From Bacteroidia bacterium (GTDB taxonomy: Bacteria > Bacteroidota > Bacteroidia > SpSt-205), in assembly GCA_026414975.1 (NCBI GenBank), contig JAOAHZ010000001.1, positions 311,547 through 375,546 on the forward strand: a stretch of 64,000 nucleotides of DNA, in the 5' to 3' direction. Positions 1 through 64,000 of this stretch are shown piece after piece; the first letter of the stretch is position 1; each line of letters starts with the position of its first letter. A program made the position numbers and the translations under genes. Under the pieces are notes generated by a model that did not search any database, was not told the origin of the DNA, and worked only from the letters and a program-made list of their open reading frames with translations.

Positions 1-123
1 GAGGGAGATGCAATACAGGTTTATGTATTAGAGGCTGATGAGCAAAGCATACGAGTGGATGCTAATCATCCTTTAGCGGGTAAAACGCTCACTTACAGCG
101 TAGAGATTATCAGCATAAGCTAA
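1..123 (+). CDS. FKBP-type peptidyl-prolyl isomerase, SlyD-like (3' end only)
   Basis: The window opens inside a reading frame whose last 40 residues contain the 'DANHPLAGKTL' stretch followed by a short beta-strand tail. This is the C-terminal signature of SlyD-type FKBP prolyl isomerases (usually VDgNHPLAGktL). Such proteins catalyse cis-trans isomerisation of prolyl bonds and act as folding chaperones. The stop TAA is followed after 3 nt by the alanine dehydrogenase start, suggesting co-transcription. The metal-binding His-rich tail of some SlyD proteins is absent. The 5' part lies outside the window, so domain order cannot be checked. Confidence 0.8.
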   Translation, partial: EGDAIQVYVLEADEQSIRVDANHPLAGKTLTYSVEIISIS

Positions 124-126
124 GGT

Positions 127-1317
127 ATGGCAGGCAGGAAAACTGCCGCTTCCATTCAGCCTCAGCCCCAAGCCGAGAGGCTTTTGTTACGCCCATCAAC
201 GCTGCGAATAGGTATTCCGCGAGAAAAGCACCTTCAAGAGCGGCGGGTTCCCCTTATACCTTCTGCTGTGGCGACTTTGACGGCACGGGGGCATGAGGTA
301 ATCGTAGAGCATCGGGCTGGCGAATACGCCTCTCTTCCCGACAAAGAATACGTAGAAGCAGGGGCTTCCATCGTTTATAGCTCGGAAGAAGTTTATGAGC
401 GAGCGGATTGCATCGTGAAAATCACACCCCCCACTGAACGAGAGCTTACCTTTTTTCGTCCGAAACAAGTACTCTTTTCTGCAGTCCATTTAGGCTCTGT
501 TCGTCAGGAGTACATCCAAGCCCTCTTGGAGAAGAATGTAACAGCCATTGGGTACGAGTTTCTCCAAGCCAAAGATGGGAGCCTTCCGATCATGCGGATC
601 ATGAGTGAGATAGCTGGTTATGCAGCCATACAGATAGCGGCAGGTCTTTTAGCGCAGCAAGGTCGGGCTACCTTACTTGGCGGTATCACGGGGGTACCGC
701 CCGCTCGCGTGCTAATCTTAGGAGCTGGTACCGTCGCTCTAAACGCCGCAAGGGCCGCTCTCGGCTTTGGATGCTCTGTAACGGTCTTAGATGAGGAAGT
801 CTATCGCCTTCAGCGTCTTAAGGCGGCTCTGGGCTATCCCATCGCCACGGGTCTTATCCAGCCAGAACTGCTGTACGAGCTGCTCCCGCAAACCGATGTG
901 CTAATCGGAGCTTTATATCGCAAGGGGGCTCGTGCTCACCTCGTTGTAACCGCTGACATGGTCGCTACCATGGCCGAAGGTAGCGTCATCATTGATGTCG
1001 CCATAGACCAAGGAGGAAACATAGAAACAAGTGTCCAAACCACACACGATCTACCCACTTTCACGAAATATGGTGTGATTCACTATTGCGTGCCTAACAT
1101 TCCCTCTCGTTTCCCTCGTACCGCTTCTATTGCTTTTAGCAACGTTCTCCTTCCTATGCTTTTGCGTCTGTCGGAATATGGTGGTATCCGTTCCCTTCTG
1201 GCTGCGGGGCACATGCTAAAAACAGGCGTTTATACCTACGGGCGCCACTTGACCAATCATACTTTGGCTCGGCTGCTTCACATGGAGTCGTTAGATGTAG
1301 AACTCCTTGTTATTTGA
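127..1317 (+). CDS. ald: alanine dehydrogenase
   Basis: NAD-dependent alanine dehydrogenase/PntA-like protein, 396 aa, interconverting L-alanine with pyruvate and ammonia. The N-terminal catalytic domain begins at 'RIGIPREK' (about residue 27) and carries the substrate-binding Lys (K98, in VKITPP) and His (H121, in AVHLG). The Rossmann motif GAGTVA is at 199-204, and the active-site Asp is D294 in 'AIDQGG'. The last third has the conserved 'VPNIPSRFPRTAS' region. The residues before RIGIPREK are a longer N-terminal extension than in classical Ald; a later start cannot be excluded. It sits 3 nt behind the SlyD-like gene and has no -7 box of its own, so it probably shares that transcript. A PntA transhydrogenase subunit is less likely because no pntB follows. 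Confidence 0.88.
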   Translation: MAGRKTAASIQPQPQAERLLLRPSTLRIGIPREKHLQERRVPLIPSAVATLTARGHEVIVEHRAGEYASLPDKEYVEAGASIVYSSEEVYERADCIVKITPPTERELTFFRPKQVLFSAVHLGSVRQEYIQALLEKNVTAIGYEFLQAKDGSLPIMRIMSEIAGYAAIQIAAGLLAQQGRATLLGGITGVPPARVLILGAGTVALNAARAALGFGCSVTVLDEEVYRLQRLKAALGYPIATGLIQPELLYELLPQTDVLIGALYRKGARAHLVVTADMVATMAEGSVIIDVAIDQGGNIETSVQTTHDLPTFTKYGVIHYCVPNIPSRFPRTASIAFSNVLLPMLLRLSEYGGIRSLLAAGHMLKTGVYTYGRHLTNHTLARLLHMESLDVELLVI

Positions 1318-1443
1318 ATCCTGAAAGAGGGATACACTTAGGGGGGCCCTTTCTATCCTGAGGGCTGATCGCTAAGGGCTGTTTCTGATAGAACAAACTT
1401 CCGTTAGATAGAGCCTAAGGTCGGGAGCATGTCTCTAAACGGC

Positions 1444-1451
1444 TAAATTTG
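1444..1451 (+). promoter_or_regulatory. -7 box TAAATTTG for tsf
   Basis: Perfect TAnnTTTG Bacteroidota -7 element, 5 nt before the tsf ATG. The transcript would start at or next to the start codon. Confidence 0.7.
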
Positions 1452-1456
1452 CCGAC

Positions 1457-2299
1457 ATGACGACCATCACAGCCGACCAGGTTAAGAAGCTTCGAGAGAC
1501 CACAGGAGCGGGGATTATGGATTGTAAAAAGGCTTTAGAAGAGGCCCACGGAAACTTTGATATGGCGATTGAGATTCTCAGGAAGAAAGGCCATAAAATG
1601 GCCGCCGCTCGTCAAGAGCGCGATGCTAATGAAGGGGCTGTTTTCGCAGCGGTTAGCGGCAAGATAGGTCATATGATTCTCTTATCCTGCGAGACTGATT
1701 TCGTGGCGAAAAACGATGAGTTTAGGTCCTTTGGGAGCAAGGTAGCCCGACTGACTCTGGAACAGGATATCAAGGGTGCCGACCAAATCGCTCGCCTTTC
1801 CATAGATGGAATGCCCCTCTCTGAGAAGTTAGCGGAACTTACGGCGAAGATTGGAGAGAAAATGGAAATCAGCCGTTGGGCTCGCTTAGAAGGTGAGTAT
1901 GTAACGGCTTACATACACTTAGGGGGACGCATTGGCGTTCTTGTAGCCTTGCAAGGGGTTGAGGGCGTGCCCCCCAGCATCTTGGAAGAAGTTGGACAAA
2001 ATGTGGCTATGCAGGTTGCTGCTTTACGACCTGTGAGTGTAAGTAGGGACCGCGTGCCTCCTGACCTTATAGAAAAGGAAAAGGAGATTGCCCGAGAACA
2101 AGCCCGAGCTGAAGGTAAGCCTGAAGGTATGCTGGAAAAAATCGCTGTAGGTAAGCTGGAGAAGTTCTTCAAAGAGGCGGTCCTTTTGGAACAGGAATAT
2201 TTCAAAGACAATCAAAAGACCGTCGGGCAGTACCTTAAGTCTATCGCCCCTTCGTTATCTGTTTCAGATTTTGTGCGATTTCAAGTCGGGGGTAAGTGA
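1457..2299 (+). CDS. tsf: translation elongation factor Ts
   Basis: EF-Ts, 280 aa, the nucleotide exchange factor that recycles EF-Tu-GDP. The N-terminal UBA-like domain begins '[24 protein letters not shown]', the typical start. The 'TDFVAKN' motif that contacts the EF-Tu G domain is present around residue 80. Length and domain order are normal. The usual upstream partner rpsB is not here: ald precedes it and tsf has its own -7 box. The stop overlaps the pyrH ATG by one base (TGATG), so tsf and pyrH are translationally coupled. Confidence 0.97.
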
Positions 2300-3006
2300 T
2301 GCGATACCGACGCATCCTTCTCAAGCTGAGTGGCGAAGCTCTGATGGGCGACAAGCCCTACGGTATAGATGCAGCTCGGCTTCGTTACTACGCTGAGGAG
2401 ATATCCAAGGTCGTTCGCAAGGAAGTTCAGGTGGCGGTGGTTATCGGGGGTGGCAACATATTTCGCGGCATAGAAGGTAAAGAACAAGGGCTGGATGAAG
2501 CTCAGGCTCATTACATGGGTATGTTAGCGACGGTCATTAATGCTCTGGCCCTGCAGAACGCTTTAGAGCAGATTGGAGTGCCTACCCGAGTTCAGTCAGC
2601 TATTGAGATGCAGCGCATATGTGAGCCTTTTATTCGGCGCCGAGCGATTCGCCACTTAGAGAAAGGGCGAGTAGTTATTTTCGCTGCTGGCACTGGTAAT
2701 CCCTTTTTTACGACTGACACCGCTGCTACGCTTCGAGCTATTGAGATAGGAGCCGAACTTTTACTCAAAGGCACTCGTGTAGATGGAATCTACACAGCTG
2801 ACCCTGAAAAAGATGCGACGGCTCAGCGTCTTACCCGCGTCTCTTATCAAGAAGCTCTTAGTCGTCGCCTAGAGGTGATGGACCTCACCGCTTTTACTCT
2901 TTCTCAAGAGCACGGTCTTCCCATGGCTGTGTTCAACATCAACGAGCCTGATGCGCTCTACCGCATCGTGGCGGGTGAAAATGTAGGTACCTTGGTAACT
3001 ACTTAG
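2299..3006 (+). CDS. pyrH: UMP kinase
   Basis: Uridylate kinase of the amino-acid-kinase fold, 235 aa, phosphorylating UMP to UDP in pyrimidine nucleotide synthesis. Visible motifs are '[13 protein letters not shown]' (ATP binding), '[13 protein letters not shown]', the Asp-containing '[17 protein letters not shown]' UMP/ATP site, and '[10 protein letters not shown]' in the form [13 protein letters not shown] chose the ATG at 2299, which overlaps the tsf stop (TGATG), over the GTG three bases earlier. The tsf-pyrH order is common in bacteria, but frr, which often follows, is absent; the next gene is convergent. Confidence 0.96.
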
Positions 3007-3198
3007 GCACCTGAATAAGCTGCTTCAAGTTAGGAGAAGCTCTCGGCCTCCACAGGCTTCAGCTTTTCCGTTATACTCCCCTGGCCTTAACCCTTCGCGT
3101 TTTGAACTGTAAAATCCCCTAACACCAGAGCTCCTCTTATCCCCCATACACATAATCTCTCAACCACAGAACGATTCTGCATTATTAGAGGCTCGGTT

Positions 3199-5547
3199 TT
3201 ATCGCAAGAGTGTAATCGTCAGCGTCCTTCTTATAGTTTGTCCATCTATTGTCTTACCTTCTATGTAAGCGGCGTAAACCCCCTCAGGCAAGGCTTGACC
3301 GTTCTTCGTACCATCCCACTCTATGGTACCTACTGGGGTGTTGAGCTGCTGGGTGAGAATCAGATTACCCCATCGGTCATAGATAGAGAGCCTTATGGTT
3401 TGCAAGCCCGAGTAGCGTACTATATATCGGTCATTGATGCCGTCTCCGTTTGGAGTGAAGGTATTAGGGGCGGAAATTCCCTGCGAAAAAACGACCCGTA
3501 GTAGATATTGAGCCGTGTCTTGGCAGCCATCGGCGGAAATAGCTGTAAGCACGACAAGGTATTCTCCTTCTGTGTTGTAGGTGGCGGTGGGATTTTGAGC
3601 GGTGCTGGTTTGCCCATTGCCGAAGTCCCACTGGTAACTGACTGCTCCAGTAGAGGTATTGGTGAAGGTAACGGTGTTCTGGTCAGGCAAGGTGAGCGTA
3701 GGCGGGCTCGTCGTAAAGCTGGCCTGAGGGGTGGGTAGAATCTCTACCTGGCGTTGTACCTGGGATGAACAGGTTGCACTAGCAAAAGCAGTCAAGGTAA
3801 CAGTATAGGTGCCGGGTCGAGTGTAAGTGTAAGTAGGATTCGGGACTGTGCTTGACTGTCCATCTCCGAAGTCCCATCTTACTTGAAGGGCATTTTGGGA
3901 GCGATTGGTGAAAGAAATGGGCACCCCCACACAGAACCTGAGATTAGTATTGGGGGTGAAGTCTGCCGCCGGATTAGAGATGACCCTGAGGGCTAGCGTA
4001 TTGCTGGTGTAAGAAGGGGCGCTGCTGGTGATGCGTACAGAATAAATGCCTGCGGGCGTCCCGCTCGGTACGCGACAACCTAAAGATCCACTGGTGGCGG
4101 TCTGAGCAATCGGACAAGAAACAATCACATTCCCCCCTCCGTCGCGCACTTCTACTGTAAAAGTGTTGCCAGCTGCAAAGCTAATCCCGACACTACTGTA
4201 CTGGACATAAAAGCTATCGCCTGCGCAGAGGAGTGTGTCGCGCACGCTCAGCGCTTCTAAGCGATCACCGCCAACTTGAACGGTCGCCTGGCAAGTGCCA
4301 GAGCAGCCCGAACCAGCATGAGTAACAGTGAAAGTAGCTGTGTAGCTTCCACTTGCCGTATAGGTATGGGTGAAGCTCACAGGTAGATTAGAAACCCCAT
4401 TCTGGATCAGGGGGGCAGTGCCATCCCCTGGATTGAGCGTTACATTGAAAGGGCCAGAGGGCAACCCCGTGCCAGAAACCTCTAAACTCACCGCCGTTCC
4501 AGGCAAAACAGAGCTTGGTATAGCAGAGCAGGAGAGACTCTGCATATTGATCACATTAATCGTAGCTGTGTCGCTATAAGTTGGTGGTGTTGTATTAGCG
4601 GCGATCCTCACTTGGTAGGTACCGCTGGCTGTCGTATTAGGTACAGACAAGCTAATCGGACTCGCTCCGGAAGCAGAGGCTATAATCGTACCGCTCACAT
4701 CAAAAAGCTGCGCCGTAAAGACCGTACCACCGGGAAAGTTCTGGGCCGTATAAGAAACCGTTAGGGTGCTGCCTGCGCATACCGCTGAGGGGGACACCGA
4801 AGCGAGGGCAAGCGTAGGTGCAGCTGGCGTTTCGTAGTATATCTCTACCTCATCTACACCAAAGGAGGTAACTATGTTTGAGCCATGATTCCCATCATCA
4901 TTGAAGAACTCAAATCCTACCTGTATAGTCTGTCCCCCTGATACGCCTGTCAAAATAAAGTCTGCTTGCTGCCAAGTGGTTTGGCCTCGCAGGACAGGGC
5001 CCACCTGCTGCCATGCTCCGCTTCCTATGCGGAAGTACGCTATACCCCCGGAGAGAGTGGGATTGGCTTGACCTGTCCAGTAGAAGCGAAGATGAACAGG
5101 CGTTGCAACGCTTGCCGGAATGCTCACTGGAGGGCTGAACGAAAAATACCTCTCGGCACCAAGGCAATCCCCACTAAGCCCGAAGGTTATAGCTCCAATG
5201 TAGGTGAATGGGGTTGTATTGCCGCCACATCCAAATGAGGTCGGATTATAGGATATGTACAGGAAGTCGCTTTGAGGGCTGCCTGTGATACTAGGGGGCT
5301 GATTAGGAGCGGCGGGAGCTGTGTAAGGGTTACTTGTTTCGCATATGCACTGAAGAACTGCATTCGCTGCGGGGACTATAGCGACAGAACTATAAGGAGC
5401 GCCCCGCACCCATCGGTTGCCATTAGAGGGAGAGTTATGGGTATGACCTGAGTTGAGAGTCCAGCCTTGGAAGCCTGAGTTGAAGTCCCATAGTTGAATC
5501 CGACTCTGGGCAAAAAGAATGGCTAAAAAGCTCAGGGTATGTCGCAT
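3199..5547 (-). CDS. secreted T9SS type B protein with PKD and Ig-like domains
   Basis: 782 aa protein exported by Sec and then T9SS. A short signal peptide ends near 'ILFAQS' (residue 15). Residues 20-240 form a beta-rich, jelly-roll-like N-terminal domain. Two related Ig-like repeats follow at about 245-333 and 430-523, each starting 'CAGSTL/CAGDSF' and ending 'GTYQVRI/GIYSVRI'. PKD-type domains lie at about 335-425, 525-600 and 608-685, the last two with 'WDFGDGQSS' and 'WDFGNGQTS'. The C-terminus (693-782) is a type B sorting domain with 'APNTFTPNGDGIND' and 'YDRWGN'. The start is fixed by a perfect -7 box 4 nt upstream. Probably a cell-surface or adhesin-like protein; no enzyme motif is seen, so its specific role is unknown. 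Confidence 0.9.
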   Translation of the reverse strand: MRHTLSFLAILFAQSRIQLWDFNSGFQGWTLNSGHTHNSPSNGNRWVRGAPYSSVAIVPAANAVLQCICETSNPYTAPAAPNQPPSITGSPQSDFLYISYNPTSFGCGGNTTPFTYIGAITFGLSGDCLGAERYFSFSPPVSIPASVATPVHLRFYWTGQANPTLSGGIAYFRIGSGAWQQVGPVLRGQTTWQQADFILTGVSGGQTIQVGFEFFNDDGNHGSNIVTSFGVDEVEIYYETPAAPTLALASVSPSAVCAGSTLTVSYTAQNFPGGTVFTAQLFDVSGTIIASASGASPISLSVPNTTASGTYQVRIAANTTPPTYSDTATINVINMQSLSCSAIPSSVLPGTAVSLEVSGTGLPSGPFNVTLNPGDGTAPLIQNGVSNLPVSFTHTYTASGSYTATFTVTHAGSGCSGTCQATVQVGGDRLEALSVRDTLLCAGDSFYVQYSSVGISFAAGNTFTVEVRDGGGNVIVSCPIAQTATSGSLGCRVPSGTPAGIYSVRITSSAPSYTSNTLALRVISNPAADFTPNTNLRFCVGVPISFTNRSQNALQVRWDFGDGQSSTVPNPTYTYTRPGTYTVTLTAFASATCSSQVQRQVEILPTPQASFTTSPPTLTLPDQNTVTFTNTSTGAVSYQWDFGNGQTSTAQNPTATYNTEGEYLVVLTAISADGCQDTAQYLLRVVFSQGISAPNTFTPNGDGINDRYIVRYSGLQTIRLSIYDRWGNLILTQQLNTPVGTIEWDGTKNGQALPEGVYAAYIEGKTIDGQTIRRTLTITLLR

Positions 5548-5551
5548 GGGG

Positions 5552-5559
5552 CAAACTTA
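5552..5559 (-). promoter_or_regulatory. -7 box TAAGTTTG for the T9SS type B gene
   Basis: Reads TAAGTTTG on the minus strand, 4 nt before the ATG at 5547. Confidence 0.68.
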
Positions 5560-5648
5560 TGGCTTCTTATGCAGCCAATCTGACCTTGTAAGCTGAGCGG
5601 CAAAAAAGTATAGCTGAATGGTACAAAGGCTTCACCTGTTTGTAGAGG

Positions 5649-8048
5649 TCAGAAAGGATACCCTACGGCGAAAACATACTGACTCCTTACCCCGCCTATA
5701 GGAAACTGACTTAGGACCCACCCTTTTGCGGGATCAAAGATTTGCTGGGCTATGTCTAATCGGATCACGATTACAGAGAAGTCCCATCGCAGTCCGATCC
5801 CACCTGCTAGGCCTGGCAGGGGGCTTTTGTAGAAGATACCTCGGCTGTCTTCAAAGAGCGTGGATACGAGAAACCATACATTCCCTACATCTATGAATGG
5901 GGCAAGCTGAATGCCGCGGTATAAGTTTTGCCGCCATTCAGCGTTGACTTCTAAGAGCAGCGTACCCCCCGGGGTAAGGAATAGATTTTGGGGAAATGTG
6001 TAGCGCCCGGGCCCTAAAGCACCAAACTGCCAGCCGCGCATGCTATTAGGGCCGCCAACAAAAAATCGGTTCTCAAAGGGGAGGTCCAAAGAATAGTAAA
6101 GGCCCTGCCCCCATCCTAAGCGTCCTCTCAGGAAAAGCTGTTGATGGGGGCCTAAGATGGCACGTCGCCAGCGCCCTTCTACCAAGGCTCGCACAAAAAT
6201 CCCATATCGAAAGCGGTTGAATAGACTGTTATCACGATAGGAGCTATCTATCCAAGGGTAAGCCAGTGCAAGGATATGTTCTAAAAAGAAGGGCACCCAG
6301 CCTCCTACCTCCAAAAGGGCAGAAGAATAATCCCCGCTGCCTCGGGTGCTACCAAAGTAGTTTCGGTGGGTAGAAACTTGCCATGCGGTTATTTGGGTCA
6401 GACGAGGGAGATAATCCCGCAAAATGAGGGTACGCACTAGGGGAGAGAGGGCTTCTATCTGGGCTTCAAAAGCAGGCGAGAATCGGCTATCTACAAAAGT
6501 CAAGCTGAAGGGGGTCCAGGTCTGTTCTTCTTGCCGTCGGTCCCCAAAGAGAAAACGCGTCTGCTGACTCCAGCTTACGGTGGCGTAGCGCCGAAAGAAG
6601 TCTATTTGCCGTATATCTTGGTAGGAGAGAAGAAGGGTAAGGGTTTTTTGGGAAAGGGTAGAGGGTAGAGGGCGAGGCTTATTGTCTCGTAGTCGTAGGG
6701 TTCCTTCAGGCAGGGTTAGAGCGACCTCTCCAGCGATGTTGTAGAGGGGAAGAGGGGGTTCATCAGGACGACGACGGAAATAGCTTAGAGCTACTTGAGC
6801 CCGCGTGCGGCAGGCCCAGCCCCGTCTAAATAGGGACAAATGAGCAAGGCGAAAGTTTAGGCTTGCCCCAGGCAGGGGTAAGCTACCTACTAAGGGTTGG
6901 GTGGACTGAAAGCCTTCTACGCCTAAGCTCAAATCAACCGGAGGACGCAGCACAATGTCGTACTGTACATCCAGCGAATCCCGGTCCTGATGAAATAGAG
7001 AAGGGCCTACCCACTGTACGACCTCTATCCCCTGAAGAGCGCGCTGGGAAGCCTGAATCGCTCTCTGGTTGTAATGTCCTTGGGGAGGGTAGTACAGCCG
7101 AGCTAAAAACACCCTCGGGTCCAAAATGCCCTCGGCTCGCGGCTCGGTGCGAATAAGAACGGATGAGAGTTCAATCCCCTCTGCTGGGGACCGCTCCGGC
7201 GTGTGGACTGAGAGAGAAATATGCCGTTGGACATAGCGTGAATAACCCGCAGGCAAAAGAAGATGCACAACACATGTGGGTTCGCCCTCTTTTTGTCCGC
7301 CGATCCATCGGCGTAAAATGCCTTTACGCCGTTCTGGAGCTTGAGGCTTGCTCATCGTGTCTATCTCCCACAATAGGGCACTTAAGGGCAGGCCCTGATA
7401 CCCTTCCGATAGGAAGAGAGCATGCAGCTCCTCACGTAAAGCATCCAATCGCTTTAGGCGATAAGGCTCGCCGACAGGCAAAACCTGCTTTTGCAGATAG
7501 CTTTCGGCCAAGCTAACTAGCACTGAATCTTCGCCCTCTACATCTAACTCACGGATATACCAGCGGGGGCCTGGCCGAATCCGATAAATGACTTGGACTT
7601 CTCGGTCGTTGATGGGCTTGATTTGGGCTTGGATAGCCGCTCTGAAGTATCCTTCTTGAATATAAGCCTCCTCTAATAGCTCTACATCGCGCTCTACGGC
7701 TCGCGCTGACAGTAAGGTAGGAGCTTCTCCGAGCTTATCTCGGAAGACAATACCCAACCGATAGGTGTAATAGCGTAGCTTAGGTATGCCTCTCAGAGTG
7801 CGCCAAGGTTGCTTGTTGCTCTCTAAAAGAATCGTACCGGCCCAGTAGAACTGCAGTCCCATCCGAATCCCCAGAGCCCGGCTGTTGCTGCGTACGTAGA
7901 GGGGAGGTAGCTCTTCTAATATATTACCCCGCAGGATGGGTTCCCGAGCGATGAGCCGCTCCTCTGACGGAATAAACCGCAGAGGAGAGCAGCTCACCAT
8001 CCAGAGAATGCTACCTAAATACCACAGGCTGCCCTGCTGGCGTCCCAT
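5649..8048 (-). CDS. BamA/TamA-superfamily outer-membrane lipoprotein, TamL-like
   Basis: Omp85-superfamily protein of about 799 aa. The N-terminus has a hydrophobic stretch ending 'WMVSC', a plausible lipobox Cys, as in the lipidated TamA variant of Bacteroidota (TamL). POTRA-like segments follow (for example 'EEAYIQEGYFRAAIQ' and 'VIYRIRPGPRWYIRELDV'), then a C-terminal 16-strand-type barrel with 'FFVGGPNSMRGW' (the xRGF-like loop) and a terminal 'VFAVGYPF' beta-signal. Expected role: inserting outer-membrane proteins with a TamB partner, which is not in the window. I chose the ATG at 8048 over 8081: it places the lipobox correctly and a near-consensus box (TAGCTTTTG, one extra base) precedes it. 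It overlaps the pyrC end by 38 bp. Confidence 0.82.
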   Translation of the reverse strand: MGRQQGSLWYLGSILWMVSCSPLRFIPSEERLIAREPILRGNILEELPPLYVRSNSRALGIRMGLQFYWAGTILLESNKQPWRTLRGIPKLRYYTYRLGIVFRDKLGEAPTLLSARAVERDVELLEEAYIQEGYFRAAIQAQIKPINDREVQVIYRIRPGPRWYIRELDVEGEDSVLVSLAESYLQKQVLPVGEPYRLKRLDALREELHALFLSEGYQGLPLSALLWEIDTMSKPQAPERRKGILRRWIGGQKEGEPTCVVHLLLPAGYSRYVQRHISLSVHTPERSPAEGIELSSVLIRTEPRAEGILDPRVFLARLYYPPQGHYNQRAIQASQRALQGIEVVQWVGPSLFHQDRDSLDVQYDIVLRPPVDLSLGVEGFQSTQPLVGSLPLPGASLNFRLAHLSLFRRGWACRTRAQVALSYFRRRPDEPPLPLYNIAGEVALTLPEGTLRLRDNKPRPLPSTLSQKTLTLLLSYQDIRQIDFFRRYATVSWSQQTRFLFGDRRQEEQTWTPFSLTFVDSRFSPAFEAQIEALSPLVRTLILRDYLPRLTQITAWQVSTHRNYFGSTRGSGDYSSALLEVGGWVPFFLEHILALAYPWIDSSYRDNSLFNRFRYGIFVRALVEGRWRRAILGPHQQLFLRGRLGWGQGLYYSLDLPFENRFFVGGPNSMRGWQFGALGPGRYTFPQNLFLTPGGTLLLEVNAEWRQNLYRGIQLAPFIDVGNVWFLVSTLFEDSRGIFYKSPLPGLAGGIGLRWDFSVIVIRLDIAQQIFDPAKGWVLSQFPIGGVRSQYVFAVGYPF

Positions 8049-9333
8049 AAAACTGGCCTTCGCAAAAGCTAAGCTGGCCATTTACCCATACGGCTCGTAC
8101 GCGTCCTTGTAGGGTATGGTTGCCGAGAGGATGCCATGCCACCCGACCATAGTGAATAGGAGCGGCTGGGGGAGGAACTACAGTGGACTCATTCGGTGAA
8201 AAAAGTACGGCATCCGCCCATAATCCTTCTTGAATAGGACCTCTCTCCTGAATGCCCCAGCGCCGAATAGGTGCATAAACCATTTTCTCTATCCAGAAAG
8301 CAAGAGAAAGTCTTCGAGCTCGCCCTAAGGTCCATAGCCAAGGCAGTAAATAGCCGTGAGCTGGAGCTCCACTCGGCGCTTCGTTATAGGAGCGCTGTTT
8401 CTCAGACCAGAGATGGGGGGCATGATCGGTCCCTACTATCTCTAAGGTTCCGTCTATGAGTCCCTCCCAAAGTCCCTCTCTGTCGGAGGGAAACTTCAAA
8501 GAGGGGTTGCACTTCAGTAGATGGCGATAGGTGCGGAAATCCTCAGCGCTCCACTGGAGGTATATGGGACAAGTTTCTGCTGATACATGAGCAGGACGCG
8601 CCCGCAATAGGCTGACCTCCTCAGCCGTAGTTATATGCAAAATATGCAGGGGCACTGCACTTTGGGGGGCTTCTGCAAGGAGCCATTTCGTGCTCTCTAT
8701 ACAAGCCTCAGGTGGGCGCATGCGGGTATGTAAATCAGGCACCGTATCCCAATCTACGCCTTTCCACTGAGACTGAGCTGCTTGGATAAGGCTTTCCTTC
8801 TCGCTATGAAAGATGAGTCTTACGGGGCTCTCTCGCATAAGCTGGCTCACATAGCTCTCATCTGTAACTAAGAGCTCCCCAGTAGAAGAGGCAAGAAATA
8901 CTTTCACACCAGGTACCTGCATCGGGTCCAATCGTTTTATTTCCTCTATGTTATCTTCTGTCGCTCCGAAGTAGAGGGCGTAATTAGTCCAGCTCTGACG
9001 GCTGACATGATACAGTTTTTCCCTCCAACGGTCGAGCGTCGTAGTCGGCGGTACAGTATTGGGCATATCGAAAGCAGTTGTTACACCGCCAGCCAGAGCT
9101 GCCCGAGTTTCTGTGTAAAAGGTACCCTTATAGGAAAGTCCCAAGTCTCGGAAATGTACATGCGTATCTATGAGCCCGGGCAGCAAATAGGCTCCTCGCC
9201 CTTGAAAGGAGAGTCCGCGAGCTTTGTCGGGTATCCGCCCCACGGCCGCCCAACGCCCCTCTCGTATCCAAGCATCGCCTGTTACCTCACCGTCAGGTAA
9301 GAGAATAACTACATCTCGGATGAGCCAGTTCAT
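8011..9333 (-). CDS. pyrC: dihydroorotase
   Basis: Zinc amidohydrolase, 440 aa, cyclising carbamoyl-aspartate to dihydroorotate in pyrimidine synthesis. All catalytic elements are visible: HVH at 58-60 within 'DTHVHFRD', the Lys expected to be carboxylated in 'GVKVFLASSTG', His ligands in 'FHSEKE' and 'HILHIT', the Asp in 'GTDHAPH', and the substrate loop 'EAPSGAPAHG'. The ATG at 9333 overlaps the queA stop by 4 bp (ATGA), so I prefer it to the ATG at 9342. Contrast the catalytically degenerate paralogue at 37590-38798. It lies in a queA-pyrC-tamL operon. Confidence 0.92.
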   Translation of the reverse strand: MNWLIRDVVILLPDGEVTGDAWIREGRWAAVGRIPDKARGLSFQGRGAYLLPGLIDTHVHFRDLGLSYKGTFYTETRAALAGGVTTAFDMPNTVPPTTTLDRWREKLYHVSRQSWTNYALYFGATEDNIEEIKRLDPMQVPGVKVFLASSTGELLVTDESYVSQLMRESPVRLIFHSEKESLIQAAQSQWKGVDWDTVPDLHTRMRPPEACIESTKWLLAEAPQSAVPLHILHITTAEEVSLLRARPAHVSAETCPIYLQWSAEDFRTYRHLLKCNPSLKFPSDREGLWEGLIDGTLEIVGTDHAPHLWSEKQRSYNEAPSGAPAHGYLLPWLWTLGRARRLSLAFWIEKMVYAPIRRWGIQERGPIQEGLWADAVLFSPNESTVVPPPAAPIHYGRVAWHPLGNHTLQGRVRAVWVNGQLSFCEGQFYGTPAGQPVVFR

Positions 9334-10457
9334 GTACGCCACAATAATGAGGTATCCCCATAGCTTAGGAACCGAAATCCGTGGTTCAGGGCGTAAGTAT
9401 AAACGGCCTCTATACCATCTCGCCCGATAAACGCCTGCACTAATCCCAAAAGCGTGCTACCAGGCAAATGGAAGTTGGTTATAAGCCCTTCACAGAGCTG
9501 AAAGGGGTAGCCGGGAAGGATATAAAGGCTTGTCATGCCCTCCAAAGTGTCGGGGAGGGCCGAGAGAGCCTCCTGAGGAGAAAGGGTCGGAGTCTCCTCC
9601 TGCCAGATTAGGGGAGAGAGGGCTTGAGGCCTTTGACCCCGGGCATATAAAACCCCCAACCAGTACAAACTTTCTACAAGCCTCAGCGTAGTTGTGCCAG
9701 TACAGACTATCGGCCCCTCACCGTGTCTTAGGGCTTCTAAACTGTCCCGCCGAACAATAAACCGCTCGGCATGCATAGGGTGCTTTTCAGGGGTCTCAGG
9801 CGTCTTGAGCGGGAGAAATGTACCTACACCCACATGAAGCGTAAGCGGATGAAGAGTTATACCTTTTGCTTTCAGCCTCTCCCATACGGCCGGGGTAAAA
9901 TGAAGACCTGCTGTGGGAGCAGCTACAGAACCAGGGGACTCTGCATATACCGTTTGATATCGCTCTCGGTCTGTGGGATCAGGCTCGCGATGTAGATAGG
10001 GGGGAAGAGGTGGAAGTCCTACCGCCTCTACCACGGAAAGAGCTGATAAGTCTGGTGGCGTCCATGTTGCAAGGAAATAACCTTGCCGGTCATCTACCTT
10101 TCCCCTCCACCGCAGATGTAGGGTTAGGGAGGGAGTAGTCCATATAACTTCACTTCCCCGCCTCCAGAATCGTCCAGGGCGATATAGTCCCTTCCATATC
10201 TGGGGAGAGCCGCTATACCAGGTGCCTTCTACGATTTCTGTCAGGAGCACCTCGTGTTTCCCTCGCTTAAGTCGGGCTGAAATGACCCGACTATCATTAT
10301 AGAAGAGTCGTGTCTGAGCTGGTAAAAATTCATCCAAGTGCAGAAAGGTAGTCTCCAAAATCTGTCCAGCCCGATAGATAAGGAGTCGAGCATCATGACG
10401 TTCAGGAGAGGGGTATTGAGCGATGCGGTCAGGGGGTAGCTCATAGGACCATAGCAC
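9330..10457 (-). CDS. queA: tRNA preQ1(34) S-adenosylmethionine ribosyltransferase-isomerase
   Basis: QueA, 375 aa, transfers and isomerises the ribosyl moiety of SAM onto preQ1 at the wobble position of tRNA, giving epoxyqueuosine. Signature stretches are 'FYNDSRVISARL', 'PGSVAAPTAGLHFT', 'LHVGVGTF', 'LITNFHLPGSTLL' and 'FRFLSYGD', all in normal order. The start codon is GTG at 10457, 4 nt behind a perfect TAACTTTG box, so the message appears leaderless with a GTG start. The downstream pyrC overlaps by 4 bp. QueE for the same pathway is at 59086. Confidence 0.95.
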   Translation of the reverse strand: MLWSYELPPDRIAQYPSPERHDARLLIYRAGQILETTFLHLDEFLPAQTRLFYNDSRVISARLKRGKHEVLLTEIVEGTWYSGSPQIWKGLYRPGRFWRRGSEVIWTTPSLTLHLRWRGKVDDRQGYFLATWTPPDLSALSVVEAVGLPPLPPYLHREPDPTDRERYQTVYAESPGSVAAPTAGLHFTPAVWERLKAKGITLHPLTLHVGVGTFLPLKTPETPEKHPMHAERFIVRRDSLEALRHGEGPIVCTGTTTLRLVESLYWLGVLYARGQRPQALSPLIWQEETPTLSPQEALSALPDTLEGMTSLYILPGYPFQLCEGLITNFHLPGSTLLGLVQAFIGRDGIEAVYTYALNHGFRFLSYGDTSLLWRT

Positions 10458-10461
10458 CTAC

Positions 10462-10469
10462 CAAAGTTA
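10462..10469 (-). promoter_or_regulatory. -7 box TAACTTTG for the queA-pyrC-tamL operon
   Basis: Perfect TAnnTTTG on the minus strand, 4 nt before the GTG start of queA. Confidence 0.7.
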
Positions 10470-10590
10470 TGGGTTCCCTCATGGATGATTTTTCCTCCTT
10501 TCCCTTACAAAGGAAACAGGTCCAGAGAAAGAGCTTCCCAAGCACGAGGGATAAGCTTGCAGAGAGAGACTGAGGCTAATCTTCGCAATC

Positions 10591-10626
10591 AAAAAAACTG
10601 CGCCAGAGTTCTAAGCTCTGGCGCAG
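10591..10626 (-). terminator. Rho-independent terminator after the M43 protease gene
   Basis: Perfect 11-bp inverted repeat: arms 10598-10608 and 10616-10626 (CTGCGCCAGAG / CTCTGGCGCAG) with a 7-nt loop. On the minus strand it is followed at once by seven T. It lies about 30 nt downstream of the protease stop. Confidence 0.9.
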
Positions 10627-10658
10627 CTCTGGGAGAAACTCCGTGAGGCCGACTTAGA

Positions 10659-12863
10659 CTATTCCGCAAGTACCACCTTTTGCTGTAGCCTTAGAGCTTC
10701 TTCATCCCTGACTTCCAAAAGATATACACCCTTGGGAAGGCCAGAAAAAGAGATGGGATAGATATCGCTGCCATTCGGACTGAGCCGCTCTTGCCTAAGG
10801 ACTTGCCCTGTAAGGGTGAGCAGCTTATACTCTATCCAACCTGAGTTCACCCCACGAAACCTGATCCAGCCTTCTGCGCCCTGAACTGGATTAGGAGCAA
10901 AAGAGACATGAGGCTGGGAGGCCAGAAGAGATGAAGAGAAGTCGCCATCCGCTACACGCAGGCTGTCGATGTACAATGTATTCCCCATCCCCGTGCGATT
11001 TTCAAAGCGAATAAGCACATTCGTGCCTACGTAAGATGCTGGTATGGCTATTTGTTTTCGGACCCAGCTATTGTTAGCATTCTGAGGGGGTATAAGTTCA
11101 GTAGGGTAGGTAGAAGTTGATGCAATAGCACTTCCTGTTATGTCCAAATCTTCTGCGGCTTCTTCGTAAAGCTTTTGCCAGGATACACCGCAGTCGTTGG
11201 AGATATAAACGGCAAGAGTATCGCCGTATAAGAGCGTAGTATTAGAGGAATTGCCCCAGAGTACTGCACGGTAATGTACATCAAATGAGATGGTGGGGTT
11301 GTTAGCCGAAGAAGGTATGGCAATAGGCGGGGTGATTAGATAGTCCCGCTGACCCCGATTGAAGTATCGGTGGTTGCGGATTCTGACCATGCCGTTGCTA
11401 TTCCCATAACTGCCACGACCTGTAGAGGCATAGCGCTCCCATGTGAGGTTGCTATTCTGAGTAGCGAAATCTGGATTGACTACACGCCATCCTGGGGGTG
11501 GGAAAGTAGTTGCTTCAAACCGTTCCACAAATGGATAGCTAACCACGGCGGATGGGTCCCGTACCACTATGAATCCCGTGTAGGTCGTGTCATCGGTGGC
11601 GAAATGATTTTGTACTTGGAGATAGACGTCATAAGTGCCTGGCGTAGACGGCGCTATGATAGTTGCACAGGGACCCGCATTAGAAGATGCAACGACGGTG
11701 CTACCCTGGCGGATTTCCCACTGAAAAATGTGGGGTTTACCCATGCTGTAGCTGACAAAATTTAAGGCTTGGCCGGGGCACACTACACAGGGAGGTTGCT
11801 CACAGCCCCTTAGGGCGAAGTTAGCTAAGGTGCGTCCCCAAGGACCGGTACCCGTTGCATTAAGGTTGCTGGCTTGCCACTGCTGACGATCCGAAGCTGT
11901 CGCAAGGGCAGCTCTCATTCGGGTGGCTTGCCCTTCAGTAAAGAGGTCCATAGAGCTATCATCTACATAATCCATAAAGTTTCTGACTTGATCAGGTACA
12001 TCCCCACCCAGGATAGCTATATTTTCAGCGCAGGTGTTTTGCCTGCGAGCTGCGCCGTAGTTCGCTTGTCTGCTGGGTGGTGTATCACATACTCTATCAC
12101 CCTGGTTGCCGCAGTTGGAAGAACTCATGCCAGCGCACCCCCCCTGGAAGGTATGGTAAAGGTTGAGGTAGTGTCCATTTTCGTGCGTAGTGGTTTGGCT
12201 TCTCCCAGGAACTCCAAAATAGTCTGCTATAACAATTACCCCCTGTTCCCCCGGAGAACCGCCTGGAAGCGTTGCGACTCCCAGCACGCTGCATCCTGCG
12301 ATAGTTGAGCATAAGGTACGAACGACCCATATGTTTAGATACTGGTTCCGGGGCCATCCAACATTCGCCTTCAAGATATAGTCATTTTCTTGAGAACCAT
12401 CTATATGTACCTCGTTGGAAGTTAATCCAGCGTTGCTGTAGTGGGTGTAGGTTATGCCAGAGTGGGGCATACCTGACGGGTCCTTTGTAGCTAACGAAAA
12501 TTCTATACGGGTATCTACCCCAGAGCTATACCCTTTACTGTAAGGTCGCTTGCGATAGTCGTCAAATAACTCTCGCATCTGATGAAAGACCCGAGAAGCA
12601 GGTATGCTGTCGGGTGCTCCAACGCCTGAGTGGATGATGTGGACGACGACCGGAATAATATACTGGGATGTTTCTGGGCATGTACTAGTGGTACGGAACT
12701 GGGCCCCGTTTGCTTCTATCCAGGCAGCCATTGCAGCTTCAAGCTGCTCGCGAGCTGTAATAATTTGAGGATTCTGTCGAAGCTCTTCTTGTAGATGAAG
12801 GTCGGTGCCGCATATAGGGCGCTGAGCCCATATCACGGCTGCGATGAGAAAAGTGTAACGCAT
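10659..12863 (-). CDS. secreted M43 (cytophagalysin-type) metalloprotease, T9SS type A
   Basis: 734 aa exported zinc protease. The signal peptide ends at 'VIWAQ' (residue 14). The catalytic domain (about 65-320) carries the extended zinc motif HENGHYLNLYH at 227-237 and a Met-turn 'NFMDY' near 297, placing it among pappalysin/cytophagalysin (M43) metzincins. The Gly of HExxHxxGxxH is Asn here, a change I recall from other Bacteroidota M43 proteins. Cys-rich segments around the active site suggest disulfides. A PKD/Ig-like domain follows (about 350-440), then a choice-of-anchor-like jelly roll (443-635), and a type A sorting domain (about 650-734, ending 'LPKGVYLLEV...VVLAE'). It has its own -7 box and a strong terminator, so it is a separate unit behind the J-domain/LRR gene. 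Confidence 0.9.
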   Translation of the reverse strand: MRYTFLIAAVIWAQRPICGTDLHLQEELRQNPQIITAREQLEAAMAAWIEANGAQFRTTSTCPETSQYIIPVVVHIIHSGVGAPDSIPASRVFHQMRELFDDYRKRPYSKGYSSGVDTRIEFSLATKDPSGMPHSGITYTHYSNAGLTSNEVHIDGSQENDYILKANVGWPRNQYLNIWVVRTLCSTIAGCSVLGVATLPGGSPGEQGVIVIADYFGVPGRSQTTTHENGHYLNLYHTFQGGCAGMSSSNCGNQGDRVCDTPPSRQANYGAARRQNTCAENIAILGGDVPDQVRNFMDYVDDSSMDLFTEGQATRMRAALATASDRQQWQASNLNATGTGPWGRTLANFALRGCEQPPCVVCPGQALNFVSYSMGKPHIFQWEIRQGSTVVASSNAGPCATIIAPSTPGTYDVYLQVQNHFATDDTTYTGFIVVRDPSAVVSYPFVERFEATTFPPPGWRVVNPDFATQNSNLTWERYASTGRGSYGNSNGMVRIRNHRYFNRGQRDYLITPPIAIPSSANNPTISFDVHYRAVLWGNSSNTTLLYGDTLAVYISNDCGVSWQKLYEEAAEDLDITGSAIASTSTYPTELIPPQNANNSWVRKQIAIPASYVGTNVLIRFENRTGMGNTLYIDSLRVADGDFSSSLLASQPHVSFAPNPVQGAEGWIRFRGVNSGWIEYKLLTLTGQVLRQERLSPNGSDIYPISFSGLPKGVYLLEVRDEEALRLQQKVVLAE

Positions 12864-12867
12864 AATG

Positions 12868-12875
12868 CAAATCTA
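12868..12875 (-). promoter_or_regulatory. -7 box TAGATTTG for the M43 protease gene
   Basis: Perfect TAnnTTTG on the minus strand, 4 nt before the ATG at 12863. It fills most of the 24-nt gap to the preceding gene. Confidence 0.7.
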
Positions 12876-12887
12876 AGGACTTTCTGC

Positions 12888-13709
12888 TTAGGTAGGTGAG
12901 TCCCAAAGAACTTCGCAGGCGCACTCTTGACGAAACCTTTTCAAACGTTCCTGACATGCAGGTGAAAGGGGATTTTTCCTAACATCCAGTAGCTTTAGAT
13001 TCGGCAGAGTGAATACCTCTTCTGGTAGATCGCTAAGTTGATTGCCTTGCAAAACTAAACGGCGTAGCGCTTTGAGTTCACCGATACCCAAAGGTAGACA
13101 CCGAATGTTATTATAGGCTAAGTCAAGCTCCTCCAAGCGTGAGAAGTGAAAAATTCGAGAAGGCAAGCTGGAAAGTTTATTGTGAGAGAGGTCTAAGACT
13201 ATCAAACCTGAAGAGCCATATAGCTCAGTCGGAAAGGTGGTAAGATGGTTGTGAGAGAGGTCTGCTTTTCGGAGAGTAGAAGGCAGGTGAAGATAAGGAG
13301 GGATTCTGTTTAGTTTTAGGTCATTCAAACTCAGCTTATGAAATGTAAAGGGGTGCATCCAGTGATAAAGCACGGTCATAGTAAAAACTAAAGCCAGAAG
13401 AATCACCAATACAATTTGAGAAGCGGTAGTTTGCTGTGTGGTGAAGGTAGATTGGGGGGATGAGAAGGGGGTAGAGCTGCGGCGTGCTACATGCGCAGCC
13501 AATCGTAGGTGATAGGCTAAACGCAGATGAGGCGTGGTCAAGACCCGGTAAGCTTCGTTGAGACGCTGCATTTGCTCCTGCGCATCAGGGGCAGGATTCA
13601 CATCGGGGTGTAGGACCTTAGCTAACTCTCTATATCGCTGCCTGATTAATGACTCGGATGCACCAAAGGGTAACCCAAAGAGATCATAATAAGTTTGGAT
13701 GCGGCGCAT
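12888..13709 (-). CDS. membrane protein with N-terminal J-domain and C-terminal leucine-rich repeats
   Basis: 273 aa fusion protein of unknown role. Residues 5-70 are a J-domain: 'YYDLFGLPFGASESLIRQRYRELAKVL' leads into the HPD tripeptide at 34-36, then helix III 'MQRLNEAYRVL'. A Ser/Thr/Gln-rich linker follows, then one transmembrane helix at about 98-118. Residues 122-245 hold five or six short LRRs of the type LxxLDLSHNKLSSLPxxI. The HPD motif implies contact with a DnaK-type Hsp70. The basic linker before the helix suggests a cytoplasmic J-domain and extracytoplasmic LRRs (inference). No Gly/Phe or zinc-finger domain is present, so it is not DnaJ itself. It starts 4 nt after the ribE stop and is probably co-transcribed with it. 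I do not recognise a described family with this order. Confidence 0.85.
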   Translation of the reverse strand: MRRIQTYYDLFGLPFGASESLIRQRYRELAKVLHPDVNPAPDAQEQMQRLNEAYRVLTTPHLRLAYHLRLAAHVARRSSTPFSSPQSTFTTQQTTASQIVLVILLALVFTMTVLYHWMHPFTFHKLSLNDLKLNRIPPYLHLPSTLRKADLSHNHLTTFPTELYGSSGLIVLDLSHNKLSSLPSRIFHFSRLEELDLAYNNIRCLPLGIGELKALRRLVLQGNQLSDLPEEVFTLPNLKLLDVRKNPLSPACQERLKRFRQECACEVLWDSPT

Positions 13710-13713
13710 AGAT

Positions 13714-14334
13714 TCAGGAAGACTCTACTGCTGGCAGTCTAAGCCCATATTGCTGGGCCCATTTCCACAGGTATTTAGCCATGATATCAAACTCTACATT
13801 CACGCGATCGCCACGCTTGAGCCTGGCAAAAGTGGTGTGCTGAAAAGTCCAAGGGATAATAGCTACCCGAAAGGCTTCCCGTTCCACATTGGCGACTGTA
13901 AGGCTGACGCCGTTTATAGCGATAGAGCCTTTTTCTACTACGTAAGGAGCCCATGGCTCAGGGAGAGAAAAGGTAAAGTAATAGCTCTCACCTCCCACTC
14001 GGCTAATCTCTAAGACCTCCAAAGTCGTATCTATGTGCCCTTGTACGATATGTCCCTCTAAGCGAGCCCCGATGGGCAGGGCTCGTTCTAAGTTTATTCC
14101 ATCGCCTAAGTCGCGTTCGCCCAAGGTAGTCCGAACAAGGGTCTCATGCACAGCCTCTACACAATAGAACCGATGTTTGATAGCAATGACAGACAAGCAG
14201 GCGCCGTCATGGGCTATGCTGTTTCCAAGCGATAGGGCATCTACGAAAGGGGCTTGTATCCAGAAGCGCCGTCCTGAGGCCATCGTCTCTATGGCTTGTA
14301 TCGTTCCTACAGCTTCTACTATTCCTGAAAACAT
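13714..14334 (-). CDS. ribE: riboflavin synthase, alpha subunit
   Basis: 206 aa enzyme that dismutates two 6,7-dimethyl-8-ribityllumazines to riboflavin. It has the canonical start 'MFSGIVEAVG' and two tandem lumazine-binding domains of about 95 residues. 'GSIAINGVSLTV' marks the second domain and 'VNVEFDIMAKYL' the end. It starts 3 nt after the stop of the type B T9SS gene and ends 4 nt before the J-domain/LRR gene. No -7 box or FMN riboswitch is visible upstream, so it depends on the T9SS gene transcript. Other rib genes are not in the window. Confidence 0.96.
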   Translation of the reverse strand: MFSGIVEAVGTIQAIETMASGRRFWIQAPFVDALSLGNSIAHDGACLSVIAIKHRFYCVEAVHETLVRTTLGERDLGDGINLERALPIGARLEGHIVQGHIDTTLEVLEISRVGGESYYFTFSLPEPWAPYVVEKGSIAINGVSLTVANVEREAFRVAIIPWTFQHTTFARLKRGDRVNVEFDIMAKYLWKWAQQYGLRLPAVESS

Positions 14335-14337
14335 AGT

Positions 14338-17013
14338 TCAACGCAGTAAAGTGATAGGACCAGCTTTACGATAAGAGCGAGGCTCTCTTGTCTCCAGCTC
14401 GGCTTCTATGACGAAGTAATAAGTACCTTCGGGGGCTGGGCGTCCGCGGTGAGACCCATCCCATAGGTTGTCTATATCTCTACTTTCACTGACTAAGCCT
14501 CCCCACCGGTCGTAAATCCAACAGCGTATAGAGCGTATATTTCGGTAGATAAAGGGGCGGAACACATCATTTATACCATCTCCATTCGGGGTAAAGGTGT
14601 TAGGTAGCATGAGGACAGGGCAGTTATCAAAGCAAATGGGGGCGCCCAAAGGGCTTTCATTGCCGCTGGTATCACGGGCGGTGAGAGCAAAGCAAAAATT
14701 GAGTGTATTAGGAGCGCGCCAACGGAAGCGGCGTTGAGGCTCTTGTACATAACTCAGAAGGGTGTATGGACCATTGGGTTGCTCAGCTAAATATACACCG
14801 TAGCTTCCTACATCTCCTCCACACGTGCTATCTGGAGCCTCCCAGCGAATATCTACAACATAAGCCTCGCAATCTGCTTCTGCTTGATAACTCGTAGGGT
14901 CAGGCAGGCAAGGAGGGGTTGTGTCCCGCGGTGCTTCGCAGGCTTTATTAGAGGCATTCCACAAAGGCGAGCGGACTCCGTTGACCCCATAAGATCCACG
15001 GCTCAGAATGTAATAGCAGTAAGTCTGGTCATTTTGAAGCCCATAGTCTACATAAGTAAAGACTTGACGGCCCGTTGCTTGAACGGGTATAGCTGCAATC
15101 TGAACGAAGGGGCTGGGCTGGGGAGGATCGGCGCGGTAAATGAAAAAGGTATCATTAGTCCAAGGCACATTCTGCTCCCATCGAAGGACGAGAGCTCCGT
15201 CTCGAGGCTGAATAGTAAGAAATAGGCTAGTGGCCGTATTACTGGAAGCTACTTCTCGTCCTGTCCCATCTAAAAGACGCACCCGATATCGGTAGGGACG
15301 TGTACTAGTGGATAAGCCGCCTTGATCTAAATAGCCATCCGTAGTCAAACCTGTAGCGATTGTTTGAAAGTTCGTCCCCGTGAAGCCTTCCGTTCGCTCC
15401 AGCGTATAAGTATAAGGAGGCGGGAAAAAAGTGCTGTCTAAAATTAGGGGCGCTTGCCAAGCTACCCAGATGGCGCCGTTCGTGCCATCCGTGGTGTGGA
15501 CACTATCCTGAAGCATAAGGGGAAAATTGATAGGTAAAGTGATACAAGCCTCCTCACTTGGGCAGCTTAGACTACCTCTGTACCGAGCTCGTATGCGATA
15601 GCAGTACTGAGGACTAAACTCCAAATCCGCATCCGTATAGGTCGTAACAGAGCCCAGAACAGTGGCAACTAACTCATAGCCTGTCAAGGGAGCTCTACAA
15701 CAGGGGGTATCTACATAGCTTCGAGGGGCTGGAGAACGATATATTTCATAAGCATCGGGTGGACAAGCTGCGGGTTGCCAGCTCAAAGTAATCTGACGAG
15801 GTCCCGGTGTTAGAGTCAGTCCTGAGGGAGGAGGGCCTATCACATAAATCCTCGTTACAGCATTGGCAGCGAGGGGGGGACGATATTGAAGGTTATCGTG
15901 AGCATACCAGTCTATCTGATAAAAGTTGGCTCGGATGTGTTCGCACACTGTTTGCCAGTTGAGGGTTGCGCTTACTTCAGGTGGATTGACAGCTGTAAGA
16001 GGAAATGTATTAGGGAGGATGGTAGCAGGGCTGGGTTGGGCCTGAAAAGGGCCGTTGAAACCAAGTCCAGCGTTGTTTAGGTAGAAATAAATGCTGTCTC
16101 GGGCATCAGGGTCATAGGCTCGCACAGGAAAAGTTAGGCGTCGCCCGGCTGTGATGCAGGTTTCAGCTGGGGCTTCTATCACAGGAGGGCGATTTTGGCA
16201 GGGCGATACGAAAATCGCCATGTCGCGAACTACATACCCTATGCGGCGTCCATTTCGGTACTCCTCTATGAGGATGGCGATATTGTAGACCCCTACCTGC
16301 TGAGGCGTATCCCATGTAATCAGTCCCGTTTGTCTGTCAATAGTAAAGGTTCCCCCAAAAGCATCGGGGAAGCGATAATTGGCGACGGGGATAGGATTCT
16401 GCATCACGCCGGGGTCGTACTGCCGGCAGGGAATCAAGCTATACACTAAAGAGTCCCCATCCGGATCGTATGCGCCGGGATTGTGTGTCCATAAGCGCCC
16501 AATGCAGGCGTCGTCTATGGGCTCGTTGAGTAGAATGGGGGAGTTATTTATACCGATGAAGGGGTTATTATTGAGGAGGGTCTCTACGTAAAATGAGCTA
16601 GCTCCTGAATTGGTCATGTTACGCACATTTTCCACGCGGGCGAAGTCAGCAAAACGCAGCTCGTACGAGCCGGGTCCTGGAAGAGTGATTTCTACAGTGT
16701 AGTCGCTGCGCTTGACACGAGGGCGCAGTCGCGTGCCGATGCGGGCGGGGGCATTACAACCAGGCCCACTGGGACCATTGGATCGGGGTATGTTGGTATA
16801 AGCAGCAACGAAAGTCTTTGTATTCCCAATCACGCTCCAGACCTCTAAATCTACAAAACAGCGGTCCACCCCAGCCGCAGCGGAGTCAGAATAATACGTA
16901 ATCGTGACGCGGTATCGGTTTGGAGCAATGTAGGTATAGCTGATTTGGCCTGCGAGTCCATGGGTCGCTCGCAAGGTTGGTAGCAGCAGGAGAAAGGGGA
17001 GGACTTTCCGCAT
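14338..17013 (-). CDS. secreted T9SS type B protein with fibronectin-type domains
   Basis: 891 aa secreted protein. A signal peptide (1-about 19) is followed by the 'GQISYTYIAPNRYRVTITYYSDS' domain that starts many Bacteroidota gliding-associated surface proteins. Residues up to about 380 contain cadherin-like segments ('AYDPDARDSIYF'). From about 390 to 790 there are several fibronectin type III-like modules ('GLTLTPGPRQITLSWQP', 'DGALVLRWEQN', 'VVDIRWEAP'). The last 90 residues are a type B sorting domain with 'LPNTFTPNGDGINDVF' and 'YDRWGG'. It is likely a surface adhesin or matrix protein; no catalytic motif is seen. The -7 element is weaker (TTATTTTG) and 10 nt from the ATG. It heads the transcript that includes ribE. 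Confidence 0.9.
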   Translation of the reverse strand: MRKVLPFLLLLPTLRATHGLAGQISYTYIAPNRYRVTITYYSDSAAAGVDRCFVDLEVWSVIGNTKTFVAAYTNIPRSNGPSGPGCNAPARIGTRLRPRVKRSDYTVEITLPGPGSYELRFADFARVENVRNMTNSGASSFYVETLLNNNPFIGINNSPILLNEPIDDACIGRLWTHNPGAYDPDGDSLVYSLIPCRQYDPGVMQNPIPVANYRFPDAFGGTFTIDRQTGLITWDTPQQVGVYNIAILIEEYRNGRRIGYVVRDMAIFVSPCQNRPPVIEAPAETCITAGRRLTFPVRAYDPDARDSIYFYLNNAGLGFNGPFQAQPSPATILPNTFPLTAVNPPEVSATLNWQTVCEHIRANFYQIDWYAHDNLQYRPPLAANAVTRIYVIGPPPSGLTLTPGPRQITLSWQPAACPPDAYEIYRSPAPRSYVDTPCCRAPLTGYELVATVLGSVTTYTDADLEFSPQYCYRIRARYRGSLSCPSEEACITLPINFPLMLQDSVHTTDGTNGAIWVAWQAPLILDSTFFPPPYTYTLERTEGFTGTNFQTIATGLTTDGYLDQGGLSTSTRPYRYRVRLLDGTGREVASSNTATSLFLTIQPRDGALVLRWEQNVPWTNDTFFIYRADPPQPSPFVQIAAIPVQATGRQVFTYVDYGLQNDQTYCYYILSRGSYGVNGVRSPLWNASNKACEAPRDTTPPCLPDPTSYQAEADCEAYVVDIRWEAPDSTCGGDVGSYGVYLAEQPNGPYTLLSYVQEPQRRFRWRAPNTLNFCFALTARDTSGNESPLGAPICFDNCPVLMLPNTFTPNGDGINDVFRPFIYRNIRSIRCWIYDRWGGLVSESRDIDNLWDGSHRGRPAPEGTYYFVIEAELETREPRSYRKAGPITLLR

Positions 17014-17023
17014 TTGAGTACCA

Positions 17024-17031
17024 CAAAATAA
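17024..17031 (-). promoter_or_regulatory. weak -7 box TTATTTTG for the T9SS type B gene
   Basis: One mismatch to TAnnTTTG; 10 nt before the ATG at 17013. One base separates it from the divergent MoxR box. Confidence 0.45.
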
Positions 17032-17032
17032 A

Positions 17033-17040
17033 CATATTTG
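17033..17040 (+). promoter_or_regulatory. -7 box CATATTTG for the MoxR gene
   Basis: One mismatch to TAnnTTTG; 4 nt before the GTG start at 17045. Confidence 0.5.
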
Positions 17041-17044
17041 TGCA

Positions 17045-17983
17045 GTGCTATTAGAGCAGCTCGTAGGTGCCGCTCAAAAGATTGTGATAGGTCAGCGAGA
17101 ATCGTTGGAGCATCTTTGGACGGCCTTAGTGGCAGGTGGGCATGTTTTATTAGAAGGTGTGCCTGGTGTGGCTAAGACGCTGATGGCGAGCACCATCGCT
17201 CGTCTATCGGGATTAGAGTTTCGGCGCGTGCAGTTTACGCCTGATATGCTCCCTTCAGACCTGACAGGAGGCTTGGTATATGAAGGACCCGGGCGCTTCA
17301 CAGTGCGTAAAGGACCCATATTTACTCAGGTACTTTTAGCTGATGAAGTGAATCGGGCTCCAGCCAAAGTACAGAGTGCTCTGCTGGAGTCTATGCAGGA
17401 GGGCCAGGTTACCATCGGAGAGGAGAGTTATCCTTTGCCTAAGCCGTTTTGGGTATTGGCGACCCAGAATCCCATAGAGCAGGAGGGTACGTATGCCCTT
17501 CCCGAGGCTCAGGTAGATCGGTTTCTCTTCCGCGTGGAGGTCTCCTACCCAACGAGTGAGGAGGAAGAAGAGATTTTGCGGCGATGGGCTCGTCATCAGT
17601 ATCCTGAGCCGCCTGCGCCCCTCCTTTCTGCTTCAAAGGTATTAGACTATCAAGATCAAGCCAACCGAGTAGAAGTGACTCAGCGGCTGGAGCAGTACAT
17701 AGTGCGATTAGTACGAGCTACTCGGGCGCCTGAAGCCGCTGGTATTAAGGGCTGGCAGCATAAAATAGCTTATGGGGCTTCGCCCCGCGCAGCTTTAGCT
17801 CTTCACCGAGCGGCACGAGCTCGGGCCTTTCTCTTAGGACGCTCTGCTGTGCTGCCCGAAGACATCAAGGCTGTGGCCCTTCCCGTCTTACGACATCGGA
17901 TTATTCTATCTTACAGCGCTTTAGCCGAGGGCATCTCATCCGACTCCTTCATTCAATCACTCCTTTCGGCTATTCCTTATTGA
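17045..17983 (+). CDS. MoxR-family AAA+ ATPase
   Basis: 312 aa AAA+ ATPase of the MoxR/RavA group, chaperone-like remodelers of envelope or metal-containing proteins. Walker A is 'GVPGVAKT' (about residues 38-45), Walker B is 'VLLADEVNRAP', the sensor region is 'ATQNPIEQEGTYALPEAQ', and the lid domain has 'GASPRAAL'. The start is GTG at 17045, 4 nt behind a CATATTTG box, so it is probably leaderless. rodA follows after one base. MoxR genes are usually followed by DUF58/VWA genes; those are not here, and the pairing with rodA hints at a role in cell-wall elongation (inference). Confidence 0.92.
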   Translation: MLLEQLVGAAQKIVIGQRESLEHLWTALVAGGHVLLEGVPGVAKTLMASTIARLSGLEFRRVQFTPDMLPSDLTGGLVYEGPGRFTVRKGPIFTQVLLADEVNRAPAKVQSALLESMQEGQVTIGEESYPLPKPFWVLATQNPIEQEGTYALPEAQVDRFLFRVEVSYPTSEEEEEILRRWARHQYPEPPAPLLSASKVLDYQDQANRVEVTQRLEQYIVRLVRATRAPEAAGIKGWQHKIAYGASPRAALALHRAARARAFLLGRSAVLPEDIKAVALPVLRHRIILSYSALAEGISSDSFIQSLLSAIPY

Positions 17984-17984
17984 T

Positions 17985-19220
17985 ATGAAACGCGCTGCGC
18001 CCGACTGGTTGCTTTACTTTCTGGCTTTCACTCTAATGAGTGTAGGTATCCTGAACCTTTACTCTATAGAGGATTTTCCAGCCTGGAGTTGGAAGTACGC
18101 ATATGTGAGGCAGTTTACATGGGCTGGTATCAGTGTATTAGCCATGGTCTTGGCTAGCCTTATAGAGGGACAAGTCTGGCGCTACTTTGCTTATACTCTG
18201 TATGGTCTTGGGGTAGCTGTTATGCTCCTTACGGCGGTTACCGCTCGAGAAATCAACGGGGCTCGAGCATGGTTGAGCATCGGTCCCCTTCAGATTCAAC
18301 CGGCGGAGTTTATGAAGATAGCTACGGCTCTGGCGCTCGCGGCTTATCTAACGCGTTATGACTTTCGTTGGGGACAGTGGCGCGACCGCCTCATGGTGGG
18401 TGTACTGATTGGGGTGCCTATGGCTCTCACTTTACTGCAGAGTGATACGGGTACAGCTCTGACTTTTGCCGCCTTTTTGGTGCCTTTGTATCGATGGGGC
18501 CTATCCATTTGGGTCATCCTAATACCCGTTATACTGGGGGGGCTGGCGTTTATGACCCTTCTGTATCCATGGGTCTACATAGCTTCCATCCTAACCGTTC
18601 TATTGGCTCTAGTTTACTTTTTTATCCTTAAGAGGCGCTATCTAAGCCTTCATATCGCTCTGGCTGTCCTACTTTGGGTATGGCTTGGGTTTTCAGGATA
18701 TCTTTACCATGAGGTTTTGGCACCGCATCAGCGGCAGCGTATAGAAGTGCTTTTGGATCCGTACAAAGACCCTCTGGGTTCAGGGTGGAATACCATTCAA
18801 GCTCGGGTTGCTTTAGTAGCAGGCGGCTTGACAGGTCAAGGTTATGGCAAGGGCCTTCAGAGTAAGTTAGATTTCATTCCGCAGCGGCACACGGACTTTG
18901 CCTATTGTAGCATTGCAGAAGAGTGGGGGTGGTTAGGGGGGGTGGTAGTCATAAGTCTGTACCTCTTTTTTCTGCTGCGTATCGCATGGGTGGCTGAAAG
19001 TACAAATAATCGCTTTGCCCTGCTGTATGGATATGCTTTATCCGCTCTACTCTGGATACATTTACTGATCAATGTAGCTATGATTGTGGGACTACTCCCT
19101 GTAGTTGGGATTCCCCTAATCTTCATTAGTTATGGGGGCTCCTCTTGGGTAGCGATAGGATGGGGGCTGGGTATTTTGCAAAGCTTTTATCGTGAGCGCT
19201 GGATGCGTCTATTTGGATAG
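17985..19220 (+). CDS. rodA: RodA-type peptidoglycan glycosyltransferase (SEDS)
   Basis: 411 aa polytopic SEDS protein that polymerises lipid II during rod elongation together with a class B PBP. About ten hydrophobic segments are visible. Family landmarks are 'NGARAWLSIGPLQIQPAEFMKI', the big extracytoplasmic loop with 'DPLGSGWNTIQARVALVAGGLTGQGYGKG', 'FIPQRHTDFAYCSIAEEWG', and the C-terminal 'GLLPVVGIPLIFISYGGSS'. The Asp expected in the loop is the one in 'HTDFAY'. It follows the MoxR stop by one base and its end overlaps the convergent TPR gene by 12 bp. FtsW is less likely given the RodA-like 'RHTDF' and 'GYGKG' motifs. Confidence 0.93.
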   Translation: MKRAAPDWLLYFLAFTLMSVGILNLYSIEDFPAWSWKYAYVRQFTWAGISVLAMVLASLIEGQVWRYFAYTLYGLGVAVMLLTAVTAREINGARAWLSIGPLQIQPAEFMKIATALALAAYLTRYDFRWGQWRDRLMVGVLIGVPMALTLLQSDTGTALTFAAFLVPLYRWGLSIWVILIPVILGGLAFMTLLYPWVYIASILTVLLALVYFFILKRRYLSLHIALAVLLWVWLGFSGYLYHEVLAPHQRQRIEVLLDPYKDPLGSGWNTIQARVALVAGGLTGQGYGKGLQSKLDFIPQRHTDFAYCSIAEEWGWLGGVVVISLYLFFLLRIAWVAESTNNRFALLYGYALSALLWIHLLINVAMIVGLLPVVGIPLIFISYGGSSWVAIGWGLGILQSFYRERWMRLFG

Positions 19221-19769
19221 AAGGGCTTGTAAAAGCGGCTCTTCAGTTATCTCTGATAAAAGAGCGGGTTCTTGGTGGATACATTTCTCCAGTAGTTCAG
19301 CTGCTTCAGCGGTGCGTCCTAACCGAGCTAAAAATAATGCCCTGTAGTAAAGCAGTTCAGGGGTTTGCTGAGGTAGCTCACTGGCGCGTTGGAGAGCTTC
19401 TTCCGCAGTTTGTGTATCGCCAAAATGCATGGCCCAAAATGCTTTATGGGCCCACCAGCGGGGATTCGTAGAGTCCTGCTTAAGAAGTTCATCTAACACA
19501 TGATACGCTTCTCTGACGCGATTTTGCTTAAGGAGCTCTTCGTAATGCGAGCGCAAAGCAGGTAGATAAGTTGGGCAAACAAGTCTACACTGTACCAGAG
19601 CGGAATAGGCCTCGGGGTCTCCCAGCTTCTTAAGTAAGCGGTATTTCTCATACCACAGCTCAGGGCTATTCGGAAAAAGACTAAGCCCTACATAAAGGGG
19701 TGTAAGAGCTTCTCTTAGCAGGCCTTCTTCACTTAGCCGAAAGCTCTGCCCCAAGTACTCGGCGACCAT
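19209..19769 (-). CDS. tetratricopeptide-repeat protein
   Basis: 186 aa soluble protein made almost entirely of TPR-like helix pairs, e.g. 'LREALTPLYVGLSLFPNSPELWYEKYRLLKKLGD', 'REAYHVLDELLKQDSTNPRWWAHKAFWAM' and 'AELLEKCIHQEPALL'. There is no signal peptide. The start is ATG 19769: a perfect TAACTTTG box ends 9 nt upstream, and the apparent TTG start at 19781 is itself part of that box. The role is unknown; TPRs mediate protein-protein contacts. It is convergent with rodA, overlapping by 12 bp. Confidence 0.75.
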   Translation of the reverse strand: MVAEYLGQSFRLSEEGLLREALTPLYVGLSLFPNSPELWYEKYRLLKKLGDPEAYSALVQCRLVCPTYLPALRSHYEELLKQNRVREAYHVLDELLKQDSTNPRWWAHKAFWAMHFGDTQTAEEALQRASELPQQTPELLYYRALFLARLGRTAEAAELLEKCIHQEPALLSEITEEPLLQALLSK

Positions 19770-19778
19770 GACTAAGAA

Positions 19779-19786
19779 CAAAGTTA
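19779..19786 (-). promoter_or_regulatory. -7 box TAACTTTG for the TPR gene
   Basis: Perfect match on the minus strand, 9 nt before the ATG at 19769. The upstream in-frame TTG is the last three bases of this box, so it cannot be translated. Confidence 0.65.
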
Positions 19787-19831
19787 GACAAAAGTCGTAC
19801 CTCTCAAAACCATCTATGCCTTAAGCATAAA

Positions 19832-19850
19832 TGCCCCCCATCGGGGGGCA
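19832..19850. other. perfect GC hairpin TGCCCCCC/GGGGGGCA
   Basis: An 8-bp perfect inverted repeat with a 3-nt loop in the 19770-20185 non-coding island. On the minus strand it is followed by ATTTATGCTT, a weak T-rich tail, so it may be a weak terminator. It lies just upstream of the TPR promoter and just downstream of a doubtful minus-strand ORF ending at 19863. Confidence 0.5.
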
Positions 19851-19995
19851 CCCAGAACCCATCTATGAAGAGCGAATAGACTCCAATAGGAAAAGGGAGC
19901 ATGGAAGGATAGCGTCGGGCAGGCGAACCTTGTAATTGGCGCTACCTTCTGATGCTTTTATACGCAGGGAAGGCAAATGAAGTTGCATAGGTAGG

Positions 19996-20003
19996 TATCT
20001 TTG
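19996..20003 (+). promoter_or_regulatory. -7 box TATCTTTG upstream of a small ORF and the PAP2 gene
   Basis: Perfect TAnnTTTG. It lies exactly 4 nt before GTG 20008, the commonest spacing in this window, but about 180 nt before the PAP2 gene. Confidence 0.55.
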
Positions 20004-20007
20004 TCCT

Positions 20008-20193
20008 GTGAAAAAGATGTACCCAGAAGTTCTCCCTTTGTCTTCGGGAGAGGGCAGCTGCCTGCTCATAAAATGGATTTCACAGCGTGTAGTCGGTTTG
20101 ATTTGTAGGTTTGAGGGGGGGGCTCTCCCTATAGGGCAGACGGGGGGCTCAGCTCTTGGGTTATACTTCCAACCCTCCCGAGGACTTGATTGA
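20008..20193 (+). CDS. possible small protein of 61 aa upstream of PAP2
   Basis: Short frame starting GTG AAA AAG ATG, exactly 4 nt behind a perfect TATCTTTG box. It ends in a TGA (20191-20193) that overlaps the likely PAP2 start (TTG 20186). The peptide has no recognised domain, no clear membrane helix and only a few charged residues. Support is purely positional: the box-to-start spacing matches the commonest spacing seen at real genes here, and the end overlaps the next gene as in other operons. It could instead be an untranslated leader of the PAP2 gene. Confidence 0.3.
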   Translation: MKKMYPEVLPLSSGEGSCLLIKWISQRVVGLICRFEGGALPIGQTGGSALGLYFQPSRGLD

Positions 20194-20737
20194 GAAACTC
20201 TTAGAGTGGGATACCCAGGCTCTACTCTGGATAAATACAAATGGTATGGAGCCATGGGATACAATTGCTTGGTACGGAACAAAAGGGTGGATCGGTATTC
20301 CTCTGTATCTCGTGGCGAGCGGTTGGCTTCTGTGGCGGAAAGGGAAACAGGGTTTGCGAGCCTTGGCGGTGATTGTAGCGATTATTGCTGCGACGGACCT
20401 TATCTGTGCCCGCATACTCAAGCCGGGTGTAGGACGGCTGCGTCCTTCTCATGAACCTTGCCTATCTGGGCGCCTTCGGCTTTTGCATGGCTATAGGGGA
20501 GGGTTATACAGCTTTCCCTCTAATCATGCGGCGAACACAGCAGCCGGTAGTGTAGCGTTTGCTTTATACATTCGTCATCCTCTCGTATGGCTGATAGGTG
20601 CGCTCTGGACTTTTCTGCATAGCTTTACGCGGGTGTATTTAGGGGTGCATTATCCGAGCGACATTTTGGCTGGCTGGATAATCGGAAGTCTTCTATCCCT
20701 CGTACTTTTGAAAGTTTATCAGAGGCGGTATGCTTAA
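20186..20737 (+). CDS. PAP2-family membrane phosphatase
   Basis: About 183 aa integral membrane phosphatase of the type 2 phosphatidic acid phosphatase family, acting on lipid phosphates such as undecaprenyl diphosphate or phosphatidic acid. The three catalytic motifs are complete: 'KPGVGRLRP', 'PSNHAAN' with its His, and 'RVYLGVHYPSDILAG' with Arg, His and Asp. Hydrophobic helices lie between them. The start is uncertain: TTG 20186 gives the family-typical 'IEKLLEWDTQALLWIN' N-terminus; TTG 20156 would add ten residues. The end overlaps the terC start by 8 bp. With rodA and the other wall genes nearby, a role in lipid carrier recycling is plausible (inference). Confidence 0.85.
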   Translation: MIEKLLEWDTQALLWINTNGMEPWDTIAWYGTKGWIGIPLYLVASGWLLWRKGKQGLRALAVIVAIIAATDLICARILKPGVGRLRPSHEPCLSGRLRLLHGYRGGLYSFPSNHAANTAAGSVAFALYIRHPLVWLIGALWTFLHSFTRVYLGVHYPSDILAGWIIGSLLSLVLLKVYQRRYA

Positions 20738-21665
20738 TCACCCAGTTCTGTGGGGTTTTATAGCCCTTGTCTCAGGATACTTGATATTGGATTTAGGACT
20801 TTTGCATCGAAAAGTACGGGTTCTCACACTGCGTCAGGCGGCTTGGCAATCGCTCCTCATAGTTCTAATAGCTCTCTCATTTGGCGTGTTTGTGTATGCG
20901 CAAAAAGGACGAAGCGCTGCGGCTGAATACTACTCGGCTTATGTCATGGAGTATGCCCTTTCTATGGACAATGTCTTCGTGATTTTGCTCATCTTTCGCT
21001 ACTTCTCTATAGAGCCTCAGTATCAGCATCGAGTCCTGTTTTGGGGGATAGTTGGTGCTATGGTCATGCGAGGGATGTTCATATTTGCAGGTGTCCTTAT
21101 AGTGCGTCAGTTTCACTGGGTTTTGTACTTTTTTGGTGCATTTCTGGTGTGGGCTGGCATCAAAAATCTATTTTTCCGCTCCGATGAACCACCTGATCTG
21201 AGTAAGAATCTTCTTCTACGATTCTTGAGTCGCTATCTGAGGATTACGACCGCCCCCCATCAAGGAAAGTTTATTATAAAACGCCACAACAAGCGATACT
21301 TTACGCTGCTTGCTCTTGCCCTGATGATGGTAGAATTCACGGATTTGCTATTTGCTGTGGATTCTATTCCGGCAGCTTTTGCTATAACTCAAGATGAGGA
21401 TATTCTGTTTAGCTCCAATATCCTTGCGGTCATGGGACTTCGGTCTATGTTTTTCATGCTGGCGGCGGTGATTGATCGCTTCTGGGCATTAGAGTATGGT
21501 ATTTCTATTGTGCTGGTTGGGATCGGGCTTAAGATGTTTCAAGGCCTTATGGGCTTTCATGTATCAGCCGAAGTCTCTCTAATATTTATTCTGGGCGCGC
21601 TTAGTCTGAGTATTCTTCTCTCCCTAATCGTACCCAAACGAGATGAGACCCCTGCTACCCCATAA
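20730..21665 (+). CDS. TerC/Alx-family integral membrane protein
   Basis: 311 aa polytopic protein of the TerC family (tellurium resistance/Alx), linked to metal, mainly Mn, homeostasis. Typical features are the acidic membrane motif 'VMEYALSMDNVFVILLIFRYF', 'GAFLVWAGIKNLFF', and the second Asp-rich helix 'ALALMMVEFTDLLFAVDSIPAAFAIT' followed by 'FSSNILAVMGLRSMFF'. It overlaps the PAP2 gene by 8 bp and the following hydrolase by 23 bp, so the three form one tight operon. A metal transport role is family knowledge and is not proven for this protein. Confidence 0.92.
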   Translation: MLNHPVLWGFIALVSGYLILDLGLLHRKVRVLTLRQAAWQSLLIVLIALSFGVFVYAQKGRSAAAEYYSAYVMEYALSMDNVFVILLIFRYFSIEPQYQHRVLFWGIVGAMVMRGMFIFAGVLIVRQFHWVLYFFGAFLVWAGIKNLFFRSDEPPDLSKNLLLRFLSRYLRITTAPHQGKFIIKRHNKRYFTLLALALMMVEFTDLLFAVDSIPAAFAITQDEDILFSSNILAVMGLRSMFFMLAAVIDRFWALEYGISIVLVGIGLKMFQGLMGFHVSAEVSLIFILGALSLSILLSLIVPKRDETPATP

Positions 21666-22470
21666 GCGATTAGGAAGGCGAGGACCCTGGCTGATCTTAT
21701 TGCATGGGTATATGGTGGATGGAGGCATGTTCATGCCCGTGGAAAGCACACTGGCTCAGCATTACAGATTGTTGATCCCCGACTTGCGGGGCTATGGTAG
21801 TGCGTGGTCGTGGGAAGGGCCTTACACCTTTCTCCAGAGAGCCGAAGATGTAGCTCGTCTTATAGAGGCATTTTCGCCCAGCGAGCCCGTCTGGGTTTTG
21901 GGCTATTCTATGGGAGGGGTTATCGCTCAAGTCCTTTTGAAGCACTATCCAGAGAAAATAAGAGGGGTGATTTTGGCCTGTACCTTTGCTTACAAGCCCC
22001 TTACTACCTTAGAACAGTGGCAGGGTCGCCTGCTGCCCCGTCTCCTGAAGCTTCTACCGCCTGCTTCTTTAGCGAACTTGCTGTATCCCCAAGCATTTGG
22101 TACGGAAACCTTTCCGCCCGAAGTGGTGGAGTGGTACAAAAAAGCTCTTCAGCGCACACGCTTAGAAGTGCTTTTAGCGGATGCAGAGAACCTATTCAGC
22201 TTTGATGGGCGTCCCTTTTTGGCTGCTATCCAGAAGCCTACTTTGGTCATAGGAGGAATGGCGGACCTGATTGTTCCGGCTCATCATAGCCAGCTCATAG
22301 CAGATAAAATTCCCAGCGCCCGTTTAGTCCTCTATCCGGGTGCAGGTCATGCTCTAATATTTACGCATAGGCGTCCTTTTGCTCGGGATATACATCGCTT
22401 CATTCTACAGGCGGCTCATACATCTGGAGAACCCAGTCCGCACTCTGTCCTGTCTCAATCTCAGCAATGA
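21643..22470 (+). CDS. alpha/beta-hydrolase
   Basis: 275 aa serine hydrolase of the alpha/beta fold. The oxyanion region is 'LILLHGYMVDGGMF', the nucleophile elbow is 'GYSMGG' (Ser about residue 90), the Asp is probably in 'GGMADLIVP', and the catalytic His is in 'GAGHALIF'. Substrate is unknown; the family includes esterases, lactonases and dienelactone hydrolases. It starts inside the terC end (23-bp overlap). Its last ~24 codons are antisense to the end of the DUF4294 gene (71-bp overlap) and look like a non-homologous tail after the normal 'RDIHRFIL' end. Confidence 0.85.
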   Translation: MRPLLPHKRLGRRGPWLILLHGYMVDGGMFMPVESTLAQHYRLLIPDLRGYGSAWSWEGPYTFLQRAEDVARLIEAFSPSEPVWVLGYSMGGVIAQVLLKHYPEKIRGVILACTFAYKPLTTLEQWQGRLLPRLLKLLPPASLANLLYPQAFGTETFPPEVVEWYKKALQRTRLEVLLADAENLFSFDGRPFLAAIQKPTLVIGGMADLIVPAHHSQLIADKIPSARLVLYPGAGHALIFTHRRPFARDIHRFILQAAHTSGEPSPHSVLSQSQQ

Positions 22471-22990
22471 TAGCTTCTATCAGAAGTTCCCGAGCGGGGT
22501 CGTAGGTTAATTTCAGATTGGAGCCGTATAAACGAGCAATGCTCTGCCAAAAAGTTGCTTGGATACCCCCTAAGTAGTCCTGAATCAGCGTGTAGACGTC
22601 CACACCTGTTTCTCGGTGAATGAGCTTGATGAGTAAAATACCCTGCGTCACGGTCATATCGCGTAAGATAGGCTCGTATTTGTCAAACAGGTCTTTTTTG
22701 AGCTGTTTAGAGTACCGTTTGTAATCACGGCTTTTTTCACCGAGGCGAGCGCGTTCATTATCTACTTCGCGTACGATGCGAGCAGCCTCCTTAGCTAAGG
22801 GGTAAACGAAATGCACATTACGGCGCAACCGTTGGAAAGCAGCCCACTGCTTACGCACTTCGGCGATGCGCTCGGGAGAAGGCAAAGCTGCTACAATCTC
22901 CACGGGGTTCATCACATAGATAGGAATGCTGTCTGGCCCTAAGAGGAGCTTATGAGGGGTCTGCGCATGCAAAATTAGAGAGACGGGCAT
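22400..22990 (-). CDS. DUF4294-family protein
   Basis: 196 aa protein resembling the Bacteroidota DUF4294 family. It begins 'MPVSLILHAQTPHKLLLGPDSIPIYVMNPVEI'; the middle contains 'YPLAKEAARIVREVDNE' and 'YSKQLKKDLFDKYEPILRDMTVTQGILLIKLIHRETG'. Function is not known. The N-terminus could be a weak signal peptide ('SLILHAQ'). An ATG at 23251 would extend the frame by 87 residues across the miaB promoter and start; I reject it because an AAGATTTG box lies 2 nt before ATG 22990. Confidence 0.78.
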   Translation of the reverse strand: MPVSLILHAQTPHKLLLGPDSIPIYVMNPVEIVAALPSPERIAEVRKQWAAFQRLRRNVHFVYPLAKEAARIVREVDNERARLGEKSRDYKRYSKQLKKDLFDKYEPILRDMTVTQGILLIKLIHRETGVDVYTLIQDYLGGIQATFWQSIARLYGSNLKLTYDPARELLIEAIIAEIETGQSADWVLQMYEPPVE

Positions 22991-22992
22991 GA

Positions 22993-23000
22993 CAAATCTT
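22993..23000 (-). promoter_or_regulatory. -7 box AAGATTTG for the DUF4294 gene
   Basis: One mismatch to TAnnTTTG; 2 nt before the ATG at 22990. Only 2 bp separate it from the divergent miaB box. Confidence 0.45.
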
Positions 23001-23002
23001 CT

Positions 23003-23010
23003 TACCTTTG
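23003..23010 (+). promoter_or_regulatory. -7 box TACCTTTG for miaB
   Basis: Perfect TAnnTTTG; 7 nt before the ATG at 23018. Confidence 0.65.
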
Positions 23011-23017
23011 TGAAAAT

Positions 23018-24397
23018 ATGGCACTGGCGCATGAGCGAGTATTCGGCCAGCGAGCGGACCTGCTTCCTGTGGCGGCGTACAAAGCCTACATAGAGACCTA
23101 CGGCTGCCAGATGAACTTTGCGGATAGCGAACTGGTAGCGGGGATTTTGCAAAATACGGGATACGGCTTTACCCAGCAGCCCGAGGATGCGGACCTCGTG
23201 CTCATCAATACCTGTGCGATCCGAGAGCACGCAGAAGAGAAAATCTGGCAAAGGCTAAGGTACTTTACTTCGCTGAAACGGCAGCGTCCTCACTTGATTA
23301 TAGGGGTGATTGGCTGCATGGCTGAGCGCCTCAAAAAAAGGCTACTGGATGAGGCTCCCGTGGTGGATTTGATAGCCGGCCCAGACTCCTATCGGTATTT
23401 GCCCCAGCTTATTCGGCAGGTGGAGAGTGGGACTAAAGCAGTACATGTGCTTCTTTCCCGAGAGGAGACGTACGCTGATGTGGCACCCTTGCGACTCTCA
23501 CCCAATCGCGTCAGCGCCTACATTTCCATTATGCGGGGCTGTAATAATATGTGCTCGTTTTGCATTGTGCCTTTCACGCGGGGGCGGGAGCGAAGCCGAC
23601 CTTGGGAAAGCATCGTAGAGGAGGTGATTCATTTGGCTGAGGCGGGTTATAGGGAGATTACCCTTTTAGGGCAGAATGTAGACTCCTACGAGGACCGAGG
23701 GGTGCGCTTTGCTCATCTTTTAGCGAAAGTAGCTGAGGCCGCCCCCCAGGTGTGGATTCGTTTCGCCACCTCTCATCCTAAGGACATGCAGGATGAAGTT
23801 TTAGAGACGATAGCTCAACATCCTAATCTTACACCCTACATCCATTTGCCGGTACAGGCAGGGAGTGATGCTGTTCTACAGCGCATGAATCGCGGCTACA
23901 CCGCCGAATGGTATCTCCAGCGAGTGGAAGCGATCCGACGCTATCTGCCTGATGCGGTGGTTTCTACAGATATTATTGTGGGCTTCTGTGGAGAGACGGA
24001 AGCGGATTTTGAAGAAACTTTGAAGCTGATGGAAGCGGCTCAGTTTGACTCGGTCTATCAGTTCATGTATTCAGAACGGCCAGGCACGTTTGCTGCGCGG
24101 CGGTATGCTGACGATATTCCACCTGAAGTGAAAAAAGAGCGGTTAGAGCGAGTGATTCAATCAGCTCAGGCGCTGAGCTTAGCCCGCAATCGCCTCCAAA
24201 TAGGGACGCGGCAGCGCGTGCTGTTAGAGAAACCTTCACGGCGTGACCCAAAAGACTTTGTGGGTCGTACCTTTTCTGGACGCACGACAGTGGTCCGAGG
24301 AGCAGCTGCTTTCGCTAATCCTGGCGACATAGTTTTAGCAGAGATTACCGACGCTACTTCAGCTACGCTTATCGGCTATGTATCATGTCCTAACTGA
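23018..24397 (+). CDS. miaB: tRNA-2-methylthio-N6-dimethylallyladenosine synthase
   Basis: Radical-SAM methylthiotransferase, 459 aa, adding the 2-methylthio group to i6A37 in tRNAs reading UNN codons. The N-terminal MTTase domain has 'YIETYGCQMNFADSE', 'INTCAIREHAEEK' and 'GVIGCMAERLK', giving the three Cys of the auxiliary cluster. The radical-SAM cluster motif is CNNMCSFC within 'IMRGCNNMCSFCIVPFTRGRERSR'. A C-terminal TRAM domain ('VLLEKPSRRDPKDFVGRT') completes it. The ATG is 7 nt behind a perfect box. Its end overlaps the sigma-54 activator start by 20 bp. This miaB-activator-lptE order is, as I recall, common in Bacteroidota. Confidence 0.96.
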   Translation: MALAHERVFGQRADLLPVAAYKAYIETYGCQMNFADSELVAGILQNTGYGFTQQPEDADLVLINTCAIREHAEEKIWQRLRYFTSLKRQRPHLIIGVIGCMAERLKKRLLDEAPVVDLIAGPDSYRYLPQLIRQVESGTKAVHVLLSREETYADVAPLRLSPNRVSAYISIMRGCNNMCSFCIVPFTRGRERSRPWESIVEEVIHLAEAGYREITLLGQNVDSYEDRGVRFAHLLAKVAEAAPQVWIRFATSHPKDMQDEVLETIAQHPNLTPYIHLPVQAGSDAVLQRMNRGYTAEWYLQRVEAIRRYLPDAVVSTDIIVGFCGETEADFEETLKLMEAAQFDSVYQFMYSERPGTFAARRYADDIPPEVKKERLERVIQSAQALSLARNRLQIGTRQRVLLEKPSRRDPKDFVGRTFSGRTTVVRGAAAFANPGDIVLAEITDATSATLIGYVSCPN

Positions 24398-25556
24398 AAG
24401 TCCTCGGGATATTGCTCGGCGCTTTCGTCTAATCGGGGAATGGCCGCCGTTTCTGCGCGCCGTGGAGTTAGCGGCTCGGGTTGCCCCTACTAATGTTCCT
24501 GTCCTCATTTTGGGAGAAAATGGAACCGGCAAAGAGATATTTGCCCATATTTTGCATCAGCTAAGCTTGCGACGGGACAAGCCGCTTTTAGCCATCAACT
24601 GCGGCGCTATTCCTGAAGGAACGATAGATTCAGAGCTTTTCGGCCACGAAAAAGGGGCATTTACCTCGGCTTATGAGAGCCGAAAAGGCTACTTTGAAGT
24701 AGCCAATGGCGGAACCCTCTTTCTGGACGAAATCGGGGAAATGCCCTTAGGAACTCAGGCGCGGCTCCTCCGCGTCTTGGAGACGGGGGAGTATTTGCGT
24801 GTCGGTAGTAGCAGGGTCCAGAAGACCGACGTGCGCGTGATAGCCGCTACAAACAGAGACCTGCTGGGCCTTATCCGCAAAGGAAAGTTTCGCGAAGACT
24901 TGTACCATCGTCTGAATACGATTACGATCCGCGTGCCCCCTCTGCGCGAAAGAGGACGAGATGTGGAACTGCTATTTGAGTTTTTTGTAGATGAGCTATC
25001 TCGAGAATGGGGCGTTCCCCCTGTAGAGTTAGATTCTGGGGCGGTGGAAAAATTGATGCGTTATCCTTGGCCTGGTAATGTTCGCGAGCTCAAGCACTTA
25101 GTAGAAAAGCTCCTTATCCTGCATCCAGGCCAGCGTATCACGGCAGCTATTTTACAGGAATATCTGCCCGAACGCGAGGTTCTACTCCCCGTGGTATATG
25201 AAGGGGGCTCGCCTCTGCCTCGTTCCGCTAAGAGGTCTATCTCGGAAGACCTTATTTATGCGAAGTTTGAACGACTGGAGACCCTTCTCCTGCGCATCCA
25301 GGATTCGCTCTCGCTTCTTCAGGAGATGACGCGCCAAATAGGGCAGCATATTCTAGATAGCGACAAAGGTCGTCTACCGCCTGCGACGCCTTCCTCAGAC
25401 ATCCAAGATTTTTCTTTGGAAGCAAACGAGCGACGACTCATAGAGGCTGCTCTTCGACATTACAACGGAAACCGTAAGCGAGCCGCTCAGGCCCTAGGCA
25501 TCGCCGAACGAACCCTGTATCGAAAGATCGAAGATTATGGGCTTGAGGGGCTCTAA
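24378..25556 (+). CDS. sigma-54-dependent transcriptional activator, Fis family
   Basis: 392 aa bacterial enhancer-binding protein. The AAA+ sigma-54 interaction domain covers about residues 12-240: Walker A 'GENGTGKE', 'ELFGHEKGAFTSA' (the L1 loop, normally GAFTGA), Walker B 'GGTLFLDEIGEMP', 'RVIAATNRDL' and the R-finger region 'FREDLYHRLNTITIRVPPLRER'. A linker leads to a C-terminal Fis-type HTH (about 345-390, 'RLIEAALRHYNGNRKRAAQALGIAERTLYRKI'). There is no receiver or sensor domain, so activity is set otherwise. The Gly-to-Ser change in GAFTGA is unusual because this loop touches sigma-54. It overlaps miaB and lptE by 20 bp each. Confidence 0.93.
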   Translation: MYHVLTESPRDIARRFRLIGEWPPFLRAVELAARVAPTNVPVLILGENGTGKEIFAHILHQLSLRRDKPLLAINCGAIPEGTIDSELFGHEKGAFTSAYESRKGYFEVANGGTLFLDEIGEMPLGTQARLLRVLETGEYLRVGSSRVQKTDVRVIAATNRDLLGLIRKGKFREDLYHRLNTITIRVPPLRERGRDVELLFEFFVDELSREWGVPPVELDSGAVEKLMRYPWPGNVRELKHLVEKLLILHPGQRITAAILQEYLPEREVLLPVVYEGGSPLPRSAKRSISEDLIYAKFERLETLLLRIQDSLSLLQEMTRQIGQHILDSDKGRLPPATPSSDIQDFSLEANERRLIEAALRHYNGNRKRAAQALGIAERTLYRKIEDYGLEGL

Positions 25557-26040
25557 AGAGCTTATAGGTCTCCTTGGATGGCTATTGACAAGCTGTGCTT
25601 ATTCATTTCGTAGTGGAGCCCTTCCGCCTGATGTACAAACGGTCAGCATTCCTCCTATCCAAAATGAAGCTTCCCTGGTCATTCCTACTTTGACGCAGAC
25701 TTTTGCTGAAGCGCTTCGGCAGAAATTTATTTCACAATCACCTCTCAGCCTTGTCTCAGAGAAGGGGGATTTAACTTTATATGGGCGGGTTGTGGACTTC
25801 AAAGTAGCCCCTGTGGCGATTCAGGGGACCCAGCAAGCTGCCCAAAATCGTCTAAGCATTACGGTTCATATCCGATGTGTCAGCGCTCGCCATCCTGAGC
25901 TAAACTGGGAACAAAGCTTCATGAACTTTGCAGACTTTCCCGCAGCTCAACCCTTGACCGCTGTACAAGAGGTACTCATTGCTGATATTTGTGAGCGGAT
26001 TGCCCAAGACATTGTGAATAAAACCTTATCTTACTGGTGA
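25537..26040 (+). CDS. lptE: LPS assembly lipoprotein LptE-like
   Basis: 167 aa predicted lipoprotein. The signal sequence ends 'LLTSC' (Cys about 20), a good lipobox. The mature start 'AYSFRSGALPPDVQTVSIPPIQNEASLVIPTLTQTFAEALRQKF' matches the Bacteroidota LptE family (typically CYSFxGxSIPPDvKT). It continues with an alternating beta-strand region and ends in the 'ERIAQDIVNKTLSYW' helix. LptE plugs the LptD barrel that delivers LPS to the outer leaflet. It overlaps the sigma-54 activator by 20 bp; the next gene follows after one base. LptD is not in the window. Confidence 0.88.
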   Translation: MGLRGSKELIGLLGWLLTSCAYSFRSGALPPDVQTVSIPPIQNEASLVIPTLTQTFAEALRQKFISQSPLSLVSEKGDLTLYGRVVDFKVAPVAIQGTQQAAQNRLSITVHIRCVSARHPELNWEQSFMNFADFPAAQPLTAVQEVLIADICERIAQDIVNKTLSYW

Positions 26041-26041
26041 T

Positions 26042-27895
26042 ATGAACTGGCACGAAGTATATCTGCACATGAAAGCGGGGGCTGCGTTAGATGAAGCCCA
26101 TCAGCGGGAGATAGCGGCTGCACTGGAGAAGTACCCCTTTTTCGCTATGGGACGGATGATGATGGCGAAGGTGGCGACGAAATTGGGTGACCCTCGGGCT
26201 CAACAGCTACGGTTTTTAGGTTCCTTGTATGCGCCCTCTCGTCAGTCCTATGCATTCTTCTTGGAGGAGCGAATGCGTCCTAAAGTAGCCCCCCCGCCTC
26301 GTCTGACATCTTCAGGACGGGAGTCTCAGACGCCCCCTGCTCGTAGCGAGCAAAAAGAAGAGCAGTCTCCTTCTAACGAGGAGCCTGGTCCCCCTGAAAT
26401 GCCTTTCTCTGAGGCCTTTTTGCCCTCTCTACAGGGATGGGTGGCAGCACGCCGCACGCTGTATCAGAAGTTAGGTCAGCGCCTTCGTGCTCAGCTTGCA
26501 GCGTCTTCGGCTATGTTTCCTTCGGCTGTTTCTACCCAAAACGAATCATCCCCTGTTTCAGAAGAGCTAATAGCTCCGGAGGAGGCTCAGGCTTCCTCCT
26601 CAGCTGAGACCGCGCGTTTTCCCCAACCTACAACCTCTTCAGAGGCAGCTCCTGTCCAATTAATGGACAGGCCCCTTTCTTCCCGAGAAACTTCTACTTC
26701 CCCCCACTCGGAGCTAACGCCGACCCAATCTCCTCCCTTAGAACCTGACCCTTTAGAGAGCTCGCAAACATTCCGAAAACTTCCATCTACTTCTGCGAGG
26801 ATACCCCATGTAGTAGCCTTCACTCCCTTAGGAGTGAGAAATCTACTGCAGTTTGAGCTGCCTAAGTCTGAAAGCGCCTCTGTACAACTTCTACCCGCTC
26901 AAGCAGCCTCAATTCAAACAGAATCTCCTGCTGGTCAGCAAATTCCATCATCAACCCCTACCTCTCCTGCATCGGATGAAATGTCCGCTACCCCTGAGGC
27001 TGAAACACCCTCCTTGATCTATCCAGAGACACTTCGGGAACAGTTCCACCGAAGCTACGTACCTCTGGAAGAGAGCCATGCTTCCGTACATTTATCGTAT
27101 GAAACTTCCCCCTCCCAGCCAGTCTCTTCTACTGAAGAGAGCTCAGTGTCTGAGGAAGCGGCTGTCTCTATTCCGAAGGCTGGGGAGGGCTTTCATAGAG
27201 CCTACATTCCTTTAGAAGGGGTGGAAAATCGCATCCATCTTGATAGTTCCTCGGGGTCATTGGATGCTCCTTCGTCAGTAGTGTATAAGAGCGACAGCCC
27301 CATACGATCATTTGTACCTCTGGATATAGATGTAGAAGCCTCTATTCATCTACCTGTACCCGAAGTTGAGACAACGCCTCCTTCTGAACCCCTCTCCCGC
27401 TCTTCCAGCGAAGGTGAGCCTGCCTCAGCACCCCCATCGGAGCAAAAGCCGGGGAGCATGTGGCATTCCTTTTTAGCTGAGCTGCAAAAAGAACTACCTC
27501 TCCCTGAAGCGATGACTCAACCCGCGACTCGGGAGTTGGAAGGGCTTCGTCGGGAGTTTATTCGGCGATTGCTCTCGCAGCGACTTATCCAGCCTCATGC
27601 TGCTCCTTCTGTATCTGATACAGACCTCATAGATACGCTGATTAAGAAGCTGGAAGCCTTTCGACCCCATGCGCCACCGCCAGAGCGCGAAGTACCCGAC
27701 CTTACGGTACCTAATTGGGAGCCAGCCGATACAGCCCCCCGTATTTATACGGAGACCATGGCTAAGCTCTACTGGTCCCAAGGCGATGCCGTGAAAGCTA
27801 TAGAGGTGTATGAAGTGCTTATTCGTAAAAACCCCCAAAACGCTGAACACTATCGTCGGCAGATAGAGCGGATTCGTGCCGGTGAAAGTCCATGA
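26042..27895 (+). CDS. low-complexity protein with TPR-like C-terminus and internal repeats
   Basis: 617 aa protein of unknown function in the place where Bacteroidota often carry a TPR gene behind lptE. Residues 1-80 are helical ('AAALEKYPFFAMGRMMMAKVATKLGD...SRQSYAFFLEERM'). Residues about 80-480 are low-complexity, rich in Ser, Pro, Glu and Thr and probably disordered. They contain three copies of an FHRxYxPLE(x7)xHL repeat, beginning at residues 335, 384 and 421. The C-terminal part has a helical segment and a TPR-like pair ('ETMAKLYWSQGDAVKAIEVYEVLIRKNPQNAEHYRRQI'). No signal peptide or membrane helix is seen. It overlaps comF by 4 bp (ATGA). Confidence 0.75.
   Translation: MNWHEVYLHMKAGAALDEAHQREIAAALEKYPFFAMGRMMMAKVATKLGDPRAQQLRFLGSLYAPSRQSYAFFLEERMRPKVAPPPRLTSSGRESQTPPARSEQKEEQSPSNEEPGPPEMPFSEAFLPSLQGWVAARRTLYQKLGQRLRAQLAASSAMFPSAVSTQNESSPVSEELIAPEEAQASSSAETARFPQPTTSSEAAPVQLMDRPLSSRETSTSPHSELTPTQSPPLEPDPLESSQTFRKLPSTSARIPHVVAFTPLGVRNLLQFELPKSESASVQLLPAQAASIQTESPAGQQIPSSTPTSPASDEMSATPEAETPSLIYPETLREQFHRSYVPLEESHASVHLSYETSPSQPVSSTEESSVSEEAAVSIPKAGEGFHRAYIPLEGVENRIHLDSSSGSLDAPSSVVYKSDSPIRSFVPLDIDVEASIHLPVPEVETTPPSEPLSRSSSEGEPASAPPSEQKPGSMWHSFLAELQKELPLPEAMTQPATRELEGLRREFIRRLLSQRLIQPHAAPSVSDTDLIDTLIKKLEAFRPHAPPPEREVPDLTVPNWEPADTAPRIYTETMAKLYWSQGDAVKAIEVYEVLIRKNPQNAEHYRRQIERIRAGESP
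27044..27353 (+). repeat. three degenerate protein-level repeats FHRxYxPLE...xHL
   Basis: Copies start at 27044, 27191 and 27302. At protein level they read FHRSYVPLEESHASVHL, FHRAYIPLEGVENRIHL and IRSFVPLDIDVEASIHL. They stand out as conserved islands within a disordered, fast-evolving region. Confidence 0.7.
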
Positions 27896-28563
27896 TAGAA
27901 TGGATCTTTCCTCGGTTCTGCGTGAGCTGTGATGCGCCTCTCTTGCCTTCAGAAAAGGAGGGGGCTTGCCTGAAATGTCTTTTAGAGCTTCCTAAGACGG
28001 ATTTCTGGTTTTTTCCCTGTGCGAATGAGGGCTACTATCGCCTTGCTCCTCATGCACCTAACCTACGTGGGGTGGTATGTGGATTTTGGTATGGGGTGGG
28101 AAGTCCGCTTCGGCGATGGATACAAGCGGCAAAATATGAAGGGCAACCTCGTCTCTTGTATGCTGCAGCTCGGCACATGGCTGCTTTGAGCGAGCGATAT
28201 TTGCCTTTATCGGAGATTCAGGGCATCTTGCCAATACCCATATCGGCTCTCAGGTGGCGCAAACGGGGCTATAATCAAGCTGAATGGGCTGCACGAGGTT
28301 TCTCAGAAGGGTGGAATATACCCCTTCTTAGTCGGCACTGGGTTCGTCGCCCTAGCTCGGGTTCTCAACTAGGGCGAAAGCAGACAGCTCGCTGGATAGA
28401 ACTGGAGGGAGAGTTTCGGTGTGTTCGCCCGCTGCCTTCCGTAGTGGCGGTAGTGGATGATGTACTGACGACGGGGGCAACGCTGGCGGCAGCGCTGCGC
28501 AGCCTACCCGCATCTACGGCGGCTTGGGTACTGACCGTTGGCATCACCCAGCGTCGTCGCTAA
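27892..28563 (+). CDS. comF: ComF-family phosphoribosyltransferase-like protein
   Basis: 223 aa ComF/GntX-type protein. The N-terminus has a zinc-ribbon-like set of cysteines (CVSCDAPL ... CLKC). The core is a PRTase fold with the PRPP loop 'VAVVDDVLTTGATLAAAL' and the family stretch 'LPIPISALRWRKRGYNQAEWAARGF' followed by 'QLGRKQTARW'. ComF proteins take part in DNA uptake in naturally transformable bacteria; no other com genes are in the window, so competence is not implied. The start overlaps the preceding gene by 4 bp. Its TAA stop forms the first three bases of the pdhB -7 box. Confidence 0.88.
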   Translation: MIEWIFPRFCVSCDAPLLPSEKEGACLKCLLELPKTDFWFFPCANEGYYRLAPHAPNLRGVVCGFWYGVGSPLRRWIQAAKYEGQPRLLYAAARHMAALSERYLPLSEIQGILPIPISALRWRKRGYNQAEWAARGFSEGWNIPLLSRHWVRRPSSGSQLGRKQTARWIELEGEFRCVRPLPSVVAVVDDVLTTGATLAAALRSLPASTAAWVLTVGITQRRR

Positions 28564-28568
28564 CTTTG
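28561..28568 (+). promoter_or_regulatory. -7 box TAACTTTG for pdhB, merged with the comF stop
   Basis: Perfect TAnnTTTG; 4 nt before the ATG at 28573. The TAA is the comF stop codon. A TTG 20 nt upstream (28538-28540) fits the Bacteroidota -33 element. Confidence 0.75.
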
Positions 28569-28572
28569 CCGT

Positions 28573-29556
28573 ATGGCCATTCTACAGTTACGGGAAGCGC
28601 TGCGTGCGGCGTTGAGAGAGGAGATGCAGCGCGACCCTCGTGTCTTCCTTATGGGAGAAGAGGTAGGTGAGTATAACGGGGCCTACAAGGTCAGCGAAGG
28701 CCTGTTAGCTGAGTTTGGACCTCAACGCGTGATTGATACACCTATCTCTGAGTTAGGCTTTGCTGCTATAGGGGTTGGCGCAGCTATGGTGGGCCTGCGT
28801 CCAGTGATAGAGTTCATGACCTTCAACTTTGCTCTCCTGGCTATTGATCAAATCGTCAATCACGCCGCTAAGATGCTTCATATGAGTGGGGGTCAGTTTT
28901 CGATTCCTATTGTTTTTCGCGGTCCGAGCGGTTCAGCTGGTCAACTCGCTCAACAGCATTCTCAATCATTTGAAAACTGGTATGCAAATGTACCTGGTCT
29001 CAAAGTGGTGTCTCCGAGCACTCCTCGGGATGCTAAAGGGCTTCTCAAGAGTGCCATTCGGGATGAGGACCCCGTGATTGTAATGGAGTCCGAGCTTATG
29101 TATGGCATGAAGGGGGAAGTGCCGGAGGACTCTGATTTTCTCATACCGATTGGGGTAGCCGATATCAAGCGGCCTGGTACAGATGTAACCATAGTTGCAT
29201 TTGGCAAAATGGTCCATGTAGCCTTAGAGGCAGCTCAAGCCCTCGAGCAGGATGGTTTGTCTGCGGAGGTTATAGACTTGCGCAGCTTGAGACCGATAGA
29301 TTATGCAACGATTATTCAGTCGGTACAGCGTACCAATCGACTGGTAGTAGTAGAGGAGTCTTGGCCTTTGGCCGGATTGGCGGCGGAGGTGGCTTTTGCG
29401 GTGCAACGCTGGGCATTTGACTATTTAGATGCTCCGATTGTTCGGATCACGGGGGCCGACACACCGATGGCTTATGCCCCTACGCTGGTAGAAGCTTTTT
29501 TACCTAACCCTAAAAAGGTGGTGGAGGCGGCGAAGTATGTATCCTACCGGCTCTGA
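28573..29556 (+). CDS. pdhB: pyruvate dehydrogenase E1 component, beta subunit
   Basis: 327 aa 2-oxoacid dehydrogenase E1 beta subunit. It begins 'LREALRAALREEMQRDPRVFLMGEEVGEYNGAYKVSEGLL' and contains 'GPQRVIDTPISELGFAAIGVGAAMVGLRPV', 'RGPSGSAGQLAQQHSQSFENWY' and the C-terminal transketolase domain ('VIDLRSLRPIDYATI', 'VVVEESWPLAGLAAEV', 'RITGADTPMAYAPTLVEAFLP'). It pairs with an E1 alpha subunit to decarboxylate pyruvate with thiamine diphosphate; alpha, E2 and E3 genes are not in the window. Residues fit pyruvate better than branched-chain substrates. The last 47 bp are antisense to the SpoU methyltransferase gene. Confidence 0.93.
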   Translation: MAILQLREALRAALREEMQRDPRVFLMGEEVGEYNGAYKVSEGLLAEFGPQRVIDTPISELGFAAIGVGAAMVGLRPVIEFMTFNFALLAIDQIVNHAAKMLHMSGGQFSIPIVFRGPSGSAGQLAQQHSQSFENWYANVPGLKVVSPSTPRDAKGLLKSAIRDEDPVIVMESELMYGMKGEVPEDSDFLIPIGVADIKRPGTDVTIVAFGKMVHVALEAAQALEQDGLSAEVIDLRSLRPIDYATIIQSVQRTNRLVVVEESWPLAGLAAEVAFAVQRWAFDYLDAPIVRITGADTPMAYAPTLVEAFLPNPKKVVEAAKYVSYRL

Positions 29557-30292
29557 CCTCGCGCTGAACGTATAGAAGCAGAGCGGCTGCAACGGCAGCG
29601 TTGAGCGATTCAGCTTGAGAAAGAGGATCGGGAGGTATGGACACCTTAGGCCATCTTTGAGGGGCTCGCTGAACCCCATGGGCTTCACTGCCGATATAAA
29701 GGCTATCGTACTGCGACCAATCTACCTCATGGGCTGGGATTCCCTTCAAAGCAGCGACTATGCAGCGTCCTTCGTAGCCCTGAAGCAGCTCATCCCAACG
29801 GTCTGTTCGTTGCACATTCAAGCGAAACAGGCTCCCCATGCTGGCCCGCACTGCCTTTGGGCTGAAAGGATCAGCGCTGTCAGCAGTCAGCCAGAGATGC
29901 TTCCACCCTAACCACTCCATAGAACGAATGAGCGTCCCTAAGTTTCCGGGGTCTTGGAGCCGTTCCACTAAGACAGCTGGAGGGAAGGGAGGAAAAAGGT
30001 AAGGTTGGGGGAGACGCAAAATGGTAACAAAGCCGTCGGGTGTCTCTTGTCCGCTGATTCGTCGGATTTGCCAAGAGGGCAGGGGAAAGGCTCGCTCATT
30101 GAGAGGAGAAGGCAAAAAAGGAGGCAATTCAGCTTGGTCGTATAATATAGCGTGGAATCGATCCAGACTCAGACTGCGAAGCGCTTCGGTCAGAAGCTTC
30201 CTGCCCGGTGCTATGAAGAGACCGGTAGCCCGACGATGCGCTGCGTCTTGGAGGCGGTAATAGTATTCAGGCGGATGGGGCAGACGAGGCAC
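29510..30292 (-). CDS. SpoU/TrmH-family RNA methyltransferase
   Basis: 260 aa SAM-dependent 2'-O-ribose methyltransferase with the SPOUT knot fold. Motif 1 is 'RLQDPGNLGTLIRSMEWLG', motif 2 is 'SLYIGSEAHGV', and motif 3 is 'SLNAAVAAALLLY'. The N-terminal 100 residues form the usual RNA-substrate-binding domain, starting 'EYYYRLQDAAHRRATGLFIAPGRKLLTEAL'. Its rRNA or tRNA target cannot be read from the sequence. The start is GTG at 30292, 26 bp inside the end of the DUF349 gene, so it is expressed as the second gene of that unit. The end overlaps pdhB by 47 bp. Confidence 0.9.
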   Translation of the reverse strand: MPRLPHPPEYYYRLQDAAHRRATGLFIAPGRKLLTEALRSLSLDRFHAILYDQAELPPFLPSPLNERAFPLPSWQIRRISGQETPDGFVTILRLPQPYLFPPFPPAVLVERLQDPGNLGTLIRSMEWLGWKHLWLTADSADPFSPKAVRASMGSLFRLNVQRTDRWDELLQGYEGRCIVAALKGIPAHEVDWSQYDSLYIGSEAHGVQRAPQRWPKVSIPPDPLSQAESLNAAVAAALLLYVQREVRAGRIHTSPPPPPF

Positions 30293-32129
30293 TGGCAGAC
30301 TGCAGACGCTGCTGCAGACGCTTAATCATCTCTTGAGTGCGAGTGATTTGGGATTGCGTTTCCGTGATCTTGCCTTCTATTTCTTTGCGTAGCGGCTCAC
30401 TGCCTTTGCCACGAGCTAAGAGAGCAAGGGTGTTTTGATAGCCTTGAAGGTCCTGCTTGTATTTATTCAGTTGAGCTCGCAGAGATTCTATGCTCTTGCG
30501 AATCTGGGCCGGGGATTGCCGAGCAATTTGGGCGGTCATCCAGGCTTCTTGGAACTGGGCTTCGGTTAGGCCAGCATTGGCAATGAAACGCTGAATCGCT
30601 TGTCGCTGCCGATTGAGAAGCCGTTCCCGATGAGAAGGAGCAACTTCTCCGGCTTGATCGTATTCCATGAGCTTAGCAACGAACTCTTCTAATTTCTCGG
30701 GCTTAGCTTGCTCGCTGAGTTCATCCATCTGATTGAGGAGGTGGATCCGCTTTTCTAAATGTTCGTTGAGTTTCCGAGCATAAGCCTTTTGGGCTTCTCG
30801 GAGTTGGGCTCCTACTTCGCTCAGTTGCTGGGTAACTTCAGCGATGGGGGGCTCAGCTTGGAATCGATGGGCGCGCCGCTTCCAAGGAGCCACTCGGGAG
30901 CGATAGATTTTGACAGCTTCGGGAATGTCGTTGCCCTTCATGTGTTTTTGGACCTCGCGGATGATTTGGCGGCCAACTTCGACTAAACGATTAATCTGTT
31001 TGCGGCGATATTCCTGGCTGAATGCTTCGGATTTCTCATTGAAGGTATCCAGAAGTTCGCTAAACTGCTGGTTGAGTGGAGCGTAAAATCGCCGTACTTC
31101 TTTAGAGTCGTCTTGGGCGAGGGATTTTTCTGTAAGGGTGCGCCATTCCCGCACGTACTGGCGAACTTGACGATTAGCTTCTTTCCATTCGTCGGGGGTC
31201 TGATAGGTTCTCTCTACCAGTGGACGCAGGAGCTCTAAAATCTGGCGCTTGCGGCGGAATGTGTCTTGGAGAATGGGATTCTTTTGTACGCGCTGGTAGG
31301 CTTGGGAGCGGAAAAGATTATACTGCTCGCGAAACTTACGAACAAGCTGGCGGTAGGTTTCGCCCAGCTCGCGCTCTTGTCGGCTATTCAGACGGGGCAG
31401 AGATTGCCATTCGCTCTGCAGGAGAGCCAGTCGGTCTCGCTGCTGTTGCCAAAACTCAAAGGTCGTCTGGGCCCCTTCGGGAGGGAATAGCTTTTCTATC
31501 TCTGCTACTATCTGGGCTCGCCGTTGAAACAAAGCGTTTCTTTCCCCCTCAAATATGTCCTTGTAGCGCTGGTAGAGGGCATCAAACTGTCCTAAGAAGT
31601 CTTTTATAGGCCGTTCTAGCTCCTTGCGGTCGCTTGGGAGTAGCTCGCGGCGCAGCCGCAACCACTCTCGACTGATTTGGCGCACCCGGGGATACTCATC
31701 TAACTGTTCATTAAGCACGATATCCTTGAGTTGAGCTAAGAGCATACGAGCCTTTTCAGCGTTTTCCCGGCAGCGCTGCTCGTAGGCTTCTCGAGCCGCC
31801 TCAAATCGTATCGTCGCATCTTCAAATCGCCGCTGAAATTTCTCTAATCGCGGAATGTCCTCCTTAGGGTTGGAGCGCCATTCGGACATGTGCTGATTTA
31901 CGAAGCGCTTGAAGGCTTGGATAAGGGGGTTGTAGCTACGCTGGTAGGGTAGTTGGACTAAATACTCTGTCAATAGCGTAACTTCCGACAAATGGGGGCG
32001 GCGTCTTTCTAGCTCGCGTTTCAGATTTTCTGGACTTTCTGAAAGAAGCTCCTCTAAAGTCTTTCGTAGGTGCTCTTCAGGAAAAGAGACCTCCACATCG
32101 GGCTGCTCAGGGGTTTGATGCTCCACCAT
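30267..32129 (-). CDS. DUF349-type coiled-coil protein
   Basis: 620 aa, highly charged, mostly helical protein rich in Arg, Glu and Gln. Repeated segments such as 'EEWLRLRRELLPSDRKEL', 'LLQSEWQSLPRLNSRQEREL' and 'QYVREWRTLTEKSLAQDD' show the DUF349 pattern (W-x2-l-x2-lP). Residues 530-610 are a heptad-rich coiled coil ('SLRAQLNKYKQDLQGYQNTL'). No signal peptide or catalytic motif is seen. Function is unknown for the family. It is divergent from the USP gene, with a perfect -7 box 9 nt before its ATG. Confidence 0.8.
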   Translation of the reverse strand: MVEHQTPEQPDVEVSFPEEHLRKTLEELLSESPENLKRELERRRPHLSEVTLLTEYLVQLPYQRSYNPLIQAFKRFVNQHMSEWRSNPKEDIPRLEKFQRRFEDATIRFEAAREAYEQRCRENAEKARMLLAQLKDIVLNEQLDEYPRVRQISREWLRLRRELLPSDRKELERPIKDFLGQFDALYQRYKDIFEGERNALFQRRAQIVAEIEKLFPPEGAQTTFEFWQQQRDRLALLQSEWQSLPRLNSRQERELGETYRQLVRKFREQYNLFRSQAYQRVQKNPILQDTFRRKRQILELLRPLVERTYQTPDEWKEANRQVRQYVREWRTLTEKSLAQDDSKEVRRFYAPLNQQFSELLDTFNEKSEAFSQEYRRKQINRLVEVGRQIIREVQKHMKGNDIPEAVKIYRSRVAPWKRRAHRFQAEPPIAEVTQQLSEVGAQLREAQKAYARKLNEHLEKRIHLLNQMDELSEQAKPEKLEEFVAKLMEYDQAGEVAPSHRERLLNRQRQAIQRFIANAGLTEAQFQEAWMTAQIARQSPAQIRKSIESLRAQLNKYKQDLQGYQNTLALLARGKGSEPLRKEIEGKITETQSQITRTQEMIKRLQQRLQSASASSAPSA

Positions 32130-32138
32130 ATAGCCCTA

Positions 32139-32146
32139 CAAAGGTA
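32139..32146 (-). promoter_or_regulatory. -7 box TACCTTTG for the DUF349 gene
   Basis: Perfect match on the minus strand; 9 nt before the ATG at 32129. Confidence 0.65.
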
Positions 32147-32160
32147 CAAGGAAATCGGCA

Positions 32161-32168
32161 TACATTTG
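32161..32168 (+). promoter_or_regulatory. -7 box TACATTTG for the USP gene
   Basis: Perfect TAnnTTTG; 7 nt before the ATG at 32176. The divergent DUF349 box is 14 bp away. Confidence 0.68.
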
Positions 32169-32175
32169 TGCTTAT

Positions 32176-32991
32176 ATGGGAAAGCTCATAGCTGGGATCG
32201 ATTATAGCCCAGCCTCTTTATGCGCACTCGAAGCCCTTCTGCTTCTGCAAAAAGCCTTGAAAAACTCTATCGCTCTCTATCATGCCTATCAGTTGCCAAA
32301 AGGACTTCCATTCCTCTCAGCTCATGTCATAGAGGACATGGAGATGGAAGCAGAAAGAACAGCGATACAGAGACTACGCCATTTTTTGCGAGAATCTTTA
32401 CCAGACCGGGCGGCGCAACGCATTCAAATCATTGCCCAGCGAGATTTTCTCACCGAAGGGTTGAGCCGGTATCTCCAAACGGGGCGATTCAGCCTTTTAG
32501 CGTTAGGTGCGCGAGGCGAAGCTGAAACCGAGTCAGAGCCTATCGGCTTCCATGCTCGTCATTTTATTCAGCACTCCCCGATACCTGTTCTAATCACATT
32601 TCCCCACACGACCGTAACTTGGAAGCGGCTTTTGGTGGCTTATGAGCCCAATTTTCGTTCGCCTGGGGGCCAGCGGTTTCTGAGACAACTTACCCGCAAG
32701 CTTAACCTTCCCGTGGCAGGCTTACCACTCTTGCGCCCTAATCCTAACCTGGACCGTGTGCATAATCAAATTCGGCGTATAACGCGGGCTACGGACTACC
32801 AGCGAGTTGTTTGGGACGGAGCTCACCTTGTGCGGCTTCTCCTTCAAGCCGCTCGTTCTTACGAAGCGGATGTCATAGCTTATTTCAGTGAGCCTCAGGG
32901 CATCCTTCAGGGCATGCGTTCTATGATGGAAACTGAATTAGATGGACAACCTGCGTGGATGTTTTTCCCAGGCTTCTCCCCTGTAGAGTAG
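32176..32991 (+). CDS. universal stress protein (UspA) family, tandem-domain
   Basis: 271 aa protein. Residues 1-145 form a UspA domain ('KLIAGIDYSPASLCALEALLLL', then 'FSLLALGARGEAETESEPIGFHARHFIQHSPIPVLI'). The second half is a diverged, shorter USP-like domain ('WKRLLVAYEPNFRSPGGQRFLRQLTRKLNLPVAGL'). The ATP loop consensus G2xG9xG(S/T/N) is present as GARG-x9-G but ends in Phe, so nucleotide binding is doubtful. Four nt after its TAG stop the polysaccharide deacetylase frame begins, forming a two-gene unit. Confidence 0.82.
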   Translation: MGKLIAGIDYSPASLCALEALLLLQKALKNSIALYHAYQLPKGLPFLSAHVIEDMEMEAERTAIQRLRHFLRESLPDRAAQRIQIIAQRDFLTEGLSRYLQTGRFSLLALGARGEAETESEPIGFHARHFIQHSPIPVLITFPHTTVTWKRLLVAYEPNFRSPGGQRFLRQLTRKLNLPVAGLPLLRPNPNLDRVHNQIRRITRATDYQRVVWDGAHLVRLLLQAARSYEADVIAYFSEPQGILQGMRSMMETELDGQPAWMFFPGFSPVE

Positions 32992-32995
32992 ACGT

Positions 32996-33625
32996 CTGAA
33001 TAGAAGCCCTGCGATTTCTCATTTCTGGCGTCTTAGCCGAATCACGCAGCGCCTGCTCGGAGCCTATATTCCTCCTTGCAGGGGAGCCAGATCGGTTTTT
33101 CTCACTTTTGACGATGGTCCGACTCCTTACACGCCCTTTCTTATAGAGCTGCTGGCAGAATATGGACTGCAGGCTACGTTTTTCTGGACTTGGAGCCGCT
33201 ACTCGGACAAAGTCATTCCTTCACTCCTTCCTCACCTCTGGGTGCACCATCATAAAGTCGCTTTACATGGGCTGGTTCATCTCAGTGCTTGGCGGGAAGC
33301 AGTCAGGGTTTCAGACCTTCGGCGAGCTATCCACCTTTGGAAAAAAGCAGGTGTGCCGCTCGTACCTGCTTATCGTCCGCCTTATGGGCACCTTTGGCCC
33401 CTGTTTTTATCGAGGTATCTTCACTTAGTATTTTGGGACCTGATGCCCCCCGACTACCTACCGACAAAGGGCTGGGAAAGAGAACTTTTGGGACGCTTAC
33501 GGCCCGGCGATGTGGTCGTCCTACACGAACATGCCCACAATCGAAAACGGTGGCGTTCTCTTTTTAGCGCCTTCGTTTCCGAGGGGTGGCAGTCGGCGGC
33601 CCTACCGTTGGCGGTTCTGGAATAA
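32996..33625 (+). CDS. polysaccharide deacetylase (NodB homology), apparently CTG start
   Basis: About 209 aa carbohydrate esterase 4 protein, removing acetyl groups from peptidoglycan or other glycans. Motif 1 is 'FLTFDDGPTP' with the catalytic and metal Asp (39-40), motif 2 is the metal HxxxH in 'ALHGLVHLSAW', motif 3 is 'AYRPPYG', and the final His is in 'VVVLHEHAHN'. The frame is open from 32992 but has no ATG, GTG or TTG before 33242, which lies beyond motif 1. The best candidate is CTG 32996 (CTG AAT AGA), 4 nt after the USP stop; ATT 33014 is another. A sequence error or frameshift is possible. The end overlaps the lytic transglycosylase gene by 62 bp. Confidence 0.8.
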   Translation: MNRSPAISHFWRLSRITQRLLGAYIPPCRGARSVFLTFDDGPTPYTPFLIELLAEYGLQATFFWTWSRYSDKVIPSLLPHLWVHHHKVALHGLVHLSAWREAVRVSDLRRAIHLWKKAGVPLVPAYRPPYGHLWPLFLSRYLHLVFWDLMPPDYLPTKGWERELLGRLRPGDVVVLHEHAHNRKRWRSLFSAFVSEGWQSAALPLAVLE

Positions 33626-34925
33626 TAGGAGGTAGCTTGTCCATAGGTAGATAAAAAGGCACAAACTTTGGAATGATGTAGGGTAAAATCACAAGGTAAG
33701 AGCGCTGCCAGGCTTTTTCTCCTTCCATATAAAGTCCCCAGTCATCGCCGATCTCAGGGTTTATTTCGCCTTGAAGTTTGATCCGCAGCTTCATTCCTGG
33801 AAACACCCGATAGCCCCAGAGCTGATTCCATCGTACGATTTGATAGGGGGATACACGGTACTCTCGGGCTATTCTGTATAGGCTCTCCCCTGGACGAACG
33901 GTATGCCATAGGATACCTTTAGATGTGCTATAGGTCTGACTGACAGGCTGCAGCATCAGCTCTCCTCGTTCCATGCGGATTATCGCTTCTGAGACTTCGT
34001 GCGCAGCTACTGTAGGTACTCTCAAGATATACCCCGCAGGAACGATATCCGCCCTTAGCTCGGCGTTGTAGAACTTGAGCCAAGCCAGCGGGACACGCGC
34101 CGCTGATGCTATAATAGAAAGTCGGGTGCGTATGGGACAGAAAACCGTATCAACTTCTCGCGGTATATCGGGGAAGATAGGCTGGATACCATGAGCTTGA
34201 GCGTAATTCATTACGTAGCAAGCTGCAATAAAAGCTGGCACATAACCGCGCGTTTCAATGGGTAGGTAGGGAGCGATTTCCCAGTAGTTAGTGCGTCCGC
34301 CCGATCGCTTGATAGCTCGTACCACGCCCGCTGTACCGCAGTTGTAGGCAGCTATCACCAGCAGCCAGTCTCCTAATATCTGATAGCTGTCTCGAAGATA
34401 CCGAGCCGCAGCATGCGTAGATTTGACCAGGTCATAACGTTCATCTATGATCCGATCCACACGCAGTCCATAGAGCCGCCCTGTGGCAGGGATAAACTGC
34501 CATATGCCTGCCGCAGCCATAGGGGATAGTGCCTCGGGAATAAAAGCACTCTCTATAACGGGAAGGTATTGAAGCTCCGGAGGGAGTCCATAGGCGCGTA
34601 GGATCGGCTCTATAACAGGCAAATAGTAATCAGCTAGCCCCAGAAGCTGAGCAGAGAGCGATGTTTGTTTGTAAAGGTACATGTAGGTGAACTGAAGGCT
34701 GATGGGGTTAGCCTCCAAGGGTATGGTGGTATGCAGGGCTTGGAGCCGCTCTTCAAATTCCTCCGGGCTAAGGGGGGTGGGTTCTGCAAACATGGGGGAC
34801 ATGTCACCCCCATCTCGCTGCCAAGCGAGATAAGCTCGCATGAGGCTATCCATCGCTGCCAAGCGGGATGACCAGTTTTGCCCCCATACAAGGGCCCAGC
34901 TACTGAGCCAGAGTATCCAACGCAT
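33564..34925 (-). CDS. membrane-bound lytic murein transglycosylase D-like, SLT plus LysM
   Basis: 453 aa exported muramidase. The signal peptide 'RWILWLSSWALVWG|QN' ends near residue 16. The SLT domain (about 110-260) has the catalytic Glu in 'LPVIESAFIPEALSPMAAAGIWQFIPATGRLYGL', plus 'DWLLVIAAYNCGTAGVVRAI' and 'ETRGYVPAFIAACYV', a MltD-type pattern. A LysM module follows ('HTVRPGESLYRIAREYRVSPYQIVRWNQLWG'). The tail is Pro-rich and basic. I chose ATG 34925 over 34955 because it puts the signal peptide at the N-terminus. It starts 26 bp inside the gatA end and ends antisense to the deacetylase gene. Confidence 0.92.
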   Translation of the reverse strand: MRWILWLSSWALVWGQNWSSRLAAMDSLMRAYLAWQRDGGDMSPMFAEPTPLSPEEFEERLQALHTTIPLEANPISLQFTYMYLYKQTSLSAQLLGLADYYLPVIEPILRAYGLPPELQYLPVIESAFIPEALSPMAAAGIWQFIPATGRLYGLRVDRIIDERYDLVKSTHAAARYLRDSYQILGDWLLVIAAYNCGTAGVVRAIKRSGGRTNYWEIAPYLPIETRGYVPAFIAACYVMNYAQAHGIQPIFPDIPREVDTVFCPIRTRLSIIASAARVPLAWLKFYNAELRADIVPAGYILRVPTVAAHEVSEAIIRMERGELMLQPVSQTYSTSKGILWHTVRPGESLYRIAREYRVSPYQIVRWNQLWGYRVFPGMKLRIKLQGEINPEIGDDWGLYMEGEKAWQRSYLVILPYIIPKFVPFYLPMDKLPPIIPEPPTVGPPTATPRKRRR

Positions 34926-36294
34926 ACGCTGCTGCAAATAAGCGATTTTCAGCAAATAAGCCCCCCATCACTTGAAGCCCTATAAATCCTTGTAGGGGTA
35001 TTTGTAAAGCTGGATGGCCGGTAAGGTTAGCATACACGGTGAGGAGGTCAGACAAATACATTTGAATAGGGTCCTGGGTTTTTTCTCCTAAGCGGAAGGG
35101 AGGGGTGGCACTGGTGGGCATCGCTATAACATCATAGCGCTGCAGGAGGGATTCAGTGTAATCGTATAGCAGTCGTCGCACTTTCTGGGCTCGAGTATAA
35201 TACGCGTCGTAGTAGCCCGTTGAGAGCACAAAGGTGCCAAGGAGAATACGCCGCTTTACTTCTCTGCCAAAACCTTCACTGCGCGAGCGAGCATATAAAC
35301 TTTCTATAGAGGAGGCCTCCTGAGTACGATAACCATAGCGTACTCCATCATACCGAGCTAAGTTAGAAGAGGCTTCAGCTGTCGTGAGGATGTAATAAGT
35401 GGGGATCAGATAATCCCAGTAGGGAAAATCTACGCTTTCCACCTCCATCCCTGCATTATGGAGCTTATTTATGAGCGAGTGGAAGGCGGTTTCTACTTCA
35501 GAGTGCAAGCCCTTAGGGAGCAGAAAAGCCCATCGTTTGGGCGGGGGCATTTCATGGGAGAAGGGTTCAAGGCTAATCGAGGCTGTGGTAGCATCCTTCG
35601 GGTCAAAACCGGCTATCACTTCATACACGGCGATGAGTTCTTGGAGGGAAGGGGCGATGGGGCCGATCTGGTCAAAAGAGGAGGCGTAGGCTATGAGCCC
35701 ATACCGAGAAACACGGCCGTAAGTGGGCTTGAGCCCATAAAGGCCGCAAAAGGCGGCTGGCTGCCGAATAGAACCTCCCGTATCGCTGCCGAGAGCGACA
35801 TGACAAAATCCAGCGGCCGCAGCAGCCGCTGACCCGCCTGAGGAGCCACCTGGTACATACCCTTCCAGTAGAGGATGCTGTACAGGCCCATAAGCTGAGT
35901 TCTCGTTGGATGAGCCCATCGCAAATTCATCGCAGTTAGCTCGTCCGATGCATATGGCTCCAGCGTTTCGCAGCCGTTCAATAACGGTCGCATCAAAAGG
36001 GGAGACATAACCTTCTAATATGCGGGAGGCTGCCCCTAAGCGATGACCAGCTACCGCTATGTTGTCTTTATGAACATAAACCAGCCCTGCCAGGGGAGGA
36101 AGGGGCTGACCTCGCTGATAGAGTTTATCCCAGTTCTGCGCCGCTTCTATGGCTTCGGTATCATACACTTCCAACAAGGCATTTAGGCGAGGGTTATCAG
36201 AGTAGATTTTCTGCAGAAAGCTTTCTACCCTCTCGGTAAATGTTGTATCCCCTCGCTCTACGGCGCGACGCAGTGCATAGTAAGAGTGGTTCAT
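34900..36294 (-). CDS. gatA: aspartyl/glutamyl-tRNA amidotransferase subunit A
   Basis: 464 aa amidase-signature enzyme that supplies ammonia for converting Glu-tRNA(Gln) to Gln-tRNA(Gln), and possibly Asp-tRNA(Asn), with GatB and GatC. The Ser-cisSer-Lys machinery is visible: Lys in 'VYVHKDNIAV', the Gly/Ser-rich 'VPGGSSGGSAAAAAAGF', and 'GSDTGGSIRQPAAFCGLYGLKPTYGRVSRYGLIAYASSFDQIGPI'. GatB and GatC are not adjacent. It starts in a 4-bp ATGA overlap with the tatA end and is part of the tatA-gatA-transglycosylase transcript. Confidence 0.95.
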   Translation of the reverse strand: MNHSYYALRRAVERGDTTFTERVESFLQKIYSDNPRLNALLEVYDTEAIEAAQNWDKLYQRGQPLPPLAGLVYVHKDNIAVAGHRLGAASRILEGYVSPFDATVIERLRNAGAICIGRANCDEFAMGSSNENSAYGPVQHPLLEGYVPGGSSGGSAAAAAAGFCHVALGSDTGGSIRQPAAFCGLYGLKPTYGRVSRYGLIAYASSFDQIGPIAPSLQELIAVYEVIAGFDPKDATTASISLEPFSHEMPPPKRWAFLLPKGLHSEVETAFHSLINKLHNAGMEVESVDFPYWDYLIPTYYILTTAEASSNLARYDGVRYGYRTQEASSIESLYARSRSEGFGREVKRRILLGTFVLSTGYYDAYYTRAQKVRRLLYDYTESLLQRYDVIAMPTSATPPFRLGEKTQDPIQMYLSDLLTVYANLTGHPALQIPLQGFIGLQVMGGLFAENRLFAAAYALDTLAQ

Positions 36295-36488
36295 TCTAAG
36301 GTTTTTTCCTTCGTGGGAAGGGGCTCTTCTTTACGGGATCGGTCGCTCCCATCGCTTCGCATGGCTTCACGGAACTCCCGGATACTGGCTCCCAAGCCCC
36401 GAGCCAACTCGGGTAGCTTGCGTCCTCCGAATAGAAGCAGCAAAACGGCGAAAATCAAAAGCCACTCCCCATATCCAAGCCCAAACAT
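36291..36488 (-). CDS. tatA: twin-arginine translocase TatA/TatE subunit
   Basis: 65 aa. The sequence has one N-terminal membrane helix ('GYGEWLLIFAVLLLLFGGRKLPEL'), the FGxxKLPEL hinge, an amphipathic helix ('ARGLGASIREFREAM') and a charged tail. This is the standard TatA/E design for the pore of the Tat pathway, which exports folded proteins. TatC is not in the window. The ATG is 4 nt behind a perfect TAGCTTTG box, making tatA the first gene of the unit. Confidence 0.95.
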   Translation of the reverse strand: MFGLGYGEWLLIFAVLLLLFGGRKLPELARGLGASIREFREAMRSDGSDRSRKEEPLPTKEKTLE

Positions 36489-36492
36489 GCGT

Positions 36493-36500
36493 CAAAGCTA
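36493..36500 (-). promoter_or_regulatory. -7 box TAGCTTTG for the tatA-gatA operon
   Basis: Perfect TAnnTTTG on the minus strand; 4 nt before the ATG at 36488. Confidence 0.7.
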
Positions 36501-36502
36501 CG

Positions 36503-36510
36503 CATTTTTG
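36503..36510 (+). promoter_or_regulatory. -7 box CATTTTTG for nspC
   Basis: One mismatch to TAnnTTTG; 4 nt before the ATG at 36515. Only 2 bp separate it from the tatA box. Confidence 0.55.
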
Positions 36511-36514
36511 TCCG

Positions 36515-37639
36515 ATGCTGCCCTCTCCAGCCTTTATCATAGAGCGGACCAAAGTGCGCGATAACCTGACCTGCCTTCGCCGTGTCAAAGAGTCAGCCCA
36601 AATACAACTGCTTTTTGCTCTAAAGGGCTTCGCTCTACCCGCTCTGATGCCAGATATCCTTCAAGTAGCCGATGGAGTCGCTGCCAGCTCTTTGAACGAG
36701 GCTTTACTTGGGTATCTCCATAGTCGGAAGCCTGTTCATCTCTACGCCCCGGCGTATCGGCCGTCGGATGTGCCCGAACTAATACCCATTACGAGCACAT
36801 GGATTTTCAATTCTTTAGAAGCCTATCATCGCTGGGTTGCTCATCTGCCTGAGTCTATGGAGATCGGTCTGCGAGTCAATCCTCATTATGGCTACGCTGG
36901 GGCTGATATATATAACCCGGGTCGTCCGGGCTCTCGTTTAGGCGTACCGCCTACAGCGACGACTCAGCCCCTTCCTTCTCGTATTACGGGACTCCATGTA
37001 CATACTTTATGTGAAGCTAATGCGGAGGCTTTCGCCGTCCTTATACAATCTCTCTTGGAACAGTTTGCCCCTTGGCTGCATTCCATTCGCTGGCTAAACT
37101 TGGGTGGGGGGCACCTCATCACTCGAGTGGGCTACGACATAGACCTGTTTATAGAGACCATCCATCACCTAAGAAAGCGATTGCCCCATTTAGAGCGCCT
37201 ATCTATAGAACCCAGCGCTGCGTTTGTCTGGGAGGCTGGGTACCTCCAGGCCCAAGTGCTAGATATTACCGAAACCGCTGGGCGCCAATGGGCAATGTTA
37301 GATGTCTCCTTCACAGCTCACATGCCTGACACTTTAGAAATGCCCTACAAGCCTATTATTCGTGAAGCTCTACCTCATCCTGATTTCGCGTATCACACTT
37401 ATTGGATGGGTGGGGTTACCTGTCTGGCTGGGGATGAGATGGGGCCTTACAGCTTTGTCAGGCCGCTGGAGCTGGGGCAGACCTTGACTTTCCATGATAT
37501 GGCCCATTACACTTTCGTCAAGACAACTCTCTTCAATGGCGTGGCCCACCCCGCCTTGGTAGTGAAAGAAGAGAACGGCTATCGGATAGTCAAAGCATTT
37601 GATTTTGAAGATTATAGGCGTCGGCTAAGCAACGGATAG
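36515..37639 (+). CDS. nspC: carboxynorspermidine/carboxyspermidine decarboxylase
   Basis: 374 aa PLP-dependent fold III decarboxylase in the alternative spermidine pathway. It begins 'LPSPAFIIERTKVRDNLTCL', as usual for NspC. The PLP lysine is in 'LLFALKGFALPAL' (about residue 37). 'GADIYNPGRPGSRLGV', 'ITGLHVHTLCEANAEAF' and 'IRWLNLGGGHLITRVGYD' are family landmarks, and 'YWMGGVTCLAGDEMGPY' carries the second-subunit Cys-Asp active-site pair. The usual EPGEA-like PLP motif reads 'EPSAAFVWEAGYL', keeping the first Glu. The partner carboxyspermidine dehydrogenase is not in the window. The last 50 bp are antisense to the next gene. Confidence 0.9.
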   Translation: MLPSPAFIIERTKVRDNLTCLRRVKESAQIQLLFALKGFALPALMPDILQVADGVAASSLNEALLGYLHSRKPVHLYAPAYRPSDVPELIPITSTWIFNSLEAYHRWVAHLPESMEIGLRVNPHYGYAGADIYNPGRPGSRLGVPPTATTQPLPSRITGLHVHTLCEANAEAFAVLIQSLLEQFAPWLHSIRWLNLGGGHLITRVGYDIDLFIETIHHLRKRLPHLERLSIEPSAAFVWEAGYLQAQVLDITETAGRQWAMLDVSFTAHMPDTLEMPYKPIIREALPHPDFAYHTYWMGGVTCLAGDEMGPYSFVRPLELGQTLTFHDMAHYTFVKTTLFNGVAHPALVVKEENGYRIVKAFDFEDYRRRLSNG

Positions 37640-38798
37640 TCCCCAAAACCTCTAAGTCAGTACGATAGGAAGACCAAGGAGCGGGTAGCGCTTTTTGCCT
37701 TTGTGTTACGCGAAAGACTGTGAAATCCAACGGATACCCCTCTTGGACGGTGGATGGCCCTAATCCGAAGAGGTGTCGCGGTAACTCTGCGAGAACCTTT
37801 ACAAGGGAGGATAGGCCCTGCTGCTCACCTAAGGCCCTTTGAAGAAGGGACGCAGCTATAGGAGCCAGTATCCCTAAAGTAGGATGCCCTACACTGGCGG
37901 CAGACCACTCTAAGAGCTTCTCTTCCGGCGGGGGATTCATATCCCACGAAGCTAAGAGGATAGATGAATGCTCTAAGGCGCTACAGAGCACCTGCTGATC
38001 TTGTGAGCTGCGTAAAGGCGGATGAAGCTTCCAAACGGGGTCATATCCCAATAAATTCTCTGCATGGGCTGCAACATAGCTTATTGCTGTGAAGGCAGGT
38101 ATGCCGTACTGCTGAGTCAGCTGAGCTCCTTCTGCTGTAGTAATAGGACCCACGATGATTCGCCCCCCATGTCTGCGATACAGGGCTGCTATCGCATGAA
38201 TAGCTACGGTCTCTGCATAAGGAGGAATGCCTTTCCACCCCGACAGAGCTAGTTCTGGTGTCTCGGGAACCCCCGTTTCTCCTGAAGCGCCCTCCCAATA
38301 GGGCAAAAGAAACAAAGGCCCACCTACATAGCGGATGTAGGGAATAGCTTTATCTAAAGTATCCCAAGGTATGTAGCGAAGAGGAGGCAGAGACCACCCA
38401 AAAGCTCCTTCAGCTCGGAGGCTCTCTATCGGGGCAATGCGGTTTGTTTCATCAGCCCAAGCCGCTAAGAGATGCACATAAACTCCACTATATTGCGTTT
38501 CGTGGCGAATTTGAGCAAGAAGAGCAGGATCGTGCCAACCGTGCCATCCTCCCAAAAATACATGAGTGATACCCCCGCGCTTGGCTCGCTCCAACGCCTG
38601 TTGAATACTCTCAGCCGGTGCCGTCTGAGGTTGCCATGTCCATGTCCCGATATCTACCCACCCTGGCGACAATTCAGCCCGAGCCTCCTCCTGAGCTAAA
38701 TACACTTTTTCCACGCCCCTCTCTTCCAGTTCCAAAAAGACCGTCTGTTGATGCCAGCGAGAAGAAGGAGATATGAGGCGCACCGGACCAAATCGCAC
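37590..38798 (-). CDS. dihydroorotase-like protein lacking metal-binding residues
   Basis: 402 aa amidohydrolase-fold protein resembling Bacteroidota dihydroorotase in its framework: 'LSPGWVDIG' where the first metal motif should begin, 'ALSGWKGIPPYAETVAIHAIAALYRRHGGRI', 'KLHPPLRSSQDQQVLCSAL' and 'NPPPEEKLLEWSAASVGHPTLGILAP'. The catalytic residues are gone: the HxH of the usual 'DxHVHFRxPG' is replaced by 'WVDIGTWTWQP', and the 'SDHAP' motif by 'ASWDMNP'. It is therefore probably not a hydrolase; degenerate DHO homologues can act as structural partners of aspartate carbamoyltransferase. An active PyrC lies at 8011-9333. The start is GTG 38798, 4 nt behind a CATCTTTG box. Confidence 0.82.
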   Translation of the reverse strand: MRFGPVRLISPSSRWHQQTVFLELEERGVEKVYLAQEEARAELSPGWVDIGTWTWQPQTAPAESIQQALERAKRGGITHVFLGGWHGWHDPALLAQIRHETQYSGVYVHLLAAWADETNRIAPIESLRAEGAFGWSLPPLRYIPWDTLDKAIPYIRYVGGPLFLLPYWEGASGETGVPETPELALSGWKGIPPYAETVAIHAIAALYRRHGGRIIVGPITTAEGAQLTQQYGIPAFTAISYVAAHAENLLGYDPVWKLHPPLRSSQDQQVLCSALEHSSILLASWDMNPPPEEKLLEWSAASVGHPTLGILAPIAASLLQRALGEQQGLSSLVKVLAELPRHLFGLGPSTVQEGYPLDFTVFRVTQRQKALPAPWSSYRTDLEVLGTIRCLADAYNLQNQML

Positions 38799-38802
38799 TC
38801 AA

Positions 38803-38810
38803 CAAAGATG
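38803..38810 (-). promoter_or_regulatory. -7 box CATCTTTG for the dihydroorotase-like gene
   Basis: One mismatch to TAnnTTTG; 4 nt before the GTG start at 38798. Confidence 0.5.
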
Positions 38811-38950
38811 AACAAACTCCCATGCAAGCGATATGTGGCCTATCTCAAGACAGAGACCATGAGTAAAGCTGACGCCGAGAGAAAAACGCCTCTATTCCTT
38901 TCGGTAGGCGTAGAGCCTTCTCAATATGCAGAGAATAACTGCCCTATATG

Positions 38951-38958
38951 TTTATTTG
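38951..38958 (+). promoter_or_regulatory. -7 box TTTATTTG for ccmE
   Basis: One mismatch to TAnnTTTG; 4 nt before the ATG at 38963. It supports that start over the ATG at 38948. Confidence 0.5.
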
Positions 38959-38962
38959 TGGG

Positions 38963-39361
38963 ATGCGGCTTCTCATCGCGGCACTTGCCATCGGACTCGT
39001 ACTTACCCTCTTGCTGATTAACCTGGGGGAGGAGATGACCATATACACCGATTTTCAGACGGCGGCAAGCCAGCCGTCCAAAACCTTTCATGTCGTGGCG
39101 GAGTGGGTAGATAGGGAGAATAGCTATTACGATCCCTCGCAGGACGTCTTTCATTTCAGAGCTAAGGATACCCTAGGAACGGTTCGTTGGGTGCAGTATC
39201 CTGACCCGAAACCCATAAACTTTGACGCAGCCCAACGAATAGTTTTGATTGGACATCATCAAGATACAGTCTTCTTTGCCGAGAAGATTCTCATGAAATG
39301 CCCTTCTAAGTACAAGGAGCCCTCTGCTCAAGTTTCCAGTTCCATGGCTCGTCCCGAATAA
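38963..39361 (+). CDS. ccmE: cytochrome c maturation protein CcmE-like, CxxxY type
   Basis: 132 aa membrane-anchored periplasmic heme chaperone. It has one N-terminal membrane helix ('LLIAALAIGLVLTLLLI') followed by an OB-fold: 'FHVVAEWVDRENSYYDPSQDVFHFRAKDTLG', 'VQYPDPKPINFDAAQRIVLIGHHQDTVFFAEKILMKCPSKYKEP'. The heme-binding end is CPSKY, the CxxxY variant, in place of the HxxxY of proteobacterial CcmE. Start ATG 38963 fits the anchor and a -7 box 4 nt upstream. CcmF, CcmC and other Ccm genes are not adjacent. It is followed by tyrS with its own box. Confidence 0.87.
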   Translation: MRLLIAALAIGLVLTLLLINLGEEMTIYTDFQTAASQPSKTFHVVAEWVDRENSYYDPSQDVFHFRAKDTLGTVRWVQYPDPKPINFDAAQRIVLIGHHQDTVFFAEKILMKCPSKYKEPSAQVSSSMARPE

Positions 39362-39456
39362 GCGGTTAGCTCGTCCTCCACTTGTAAGGGGGCTGTTCGG
39401 GCTGCCTCTGTCCTGCGGTTAGCGATGAGCTGCTCTCAGAAGACCGTGGCATACCC

Positions 39457-39464
39457 TAACTTCG
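39457..39464 (+). promoter_or_regulatory. -7 box TAACTTCG for tyrS
   Basis: One mismatch (C in TTTG); 4 nt before the GTG start at 39469. Confidence 0.55.
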
Positions 39465-39468
39465 CCTT

Positions 39469-40719
39469 GTGTCGGAATGGATAGCCTCCCTGCGAGTCCG
39501 CGGGTTAGTTCAGGACCATACTCCCCTTCCTGACAGGCCAGAGGCGTTGGGAGCTATGTACGTGGGGATAGACCCTACGGCGGATTCTCTGCATATTGGG
39601 CATTTAGCTCCGCTTCAGCTTCTCTATCATTTAGCTCAGCTGGGAATTCATCCTATAGTAGTGATTGGTGGGGCAACGGCACGTGTCGGGGACCCCTCTG
39701 GAAGAAAATCTGAGCGGCCGCTTCTGCCCCCTGAAGTGGTTCAGCAAAATGCCCAAAAGATCGCAGCGCAGGTTCAGCGTCTTCTCCCCTTCCCCTTCAC
39801 TCTTTTAGATAACTATGAGTGGATAGGAGGGCTATCTCTTTTAGACTTTCTCCGAGAAGTAGGAAAGTTCATCACCGTAAGCTATCTTCTGTCAAAGGAA
39901 ACGGTTCTCTCTCGCTTGGAGAGTGGTATTTCCTTCACGGAATTTTCTTATCCGCTTTTACAGGCTTATGACTTTTACTACTTATGCCGCCATAGAGGGT
40001 GTAGGCTTCAAATAGGTGGGGCGGATCAGTGGGGCAATATAACGACGGGGATAGAACTTATTCGTAAGCTCACAGGAGAGGAAGTCTATGGGCTTACCTG
40101 TCCGCTGCTGACTCGAGCAGATGGAACCAAATTTGGCAAGAGCGATTCGGGGGATAACATCTGGTTAGACCCGACCAAGACCTCTCCCTATAAGTTTTAC
40201 CAGTTCTGGTTCAATCAAAGTGACGCCGATATACCTATGCTCTTGAAGGTATTTAGCTGGAGGCCTCTTCAGGAGATTCAGGCGATCTTAGAGGACCAAG
40301 CTAAGACACCTGAGCGACGGTTGGCTCAGCGCACCTTAGCGTATGAAATGACCGCTCGCGTTCATGGAGAGGACATAGCTCAAAGCGTTCAGCGAGCATC
40401 AGAGGTAGTTTTTGGAGCAGGGGATTTGGCTGAGTTGGAGCGGTTGCCGGCGACGCTGTTAGAGGCCATAGCTAATGATATGCCTCATTACACCTGGGCT
40501 GAACCTAACCTGCCAGTGTTAGATATCTTGGTAAGAATTGGTTTTCTCCGATCTAAATCAGAGGGTCGCCAGCTTCTCCTGCAGGGAGGGCTTTCCGTTA
40601 ATCGTCAGCGAATCGCTGATGAAAGGCAAACCTTGGCAGCTATTCCTCCGCTTCGAGGACGCTACTGGCTCATCCAGCGCGGCAAGAAGCATTTAGCCTG
40701 GCTATCTATCTTGACTTGA
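39469..40719 (+). CDS. tyrS: tyrosyl-tRNA synthetase
   Basis: 416 aa class I synthetase charging tRNA(Tyr). The HIGH motif is intact ('DSLHIGHLAPLQLL'), the tyrosine pocket has 'YVGIDPTADS' and 'QAYDFYYL...QIGGADQWGNITTG', and the KMSKS loop reads KFGKS, as is usual for bacterial TyrRS. A C-terminal S4-like RNA-binding domain ('VRIGFLRSKSEGRQLLLQGGLSVNRQRI') ends the protein. It starts with GTG, 4 nt behind a TAACTTCG box. Confidence 0.96.
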   Translation: MSEWIASLRVRGLVQDHTPLPDRPEALGAMYVGIDPTADSLHIGHLAPLQLLYHLAQLGIHPIVVIGGATARVGDPSGRKSERPLLPPEVVQQNAQKIAAQVQRLLPFPFTLLDNYEWIGGLSLLDFLREVGKFITVSYLLSKETVLSRLESGISFTEFSYPLLQAYDFYYLCRHRGCRLQIGGADQWGNITTGIELIRKLTGEEVYGLTCPLLTRADGTKFGKSDSGDNIWLDPTKTSPYKFYQFWFNQSDADIPMLLKVFSWRPLQEIQAILEDQAKTPERRLAQRTLAYEMTARVHGEDIAQSVQRASEVVFGAGDLAELERLPATLLEAIANDMPHYTWAEPNLPVLDILVRIGFLRSKSEGRQLLLQGGLSVNRQRIADERQTLAAIPPLRGRYWLIQRGKKHLAWLSILT

Positions 40720-40734
40720 AAGCTGCAAAAGCCT

Positions 40735-40742
40735 TATCTTTG
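40735..40742 (+). promoter_or_regulatory. -7 box TATCTTTG for the beta-helix T9SS gene
   Basis: Perfect TAnnTTTG; 7 nt before the ATG at 40750. A TTG 21 nt upstream (40711-40713) could be the -33 element. Confidence 0.7.
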
Positions 40743-40749
40743 CGAAAGT

Positions 40750-43700
40750 ATGCCTAACCGCCTGCACTACTCTCTGCTGGTTGTAGGACTCCTCTGGGCT
40801 CAGTTGAATGGCACTTATACTATTGGCTCTGGAGGAGATTACAATACGATACAAGACGCTCTTAATGCCCTCGCCTCCCAGGGGGTATCGGGGAATGTAG
40901 TCTTTCAAATCCTACCCTCTTACACAGGGGAAGATATCAATACCGTCAATTGTCTTATTGTCAATCCTTACTCAGGCATGGGTACCCACAATGTAACCCT
41001 AACCGTGCATCCAACCCGAACGACCATAGCCGAAGTGGCCTTGGATCCCTCTTCTTTGTCATCGGAGCGTTTTGTTTTACGATTCAATGGCATTAATAAC
41101 TTTACGATAGATGGGGGACCTAATCGCCTCTTGCGTTTTCGGGTCGGCTCCCCCGATGTGGGTTTGGGGGTGATCGGACTCATACCCACTGGTCCTAATC
41201 CTTGTCGGAATATCACAATCAAGAATATAGAAGTAGATGGTGGAAGCAAGAGTCAGACGAGGGTGGGAATCTATCTTGGGTCGGCCACCTCTTTTCCAGG
41301 AGCCCCTACCGTGGGGGGAAATCATAACAACCGTATAGAAAACTGCTGGATATATCGGGTTCAAGAGGGGGTTATTTTGCATGGAAGTTCTGCCAGCACG
41401 AGGGACATTGGCAATACCATATTGAGGTGCAAAATCGGTCATCCTAACTTAGTGCGTAGCTGGGGTGGCGGTGGTGATTATCGCTCTGGCATTGTGGCCG
41501 TTCATCAGGATGGGCTGCGTATAGAACGAGACACCATTTTCAATGCTAGTAGTGACCAAAACTATGGATTCTCAGGTATCCTACTGGGAGCTCCTCCTGG
41601 ATCAACCGTCTTTCCCACCTCAACAATGCCTTGCGTCAATACACACATAGCAGCAAACTGGATTCATAGCTTAGAGTATTCTGGCACAGGGGGATGGGAC
41701 GTCAATGGTATGCGCGTCTATGTAGGAAGTGTCACGAACGCCAACGTATTCATCTACAATAACTTCATTGCTGGCATCATTGCAGATGGATTTAGCTCCC
41801 CAGGTGGTTCGTGGAATGCCTATGGAATTTTACTTCAGGGCTCTTCTAATGCCAACGCTGGAATTTATGTGTATCACAACTCTATCCACCTATATGGCAC
41901 TCCTTCTACAAACTCCCCTCCCTCCACCTCTACTCCTTCCTGTATAGCGATTCGGTCGGGCATCACCGGAGGTGTGTATATTCGCAATAACATTTTGCAA
42001 AACGCGCAAACTCCTGCGGGGACCGCTTTGCCCACCCGTACTACGGTGGCGATTGCCTATGAGGGCTCCAGCCCCAGTGTGTTTGCCGAGTTAGACAATA
42101 ACGCCTACTATGTAAGCAACGCAAATGGGGCAAGCTATGCTTTTGTAGGGGCTTTAGGTACAAATCGCTATGCTACAATCGCTGCGTGGCGTACGGCGGT
42201 TGGTGGGGGACGTGAGCAGAATAGCATCCAGCTTGCCAGTCCTTTGCCCTTCGTTTCTACTACGGACCTACACTTACCTCTCTCAGCTGCTGAACTCCCA
42301 GTTGAAGGAGGAGGGGTCTTTATTACCTCTCCATTGAGTATCAATACAGATATAGACGGCGAGTCTCGCCCTATTGGAACGCCTACAGGTCCCGATATTG
42401 GAGCAGATGAGATGCTGGTGCCTCCTTGTCCGAGCTCTATCACAGCTGGGACACTCAGCATAACTCCGGCCAGTGTGGAGGCGGGGTTACAAAGCTTTAC
42501 GATTACGGCGGCTGGCCCTGTTACCCTTCCCGCTGAGTGGCAAATATCCATCAATGGAGGTCCATGGACTACTCTTCAGCCTTATCAGGCTTCAGCTCCC
42601 AGCATTACATACACGCCTCAGCAGGCGGGTACTTATGAGTTTCGGATTGTAGCGCGGGTGGCTCGGTATCATCAGACCTGCCCTGGTCTTCAAAATGATA
42701 CTTCTGCTGCTGTCTCCGGCGTAGCTACCTGTCCCTCCAACCTTAGCACCGGCACGATCTCAACCAGTACCACGAGTCAGCCTGCGGGGAATCCATTTAC
42801 TATCACATCAACGGGGCCTGTAAGTCTTCCTGCTCAGTGGGAAGATTCCAGTGCCGCTGGCGGATGGAATGTAGTGGCTCCCTACTCAGGTTCTACCTTC
42901 AACTACACGCCCTCATCCCCTGGCACCTACTACCTTAGGTTAGCTGCTTTACCCCCCACTGGCTGCTCAGGTTCCCCTTTATACTCTAATGTGCTTGTTT
43001 TGACTGCCACTGCCACTGGCAATACCATATTAGACCCTCTAAACATTACTCCTCAGACCCCTACCCGCACCGATACCACTGTAAGCGGAGACCTTAGTTT
43101 GCCCCCTTTTACCGATACTTATACGGGCCCTAGCAATCGCCCCACCCCAGATATATTCTTCATGTATATCCTGCGGGAATGCTTGGACTCTATCCGCATA
43201 ACTACCTGTCCTACGCAGCCTCCTAATCATGATACTTACCTTCATGTTATTCACAAGAGAACTGGACGAACCCTTTATACGGACGGCGGGCGTTGCAACT
43301 TTCTCAACCAAGCTGAGATTTTCGCCTTTCATGATCCGGCTGCGACAGGAAGCCAGAATGTCACCAGCACAACGAGCTATCGGGCTGGAATGCGTTTAGC
43401 GGCTAATGATACTCTCATTATTGTGGTAGAGCACTGGTTTTCTACGTATGTAGGGCCATTTGTCTTACAAGTACAAGAGTTTCGTTATAACCCACTCAAC
43501 CAGCCTACTCTGCCCAATCCTCCCTTCTTTGGCTCTGATACCAGTCGAGTCTGCTGGCGGGGGGGCACGGCTTATGATACCCTTAGTACGGGCATTAATG
43601 TGCCGGGCATCATTCATAGGTGGTACCGGAATGGGCAGCTCGTACCTGGAATAGATACATCCGTATTTATACCTCAATTCACACGCCCTGGAGTAGATAC

Positions 43701-44331
43701 CATAGTTGTAGAGCTACGCTCAGCCTCTACCTCATACTGTGCCCCCGCCTCTGCTACTCCTCGGGACACTATCTATGTAGTAGTTGACTCTCTGCCAGAT
43801 GTGCATTTCCTTGTGAACGGAAGCCCTTACTTTCATCTAAACTACGCTGATATACAGGCAACAGGTAGCACGGTATGCGTGGAATATATGGCTTCTACGA
43901 ATGTCTATGATTCCTACACGTGGCGAATAGGAGGGTCTACCTACACGGGCCCAGGTCCTCATGTTGAGTGTTATGGTCCATCCGTGACATCGGATGTGGT
44001 TGTGTTGGTAACAACCAATGGAGCTTGTCTCAGGCGGGATACTCTATTCGTCACCATTGATCGCACCAGTAGCCTGTTAGCTTCCCACAGCTACATAAAA
44101 GCCTATCCTAACCCAGCGCAAGATGTACTTTATATCGCCTCAGCTAACTCGGGAGAAGCTGAGGTACGGATTTATGAGTTATCAGGGCAGGAGCTTCTGT
44201 CGAGCAGGGTGAGCCTAAGGGGTGGCGAACCATTCAGACTTCGCTTGCCTTCGATACCCATGGGCATCTATATATTAGAAGTCCGCTTAGGAGACCACCT
44301 TCTTAGAGAGCGCCTAATGATAGAGAAATAA
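40750..44331 (+). CDS. large secreted beta-helix protein, T9SS type A
   Basis: 1193 aa exported protein. The signal peptide ends 'VVGLLWAQ' (about residue 18). Residues 20-560 resemble a right-handed parallel beta-helix ('GTYTIGSGGDYNTIQDALNALASQGVSGNVVFQI', 'NNFTIDGG', 'RNITIKNIEVDGG', 'HNNRIENCWIYRVQEGVIL'), ending 'TDIDGESRPIGTPTGPDIGADEM', as in pectate-lyase-like surface proteins. Two related Ig-like repeats (about 565-670 and 670-765) share 'CPS...TGTISTS' and '(T/N)YTPxxxGTY'. A pre-peptidase-like domain and a PKD-like part follow. The last ~80 residues are a type A sorting domain ('IKAYPNPAQDVLYI...MGIYILEV...LMIEK'). No lyase catalytic residues can be assigned. It has its own promoter and terminator. 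Confidence 0.9.
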   Translation: MPNRLHYSLLVVGLLWAQLNGTYTIGSGGDYNTIQDALNALASQGVSGNVVFQILPSYTGEDINTVNCLIVNPYSGMGTHNVTLTVHPTRTTIAEVALDPSSLSSERFVLRFNGINNFTIDGGPNRLLRFRVGSPDVGLGVIGLIPTGPNPCRNITIKNIEVDGGSKSQTRVGIYLGSATSFPGAPTVGGNHNNRIENCWIYRVQEGVILHGSSASTRDIGNTILRCKIGHPNLVRSWGGGGDYRSGIVAVHQDGLRIERDTIFNASSDQNYGFSGILLGAPPGSTVFPTSTMPCVNTHIAANWIHSLEYSGTGGWDVNGMRVYVGSVTNANVFIYNNFIAGIIADGFSSPGGSWNAYGILLQGSSNANAGIYVYHNSIHLYGTPSTNSPPSTSTPSCIAIRSGITGGVYIRNNILQNAQTPAGTALPTRTTVAIAYEGSSPSVFAELDNNAYYVSNANGASYAFVGALGTNRYATIAAWRTAVGGGREQNSIQLASPLPFVSTTDLHLPLSAAELPVEGGGVFITSPLSINTDIDGESRPIGTPTGPDIGADEMLVPPCPSSITAGTLSITPASVEAGLQSFTITAAGPVTLPAEWQISINGGPWTTLQPYQASAPSITYTPQQAGTYEFRIVARVARYHQTCPGLQNDTSAAVSGVATCPSNLSTGTISTSTTSQPAGNPFTITSTGPVSLPAQWEDSSAAGGWNVVAPYSGSTFNYTPSSPGTYYLRLAALPPTGCSGSPLYSNVLVLTATATGNTILDPLNITPQTPTRTDTTVSGDLSLPPFTDTYTGPSNRPTPDIFFMYILRECLDSIRITTCPTQPPNHDTYLHVIHKRTGRTLYTDGGRCNFLNQAEIFAFHDPAATGSQNVTSTTSYRAGMRLAANDTLIIVVEHWFSTYVGPFVLQVQEFRYNPLNQPTLPNPPFFGSDTSRVCWRGGTAYDTLSTGINVPGIIHRWYRNGQLVPGIDTSVFIPQFTRPGVDTIVVELRSASTSYCAPASATPRDTIYVVVDSLPDVHFLVNGSPYFHLNYADIQATGSTVCVEYMASTNVYDSYTWRIGGSTYTGPGPHVECYGPSVTSDVVVLVTTNGACLRRDTLFVTIDRTSSLLASHSYIKAYPNPAQDVLYIASANSGEAEVRIYELSGQELLSSRVSLRGGEPFRLRLPSIPMGIYILEVRLGDHLLRERLMIEK

Positions 44332-44368
44332 AAGCAGCTATCCACAACCTGCATCTCCCCTCTCCCGT

Positions 44369-44422
44369 GCCCCGCTGTTCTCCCTATCTTTTGAGGTGGG
44401 CAGCGGGGCGTTAGTTTATTTT
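44369..44422 (+). terminator. probable terminator after the beta-helix T9SS gene
   Basis: Inverted repeat GCCCCGCTG (44369-44377) / CAGCGGGGC (44401-44409) with a 23-nt loop, followed by GTTAGTTTATTTT. The loop is long, but the stem is a perfect 9 bp and lies 38 nt after the stop. The T-rich tail overlaps the next gene's -7 region. Confidence 0.7.
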
Positions 44423-44423
44423 G
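44416..44423 (+). promoter_or_regulatory. weak -7 box TTATTTTG for the small TPR gene
   Basis: One mismatch to TAnnTTTG; 8 nt before the ATG at 44432, inside the T-rich tail of the terminator. Confidence 0.4.
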
Positions 44424-44431
44424 GACCTTAG

Positions 44432-44905
44432 ATGAGACGAACTGAGGTTGTGCTTGCACTTACAGTTCTGCTAAAGGGCCTCTGGGCTCAAAATCGTTCA
44501 GCTCTATATGAGCGAGCCCAGGGTTGGACTCGGCGTGGGCAATCTGATAGTGCCCTGGCTATCTGGCGTTCCCTCCTTTTGATAGAGCGCGATTCAATGG
44601 CCCTTGCTCTTATCTACCAGCAGTTAGGCTTAGTGGCCTTGCAACGACGAGATAGTGTAGAAGCTCTGCGACTTTGGAAAAAGAGCCTTCATTATCATCC
44701 AGCATACACCGTGGCTCGTCAAAACTATGGCTGGTTATATTCCAAACTGCGCCGCCCCCCTGAAGAAAGTCCCCTTGAGCGCACCCTGTACGAGCCCCAT
44801 GTCATCCCATTGGAACGAAACCCTCCTTTCATGGGGAGTAGGCATGTCGTGGCAAAACCTAAAACAGTCTTATGGTTGCTGCAAGTGCGGGGGAAAGAGC
44901 CCTAA
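44432..44905 (+). CDS. exported TPR-like small protein
   Basis: 157 aa. The signal peptide 'VVLALTVLLKGLWA|QN' is cleaved near residue 19. Residues 22-110 form TPR-like helix pairs ('ALYERAQGWTRRGQSDSALAIWRSLLLIERD', 'ALIYQQLGLVALQRRDSVEALRLWKKSLHYHPAY'). The C-terminal 45 residues are Pro-rich and basic with no recognised motif. It is probably periplasmic or outer-membrane associated; its function is unknown. It lies between two T9SS cargo genes, which may be significant. Confidence 0.72.
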   Translation: MRRTEVVLALTVLLKGLWAQNRSALYERAQGWTRRGQSDSALAIWRSLLLIERDSMALALIYQQLGLVALQRRDSVEALRLWKKSLHYHPAYTVARQNYGWLYSKLRRPPEESPLERTLYEPHVIPLERNPPFMGSRHVVAKPKTVLWLLQVRGKEP

Positions 44906-44921
44906 TGTTGTGTAAAGGAGT

Positions 44922-44929
44922 TATATTTG
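44922..44929 (+). promoter_or_regulatory. -7 box TATATTTG for the beta-propeller T9SS gene
   Basis: Perfect TAnnTTTG; 4 nt before the ATG at 44934. Confidence 0.7.
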
Positions 44930-44933
44930 CCTC

Positions 44934-47774
44934 ATGCGGCGTTTACTCATCGCACTTGGAGCCTCATTGGCAGGACTTCTTGTATTCCAAATCAGTTGGC
45001 ATCCTCAAAGCGTTTATCTAGAAAGCTCCGCCTCCTACTTTCCGTGGGAACCAGTCGGACCTTATAACTTGGGGCATATTCTAACCTGTGGCGTTCGGTT
45101 TGGGAATAAAGTATTCGTCGGCTCAGCTTTCGGGGGCCTATATGAGTCGGGGGACGGTGGTCGGAGCTGGAAACCCGTCCAAAGCTTTACTCTTAATCAG
45201 AATGGGGAGGCCGTATATAGAGCTCTTTCGGTTGTATCTCTCGCCGTAGATGGAAATAACCTATATGTTGGCACAGGCAATGTACCGCTATTTAATGCGG
45301 CTGGCGTATCTCATAGGGTTATAGATACGCTGCGGGGCAATATACTGGGTGGATTTGGTCTCCCTGGCATGGGAGTCTATGTATCGTCTGATGGTGGGAA
45401 TACTTTTTCTAACCAAAACTCTACTTGGCGCTTATCCTATCCTGCTATCTCCTATCGTCCCGCTTATGAGGGAGCTGGGGCTGTCGTGAATGTCATAGAC
45501 ATAGCGGCTTCTGAAGGTAAAGTGGCGATTTTGGCTCCTGATAGTTTGCTTATATCCTTAGATGGGCTACAGACCATAGAGAAGCGGCCTATACCTGGCG
45601 GACGGCCACCTCGTAGTGTCACTTGGGGGGCGAATGGCACCCTATTTTTAGCTACTACGGATACGCTGTATCGTTCCGAAGATAATGGACAGAGTTTCAC
45701 CCCCATAAGGGGTCTCTCCCTTCCTTCTGAGGTTACACAGCCTGGAACCTCCTCTGCCTACGGGCGAAGTGGATTTGGAGGCTCCACCATAGTCGTCCGA
45801 GCTGCACCTTCTAATCCTAATATTATCTATGCAGCCAGCGCTGGTAGCACGGGTAGGCTCATCTGTGTGTGGGCCTCCTCTGACAATGGGCTTACATGGA
45901 ATGCAATCTCTTCTGCTCAGAATGCTTCATTCAATGTCCTAGACTCTGCAAATGTGGGGATTTTAGCACTTAGAATAGACCCTCAGGACCCTACTCGTAT
46001 TCTTATTGGAGGTCGTCAAATATGGGAGTTCTCCCCTCAAAATGGATGGCAGCGCATCATTCCTTCTAATGTAGATGGCATCGTGCTGTCGCTGCCTCGG
46101 CCTATACGAGACTTTGTCTTTTTAGACAATGGAGCCTTTTTAGTGATAGGTACAGGGCGCCTTTTGCGCATCATAGATAATGGAACTCGGGCCGAGGATG
46201 CAACCCGCGGCATTCAGGCTTCTCCTATTTTGTCGGTTTCTATTGCTTCGAATGGCGATTTGTATGCTTCTGGTCCGACTCCTCTAAATATCACGATGCA
46301 TTACACGGAGAGCGATCCCATAGGTATATTTAGACTCCTCAACTTGGGTAGTCCTTTTAGTCCCGTTACTTCACCTGTAGGATATGTGGCTGCCAGCATG
46401 CGCTTCCCCGGCTCAGCTTACTTTTCGTATCAAGGGGGGCGGCTGCGTTTATCTACGGATAGATCGGGGCGTTTCCTTTCGGTCTATAACCCTCCGGCTC
46501 CTTCTGCATTTTACAGACAAACCACCGCTGATAGTATTCAGCCACCTTCTAATCGTACCTCCTTTACGGAAGATCGTCCAGCAGCAGCTGGTCCTGTTTA
46601 CCCGCCATTTGCTTTGGTGGAAAGTTTTCCCGAACTTTTGATTGATCGCAATAGGTATCTTGCTGGTGTATCGCATTTATTCATAGCCACCTCCCGCCAT
46701 CTATGGTATATATCTAACTCTATCACCAATGTAGTGGACTCCCTTCAGTACTGGAGTCGAGTCAGTCCTACTTTTATTAGCAACCTCACGGCTGCAGCCA
46801 CCATTCCTGACTACTACCGCAGCACAAACAGTATCCCAACAGCTATGGCGGTTAGCCTTGACGATAATGGGGATTGCACCGTGTGGATTGGCAGCTCTAA
46901 CGGCGAGCTTCGACGAATCCAAAAGGCTCAGGACATTACTCTGGATCGGTCAGCCAGCTATAACTTTGAGAACCTCACACCCTCTATAGCTACCCTTTTA
47001 GAGGGCCGAACCATCAGCGCTATAGCGATTCATCCGAAAAATCCCGACCTTCTGGCTATCGCCACGAGCTCTTATCGGGGTCCAGATGCTCGCATATTTC
47101 TCACCACTAATGCCAGGGATGCCAATCCTAACTTCATTTCCATCCATGGCAACCTCCCTAATATACCTGTCTATAGCCTCTTCTTCCATCCAGACTCAGC
47201 TCGGCTGCTTTTGGCGGGGACCCAGTGGGGCTTATGGCGCTGTGTAGATGTAAGCAATCCTACATGGGAAGAGATGACAGGAGAAACGGTGGGGCGAGTA
47301 CCCGTAACAGCTATCGCATGGAAGCCATACCGTTATCAAATAGATACAGTGGATCGTTCAGACCCCGAGGCGCCTGTGTGGGAGGCTCGAGCCCTCCCTG
47401 ACCCAGAGCGTCCTATTTACATCGCTACATGGGGACGCGGTATTTGGAAGATTAGTAGTCGTTCGGCTACCTCTCTCCCTACGGCTGCTTCTGCCCAACC
47501 GATTCGGGTGGAAGCCTTTCCCAATCCCTTCGGAGAGGATATCAAGATAAAGTTATCAGCTCCTATGGGTACCAAGCAGATTAGCTGGCAGCTTCTCAAT
47601 CTATCAGGCCAGCGATTGGGTGGGCATACCCATTCTGACCCTTTGCCGGCCGGAGAGCACACCTTCTCTTGGCGGGTGGGTCAGCTCCCCCTTGGTGTCT
47701 ATTTCATACAGGTAGAGGCTATAGATCAGCAAGGCCGACGCTACGCTCAAACCTTCAAGCTCCTTCATCAGTAA
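44934..47774 (+). CDS. secreted sortilin/BNR-type beta-propeller protein, T9SS type A
   Basis: 946 aa exported protein. A hydrophobic N-terminus ('LLIALGASLAGLLVFQI') is the signal peptide. The body consists of Asp-box/BNR-like blades: 'FGGLYESGDGGRSWKPV', 'GVYVSSDGGNTF', 'TLYRSEDNGQSFTPI' and 'CVWASSDNGLTWNAI', as in sortilin/VPS10 or photosystem-stability-factor propellers. The final ~85 residues are a type A sorting domain ('IRVEAFPNPFGEDIKI...LPLGVYFIQVEAI'). Such proteins often bind or degrade glycans or act as surface scaffolds; no catalytic residues are identified. It has its own -7 box and a strong terminator. Confidence 0.88.
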   Translation: MRRLLIALGASLAGLLVFQISWHPQSVYLESSASYFPWEPVGPYNLGHILTCGVRFGNKVFVGSAFGGLYESGDGGRSWKPVQSFTLNQNGEAVYRALSVVSLAVDGNNLYVGTGNVPLFNAAGVSHRVIDTLRGNILGGFGLPGMGVYVSSDGGNTFSNQNSTWRLSYPAISYRPAYEGAGAVVNVIDIAASEGKVAILAPDSLLISLDGLQTIEKRPIPGGRPPRSVTWGANGTLFLATTDTLYRSEDNGQSFTPIRGLSLPSEVTQPGTSSAYGRSGFGGSTIVVRAAPSNPNIIYAASAGSTGRLICVWASSDNGLTWNAISSAQNASFNVLDSANVGILALRIDPQDPTRILIGGRQIWEFSPQNGWQRIIPSNVDGIVLSLPRPIRDFVFLDNGAFLVIGTGRLLRIIDNGTRAEDATRGIQASPILSVSIASNGDLYASGPTPLNITMHYTESDPIGIFRLLNLGSPFSPVTSPVGYVAASMRFPGSAYFSYQGGRLRLSTDRSGRFLSVYNPPAPSAFYRQTTADSIQPPSNRTSFTEDRPAAAGPVYPPFALVESFPELLIDRNRYLAGVSHLFIATSRHLWYISNSITNVVDSLQYWSRVSPTFISNLTAAATIPDYYRSTNSIPTAMAVSLDDNGDCTVWIGSSNGELRRIQKAQDITLDRSASYNFENLTPSIATLLEGRTISAIAIHPKNPDLLAIATSSYRGPDARIFLTTNARDANPNFISIHGNLPNIPVYSLFFHPDSARLLLAGTQWGLWRCVDVSNPTWEEMTGETVGRVPVTAIAWKPYRYQIDTVDRSDPEAPVWEARALPDPERPIYIATWGRGIWKISSRSATSLPTAASAQPIRVEAFPNPFGEDIKIKLSAPMGTKQISWQLLNLSGQRLGGHTHSDPLPAGEHTFSWRVGQLPLGVYFIQVEAIDQQGRRYAQTFKLLHQ

Positions 47775-47793
47775 AACTCATAGGCTTCTCTCA

Positions 47794-47826
47794 ATCCCCC
47801 GTTCTATTGGGCGGGGGATTTTTTTT
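47794..47826 (+). terminator. Rho-independent terminator after the beta-propeller gene
   Basis: Arms ATCCCCCG (47794-47801) and CGGGGGAT (47812-47819), 10-nt loop, followed by a run of eight T. It lies 20 nt after the stop codon. The last T of the tract is the first base of the rplU -7 box. Confidence 0.9.
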
Positions 47827-47833
47827 ATACTTG
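47826..47833 (+). promoter_or_regulatory. -7 box TATACTTG for rplU-rpmA
   Basis: One mismatch to TAnnTTTG; 9 nt before the ATG at 47843. It abuts the preceding terminator T-tract. Confidence 0.55.
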
Positions 47834-47842
47834 CCCCCATCT

Positions 47843-48145
47843 ATGCTGGCTATCATAGAGCTAGGAGGGCAGCAGTGGAAGGTTACGCCTGGCATGCGCA
47901 TTGCCGTCAATAAGCTCCCCTACGAGGTAGGCGCAGAGATTATGATAAATAAAGCCCTCCTTGTAGAAAAAGACGGGCAAGTTTTCATAGGCAAGCCCTA
48001 TGTGCCCGTCTCGATCCAAGCTAAAGTAGAAGCTCACATCCGAGCGCCCAAGGTAGTGGTCTTCAAGAAAAAGCGTCGCAAAGGCTATAAACGCAAGCGA
48101 GGGCATCGCCAACTGATGACTCTTGTATCTATTCAATCTGTATAA
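47843..48145 (+). CDS. rplU: 50S ribosomal protein L21
   Basis: 100 aa, normal L21 length. It begins 'MLAIIELGGQQWKVTPGMRIAVNKL' and has the basic end 'VFKKKRRKGYKRKRGHRQLMTLVSI'. L21 binds 23S rRNA near L20. The long frame starting at 47669 runs through the terminator and promoter, so ATG 47843 is the start. rpmA follows after 3 nt, the standard L21-L27 pair. Confidence 0.97.
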   Translation: MLAIIELGGQQWKVTPGMRIAVNKLPYEVGAEIMINKALLVEKDGQVFIGKPYVPVSIQAKVEAHIRAPKVVVFKKKRRKGYKRKRGHRQLMTLVSIQSV

Positions 48146-48148
48146 CCT

Positions 48149-48418
48149 ATGGCACATAAAAAGGGACTAGGAAGCACTCGAAATGGACGGGAGTCCGAGA
48201 GCAAGCGATTGGGTGTAAAGCTATTTGGAGGTCAACTGGCTCGGCCGGGCCACATTATTGTACGCCAGCGGGGGACCCGCTTTTGGCCTGGCAGTGGTGT
48301 CAAGATGGGTAAAGATCATACGCTTTTCGCTACCATAGAGGGGATTGTGCACTTCCGTAGCCGCAGAGGGCGCAAGTATGTAGAGGTTCGCCCGTTACTC
48401 CTTACGCCAGAAGCGTAG
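48149..48418 (+). CDS. rpmA: 50S ribosomal protein L27
   Basis: 89 aa. The N-terminus '[24 protein letters not shown]' reaches the peptidyl transferase centre in the ribosome. '[35 protein letters not shown]' is the family core. There is no cleavable N-terminal extension of the Firmicutes kind. The end overlaps the convergent LD-carboxypeptidase gene by 24 bp. Confidence 0.97.
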
Positions 48419-49321
48419 CTTCCCTACTGACTCTTGGATGAGGAGGTGAGCCCATGCTCCGATAGGGATAGGGAAGTTGGTTTCTTGATGTCCTACGGGA
48501 AAGCCACTGGCTATGGGTGCGAGAGAGCCTGTACTATCTGACGCTATTTGCTGGGGTGAAAGGCTATACTCCTCTTCTTCATCATCTGACATGGCGGTAA
48601 GCCCTCCTATCACCAAAGCCGCTGCTTTGTGATACCAACCTGCGTTGTGCAGATGCCAGCTCATACGGTCCAGCTTATAGTAGTATTCGCTTGTCTCCTC
48701 CCAGAAAAGGATAGGGCGGCTTTCCCATTCCTTTAGGTCAAGTGGGGTGCCGCATAGGGTTTGTAGGAGCGACAGATTGCCTCCTAAAAGCGGACCAAAA
48801 GCGGTACCCACTCGCCATGCGTCCCAAGGGCGTCGTTGCCAAGTTAGAGTGCAATCCAGCTCCTCGCTCTGCAAAAGCTGAAGCAATAGCTCAAGTGCCT
48901 TTGGAGATACTCTGTGAGGAATGTGGGCGGCGACTGGTCCATGTATAGCTACTATACCTGCCCGTGCAGCGCCCCATAGAAGCGGGGTGATATCGCTAAA
49001 TCCAATAAGCCATTTAGGGTAGCGTTGAAGACCCTCCCACGATAATCGCCGCCATAAATGACTGACTCCATGCCCCCCTCGCACGAACCAGATAGCTCGG
49101 ACTTCTGGATTATCTAAAGCTGCCTGAAGTTGAACAAGCCGATGTGCAGCTGTACCTGCCAGAGCCCCCTCTCGGGCAAAAAGGCCAGCCTCATACCTTA
49201 CTTTCCAACCCTGATTTTCAGTAAACTCCATAAAAGGTCTAATGTCAGCCGGATATACCTGCCGAGAGGGGGCTACCAACACTATACTATCTCCTGGCCG
49301 AAGAGGGGCAGGCCATCGCAC
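48395..49321 (-). CDS. LD-carboxypeptidase, S66 family
   Basis: 308 aa serine peptidase cleaving the L-Lys/Dap-D-Ala bond of murein tetrapeptides during wall recycling (LdcA/MccF family). The N-terminus '[18 protein letters not shown]' is typical. The nucleophile Ser is in 'LIGFSDIT', the Glu in '[16 protein letters not shown]', and the His in '[11 protein letters not shown]'. 'RGGHG' replaces the usual RGGYG. I set the start at GTG 49321: a perfect TACCTTTG box lies 3 nt upstream, and the apparent TTG start at 49327 is the end of that box. Confidence 0.9.
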
Positions 49322-49324
49322 AGG

Positions 49325-49332
49325 CAAAGGTA
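49325..49332 (-). promoter_or_regulatory. -7 box TACCTTTG for the LD-carboxypeptidase gene
   Basis: Perfect match on the minus strand; 3 nt before GTG 49321. Eight bp separate it from the divergent GT2 box. Confidence 0.68.
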
Positions 49333-49340
49333 GCCCATCG

Positions 49341-49348
49341 TATTTTTG
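49341..49348 (+). promoter_or_regulatory. -7 box TATTTTTG for the GT2 gene
   Basis: Perfect TAnnTTTG; 4 nt before GTG 49353. It supports this start over the upstream frame extension. Confidence 0.7.
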
Positions 49349-49352
49349 TAGA

Positions 49353-50546
49353 GTGCAGTTACGGGAATGGATTTTCTGGACTAGTCTTTTGCTGGTGCTC
49401 TATCCATACGGCATATATCCTCCTTTGATTGTCGGTTTGGCTTGGATCAAGCGCCGCTTTCTTCCTCCGACGCAGCAGACACCCTCAGAATGGCCTGAAG
49501 TAACCATCGTTATTCCCGCTTACAAGGAAGCTAAAGCGGTCATACCCAAAATGGAATCAATTCGGCGGTTAGACTATCCAGCGGAGAAACTCAGGATTCT
49601 CTGGGTTATAGCTACGCATGAAGGGGATGAGAGCTTTAGCTCTACGATGGAGGCTCTTCAAGGTTATCCTGAGGCTGAAGTTATGATAGTGCCTCACCGA
49701 GGCAAGATACACTCGCTCAATGAGGCCAGGAAAGCGGTTCAGACAGAGTATGCTCTGATCACTGATGCCGATACAATTCTCTCGCCTGACTCTCTAAGAC
49801 AAGCGGTATTAGAAGCTGTGCATCATCCGAAAGTGGGTTTGGTAGGGGGCAGCCGACGCGTGCTTCCTCACCAGCAGACGGTCAGCCAAAACGAAGCCTA
49901 CTATGTACTCTACGATGAGCGCCTTGCTTGGGCTGAGAGCACTTGGGGATGTGCGCTGGGTGTGTGGGGGGGATTTCTACTGGTGCGAAAATCATACTGG
50001 GTAGAGATGCCCTCGGGTGTCGTGGATGATTTGTACCTAAACTTGGAAGTGAACCTGAGGGGAGGTATGACAGTTATAGCTCCGCGGGCCTATGCGTATG
50101 AGGCTGGTTCTGCCCTAATGCCCATAGAGTTTAGACGCAAGGCTCGCATTGCTTATACTGCTTTTCATACGCTCCACCAGCGATTTAGAGTATCAGAAGC
50201 CTTTCGGCACCCGCTGTTTCTCTTCTTTTTTTTCTCTCACAAGTTTTGCCGCTACCTCATAGCACCTGTGGCTCTTTTGAGCTTGCTTTTGAGCACCACG
50301 TTGCTCTTGGTTTGGTCTCCCCTCCCATTGTATTGGGTGATTTGGCTCTTTCAGGTGGGTGCATGGGTAGAGGGATTTGTACTTCTTCATTATCCTACGC
50401 TCAAGCTGCCTAAGGGAGTAGGACTGCCAGGCTACTTTGTGCTGGCTCACTTGGCTCAGTTGGTAGGCTTTTGGAAGTATATTCGGAGAGAGGACCCGCT
50501 TGTGGTCTGGCAGCGTCTGCCTCGGGCGGAAATGCAACCTTACTAA
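49353..50546 (+). CDS. family 2 glycosyltransferase, membrane-bound
   Basis: 397 aa processive-type GT2. An N-terminal membrane helix ('WIFWTSLLLVLYPYGIYPPLIVGL') precedes the catalytic GT-A domain: 'EVTIVIPAYKEAKAVIPKMESIRRLDYP', the metal-binding DxD 'ALITDADTILSPDSL', and 'GGFLLVRKSYWVEMPSGVVDDLYLN'. Two or three C-terminal membrane helices follow ('LIAPVALLSLLLSTTLLLVW', 'VIWLFQVGAWVEGFVLL'). The acceptor is unknown; it could make a surface polysaccharide or glycolipid. The frame extends 37 codons upstream, but that part is antisense to the LD-carboxypeptidase start; the box places the start at GTG 49353. ilvE follows after 2 nt. Confidence 0.88.
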   Translation: MQLREWIFWTSLLLVLYPYGIYPPLIVGLAWIKRRFLPPTQQTPSEWPEVTIVIPAYKEAKAVIPKMESIRRLDYPAEKLRILWVIATHEGDESFSSTMEALQGYPEAEVMIVPHRGKIHSLNEARKAVQTEYALITDADTILSPDSLRQAVLEAVHHPKVGLVGGSRRVLPHQQTVSQNEAYYVLYDERLAWAESTWGCALGVWGGFLLVRKSYWVEMPSGVVDDLYLNLEVNLRGGMTVIAPRAYAYEAGSALMPIEFRRKARIAYTAFHTLHQRFRVSEAFRHPLFLFFFFSHKFCRYLIAPVALLSLLLSTTLLLVWSPLPLYWVIWLFQVGAWVEGFVLLHYPTLKLPKGVGLPGYFVLAHLAQLVGFWKYIRREDPLVVWQRLPRAEMQPY

Positions 50547-50548
50547 GG

Positions 50549-51607
50549 ATGATTTGGACTCCAGAGATACAAGCTGCGCCGCCGCGGACAGAAACGCTAA
50601 GCTGGGATAAGATTCCATTTGGGCGGGTATTCAGTCGGCACCTTGCGGTAGCGCAGTACGCCGAGGGGTCTTGGCAGCGTCCTCGCATTCAGCCTATGGG
50701 TGAGCTGTCTCTCCATCCAGGCACATCGGCTTTACATTATGGCCAGTCTTTATTTGAAGGGCTCAAAGCCTATCAGCGGCCCGACGGCACTCGATTTGCA
50801 TTTCGGGCGGAAGATCACTGGAAGCGACTCAATCGCTCTGCTGCCCGTTTGGCGATGCCTGAAGTACCTTACGACCTCTTCGCTAACATGCTAAAGGCTT
50901 TATTAGAGGTAGAACGAGACCTTTTCCCGCCTGACTTAGAGCATGCCGTGTATATCCGACCCCTGTACTTTGCTGCCGATCGCTGGCTCGGTGTGCGTCC
51001 ATCGGAGACTTATACGCTTCTGATTTATCTCACGCCAGTCGGGCCCTATTACACGGGAGAGGTGAAGGCTTATGTGGAAAACGAAATGAGCCGCGCTGCG
51101 CCAGGTGGAACAGGTAGCGTCAAGATGGCAGGCAACTACGCTGCTGCTATGCTCAGCGGTAAAAAAGCCCAACAGTTTGGCTGCCAAGTCTCTCTCTGGC
51201 TGGATGCCCTCAGCCGAGAATACATAGAGGAGTTCAGTACCATGAACGCCTTCATCGTACAGCGAGGTCCTAAGCTACTTACTCCCCCCTTGGATAGGGG
51301 CACGATTTTACCCGGTGTAACGCGAGATACCATCTTGTATTTAGCCTCTCATTTGGGCATACCGGTTGAAGAGCGAGAGGTATCTATCTACGAAATTGTA
51401 GAAGGTATCACGCATGGGGAAGTTAGCGAAGTTTTCGGTACAGGTACGGCGGCCACTATTATGCCCATTCAGGCTCTTCATTATGATGGCAAGCTATGGA
51501 CCTTGCCCTCTACTCATCCTGTCGCTGATGAGCTAAGCCGCAGCTATCGTCGTCTCCTAGCAGGTGAGCTAAGTCCTTCTAAGTCAGAGTGGATATGGCT
51601 GATTTAG
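50549..51607 (+). CDS. ilvE: branched-chain amino acid aminotransferase
   Basis: 352 aa fold IV PLP aminotransferase, the final step of Val, Leu and Ile synthesis. The PLP Lys is in 'GGTGSVKMAGNYAAAM'. 'LHPGTSALHYGQSLFEGLKAYQRPDG' and 'ALSREYIEEFSTMNAFIV' are the family stretches, as are 'LPGVTRDTILYLAS' and 'EVFGTGTAATIMPI'. The frame is open 26 codons further up, but ATG 50549 gives the normal N-terminus ('MIWTPEIQAAPP') and lies 2 nt after the GT2 stop. It overlaps pdxH, whose product makes its cofactor PLP. Confidence 0.94.
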   Translation: MIWTPEIQAAPPRTETLSWDKIPFGRVFSRHLAVAQYAEGSWQRPRIQPMGELSLHPGTSALHYGQSLFEGLKAYQRPDGTRFAFRAEDHWKRLNRSAARLAMPEVPYDLFANMLKALLEVERDLFPPDLEHAVYIRPLYFAADRWLGVRPSETYTLLIYLTPVGPYYTGEVKAYVENEMSRAAPGGTGSVKMAGNYAAAMLSGKKAQQFGCQVSLWLDALSREYIEEFSTMNAFIVQRGPKLLTPPLDRGTILPGVTRDTILYLASHLGIPVEEREVSIYEIVEGITHGEVSEVFGTGTAATIMPIQALHYDGKLWTLPSTHPVADELSRSYRRLLAGELSPSKSEWIWLI

Positions 51608-52236
51608 ACTTGATGAGTTTACGCCGTCAATATTCCCAGGCACCTCTTAGAGAAGAGCAAACCCCATCTGATCCCTACAACCTTCTGAAGCAGTGGCTCA
51701 GTGAGGCGGTTGCTGCCCAGCTTTTAGAGCCTAACGCCTTCACCCTTGCAACCGTAGATAAGGAAGGGCAGCCTCACGCTCGCATTGTACTGCTCAAAGG
51801 TATGGAACCCCCATACCTGTATTTTTACACGAACTATGAAAGCGCTAAGGCCCAAGAGATAGCCGATAATGCTCGGGTGGCGGCGACTTTTTGGTGGGAT
51901 GTGCTTGAGCGTCAGGTTCGGATAGAAGGATGGGCCGAAAAGGCTCCTCCCGAAGTATCTGACATCTACTTCGCTACGCGCCCCTACGGCAGTCAGATAG
52001 GAGCATGGGCTTCCCCTCAAAGCCATCCTATTTCGCTGGCAGAGCTGGAGCAGCGCTGGGCTGAGTATTGTCAGCGTTATCCGGAGGGGAAAGTTCCTCG
52101 ACCGCCCCATTGGGGAGGGTACCGGATTATACCTCGCCGAATAGAGTTTTGGCAAGGGCGGCCCAATCGTCTGCATGATCGGATCGTCTATATCCGACGT
52201 GGAGATAGCTGGCACAAGCAGCGCCTTGCCCCTTAG
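51595..52236 (+). CDS. pdxH: pyridoxamine 5'-phosphate oxidase
   Basis: 213 aa FMN enzyme oxidising PNP and PMP to PLP. Family signatures are 'LRRQYSQAPLREEQTPSDPYNLLKQWLSEAV', 'FTLATVDKEGQPHARIVLLKGM', 'YTNYESAKAQEIADNARVAATFWWDVLERQVRIEGWAEK' and the C-terminal 'RIEFWQGRPNRLHDRIVYIR'. I chose ATG 51595 (MADLDLMSLRRQY) over GTG 51589; ATG 51613 is also possible. It overlaps the ilvE end by 13 bp and the convergent fadJ-like gene by 4 bp. Confidence 0.95.
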   Translation: MADLDLMSLRRQYSQAPLREEQTPSDPYNLLKQWLSEAVAAQLLEPNAFTLATVDKEGQPHARIVLLKGMEPPYLYFYTNYESAKAQEIADNARVAATFWWDVLERQVRIEGWAEKAPPEVSDIYFATRPYGSQIGAWASPQSHPISLAELEQRWAEYCQRYPEGKVPRPPHWGGYRIIPRRIEFWQGRPNRLHDRIVYIRRGDSWHKQRLAP

Positions 52237-54320
52237 AGATTAGGGATATAAAATCGCTCTCCGTAACGATGGGCGAGATATTCCATGCGTTGGCGAAACC
52301 GCTCAAGCCCCGTCCATTCTACAAAGTGAAATACTCCCCCTGTGAATGGGGCAAAGCCCCAGCCTAAAATGGATCCCACGTCACCGTCGGCCTTTTCTAA
52401 TAACACTCCTTCTTGGTAGGTGCGAAAGGCTTCAGCAACTTGCACATAGAGAAAGCGATCTTTGAGGTCTTCGTATGCCTGAGGGTCCACCTGACGGGTC
52501 GGAAAGAAGGTGCTTAGCTCAGGCCAGAGGTACTTTTTGCCACCTTCAGGGTATTCATAAAATCCTTTGCCTGCTTTTCGTCCTGATCGTCCTAACTTCT
52601 CTACGAAAAGAGCTCCTATTTCGGACACGGGATCATCGGCCAAGCTCAGCCCCAAATCAGCTTCGGTCTGGCGCAGGATGCTATACATGAGGGAGATACT
52701 TACTTCGTCCGCCAAAGCTAAGGGACCGACGGGCATGCCAGCTTGTCGGCCGAGGTTCTCTATGAGAGCTGGGGGTATGCCCTCTTGGAGCATTCGCAGC
52801 CCCTCTCGGACATAGGTTCCAAATACACGAGAGGTGAAAAAACCACGGCTATCCCGTACGACAATAGGCACTTTCCCAATCTGCTTGGCAAAATCTAACG
52901 ACCAGGCCAGCGTTTCTTCATTCGTAGCTTTTCCTAAGATAATCTCCAAAAGGGGCATCCGTTCAGCAGGTGAGAAAAAGTGGAGTCCGATAAATCGCTC
53001 AGGCATGCCCGCCGCCTCGGCTAAACCTGTGATAGGAAGGGTAGACGTATTTGAAGCTAAAATCCCTTTTTCGCTTAGGTAGGGGCGAACTTCGTGGTAG
53101 ACTTGGGTTTTGATGGGACGACTTTCAAATACCGCTTCTATGACAAGGTCTGCACCACTTAGGTCTTCGTAACGCAAGGTATAGTGGAGGCGTTTTTGAA
53201 TGGAATCGGCTTCGGCTGCTGAGAGGCGTCTGCGTCGGACGGCTTTCTCGGTGAGATCTTGGGCGAAGCGTTGGGCATAGGAGAGGGCCTTCTCATCCGT
53301 ATCCTTAACCCATGTTTCGTATCCAGCGCTTGCTGTTACATAGGCGATGGCTCGGCCCATCATGCCAGCGCCAAGGATAGCGACCTTTTGGAAGGGGGCG
53401 GGGGAAATAGACTTGGGGCGATGGGGTAAATGAAGAAGGCGCTGACGTTCAATAAAGAGCGTTTTCAGCATGGCCCGGGCTGTAGGGGTCATGAGGGTCT
53501 TGGCGAAGTATAGGCTCTCAATCTGCAGCCCTTGTAAAAAGGGCACCTGCAGCCCTTCGTAAATGGCACTTAGAGCATGCACTAAGCCCGGGTAGTGACC
53601 ATAAGAGCGCTCTCGCAGGCGAGCAATAGCGGCTGCAAAGATGTTTCGTCCCATCTCGCTCTGAACTCTCGGACCTGAGAGCTGAAAATCAGGCTGATGC
53701 CACGGATTAGAAGCTCGGGGATGGGCCTGTAGCCACGCTAAAGCGCGCTCCATTAGAGCGTCTTGACTTGGAACGACCTCTTCTATGAGATTACTTTGCA
53801 GGGCTTCCTGAGGACGGAGACGCCGACCTTCTAATACGAGCTCTAAACTCCCCATAAGACCTATCTTACGGGGTAGACGCTGCGTCCCCCCTCCCCCCGG
53901 CATAAGTCCAATACTGGTCTCTGGTAATCCGATCTCTATGCGAGGGTCATCTACGGCAATCCGATGGTGGCATGCCAAAGCTAACTCATAGCCACCCCCC
54001 AGAGCAGCTCCATTTATAGCAGCTACTACTGGCTTGCCCCCTGTCTCCAAGCGTAAAAATACCGACTGGATTTGCCAGCTTGCCTCAAAGATACTCTGGC
54101 TGTTCTCAGTCTCCATGAGCCGCTGGATAGTCTCTATATCGGCTCCTGCAATAAACTCTTTGTTTTGGGAGCCGATGACAAGGCCTTTGACCGCAGAGTC
54201 GGTTAGAGCGCTTTCCAAAGCCTCAGCAAACGCTCGTACGCTATCCGCACTAAGGACATTCACTCGGGGCATGCCCCATAGCAGCAGCGCATAAGCTCCG
54301 TCACGCAGGGTCTCTATCAC
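52233..54320 (-). CDS. fadJ: enoyl-CoA hydratase/3-hydroxyacyl-CoA dehydrogenase, FadJ-like
   Basis: 695 aa bifunctional beta-oxidation enzyme. Residues 1-190 form the crotonase domain, with oxyanion-hole segments 'NKEFIAGADIETI' and 'AINGAALGGGYELALACHHRIA' and the Glu-containing 'IGLPETSIGLMPGGGGTQRLPR'. Residues about 308-490 are the NAD-binding dehydrogenase domain ('VAILGAGMMGRAIAYVTASAG', 'SNTSTLPIT', 'GLHFFSPAERMPLLEII'), and two C-terminal HCDH helical domains follow ('DSRGFFTSRVF', 'KAGKGFYEY'). A thiolase partner is not in the window. The start is GTG 54320, 5 nt behind a perfect TATATTTG box. Confidence 0.92.
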   Translation of the reverse strand: MIETLRDGAYALLLWGMPRVNVLSADSVRAFAEALESALTDSAVKGLVIGSQNKEFIAGADIETIQRLMETENSQSIFEASWQIQSVFLRLETGGKPVVAAINGAALGGGYELALACHHRIAVDDPRIEIGLPETSIGLMPGGGGTQRLPRKIGLMGSLELVLEGRRLRPQEALQSNLIEEVVPSQDALMERALAWLQAHPRASNPWHQPDFQLSGPRVQSEMGRNIFAAAIARLRERSYGHYPGLVHALSAIYEGLQVPFLQGLQIESLYFAKTLMTPTARAMLKTLFIERQRLLHLPHRPKSISPAPFQKVAILGAGMMGRAIAYVTASAGYETWVKDTDEKALSYAQRFAQDLTEKAVRRRRLSAAEADSIQKRLHYTLRYEDLSGADLVIEAVFESRPIKTQVYHEVRPYLSEKGILASNTSTLPITGLAEAAGMPERFIGLHFFSPAERMPLLEIILGKATNEETLAWSLDFAKQIGKVPIVVRDSRGFFTSRVFGTYVREGLRMLQEGIPPALIENLGRQAGMPVGPLALADEVSISLMYSILRQTEADLGLSLADDPVSEIGALFVEKLGRSGRKAGKGFYEYPEGGKKYLWPELSTFFPTRQVDPQAYEDLKDRFLYVQVAEAFRTYQEGVLLEKADGDVGSILGWGFAPFTGGVFHFVEWTGLERFRQRMEYLAHRYGERFYIPNL

Positions 54321-54325
54321 AGAAG

Positions 54326-54333
54326 CAAATATA
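54326..54333 (-). promoter_or_regulatory. -7 box TATATTTG for fadJ
   Basis: Perfect TAnnTTTG on the minus strand; 5 nt before GTG 54320. Confidence 0.7.
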
Positions 54334-54405
54334 CATCACATCCCTAAGGAGCGTCTGGATGCTCCGTTTGTAGGCAACCTCTCTGCAAGTCAGAATTTTT
54401 TGATA

Positions 54406-54413
54406 TATCTTTG
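54406..54413 (+). promoter_or_regulatory. -7 box TATCTTTG for the M23 peptidase gene
   Basis: Perfect TAnnTTTG; 8 nt before TTG 54422 and 26 nt before ATG 54440. Confidence 0.68.
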
Positions 54414-54421
54414 CCCCGTAC

Positions 54422-55294
54422 TTGAAACTGGCTTGGGTAATGCGAAGGTTTTTACATCGCTTTGAATGGGATGAGCAGACTTTGACTTTTAGGCGAATAC
54501 CCTGGTCCCCTTGGCAAACTCTCAAGGCTATCCCAAGGTCTCTCTTCTGGGGCATGCTTGTCGGCGGTGGGCTTATACCTTTTACCTATTCGTACTGGGA
54601 GAGCTACTTTATTGAGTCGGTACAAACCGAAGTTCAGGCATTGCATCACGAAAAGAGACGCCTTGTAGCCAGCATTCAGAGTATAGAAGCGCACCGAGCG
54701 GTCCTGTACGAACGGGTTCAAAAGTTTTACCGTCCGCTTCTGGGGCTGCCGCCACTTCCCGCTTCTGAATGGGATGGTGGGATGGGTGGGGCGCCCTCTA
54801 CACCCGAAGAACTCTCTCTCTATCGCGGGCATCGCCTTATTAGCGAGTACTTGTCTCTGCAGAAGCAGCTGGCCGAAGTGAATGGTCGATTAGAACGGAT
54901 GCCTTGCCTGATGCCCCTGCAAGGGCGCATTCTTAGCGGCTTCGGCTACCGAACTGATCCCTTCACAGGGGCGTGGCAGATGCATACTGGGCTGGATATA
55001 GATGCCCCTTATGGAGCTCCAGTGCGGGCAGCCGCCGCAGGTAAGGTCATCTTTGCTGGCTGGGATTATGGCGGGGGGTATGGCATTCAAGTAGAAATAG
55101 ATCACTTGAATGGATTAGTAACTAAGTACGCTCACCTGTCTCGCCTAGCCGTGAAAGAGGGTGATACAGTCATGCGTGGCCAAACGATTGGCTATGTAGG
55201 TTCCACGGGCTATTCTACTGGGGCTCATCTTCACTATGAGGTGATAGAGCGCGGTGTGAAGGTGAATCCCCAGAAGTACTTACTTTTACCTTGA
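54422..55294 (+). CDS. M23-family membrane-anchored metallopeptidase
   Basis: 290 aa peptidoglycan endopeptidase of the LytM/NlpD group. A cytoplasmic stub is followed by a membrane helix ('SLFWGMLVGGGLIPFTYSYW'), a coiled-coil segment ('VQTEVQALHHEKRRLVASIQSIEAHRAVLYERV'), and a C-terminal LytM domain. Zinc ligands are intact: HxxxD in 'QMHTGLDIDAPYG' and HxH in 'TGAHLHYEVIERG'. It is thus likely an active hydrolase, or an activator of one, at the inner membrane. The start is either TTG 54422, near the box, or ATG 54440 (MRRFLHRFEWDEQTLTF), which resembles homologue N-termini. ssb follows after one base. Confidence 0.88.
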   Translation: MKLAWVMRRFLHRFEWDEQTLTFRRIPWSPWQTLKAIPRSLFWGMLVGGGLIPFTYSYWESYFIESVQTEVQALHHEKRRLVASIQSIEAHRAVLYERVQKFYRPLLGLPPLPASEWDGGMGGAPSTPEELSLYRGHRLISEYLSLQKQLAEVNGRLERMPCLMPLQGRILSGFGYRTDPFTGAWQMHTGLDIDAPYGAPVRAAAAGKVIFAGWDYGGGYGIQVEIDHLNGLVTKYAHLSRLAVKEGDTVMRGQTIGYVGSTGYSTGAHLHYEVIERGVKVNPQKYLLLP

Positions 55295-55295
55295 T

Positions 55296-55709
55296 ATGTA
55301 CCTAAGGCTCATTGCGGCTGGCAGGCTTGCCCGAGATGCAGAGTTACGCTCTCTTAGCAGCGGACAGGTGATTCGTTTCTCTATCCCCCACAGCTTGACG
55401 CTTTCCTCGGGCGAGGAGAAGACTCAGTGGATAGAATGCTCTTACTGGAGAAACCCCGGCGATAGCATAGAGGTGCTCAAACATCTTAGGAAGGGGGCCG
55501 TGGTCTTAGTAGAAGGTGTGCCAAGTGCGAGGTTTTATACCCGGCAAGATAATACACCTGGAGTTAGCTTAGAATGTCGGGTCACTAACTTGCGCATTTT
55601 GGTGTATGCTCCCTCAGAAGCGCTACAGCCCCCTGGAGCCAGCATGCAAGCTGACCCTGTGGAACCTGTGCCTCCAGAGCTGCCCGATGAAAGCGACCTG
55701 CCCTTCTGA
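55296..55709 (+). CDS. ssb: single-stranded DNA-binding protein
   Basis: 137 aa SSB with an OB fold ('LRLIAAGRLARDAELRSLSSGQVIRFSIPHS', 'TQWIECSYWRN', 'KGAVVLVEGVPSARFYT') and the acidic C-terminal tip 'DESDLPF' that docks partner proteins. The usual tetrameric SSB length is 110-180 aa. The N-terminal 'mNkviLiG' is rewritten as 'MYLRLIAAGRLARD'. It may be the main or a second SSB; only one is in the window. It is linked to the M23 gene before it by one base, and its stop TGA overlaps a candidate CTG start of tilS. Confidence 0.88.
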   Translation: MYLRLIAAGRLARDAELRSLSSGQVIRFSIPHSLTLSSGEEKTQWIECSYWRNPGDSIEVLKHLRKGAVVLVEGVPSARFYTRQDNTPGVSLECRVTNLRILVYAPSEALQPPGASMQADPVEPVPPELPDESDLPF

Positions 55710-55771
55710 AGCGTAGCTTACCAGAGTCTATAGCACCTCGGCTGTCTAAATACGTTGTTCCTCCGGCCCGC

Positions 55772-57049
55772 GTGCTCGTAGCTTTCAGCGGTGGGCCCGA
55801 TTCGGTAGGACTGGCTTTAGCCCTCAGAGACCTCGGGTATGAACCCTACTTAGCCTATGTAAATCACAACCTGAGGGGGGCTTTTTCTCTTCAAGAGGCT
55901 CAGTGGGTGCGAGAGTTTGCTCAGCAGTGGGCTTTCCCTCTCCAAGTCTTGGAGCTCTCGCCTGATCGCCTTAGAGGGGAACGCGGTATTCAAGCTGCTG
56001 CTCGGCAAGCTCGGTATGCGTGGATGGAGCAACTTCTAAATGAGAGGGCTATAGCGTGGGGGGCTACAGCCCACACATGGGAAGATCAAATGGAGACATT
56101 TCTCTATCGCTTTGTGAGGGGGGGAATAGAGTGGGATTGGAGAGGTATTCCTTATCGGCGGGGAAGGTGGTTGCGCCCGTTGCTTTATACCACACGTCAA
56201 GAGATCATTCTCTACTTACAAGCTCAGGGAGCAGCCTACTTCTTGGACCATACTAACTACATGCCGAAATACCTTCGCAATCAAGTGCGCTGGTGCGCGC
56301 TTCCTCCTCTCTATCGGCTCAACCCTGATCTGCGCACATCATGGCTGTATCGATGGCGCCTGGCTCAGGCCCAAAGGAGGCATCTTTTACGATTATATGC
56401 TCAGTGGGAGGCCCAGGCCTTTCTTTCAAGGCCTTATGGCGAAATCTTGGTTAGGTCCTTGCCTATAGATGCTTTCTATCATATCCTAAGGCGACGATGG
56501 ACTCTCACCAGTGAATCCTTGAAGCGGTTATGGCGACTATGGCACTCTAATCGGAGCGGTGCTTTGTATGAGAGCAATGCCACGATATATGTACGCACGC
56601 CTCAGGGAATTGAAAGAGGGGAAAAGAGTTTGTGGAAACCAGCTTGGGAGCCTTTAGAGCTATCTGCAGAGCCTGGCCAGTGGACATGGGGCCTTTGGCA
56701 TATAGAGACCGGTACAGGGGAGGGGCCACCCGATTCTATCATGTGGGATAAAGTCAAACTGAATTTTCCTCTGCGAGTCCGCTTATGGCAAGTAGGAGAC
56801 CGCTTAGCCCCGGCTGGGCTAAAAGGCTATACCAAAAAACTCAGCGATATCTGGCAAGAGGTAGGGTTGTATGGTTTTGAGCGCCGGCATGCCTTTGTTA
56901 TAGAGGATAGCCGAGGTAATCTCATCGGAGCAGTAGGATATCGCCCTTCGTACGATACCATCCCCACGGCTTCCACTGCAGAAACTTTTTACCTTCGGGC
57001 GAGATATGGCGGCGCTCTCTCGGCTTTCTCCCCTACTTCGCAGCCCTGA
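55772..57049 (+). CDS. tilS: tRNA(Ile)-lysidine synthase
   Basis: At least 425 aa PP-loop ATPase that makes lysidine at C34 of tRNA(Ile)(CAU) so that it reads AUA. The PP-loop 'AFSGGPDSVGL' is at the N-terminus; 'YVNHNLRG', 'ERGIQAAARQARYAWMEQL', 'GATAHTWEDQMETFLYRFVRGG' and 'LRPLLYTTRQEIILYL' follow, then substrate-binding and C-terminal TilS domains. GTG 55772 places the PP-loop only a few residues from the N-terminus. The same frame is open upstream, but with no ATG/GTG/TTG, to CTG 55706, which overlaps the ssb stop and would add 22 residues that look like the usual N-terminal helix. The end overlaps ppk1 by 44 bp. Confidence 0.9.
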   Translation: MLVAFSGGPDSVGLALALRDLGYEPYLAYVNHNLRGAFSLQEAQWVREFAQQWAFPLQVLELSPDRLRGERGIQAAARQARYAWMEQLLNERAIAWGATAHTWEDQMETFLYRFVRGGIEWDWRGIPYRRGRWLRPLLYTTRQEIILYLQAQGAAYFLDHTNYMPKYLRNQVRWCALPPLYRLNPDLRTSWLYRWRLAQAQRRHLLRLYAQWEAQAFLSRPYGEILVRSLPIDAFYHILRRRWTLTSESLKRLWRLWHSNRSGALYESNATIYVRTPQGIERGEKSLWKPAWEPLELSAEPGQWTWGLWHIETGTGEGPPDSIMWDKVKLNFPLRVRLWQVGDRLAPAGLKGYTKKLSDIWQEVGLYGFERRHAFVIEDSRGNLIGAVGYRPSYDTIPTASTAETFYLRARYGGALSAFSPTSQP

Positions 57050-59081
57050 TTTGACTCGAGCGGAACTTTTCTTCAATCGGGAGCTGAGCTGGTTAGAGTT
57101 CAATGCTAGGGTATTGGAGGAGACGCTGCATGCTGTCCATCCGCTTCTGAGCCGCACTCGCTTTTTGTCCATTTTTTACAGCAATCTGGATGAGTTCTTC
57201 ATGATACGCGTAGCAGGTATCAAAGAGCAAATCCGGGCTGGGGTCCGTCAGCGAGGTCCGGATGGGCTGACCCCTAAACAGACGCTACAACGAATCCGCG
57301 AGCGGGTGCGCCAGCTTTTAGCTCGGGCAGAGGAGATATTCTACGATGAAATCCTACCTGCCTTAGAGGCGGCAGGCATTTACATTTATCAGGGACGGCG
57401 CCTCCCTCGTTTGCCCCGCGAAGCCCTAGAACGATATTTTCAAGAGCAGGTATTTCCTTTGCTCACGCCCTTAGCCATAGACTCGGCCCATCCTGTGCCG
57501 CCTCTGAGGGGATTGGAACTGATTCTTTGGGTGGAGCTGCGCGATGGCTCGGCCTTGGTGCCTATACCGCAGGTACTTCCCCGTTTTGTCCCCTTCCATA
57601 GCGCTCAGCGATATGGTTTTTTGCCTATTGAGCGTTTAGTAGGGCTTTTTTTGGAGGAGCTTTTTCCTGGGCGAAAAGTGAAAGAGTATTACACCTTCCG
57701 CTTGACTCGGGATGCGGACATAGAGATATCTGAAGTAGAAGCTGATGACCTCCTTGAGCTGGTAGAGAAGGAGCTTCGGCGTCGTCGCTTAGGGGAGGTG
57801 GTGCGCTTAGAAGTGAGCGCCGACATGCCCGCTGAGCCCGTGAGGTTGCTCATGGAAGAACTGGGCTTTGAACCCGAGGACGTTTATGAGGTACGAGGTT
57901 TGTTGGGGTTGGAACGGCTGTGGGACATTCTGAATGAAGTGGATGAGCCGGGTCTACTGGATAGGCCGTTTGTTCCCGCTCTACCCCCTCCGCTGCAGGG
58001 CAAGACTAACATATTTGAGGCCGTAGCTCAGGGAGATATCCTCCTGCATCATCCTTACGATAGCTTTCTACCTGTGGTGGAGTTTATTCGGCAGGCTGCT
58101 CGCGACCCCCAGGTTTTGGCTATCAAGCAAACGCTCTACCGAACTACGGGAGAAAAGTCGCTTATTGTTCAAGCCCTCCGAGAGGCGGTAGATCGGGGCA
58201 AGCAGGTAACGGTTCTCATAGAACTCAAAGCTCGTTTTGATGAGGAATCTAATATCTATTGGGCGAAAGAACTAGAGAAAGCTGGAGCAAATGTCGTTTA
58301 CGGCATGTTAGGGCTCAAAATCCACTGCAAGGCAGCCTTAGTTATTCGGCGAGAGGGCAACATCCTTCGGCGATACGCCCACCTCAGCACAGGCAACTAC
58401 AACGAGAGAACGGCTATGATGTATACCGACATCGGTCTCTTGACAGCCGATGCAGAAATAACCCGAGACATCGCTGAGCTCTTCAACTATCTCACAGGCA
58501 ACTCAGGTCAAAAAGAATGGCGTCGTTTAGCAGTGGCCCCGGAGAACCTTCGGGAGACTTTCCTCAACGAGATTGAACGATGCATGGTGGAGCATTCCCC
58601 TGAGCAGCCAAGCCGCATCATTCTGGTTATGAACTCGCTGGTAGATTCCGAAATGATACGCGCTCTCTATGCGGCCTCCTTGGCAGGGGTTAGGTCAGAC
58701 TTAGTTATCCGAGGCATCTGTTGTCTCGTTCCAGAAACAGCTATAAGTGCCTCAATACGTGTTCATAGTATCATAGGGCGCTTTTTAGAACACAGCCGAC
58801 TTTACATCTTTCAGAGTGGGGGACAGACGCGCGTCTACTCTGGAAGTGCCGATTGGATGCCAAGAAACTTGGATCGGCGAGTAGAGGTGGTCTATCCTCT
58901 CACAGGTCATCTTGCAGACCAGGCGATGGAGATAGCTGAGACCCTGTTAAACGATACCACCCATACATGGGTCTTGCAGCCTGATGGACGATATAAGCGT
59001 CGCTCCCTTCTCCAACCTGATTTACCATCTTTTTCGGCTCATATGGAGTTTTTGCGGCGCCGCAATCTCTTAAGAGGATAG
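57006..59081 (+). CDS. ppk1: polyphosphate kinase 1
   Basis: 691 aa enzyme reversibly moving the gamma-phosphate of ATP onto polyphosphate. N-domain: 'FFNRELSWLEFNARVLEE' and 'YSNLDEFFMIRVAG'. Catalytic core: 'LLHHPYDSFLPVVEFIRQAARDPQVLAIKQTLYRT', then 'YGMLGLKIHCKAALVIRREG' with the phosphorylated His, 'YAHLSTGNYNERTAMMYTDIGLLTAD', and 'GICCLVPE'. Normal length for PPK1. It starts inside tilS (44-bp overlap); a TACCTTCG sequence at 56990-56997, 8 nt before the ATG and like the tyrS box, may give it a promoter of its own. Confidence 0.95.
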   Translation: MAALSRLSPLLRSPDLTRAELFFNRELSWLEFNARVLEETLHAVHPLLSRTRFLSIFYSNLDEFFMIRVAGIKEQIRAGVRQRGPDGLTPKQTLQRIRERVRQLLARAEEIFYDEILPALEAAGIYIYQGRRLPRLPREALERYFQEQVFPLLTPLAIDSAHPVPPLRGLELILWVELRDGSALVPIPQVLPRFVPFHSAQRYGFLPIERLVGLFLEELFPGRKVKEYYTFRLTRDADIEISEVEADDLLELVEKELRRRRLGEVVRLEVSADMPAEPVRLLMEELGFEPEDVYEVRGLLGLERLWDILNEVDEPGLLDRPFVPALPPPLQGKTNIFEAVAQGDILLHHPYDSFLPVVEFIRQAARDPQVLAIKQTLYRTTGEKSLIVQALREAVDRGKQVTVLIELKARFDEESNIYWAKELEKAGANVVYGMLGLKIHCKAALVIRREGNILRRYAHLSTGNYNERTAMMYTDIGLLTADAEITRDIAELFNYLTGNSGQKEWRRLAVAPENLRETFLNEIERCMVEHSPEQPSRIILVMNSLVDSEMIRALYAASLAGVRSDLVIRGICCLVPETAISASIRVHSIIGRFLEHSRLYIFQSGGQTRVYSGSADWMPRNLDRRVEVVYPLTGHLADQAMEIAETLLNDTTHTWVLQPDGRYKRRSLLQPDLPSFSAHMEFLRRRNLLRG

Positions 59082-59085
59082 CTTT

Positions 59086-59682
59086 ATGGTCTACCCTGTC
59101 GTGGAGCACTTTTACACGCTCCAGGGAGAGGGGTATTGGGCGGGCAAACCGGCCTATTTCATACGGTTAGGGGGCTGCGATGTAGGTTGTACCTGGTGCG
59201 ATACGCAGTACAGCTGGAGAAAAGAAGGATGGCCCAAAGTAACCCCCGAAGAGATTCTGGGGTGGGTGCGAAATACGGCGGCCGTCCACGTCGTCATTAC
59301 AGGGGGAGAACCTACACTCCACTGTTTGGATGCGCTTATTGCTGCCTTTCGGAGTGAAGGGTATTTCACCCAGTTGGAGACTTCTGGAGCTTACCCGCCC
59401 CCGACGGTCTTGCCGGATTGGATTACCCTGTCTCCCAAGCGGTTCAAGCTCCCTCATTCCGCTTGGTACGCTCACGCCAGAGAGCTCAAAGTTGTGATCC
59501 ATGCCCGAAGCGACTTGGATTGGGCAGAGGCGCAAATGAGGCTGTGTAGAAACGATGTTCATGCGTTTCTACAGCCTGAGTTTTATCGGCCGGAGGCGCT
59601 GGGGTGGATTTTAGAGTACATAAAGCTCAATCCGCATTGGAGACTTAGCCTTCAGTGGCATAGGTATTTAGGGATACCGTAA
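59086..59682 (+). CDS. queE: 7-carboxy-7-deazaguanine synthase
   Basis: 198 aa radical-SAM enzyme converting 6-carboxytetrahydropterin to CDG in preQ0/queuosine synthesis. It begins 'HFYTLQGEGYWAGKPAYFIRLGG' and has the cluster cysteines C31, C35 and C38 in 'CDVGCTWCDT' (CxxxCxxC). 'HVVITGGEPTLH' and 'YFTQLETSG' bind SAM and substrate. It lies 4 nt after ppk1. QueA (9330) acts later in the pathway; queC, queD and queF are not in the window. Confidence 0.93.
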   Translation: MVYPVVEHFYTLQGEGYWAGKPAYFIRLGGCDVGCTWCDTQYSWRKEGWPKVTPEEILGWVRNTAAVHVVITGGEPTLHCLDALIAAFRSEGYFTQLETSGAYPPPTVLPDWITLSPKRFKLPHSAWYAHARELKVVIHARSDLDWAEAQMRLCRNDVHAFLQPEFYRPEALGWILEYIKLNPHWRLSLQWHRYLGIP

Positions 59683-59810
59683 GGTTTGTCATACACCATG
59701 GCTACTGGTTGGCTCGGAAAGGATCAGATAAACGGTGCTGACCGGGATGCAAGTCCATTTTTCTTGCAGGCAGGGTGATAGGGGTACGATTTAGCGCTTG
59801 GTTGGATGTG

Positions 59811-59818
59811 TAGTTTTG
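59811..59818 (+). promoter_or_regulatory. -7 box TAGTTTTG for the porE-like gene
   Basis: Perfect TAnnTTTG; 6 nt before ATG 59825, which rules out the start at 59798 because that would lie upstream of the box. Confidence 0.68.
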
Positions 59819-59824
59819 CCTGAT

Positions 59825-61810
59825 ATGAGAGTAAATAGGTGGGGACAGGAAAGCCTATGTAAGATGACTTGCCTTCTGGCTGTAGCAACAGCCGTAGTCG
59901 GCTATAAGGCAGGAGCGCAGCCCCCACCACCCAAGGGAGTCTCTAAACGCGCTTACGACCTTTACTTGCAGGCGGTAAGATTAGCTCAGGCCCGACAAGA
60001 AGAGCGAGCCCTTCTTGTTTTGGAGGAGGTGCTCAAGGCGGAGCCAGCCTACGAGGAGGCCCTCTTGCTCCAAGGTAAGCTTCAAGTCAGCCGGCAAGCC
60101 TACAGAGAAGCGAAGGAAACAGGACGCCGCCTCTTATCCCTGCGTAATGCCTCGGCCAAAGGTACCGCTTGGGCTTTGTACTTCATGGGCAAAGGATACA
60201 TGTCGGAAATGGCCTACGACTCGGCCGAAGCGGTATGGCGACGATTCGTTTTGGCTGCGGTCGGGCATCTTCCCCGTTCCCTTCAGGACGAAGGGGCTAT
60301 CCTCCTAAGTCAAAGTCAAAGCGCCGCTGAGCTAGTGAAGCGACCCATTCCCTTTCATCCTCGGAACTTAGGTGCAGCGGTAAATAGCCCCGCCGAAGAA
60401 TACCTCCCTAGTCTAACCGCCGATGGCCGAAGGTTGTACTTCACTTCACGACGACGGAAACCCGATCAGCCTGTCAATCCTCTGACAGGACCTGATGAAG
60501 ACTTGTACTGGAGCGAAAGAGACCCTGAAACAGGGGCTTGGCTTCCGGCTCAGCGAATGCCTACCCCGATTAGCTCTCATAAAAACGAAGGAGCGGCCTT
60601 CTTTTCATCGGATGGGCAGTGGGCGTTTATCACCTTATGTGACCGCGCTGAGGGGCTGGGGTCTTGCGACCTCTATTTTTCAGAGTTGAAGGGGCTTATG
60701 TGGTCGGAGCCCCGCAACCTGGGACCTGAAGTCAATAGCCCCCATTGGGACTCGCACCCTTCCTTGACGCATGATAGAAAGAGGTTATACTTTGCCTCGG
60801 GTCGTCCCGGCGGCATGGGGGGGGTTGACATTTGGTACTCTGAGTGGAAGGAGGGGCGCTGGCAAAAGCCCATCAATCTCGGCCCGCCTATCAACACGCC
60901 AGGAGACGAATACAGTCCAATGATAGCCGCCGACGGACGAACCCTCTATTTTGCTTCTAACTATCATCCAGGCATGGGGGGGCAGGATATTTTTGTATCC
61001 TACCTCACCGATACTGGATGGACCCAGCCCAAGAATCTGGGCTATCCGCTCAATACCCCTGCCGATGAGCAAACGCTTTGCTTAGACGCTCGCGGGCACC
61101 TAGCGTATATCGCCTTGGTGCGTCCAGAAGGCTTTGGGAAAGAGGATATTTATGAGTTTGAGTTATGGGAGGGGGTAAGACCGCAGCTTGGCGCTACATA
61201 CGTGCGGGGGCGGGTAGTGGATGCTGCTACCCAGCGACCTGTTGCTGCCCAAGTCGCCGTCATAGATTTAGAGCGTCGCGATACCATCCGAGCCCTTCGC
61301 TGCAACGAAGCAACCGGTGAATTCTTGCTTTCTTTACCTCTTGGACGGCGCTACGGACTCTTCGCTGAAGCTAAAGGCTATCTGTACTACAGCGGGCACT
61401 TTGACTTAGTTCGCAGTGACTCAGCCTATGAGCTTCTTGTGCCTTTAGAGCGGCTCCAGCAAGGGGCTCGGCTCACTCTGCGAAATGTATTCTTTGACTT
61501 TGATAAGGCTGAGCTGAAACCCGAATCTGAAGCTGAACTATTGGAAGTGGTACGCTTGCTCCGAATGAACCCTCAGTGGAGGGTGGAGATTGAAGGGCAT
61601 ACAGACAGCATAGGCTCAGCTGGCTACAATCAAGCGCTCTCCCAGCGCCGAGCTGAGGCTGTTCGGGCTTATTTGATACAGCAGGGCATCTCTCCTGAGC
61701 GGCTTACCGCTCGCGGCTATGGCTCCTCTAAGCCGATAGCCGATAATCGTACCGAGGCGGGACGCGCCCTCAATCGCCGAACCGAGTTGCTCTTCGTTCA
61801 GGGAAAATGA
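59825..61810 (+). CDS. PorE-like T9SS outer-membrane protein: TPR, PD40 propeller, CRD, OmpA
   Basis: 661 aa with the domain order of PorE of the type IX secretion system. A signal peptide ends 'YKAGAQ' (about 32). TPR-like helices occupy about 38-175 ('YDLYLQAVRLAQARQEERALLVLEEVLKAEPAYEEALLLQGKL'). A WD40-like (PD40) propeller covers about 190-445, with repeats such as 'YLPSLTADGRRLYFTSRR', 'SHPSLTHDRKRLYFASGRPGGMGGVDIW' and 'YSPMIAADGRTLYFASNYHPGMGGQDIF'. A carboxypeptidase-regulatory-like domain follows ('YVRGRVVDAATQRPV'), and a C-terminal OmpA peptidoglycan-binding domain ('FFDFDKAELKPESEAEL...IEGHTDSIGS...RRAEAVRAYL'). It probably anchors the T9SS to peptidoglycan and is the only T9SS machine component here. 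Some OmpA/PD40 proteins are not T9SS parts. It overlaps GT4 by 4 bp. Confidence 0.82.
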   Translation: MRVNRWGQESLCKMTCLLAVATAVVGYKAGAQPPPPKGVSKRAYDLYLQAVRLAQARQEERALLVLEEVLKAEPAYEEALLLQGKLQVSRQAYREAKETGRRLLSLRNASAKGTAWALYFMGKGYMSEMAYDSAEAVWRRFVLAAVGHLPRSLQDEGAILLSQSQSAAELVKRPIPFHPRNLGAAVNSPAEEYLPSLTADGRRLYFTSRRRKPDQPVNPLTGPDEDLYWSERDPETGAWLPAQRMPTPISSHKNEGAAFFSSDGQWAFITLCDRAEGLGSCDLYFSELKGLMWSEPRNLGPEVNSPHWDSHPSLTHDRKRLYFASGRPGGMGGVDIWYSEWKEGRWQKPINLGPPINTPGDEYSPMIAADGRTLYFASNYHPGMGGQDIFVSYLTDTGWTQPKNLGYPLNTPADEQTLCLDARGHLAYIALVRPEGFGKEDIYEFELWEGVRPQLGATYVRGRVVDAATQRPVAAQVAVIDLERRDTIRALRCNEATGEFLLSLPLGRRYGLFAEAKGYLYYSGHFDLVRSDSAYELLVPLERLQQGARLTLRNVFFDFDKAELKPESEAELLEVVRLLRMNPQWRVEIEGHTDSIGSAGYNQALSQRRAEAVRAYLIQQGISPERLTARGYGSSKPIADNRTEAGRALNRRTELLFVQGK

Positions 61811-62958
61811 GCTCTGCAAAAGGGATCCTCTTAACAGGTCCTGGAACCTACACCCATCTCCTCACTAATGCCCTCTCAGAAGGTAATCGTCTGCAGGCTG
61901 TCATAAAATACTACCCAGAATGGGAACTGGTGTCCTCTAATGGGAGGTCAGTAAGAATCCCTCTCTATAAGTACAGCGTATGGGCCCTGTGGGCTGCATG
62001 GCGGCGCCTTCCCTATTGGGGGCAGTTTGAGCATCCGCGCACATGGCACTTTGCTCTATACGACTACCTTGCCAGACTTCATTTTCCCCCTGAAGCCCAG
62101 TTTCTCTGGGCTTGGAGCGGTACGAGTCTCTTCACGATGCGTCATGCTAAAAGGTTAGGCCTACCTGTATTTTTAGAGTTTCCTGCAGCCCATCCTCGTT
62201 TTTGGGCTGAGCTCGCTACAAAGACATATCGCTCTCTCCCCCTTTCGAAGGGTCGCTTTGGGATTCTCCCAGAAAGTCTCATTCGGCGTCAAGAAGCCGA
62301 AATCAAATCAGCCGATAAAGTGGTGGTGCTCTCTTCATTTGCAAAGCGCACTCTGATAGAAAAAGGTGTGCCCTCTGAAAAGATCGCTATCATCCCCTTA
62401 GGGGTGGAAGCGAATGTATTCACGCCAGCCTCACGACTCCTCAGGTCGCCATTTCGTGTAGTGTATGTCGGGCGTATAGACCCTCTCAAAGGCGTCCATG
62501 TGCTTCTGAAAGCATGGGAACGCTTGAACCTCCCTCAAGCGGAACTGTGGATTGTAGGTCATGTCGTGCCTGAGATGCAAAGGGTATTAGCCCAGTATGA
62601 GGGGAGGTTTAGGCTAATACAGGCTTTGTCTCGAGAGAAACTCCCAGACCTCTATCGCCAAGCCACAGTTTTGGTCTTTCCTACCCTGATGGATGCTTTT
62701 GGATTGGTATTATTAGAAGCCATGGCATCAGGTCTGCCTGTGATTGCCACGCAAAATAGCGCCGCTCCAGACGTATTGGAAGAGGGGATTATCCCCGCTG
62801 ATGATGGAGAAGCTCTACAGGCCGCTCTCTTAGACTTCTACAAGCGGCGGGACTTAGAGGACATAGGCAGGGCGAATCGGGAGCGGGTAGAGCGGGGTTA
62901 TACCGCTGCGCACTATTACCAGCGGGTTAATCGTCTTTTAGAGGAGCATGGCTTGTAA
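61807..62958 (+). CDS. family 4 glycosyltransferase
   Basis: 383 aa GT-B enzyme. The C-terminal donor domain is clear: 'FRVVYVGRIDPLKGVHVLLKAWERL', 'LSREKLPDLYRQATVLVFPTLMDAFGLVLLEAMASGLPVIAT' with the E-x7-E motif. The N-terminal acceptor half starts 'GILLTGPGTYTHLLTNAL' and has 'SSFAKRTLIEKGVPSEKIAIIPLGVEANVF' in the linker. Likely an NDP-sugar retaining transferase for surface glycans. It overlaps porE by 4 bp (ATGA) and the next glycosyltransferase frame by 11 bp. Confidence 0.9.
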   Translation: MSSAKGILLTGPGTYTHLLTNALSEGNRLQAVIKYYPEWELVSSNGRSVRIPLYKYSVWALWAAWRRLPYWGQFEHPRTWHFALYDYLARLHFPPEAQFLWAWSGTSLFTMRHAKRLGLPVFLEFPAAHPRFWAELATKTYRSLPLSKGRFGILPESLIRRQEAEIKSADKVVVLSSFAKRTLIEKGVPSEKIAIIPLGVEANVFTPASRLLRSPFRVVYVGRIDPLKGVHVLLKAWERLNLPQAELWIVGHVVPEMQRVLAQYEGRFRLIQALSREKLPDLYRQATVLVFPTLMDAFGLVLLEAMASGLPVIATQNSAAPDVLEEGIIPADDGEALQAALLDFYKRRDLEDIGRANRERVERGYTAAHYYQRVNRLLEEHGL

Positions 62959-64000
62959 TCTCCGCGTAGCCTATTTGCGGGGTCGTCCCGACGGTCATCC
63001 CATCCACAAAGCTTATGCTCAAGCAATTGGAGACAACTTTCATTATGTGGATGAGGTGGCAAGGTAACACGATTTAGCTTTACCTGCGCCCATTCGGTAT
63101 TGGCGATGGCTTCAGAATGCCTTGAGGTTTCCTTATGGCCAATACGATGCTCTTCTGATTGAGGGACCTCACATATGGCCTCCTCTTGCTGGCCGGTGGC
63201 TTCAGATACCTGTGTGGGGTCTTATAGATGAGCATACCTTTTATTTTCTTCATGAGCGATACTTTCCGAAAACTACTCGGTTGGCCCTCACTTTTGCTTT
63301 ACGACGCTACACGGGCCTTTTTGTAATAGGACAAATGCTGGCTCGATTAGCTAAGAGCGTCTTAGGCCCAACCTGTCCTCCCCTCTATATCGGCTTCAAC
63401 GGTGTAGAAGAGCTCCGTTTAGAGCGCCTTCTGATGGTGAAGCCCTTGCTTGAGAATCCGACCCTTATCATCATTGCTCATGGAGAGGAGGGGTGGCGTA
63501 CCTATTACAAAGGTTTAGACCTGTACATGGAGACGCTTACCCTTCTGAGGAGGCACATGCCCAGCATACAGGGACTGATTGTGGGGCGTTGGACAAAGCG
63601 AGAGCAGGATCGACTGTTTGGTCTATTTCCAAAGGCACCCGTCCGCTTTTTAGGCGCCGTGGGGGATATAGAGACAATCTTAGGAGAGACCAGTTTATAC
63701 CTTCACTTAGCACGAGGAGAGGCTTGGGGCATAGCTGTCCAAGAAGCTATCGCAGCCGGCGTACCAGCAATTGTATCCGAATGGACGGGAGCCGCCGAAG
63801 TCGTCTCTCAAATATGGAGCCATGGGGTCGTCCCCCTCTGCCCTAAGACAGCGACTGAACGCATCTTAGAGTACTTCAGCCTGCCTGTAGCCGAACGCAA
63901 AGTCATAGCCGAACGAGGTCGCTCCCTCATAAGGTCCTCCTACACGCGTCGTCAAGCGGTAGAGCGCTTCTACCAGCTCTTTGAGGACGCCTGTCGCCGT
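62948..64000 (+). pseudogene. glycosyltransferase (GT4-like) with in-frame TAA, runs off the window
   Basis: A frame starting at ATG 62948, overlapping the preceding GT4 by 11 bp, encodes 'NLRVAYLRGRPDGHPIHKAYAQ' and then hits TAA at 63065-63067 (codon 40). The same frame continues open for 933 bases to the window edge. It reads 'QYDALLIEGPHIWPPL', 'VWGLIDEHTFYFLHE', 'YIGFNGVEELRLERLL', 'GIAVQEAIAAGVPAIVSEWTGAAEVV' (the E-x7-E donor motif) and 'AERGRSLIRSSYTRRQAVERFYQLFED', a coherent GT-B glycosyltransferase. One base change (TAA to CAA or TAC) would restore it. It is either a recent nonsense pseudogene, a sequence error, or two proteins. The 3' end lies outside the window. Confidence 0.7.

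Follow-up and report, generated by a model that had tools for sequence, protein, structure and literature searches.

A Bacteroidia protein joining a J-domain, a predicted membrane helix and leucine-rich repeats: a candidate recruiter of DnaK to the inner membrane

The window analysed here is a stretch of 64,000 nucleotides of DNA from a Bacteroidia bacterium. On its minus strand, a gene at 12888..13709 starts with ATG and encodes a product of 273 amino acids in which a J-domain, a linker, a predicted membrane helix and a leucine-rich repeat (LRR) domain follow one another (hereafter the J-TM-LRR protein). The gene was delimited by its open reading frame, by Pfam matches and by orthologues in 11 further genomes. 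The J-domain (aa 5–76; 13482..13697) matched Pfam DnaJ at residues 6–66 with 57.9 bits (cut-off 27.8), and 27 of its 72 columns were invariant; the HPD motif lies at residues 34–36 (about 13602–13610). Pfam LRR_8 matched three stretches of the protein, the top one being residues 169–225 with 80.5 bits (cut-off 27). Neither Pfam nor the structure gave a client-binding beta-sandwich domain or a zinc finger after the J-domain, and only the DnaJ and LRR families were found. No curated NCBIfam family matched the whole protein at its cut-off; effector-named NCBIfam matches were rejected as generic LRR matches, far under cut-off.

An AlphaFold2 model of the window's protein, built on 11 orthologues, had a mean pLDDT of 89. 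The J-domain was modelled as four helices (residues 7–11, 19–33, 43–58 and 60–78), with the HPD motif between helices II and III. The linker (aa 77–94; 13428..13481) was disordered at residues 80–93, where the pLDDT fell below 50, and was followed by a helix at residues 95–118 (13356..13427), the predicted membrane helix. The LRR domain (aa 119–249; 12963..13355) consists of six 23-residue units, the strands starting at residues 125, 148, 171, 194, 217 and 240, that is, with a spacing of exactly 23 residues. A C-terminal cap and tail (aa 250–273; 12891..12962) follow these strands, with a helix at 250–262 and a strand at 266–268. The J-domain with HPD at residues 34–36 and the LRR domain of five to six units, both proposed in the initial annotation, are thus borne out by Pfam and the model. 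A Ser/Thr/Gln linker had also been proposed: the linker stands, but this composition is peculiar to the window's copy. Similarly, the single membrane helix was recovered, with bounds nearer to 95–118 than to the 98–118 first given.

Full-length orthologues, 43–58% identical, were present in 12 of 12 genomes of the family, the others being 10 of the same genus and one of a sister genus. Named records of this lineage are uncultured Bacteroidia metagenome-assembled genomes, for example KatS3mg025, KatS3mg026 and SKYB87. The full-length orthologues in 11 further genomes led us to reject an assembly chimera or a chance open reading frame. A single in-frame TGA lies directly after the membrane helix in the orthologue of one genome (G006, locus L008), where the LRR part is intact downstream; either a sequencing error or a recent nonsense mutation may account for it. 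Compared with the window's copy, mean identity was 70% for the J-domain, 49% for the LRR domain, 31% for the helix and 8% for the linker, so that conservation is highest in the J-domain. Codon position 3 was the most variable in both domains, as expected for a coding gene under purifying selection.

When the family profile was searched against 395 genomes of the class, full-length matches were confined to this family. Another order also has J-TM-LRR proteins, found in two genomes of a single genus, G059 (L170:751-1686) and G240 (L174:413-1357). These two proteins are 67% identical to each other and 26% identical to the window's, and the AlphaFold2 model of the G059 protein (mean pLDDT 78) contained the same elements. 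With the second lineage added to the profile, 14 of the 395 class genomes were positive, in two lineages, and the extended profile found no further J-TM-LRR protein among 396 genomes of the phylum. Both genome sets are samples, and distant members could escape, as the G059 protein escaped the first profile. The HPD motif was invariant in the 12 family genomes and in both second-lineage members; homologues conserving HPD and the helix, which the initial annotation had named as support, therefore exist within the family and beyond it. A scan of all prokaryote genomes found an open reading frame with both domains only in this family's four loci, among the 80 loci kept, and a plasmid search found no place covering 80% of the protein. 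In a J-domain tree with few columns and weak resolution, the family fell outside the DnaJ/CbpA group. As to the origin of the fusion, the two lineages' J-domains may represent one clade or two: a single clade was neither rejected (AU p = 0.19) nor demonstrated.

The HPD motif, YRELA and the equivalents of DnaJ R22, Y25 and K26 were kept in all orthologues, the positions of Escherichia coli DnaJ R22 and K26 being lysine or arginine in 11 of 11. The positively charged residues of DnaJ helices II and III that contact DnaK are R22, K26, R27, K48 and K51, according to the review PMC8215388. In 11 of 11 orthologues the R27 position is occupied by glutamate and the K51 position by asparagine, and the K48 position is glutamine or arginine. 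The window's genome contains one DnaK-type Hsp70 and, separately, genes for DnaJ and a CbpA-like protein. A second Hsp70 match was weak (29 bits) and probably reflects an actin-like protein, for example MreB. Because there is a single Hsp70 gene in the genome, DnaK would be the only evident partner of the J-domain, if this domain works.

The membrane topology was considered next to that of similar proteins. Hydropathy gave one hydrophobic helix per orthologue in 11 of 11. In 10 of 11 orthologues, lysine and arginine residues within 25 residues of the helix were more numerous on the side of the J-domain; the window's own copy has three on each side. The protein has no signal peptide, its N-terminus being the folded J-domain, and a folded J-domain without a signal peptide ahead of a single helix implies an N-in, C-out orientation. 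Among standalone Bacteroidia LRR proteins matching the LRR half, 27 of 28 have a signal-peptide-like N-terminus. The missing signal peptide, the J-side positive charge and the signal peptides of the similar standalone proteins together favour a J-domain inside the cell and an LRR domain in the periplasm. This was one of two topologies offered in the initial annotation; the other, with both domains facing inward, is less favoured on the same evidence.

The riboflavin synthase gene ribE (13714..14334, minus strand; two Lum_binding matches) lies 4 bases upstream of the J-TM-LRR gene, and the two are probably co-transcribed in the window. The same adjacency was seen in 4 of 12 family genomes, namely the window's and three relatives. 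In six relatives (L037, L039–L043) the J-TM-LRR gene is instead divergent from a gene for a Wzi-like (capsule assembly) outer-membrane protein, whose Pfam matches are slightly under cut-off and which sometimes has nucleotide-sugar genes nearby. Neither neighbour was accepted as a functional link. For riboflavin, the ribE adjacency holds in only 4 of 12 genomes and a link to ribF is a feature of the standalone LRR proteins; in the window's genome, about 214 kb separate the Wzi-like gene from the J-TM-LRR gene. The gene context is unconserved and points to no partner. Promoter and terminator scans found none, and no other LRR_8 protein was found in the window's genome. The products of the flanking genes at 10659-12863 and 14338-17013 (minus strand) look like type IX secretion cargo: an M43 peptidase that weakly matches Por_Secre_tail, and a CHU_C protein carrying an fn3 domain.

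Outside the family, 28 of the 36 Bacteroidia loci examined (L016–L022, L025–L027, L029–L031, L141–L143 and L146–L157) have a gene for an LRR protein of about 200 amino acids with a signal peptide immediately downstream of ribF (riboflavin kinase/FAD synthetase), in most cases no more than 30 bases away or overlapping it; we found no description of this link in the literature. Next to the family's own ribF, no LRR gene was seen in the inspected copies, and in G000 this ribF is on another contig (C46). With a profile of the ribF-linked LRRs, the family's LRRs scored 89–120 bits and unrelated LRR proteins 72–202 bits. Capture of a ribF-linked LRR as the source of the LRR half is not supported by these scores, since other LRR proteins score equally or higher.

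With moderate confidence, we read the J-TM-LRR protein as a single-pass inner-membrane class C J-domain protein whose LRR domain would select the inner-membrane sites to which it recruits DnaK. The N-terminal J-domain would stimulate the cell's only DnaK-type Hsp70 in the cytoplasm, with the flexible linker lending it reach. The predicted periplasmic LRR domain of six units would bind a putative partner and fix the position of the protein, and DnaK action would thereby be focused on a single inner-membrane location. We infer the orientation, DnaK as partner and the LRR as targeting device from several lines of evidence. The J-domain is over cut-off, retains HPD, YRELA, R22, Y25 and K26, and shows the highest conservation; a single DnaK-type Hsp70 is encoded in the genome; the helix is hydrophobic in 11 of 11 orthologues, with the J-side charge in 10 of 11; among the similar standalone LRR proteins, 27 of 28 begin with a signal-peptide-like stretch; and both the J-TM-LRR layout in another order and J-TM proteins elsewhere in Bacteroidota are consistent with this reading. 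Against it stand the charge tie in the window's copy, the unconserved gene context and the changes at R27 and K51, both of which are among the five positive DnaJ residues given as DnaK contacts in PMC8215388.

These same two changes, found in all orthologues, would fit a J-domain that has lost Hsp70 stimulation and acts as a cytoplasmic anchor or protein–protein module, leaving the LRR as the working end; moreover, the genome also encodes DnaJ and a CbpA-like protein that could serve DnaK. We consider such a loss unlikely, as HPD is invariant across two lineages and conservation is higher in the J-domain than in the LRR. It is slightly more doubtful that both domains are cytoplasmic, with the helix embedded in the membrane or lying on it but not crossing it, and the LRR picking DnaK clients at the inner face. 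The weak charge bias of the window's protein would allow this arrangement, and LRR domains of the same fold also act inside cells, for example SHOC2, which was among the Foldseek matches of the LRR part. However, every orthologue has a hydrophobic helix of 24 residues, 10 of 11 being more positive on the J-domain side of it, and signal peptides are found on similar standalone LRR proteins. That export route also bears on the idea that the J-domain acts only in cis, bringing DnaK to its own chain during insertion or export of the LRR, with no later role. The tail-anchored J-domain protein DjlC is among the proteins that Hsp70 guides to the membrane (PMC8215388), but similar LRR proteins are exported by an ordinary signal peptide without any J-domain, and we hold a purely cis role to be very improbable. 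Overlapping with the recruitment of DnaK that we prefer, the protein might be a receptor spanning the membrane: a ligand bound by the periplasmic LRR, or clustering of that domain, would alter where or how strongly the J-domain engages DnaK. The initial annotation had raised such a link from an envelope signal to cytoplasmic DnaK, which is speculative. We put forward this receptor role only tentatively, as an improbable extension; if true, the state of the envelope would be read through the Hsp70 machine and not through a kinase or a sigma factor.

Class C J-domain proteins resemble DnaJ in the J-domain only and can carry interaction domains and membrane segments, as described in PMC8215388. 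The J-TM-LRR protein matches this description, and is assigned to class C by exclusion because the class A and B domains are absent. The accessible part of the review names no LRR-bearing class C member. E. coli DjlB and DjlC have an N-terminal cytoplasmic J-domain and a single membrane anchor (in part from PMC8215388), a layout that resembles the J-TM-LRR protein. DjlC has been shown to work with HscC, and DjlB is assumed to (PMC8215388), whereas the only Hsp70 of the genome studied here is of the DnaK type. Moreover, DjlB and DjlC are tail-anchored (PMC8215388). In the J-TM-LRR protein the helix, at 95–118 of 273, is not C-terminal but is followed by a further 155 residues that include the six LRRs; the protein is therefore not DjlB/DjlC-like. 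These known bacterial membrane J-domain proteins of the same order stop at the anchor, and a conserved protein with a J-domain in the cytoplasm and a folded binding domain across the membrane would directly link Hsp70 and the cell envelope. In E. coli DjlA, the membrane segment is N-terminal, the J-domain C-terminal and an LRR absent. The order is reversed in the J-TM-LRR protein (J-domain at 6–66, helix after), which is thus not DjlA-like, although DjlA is also a membrane-bound J-domain protein and works with DnaK (PMC8215388).

On the LRR side, the nearest solved structures found by Foldseek were Leptospira LRR proteins (4u09, 4u06, 4u08 and 4tzh), which share the LRR fold but have no J-domain, the match being restricted to the LRR part. 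The top class-wide matches of the LRR half were the ribF-linked secreted proteins of Bacteroidia, which are similar in repeat number and C-terminal cap but have a signal peptide in place of the J-domain and helix. A similar overall layout was seen in three Bacteroidota J-TM proteins (L081:5989-6999, L167:725-1660 and L169:662-1627), which have an N-terminal J-domain, one helix and a C-terminal domain. This last is a beta domain that is not an LRR and matches no Pfam family, and their J-domains fall within the DnaJ/CbpA group. At all three loci the gene is directly upstream of typA (TypA/BipA-like GTPase). At a further locus (L190, genome G166) two J-TM proteins are encoded in tandem, with extra hydrophobic stretches at their C-terminal ends. 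The initial annotation's view that no described bacterial family has the J-TM-LRR order fits our NCBIfam search and the literature searched, in which no such protein is described (the survey of Barriot et al. 2020 and PMC10410713 lie outside that coverage). As far as checked, the combination of J-domain, helix and LRR is therefore new within a known kind of J-domain protein, and the occurrence elsewhere in Bacteroidota of a similar layout ending in another kind of C-terminal domain suggests that the design recurs.
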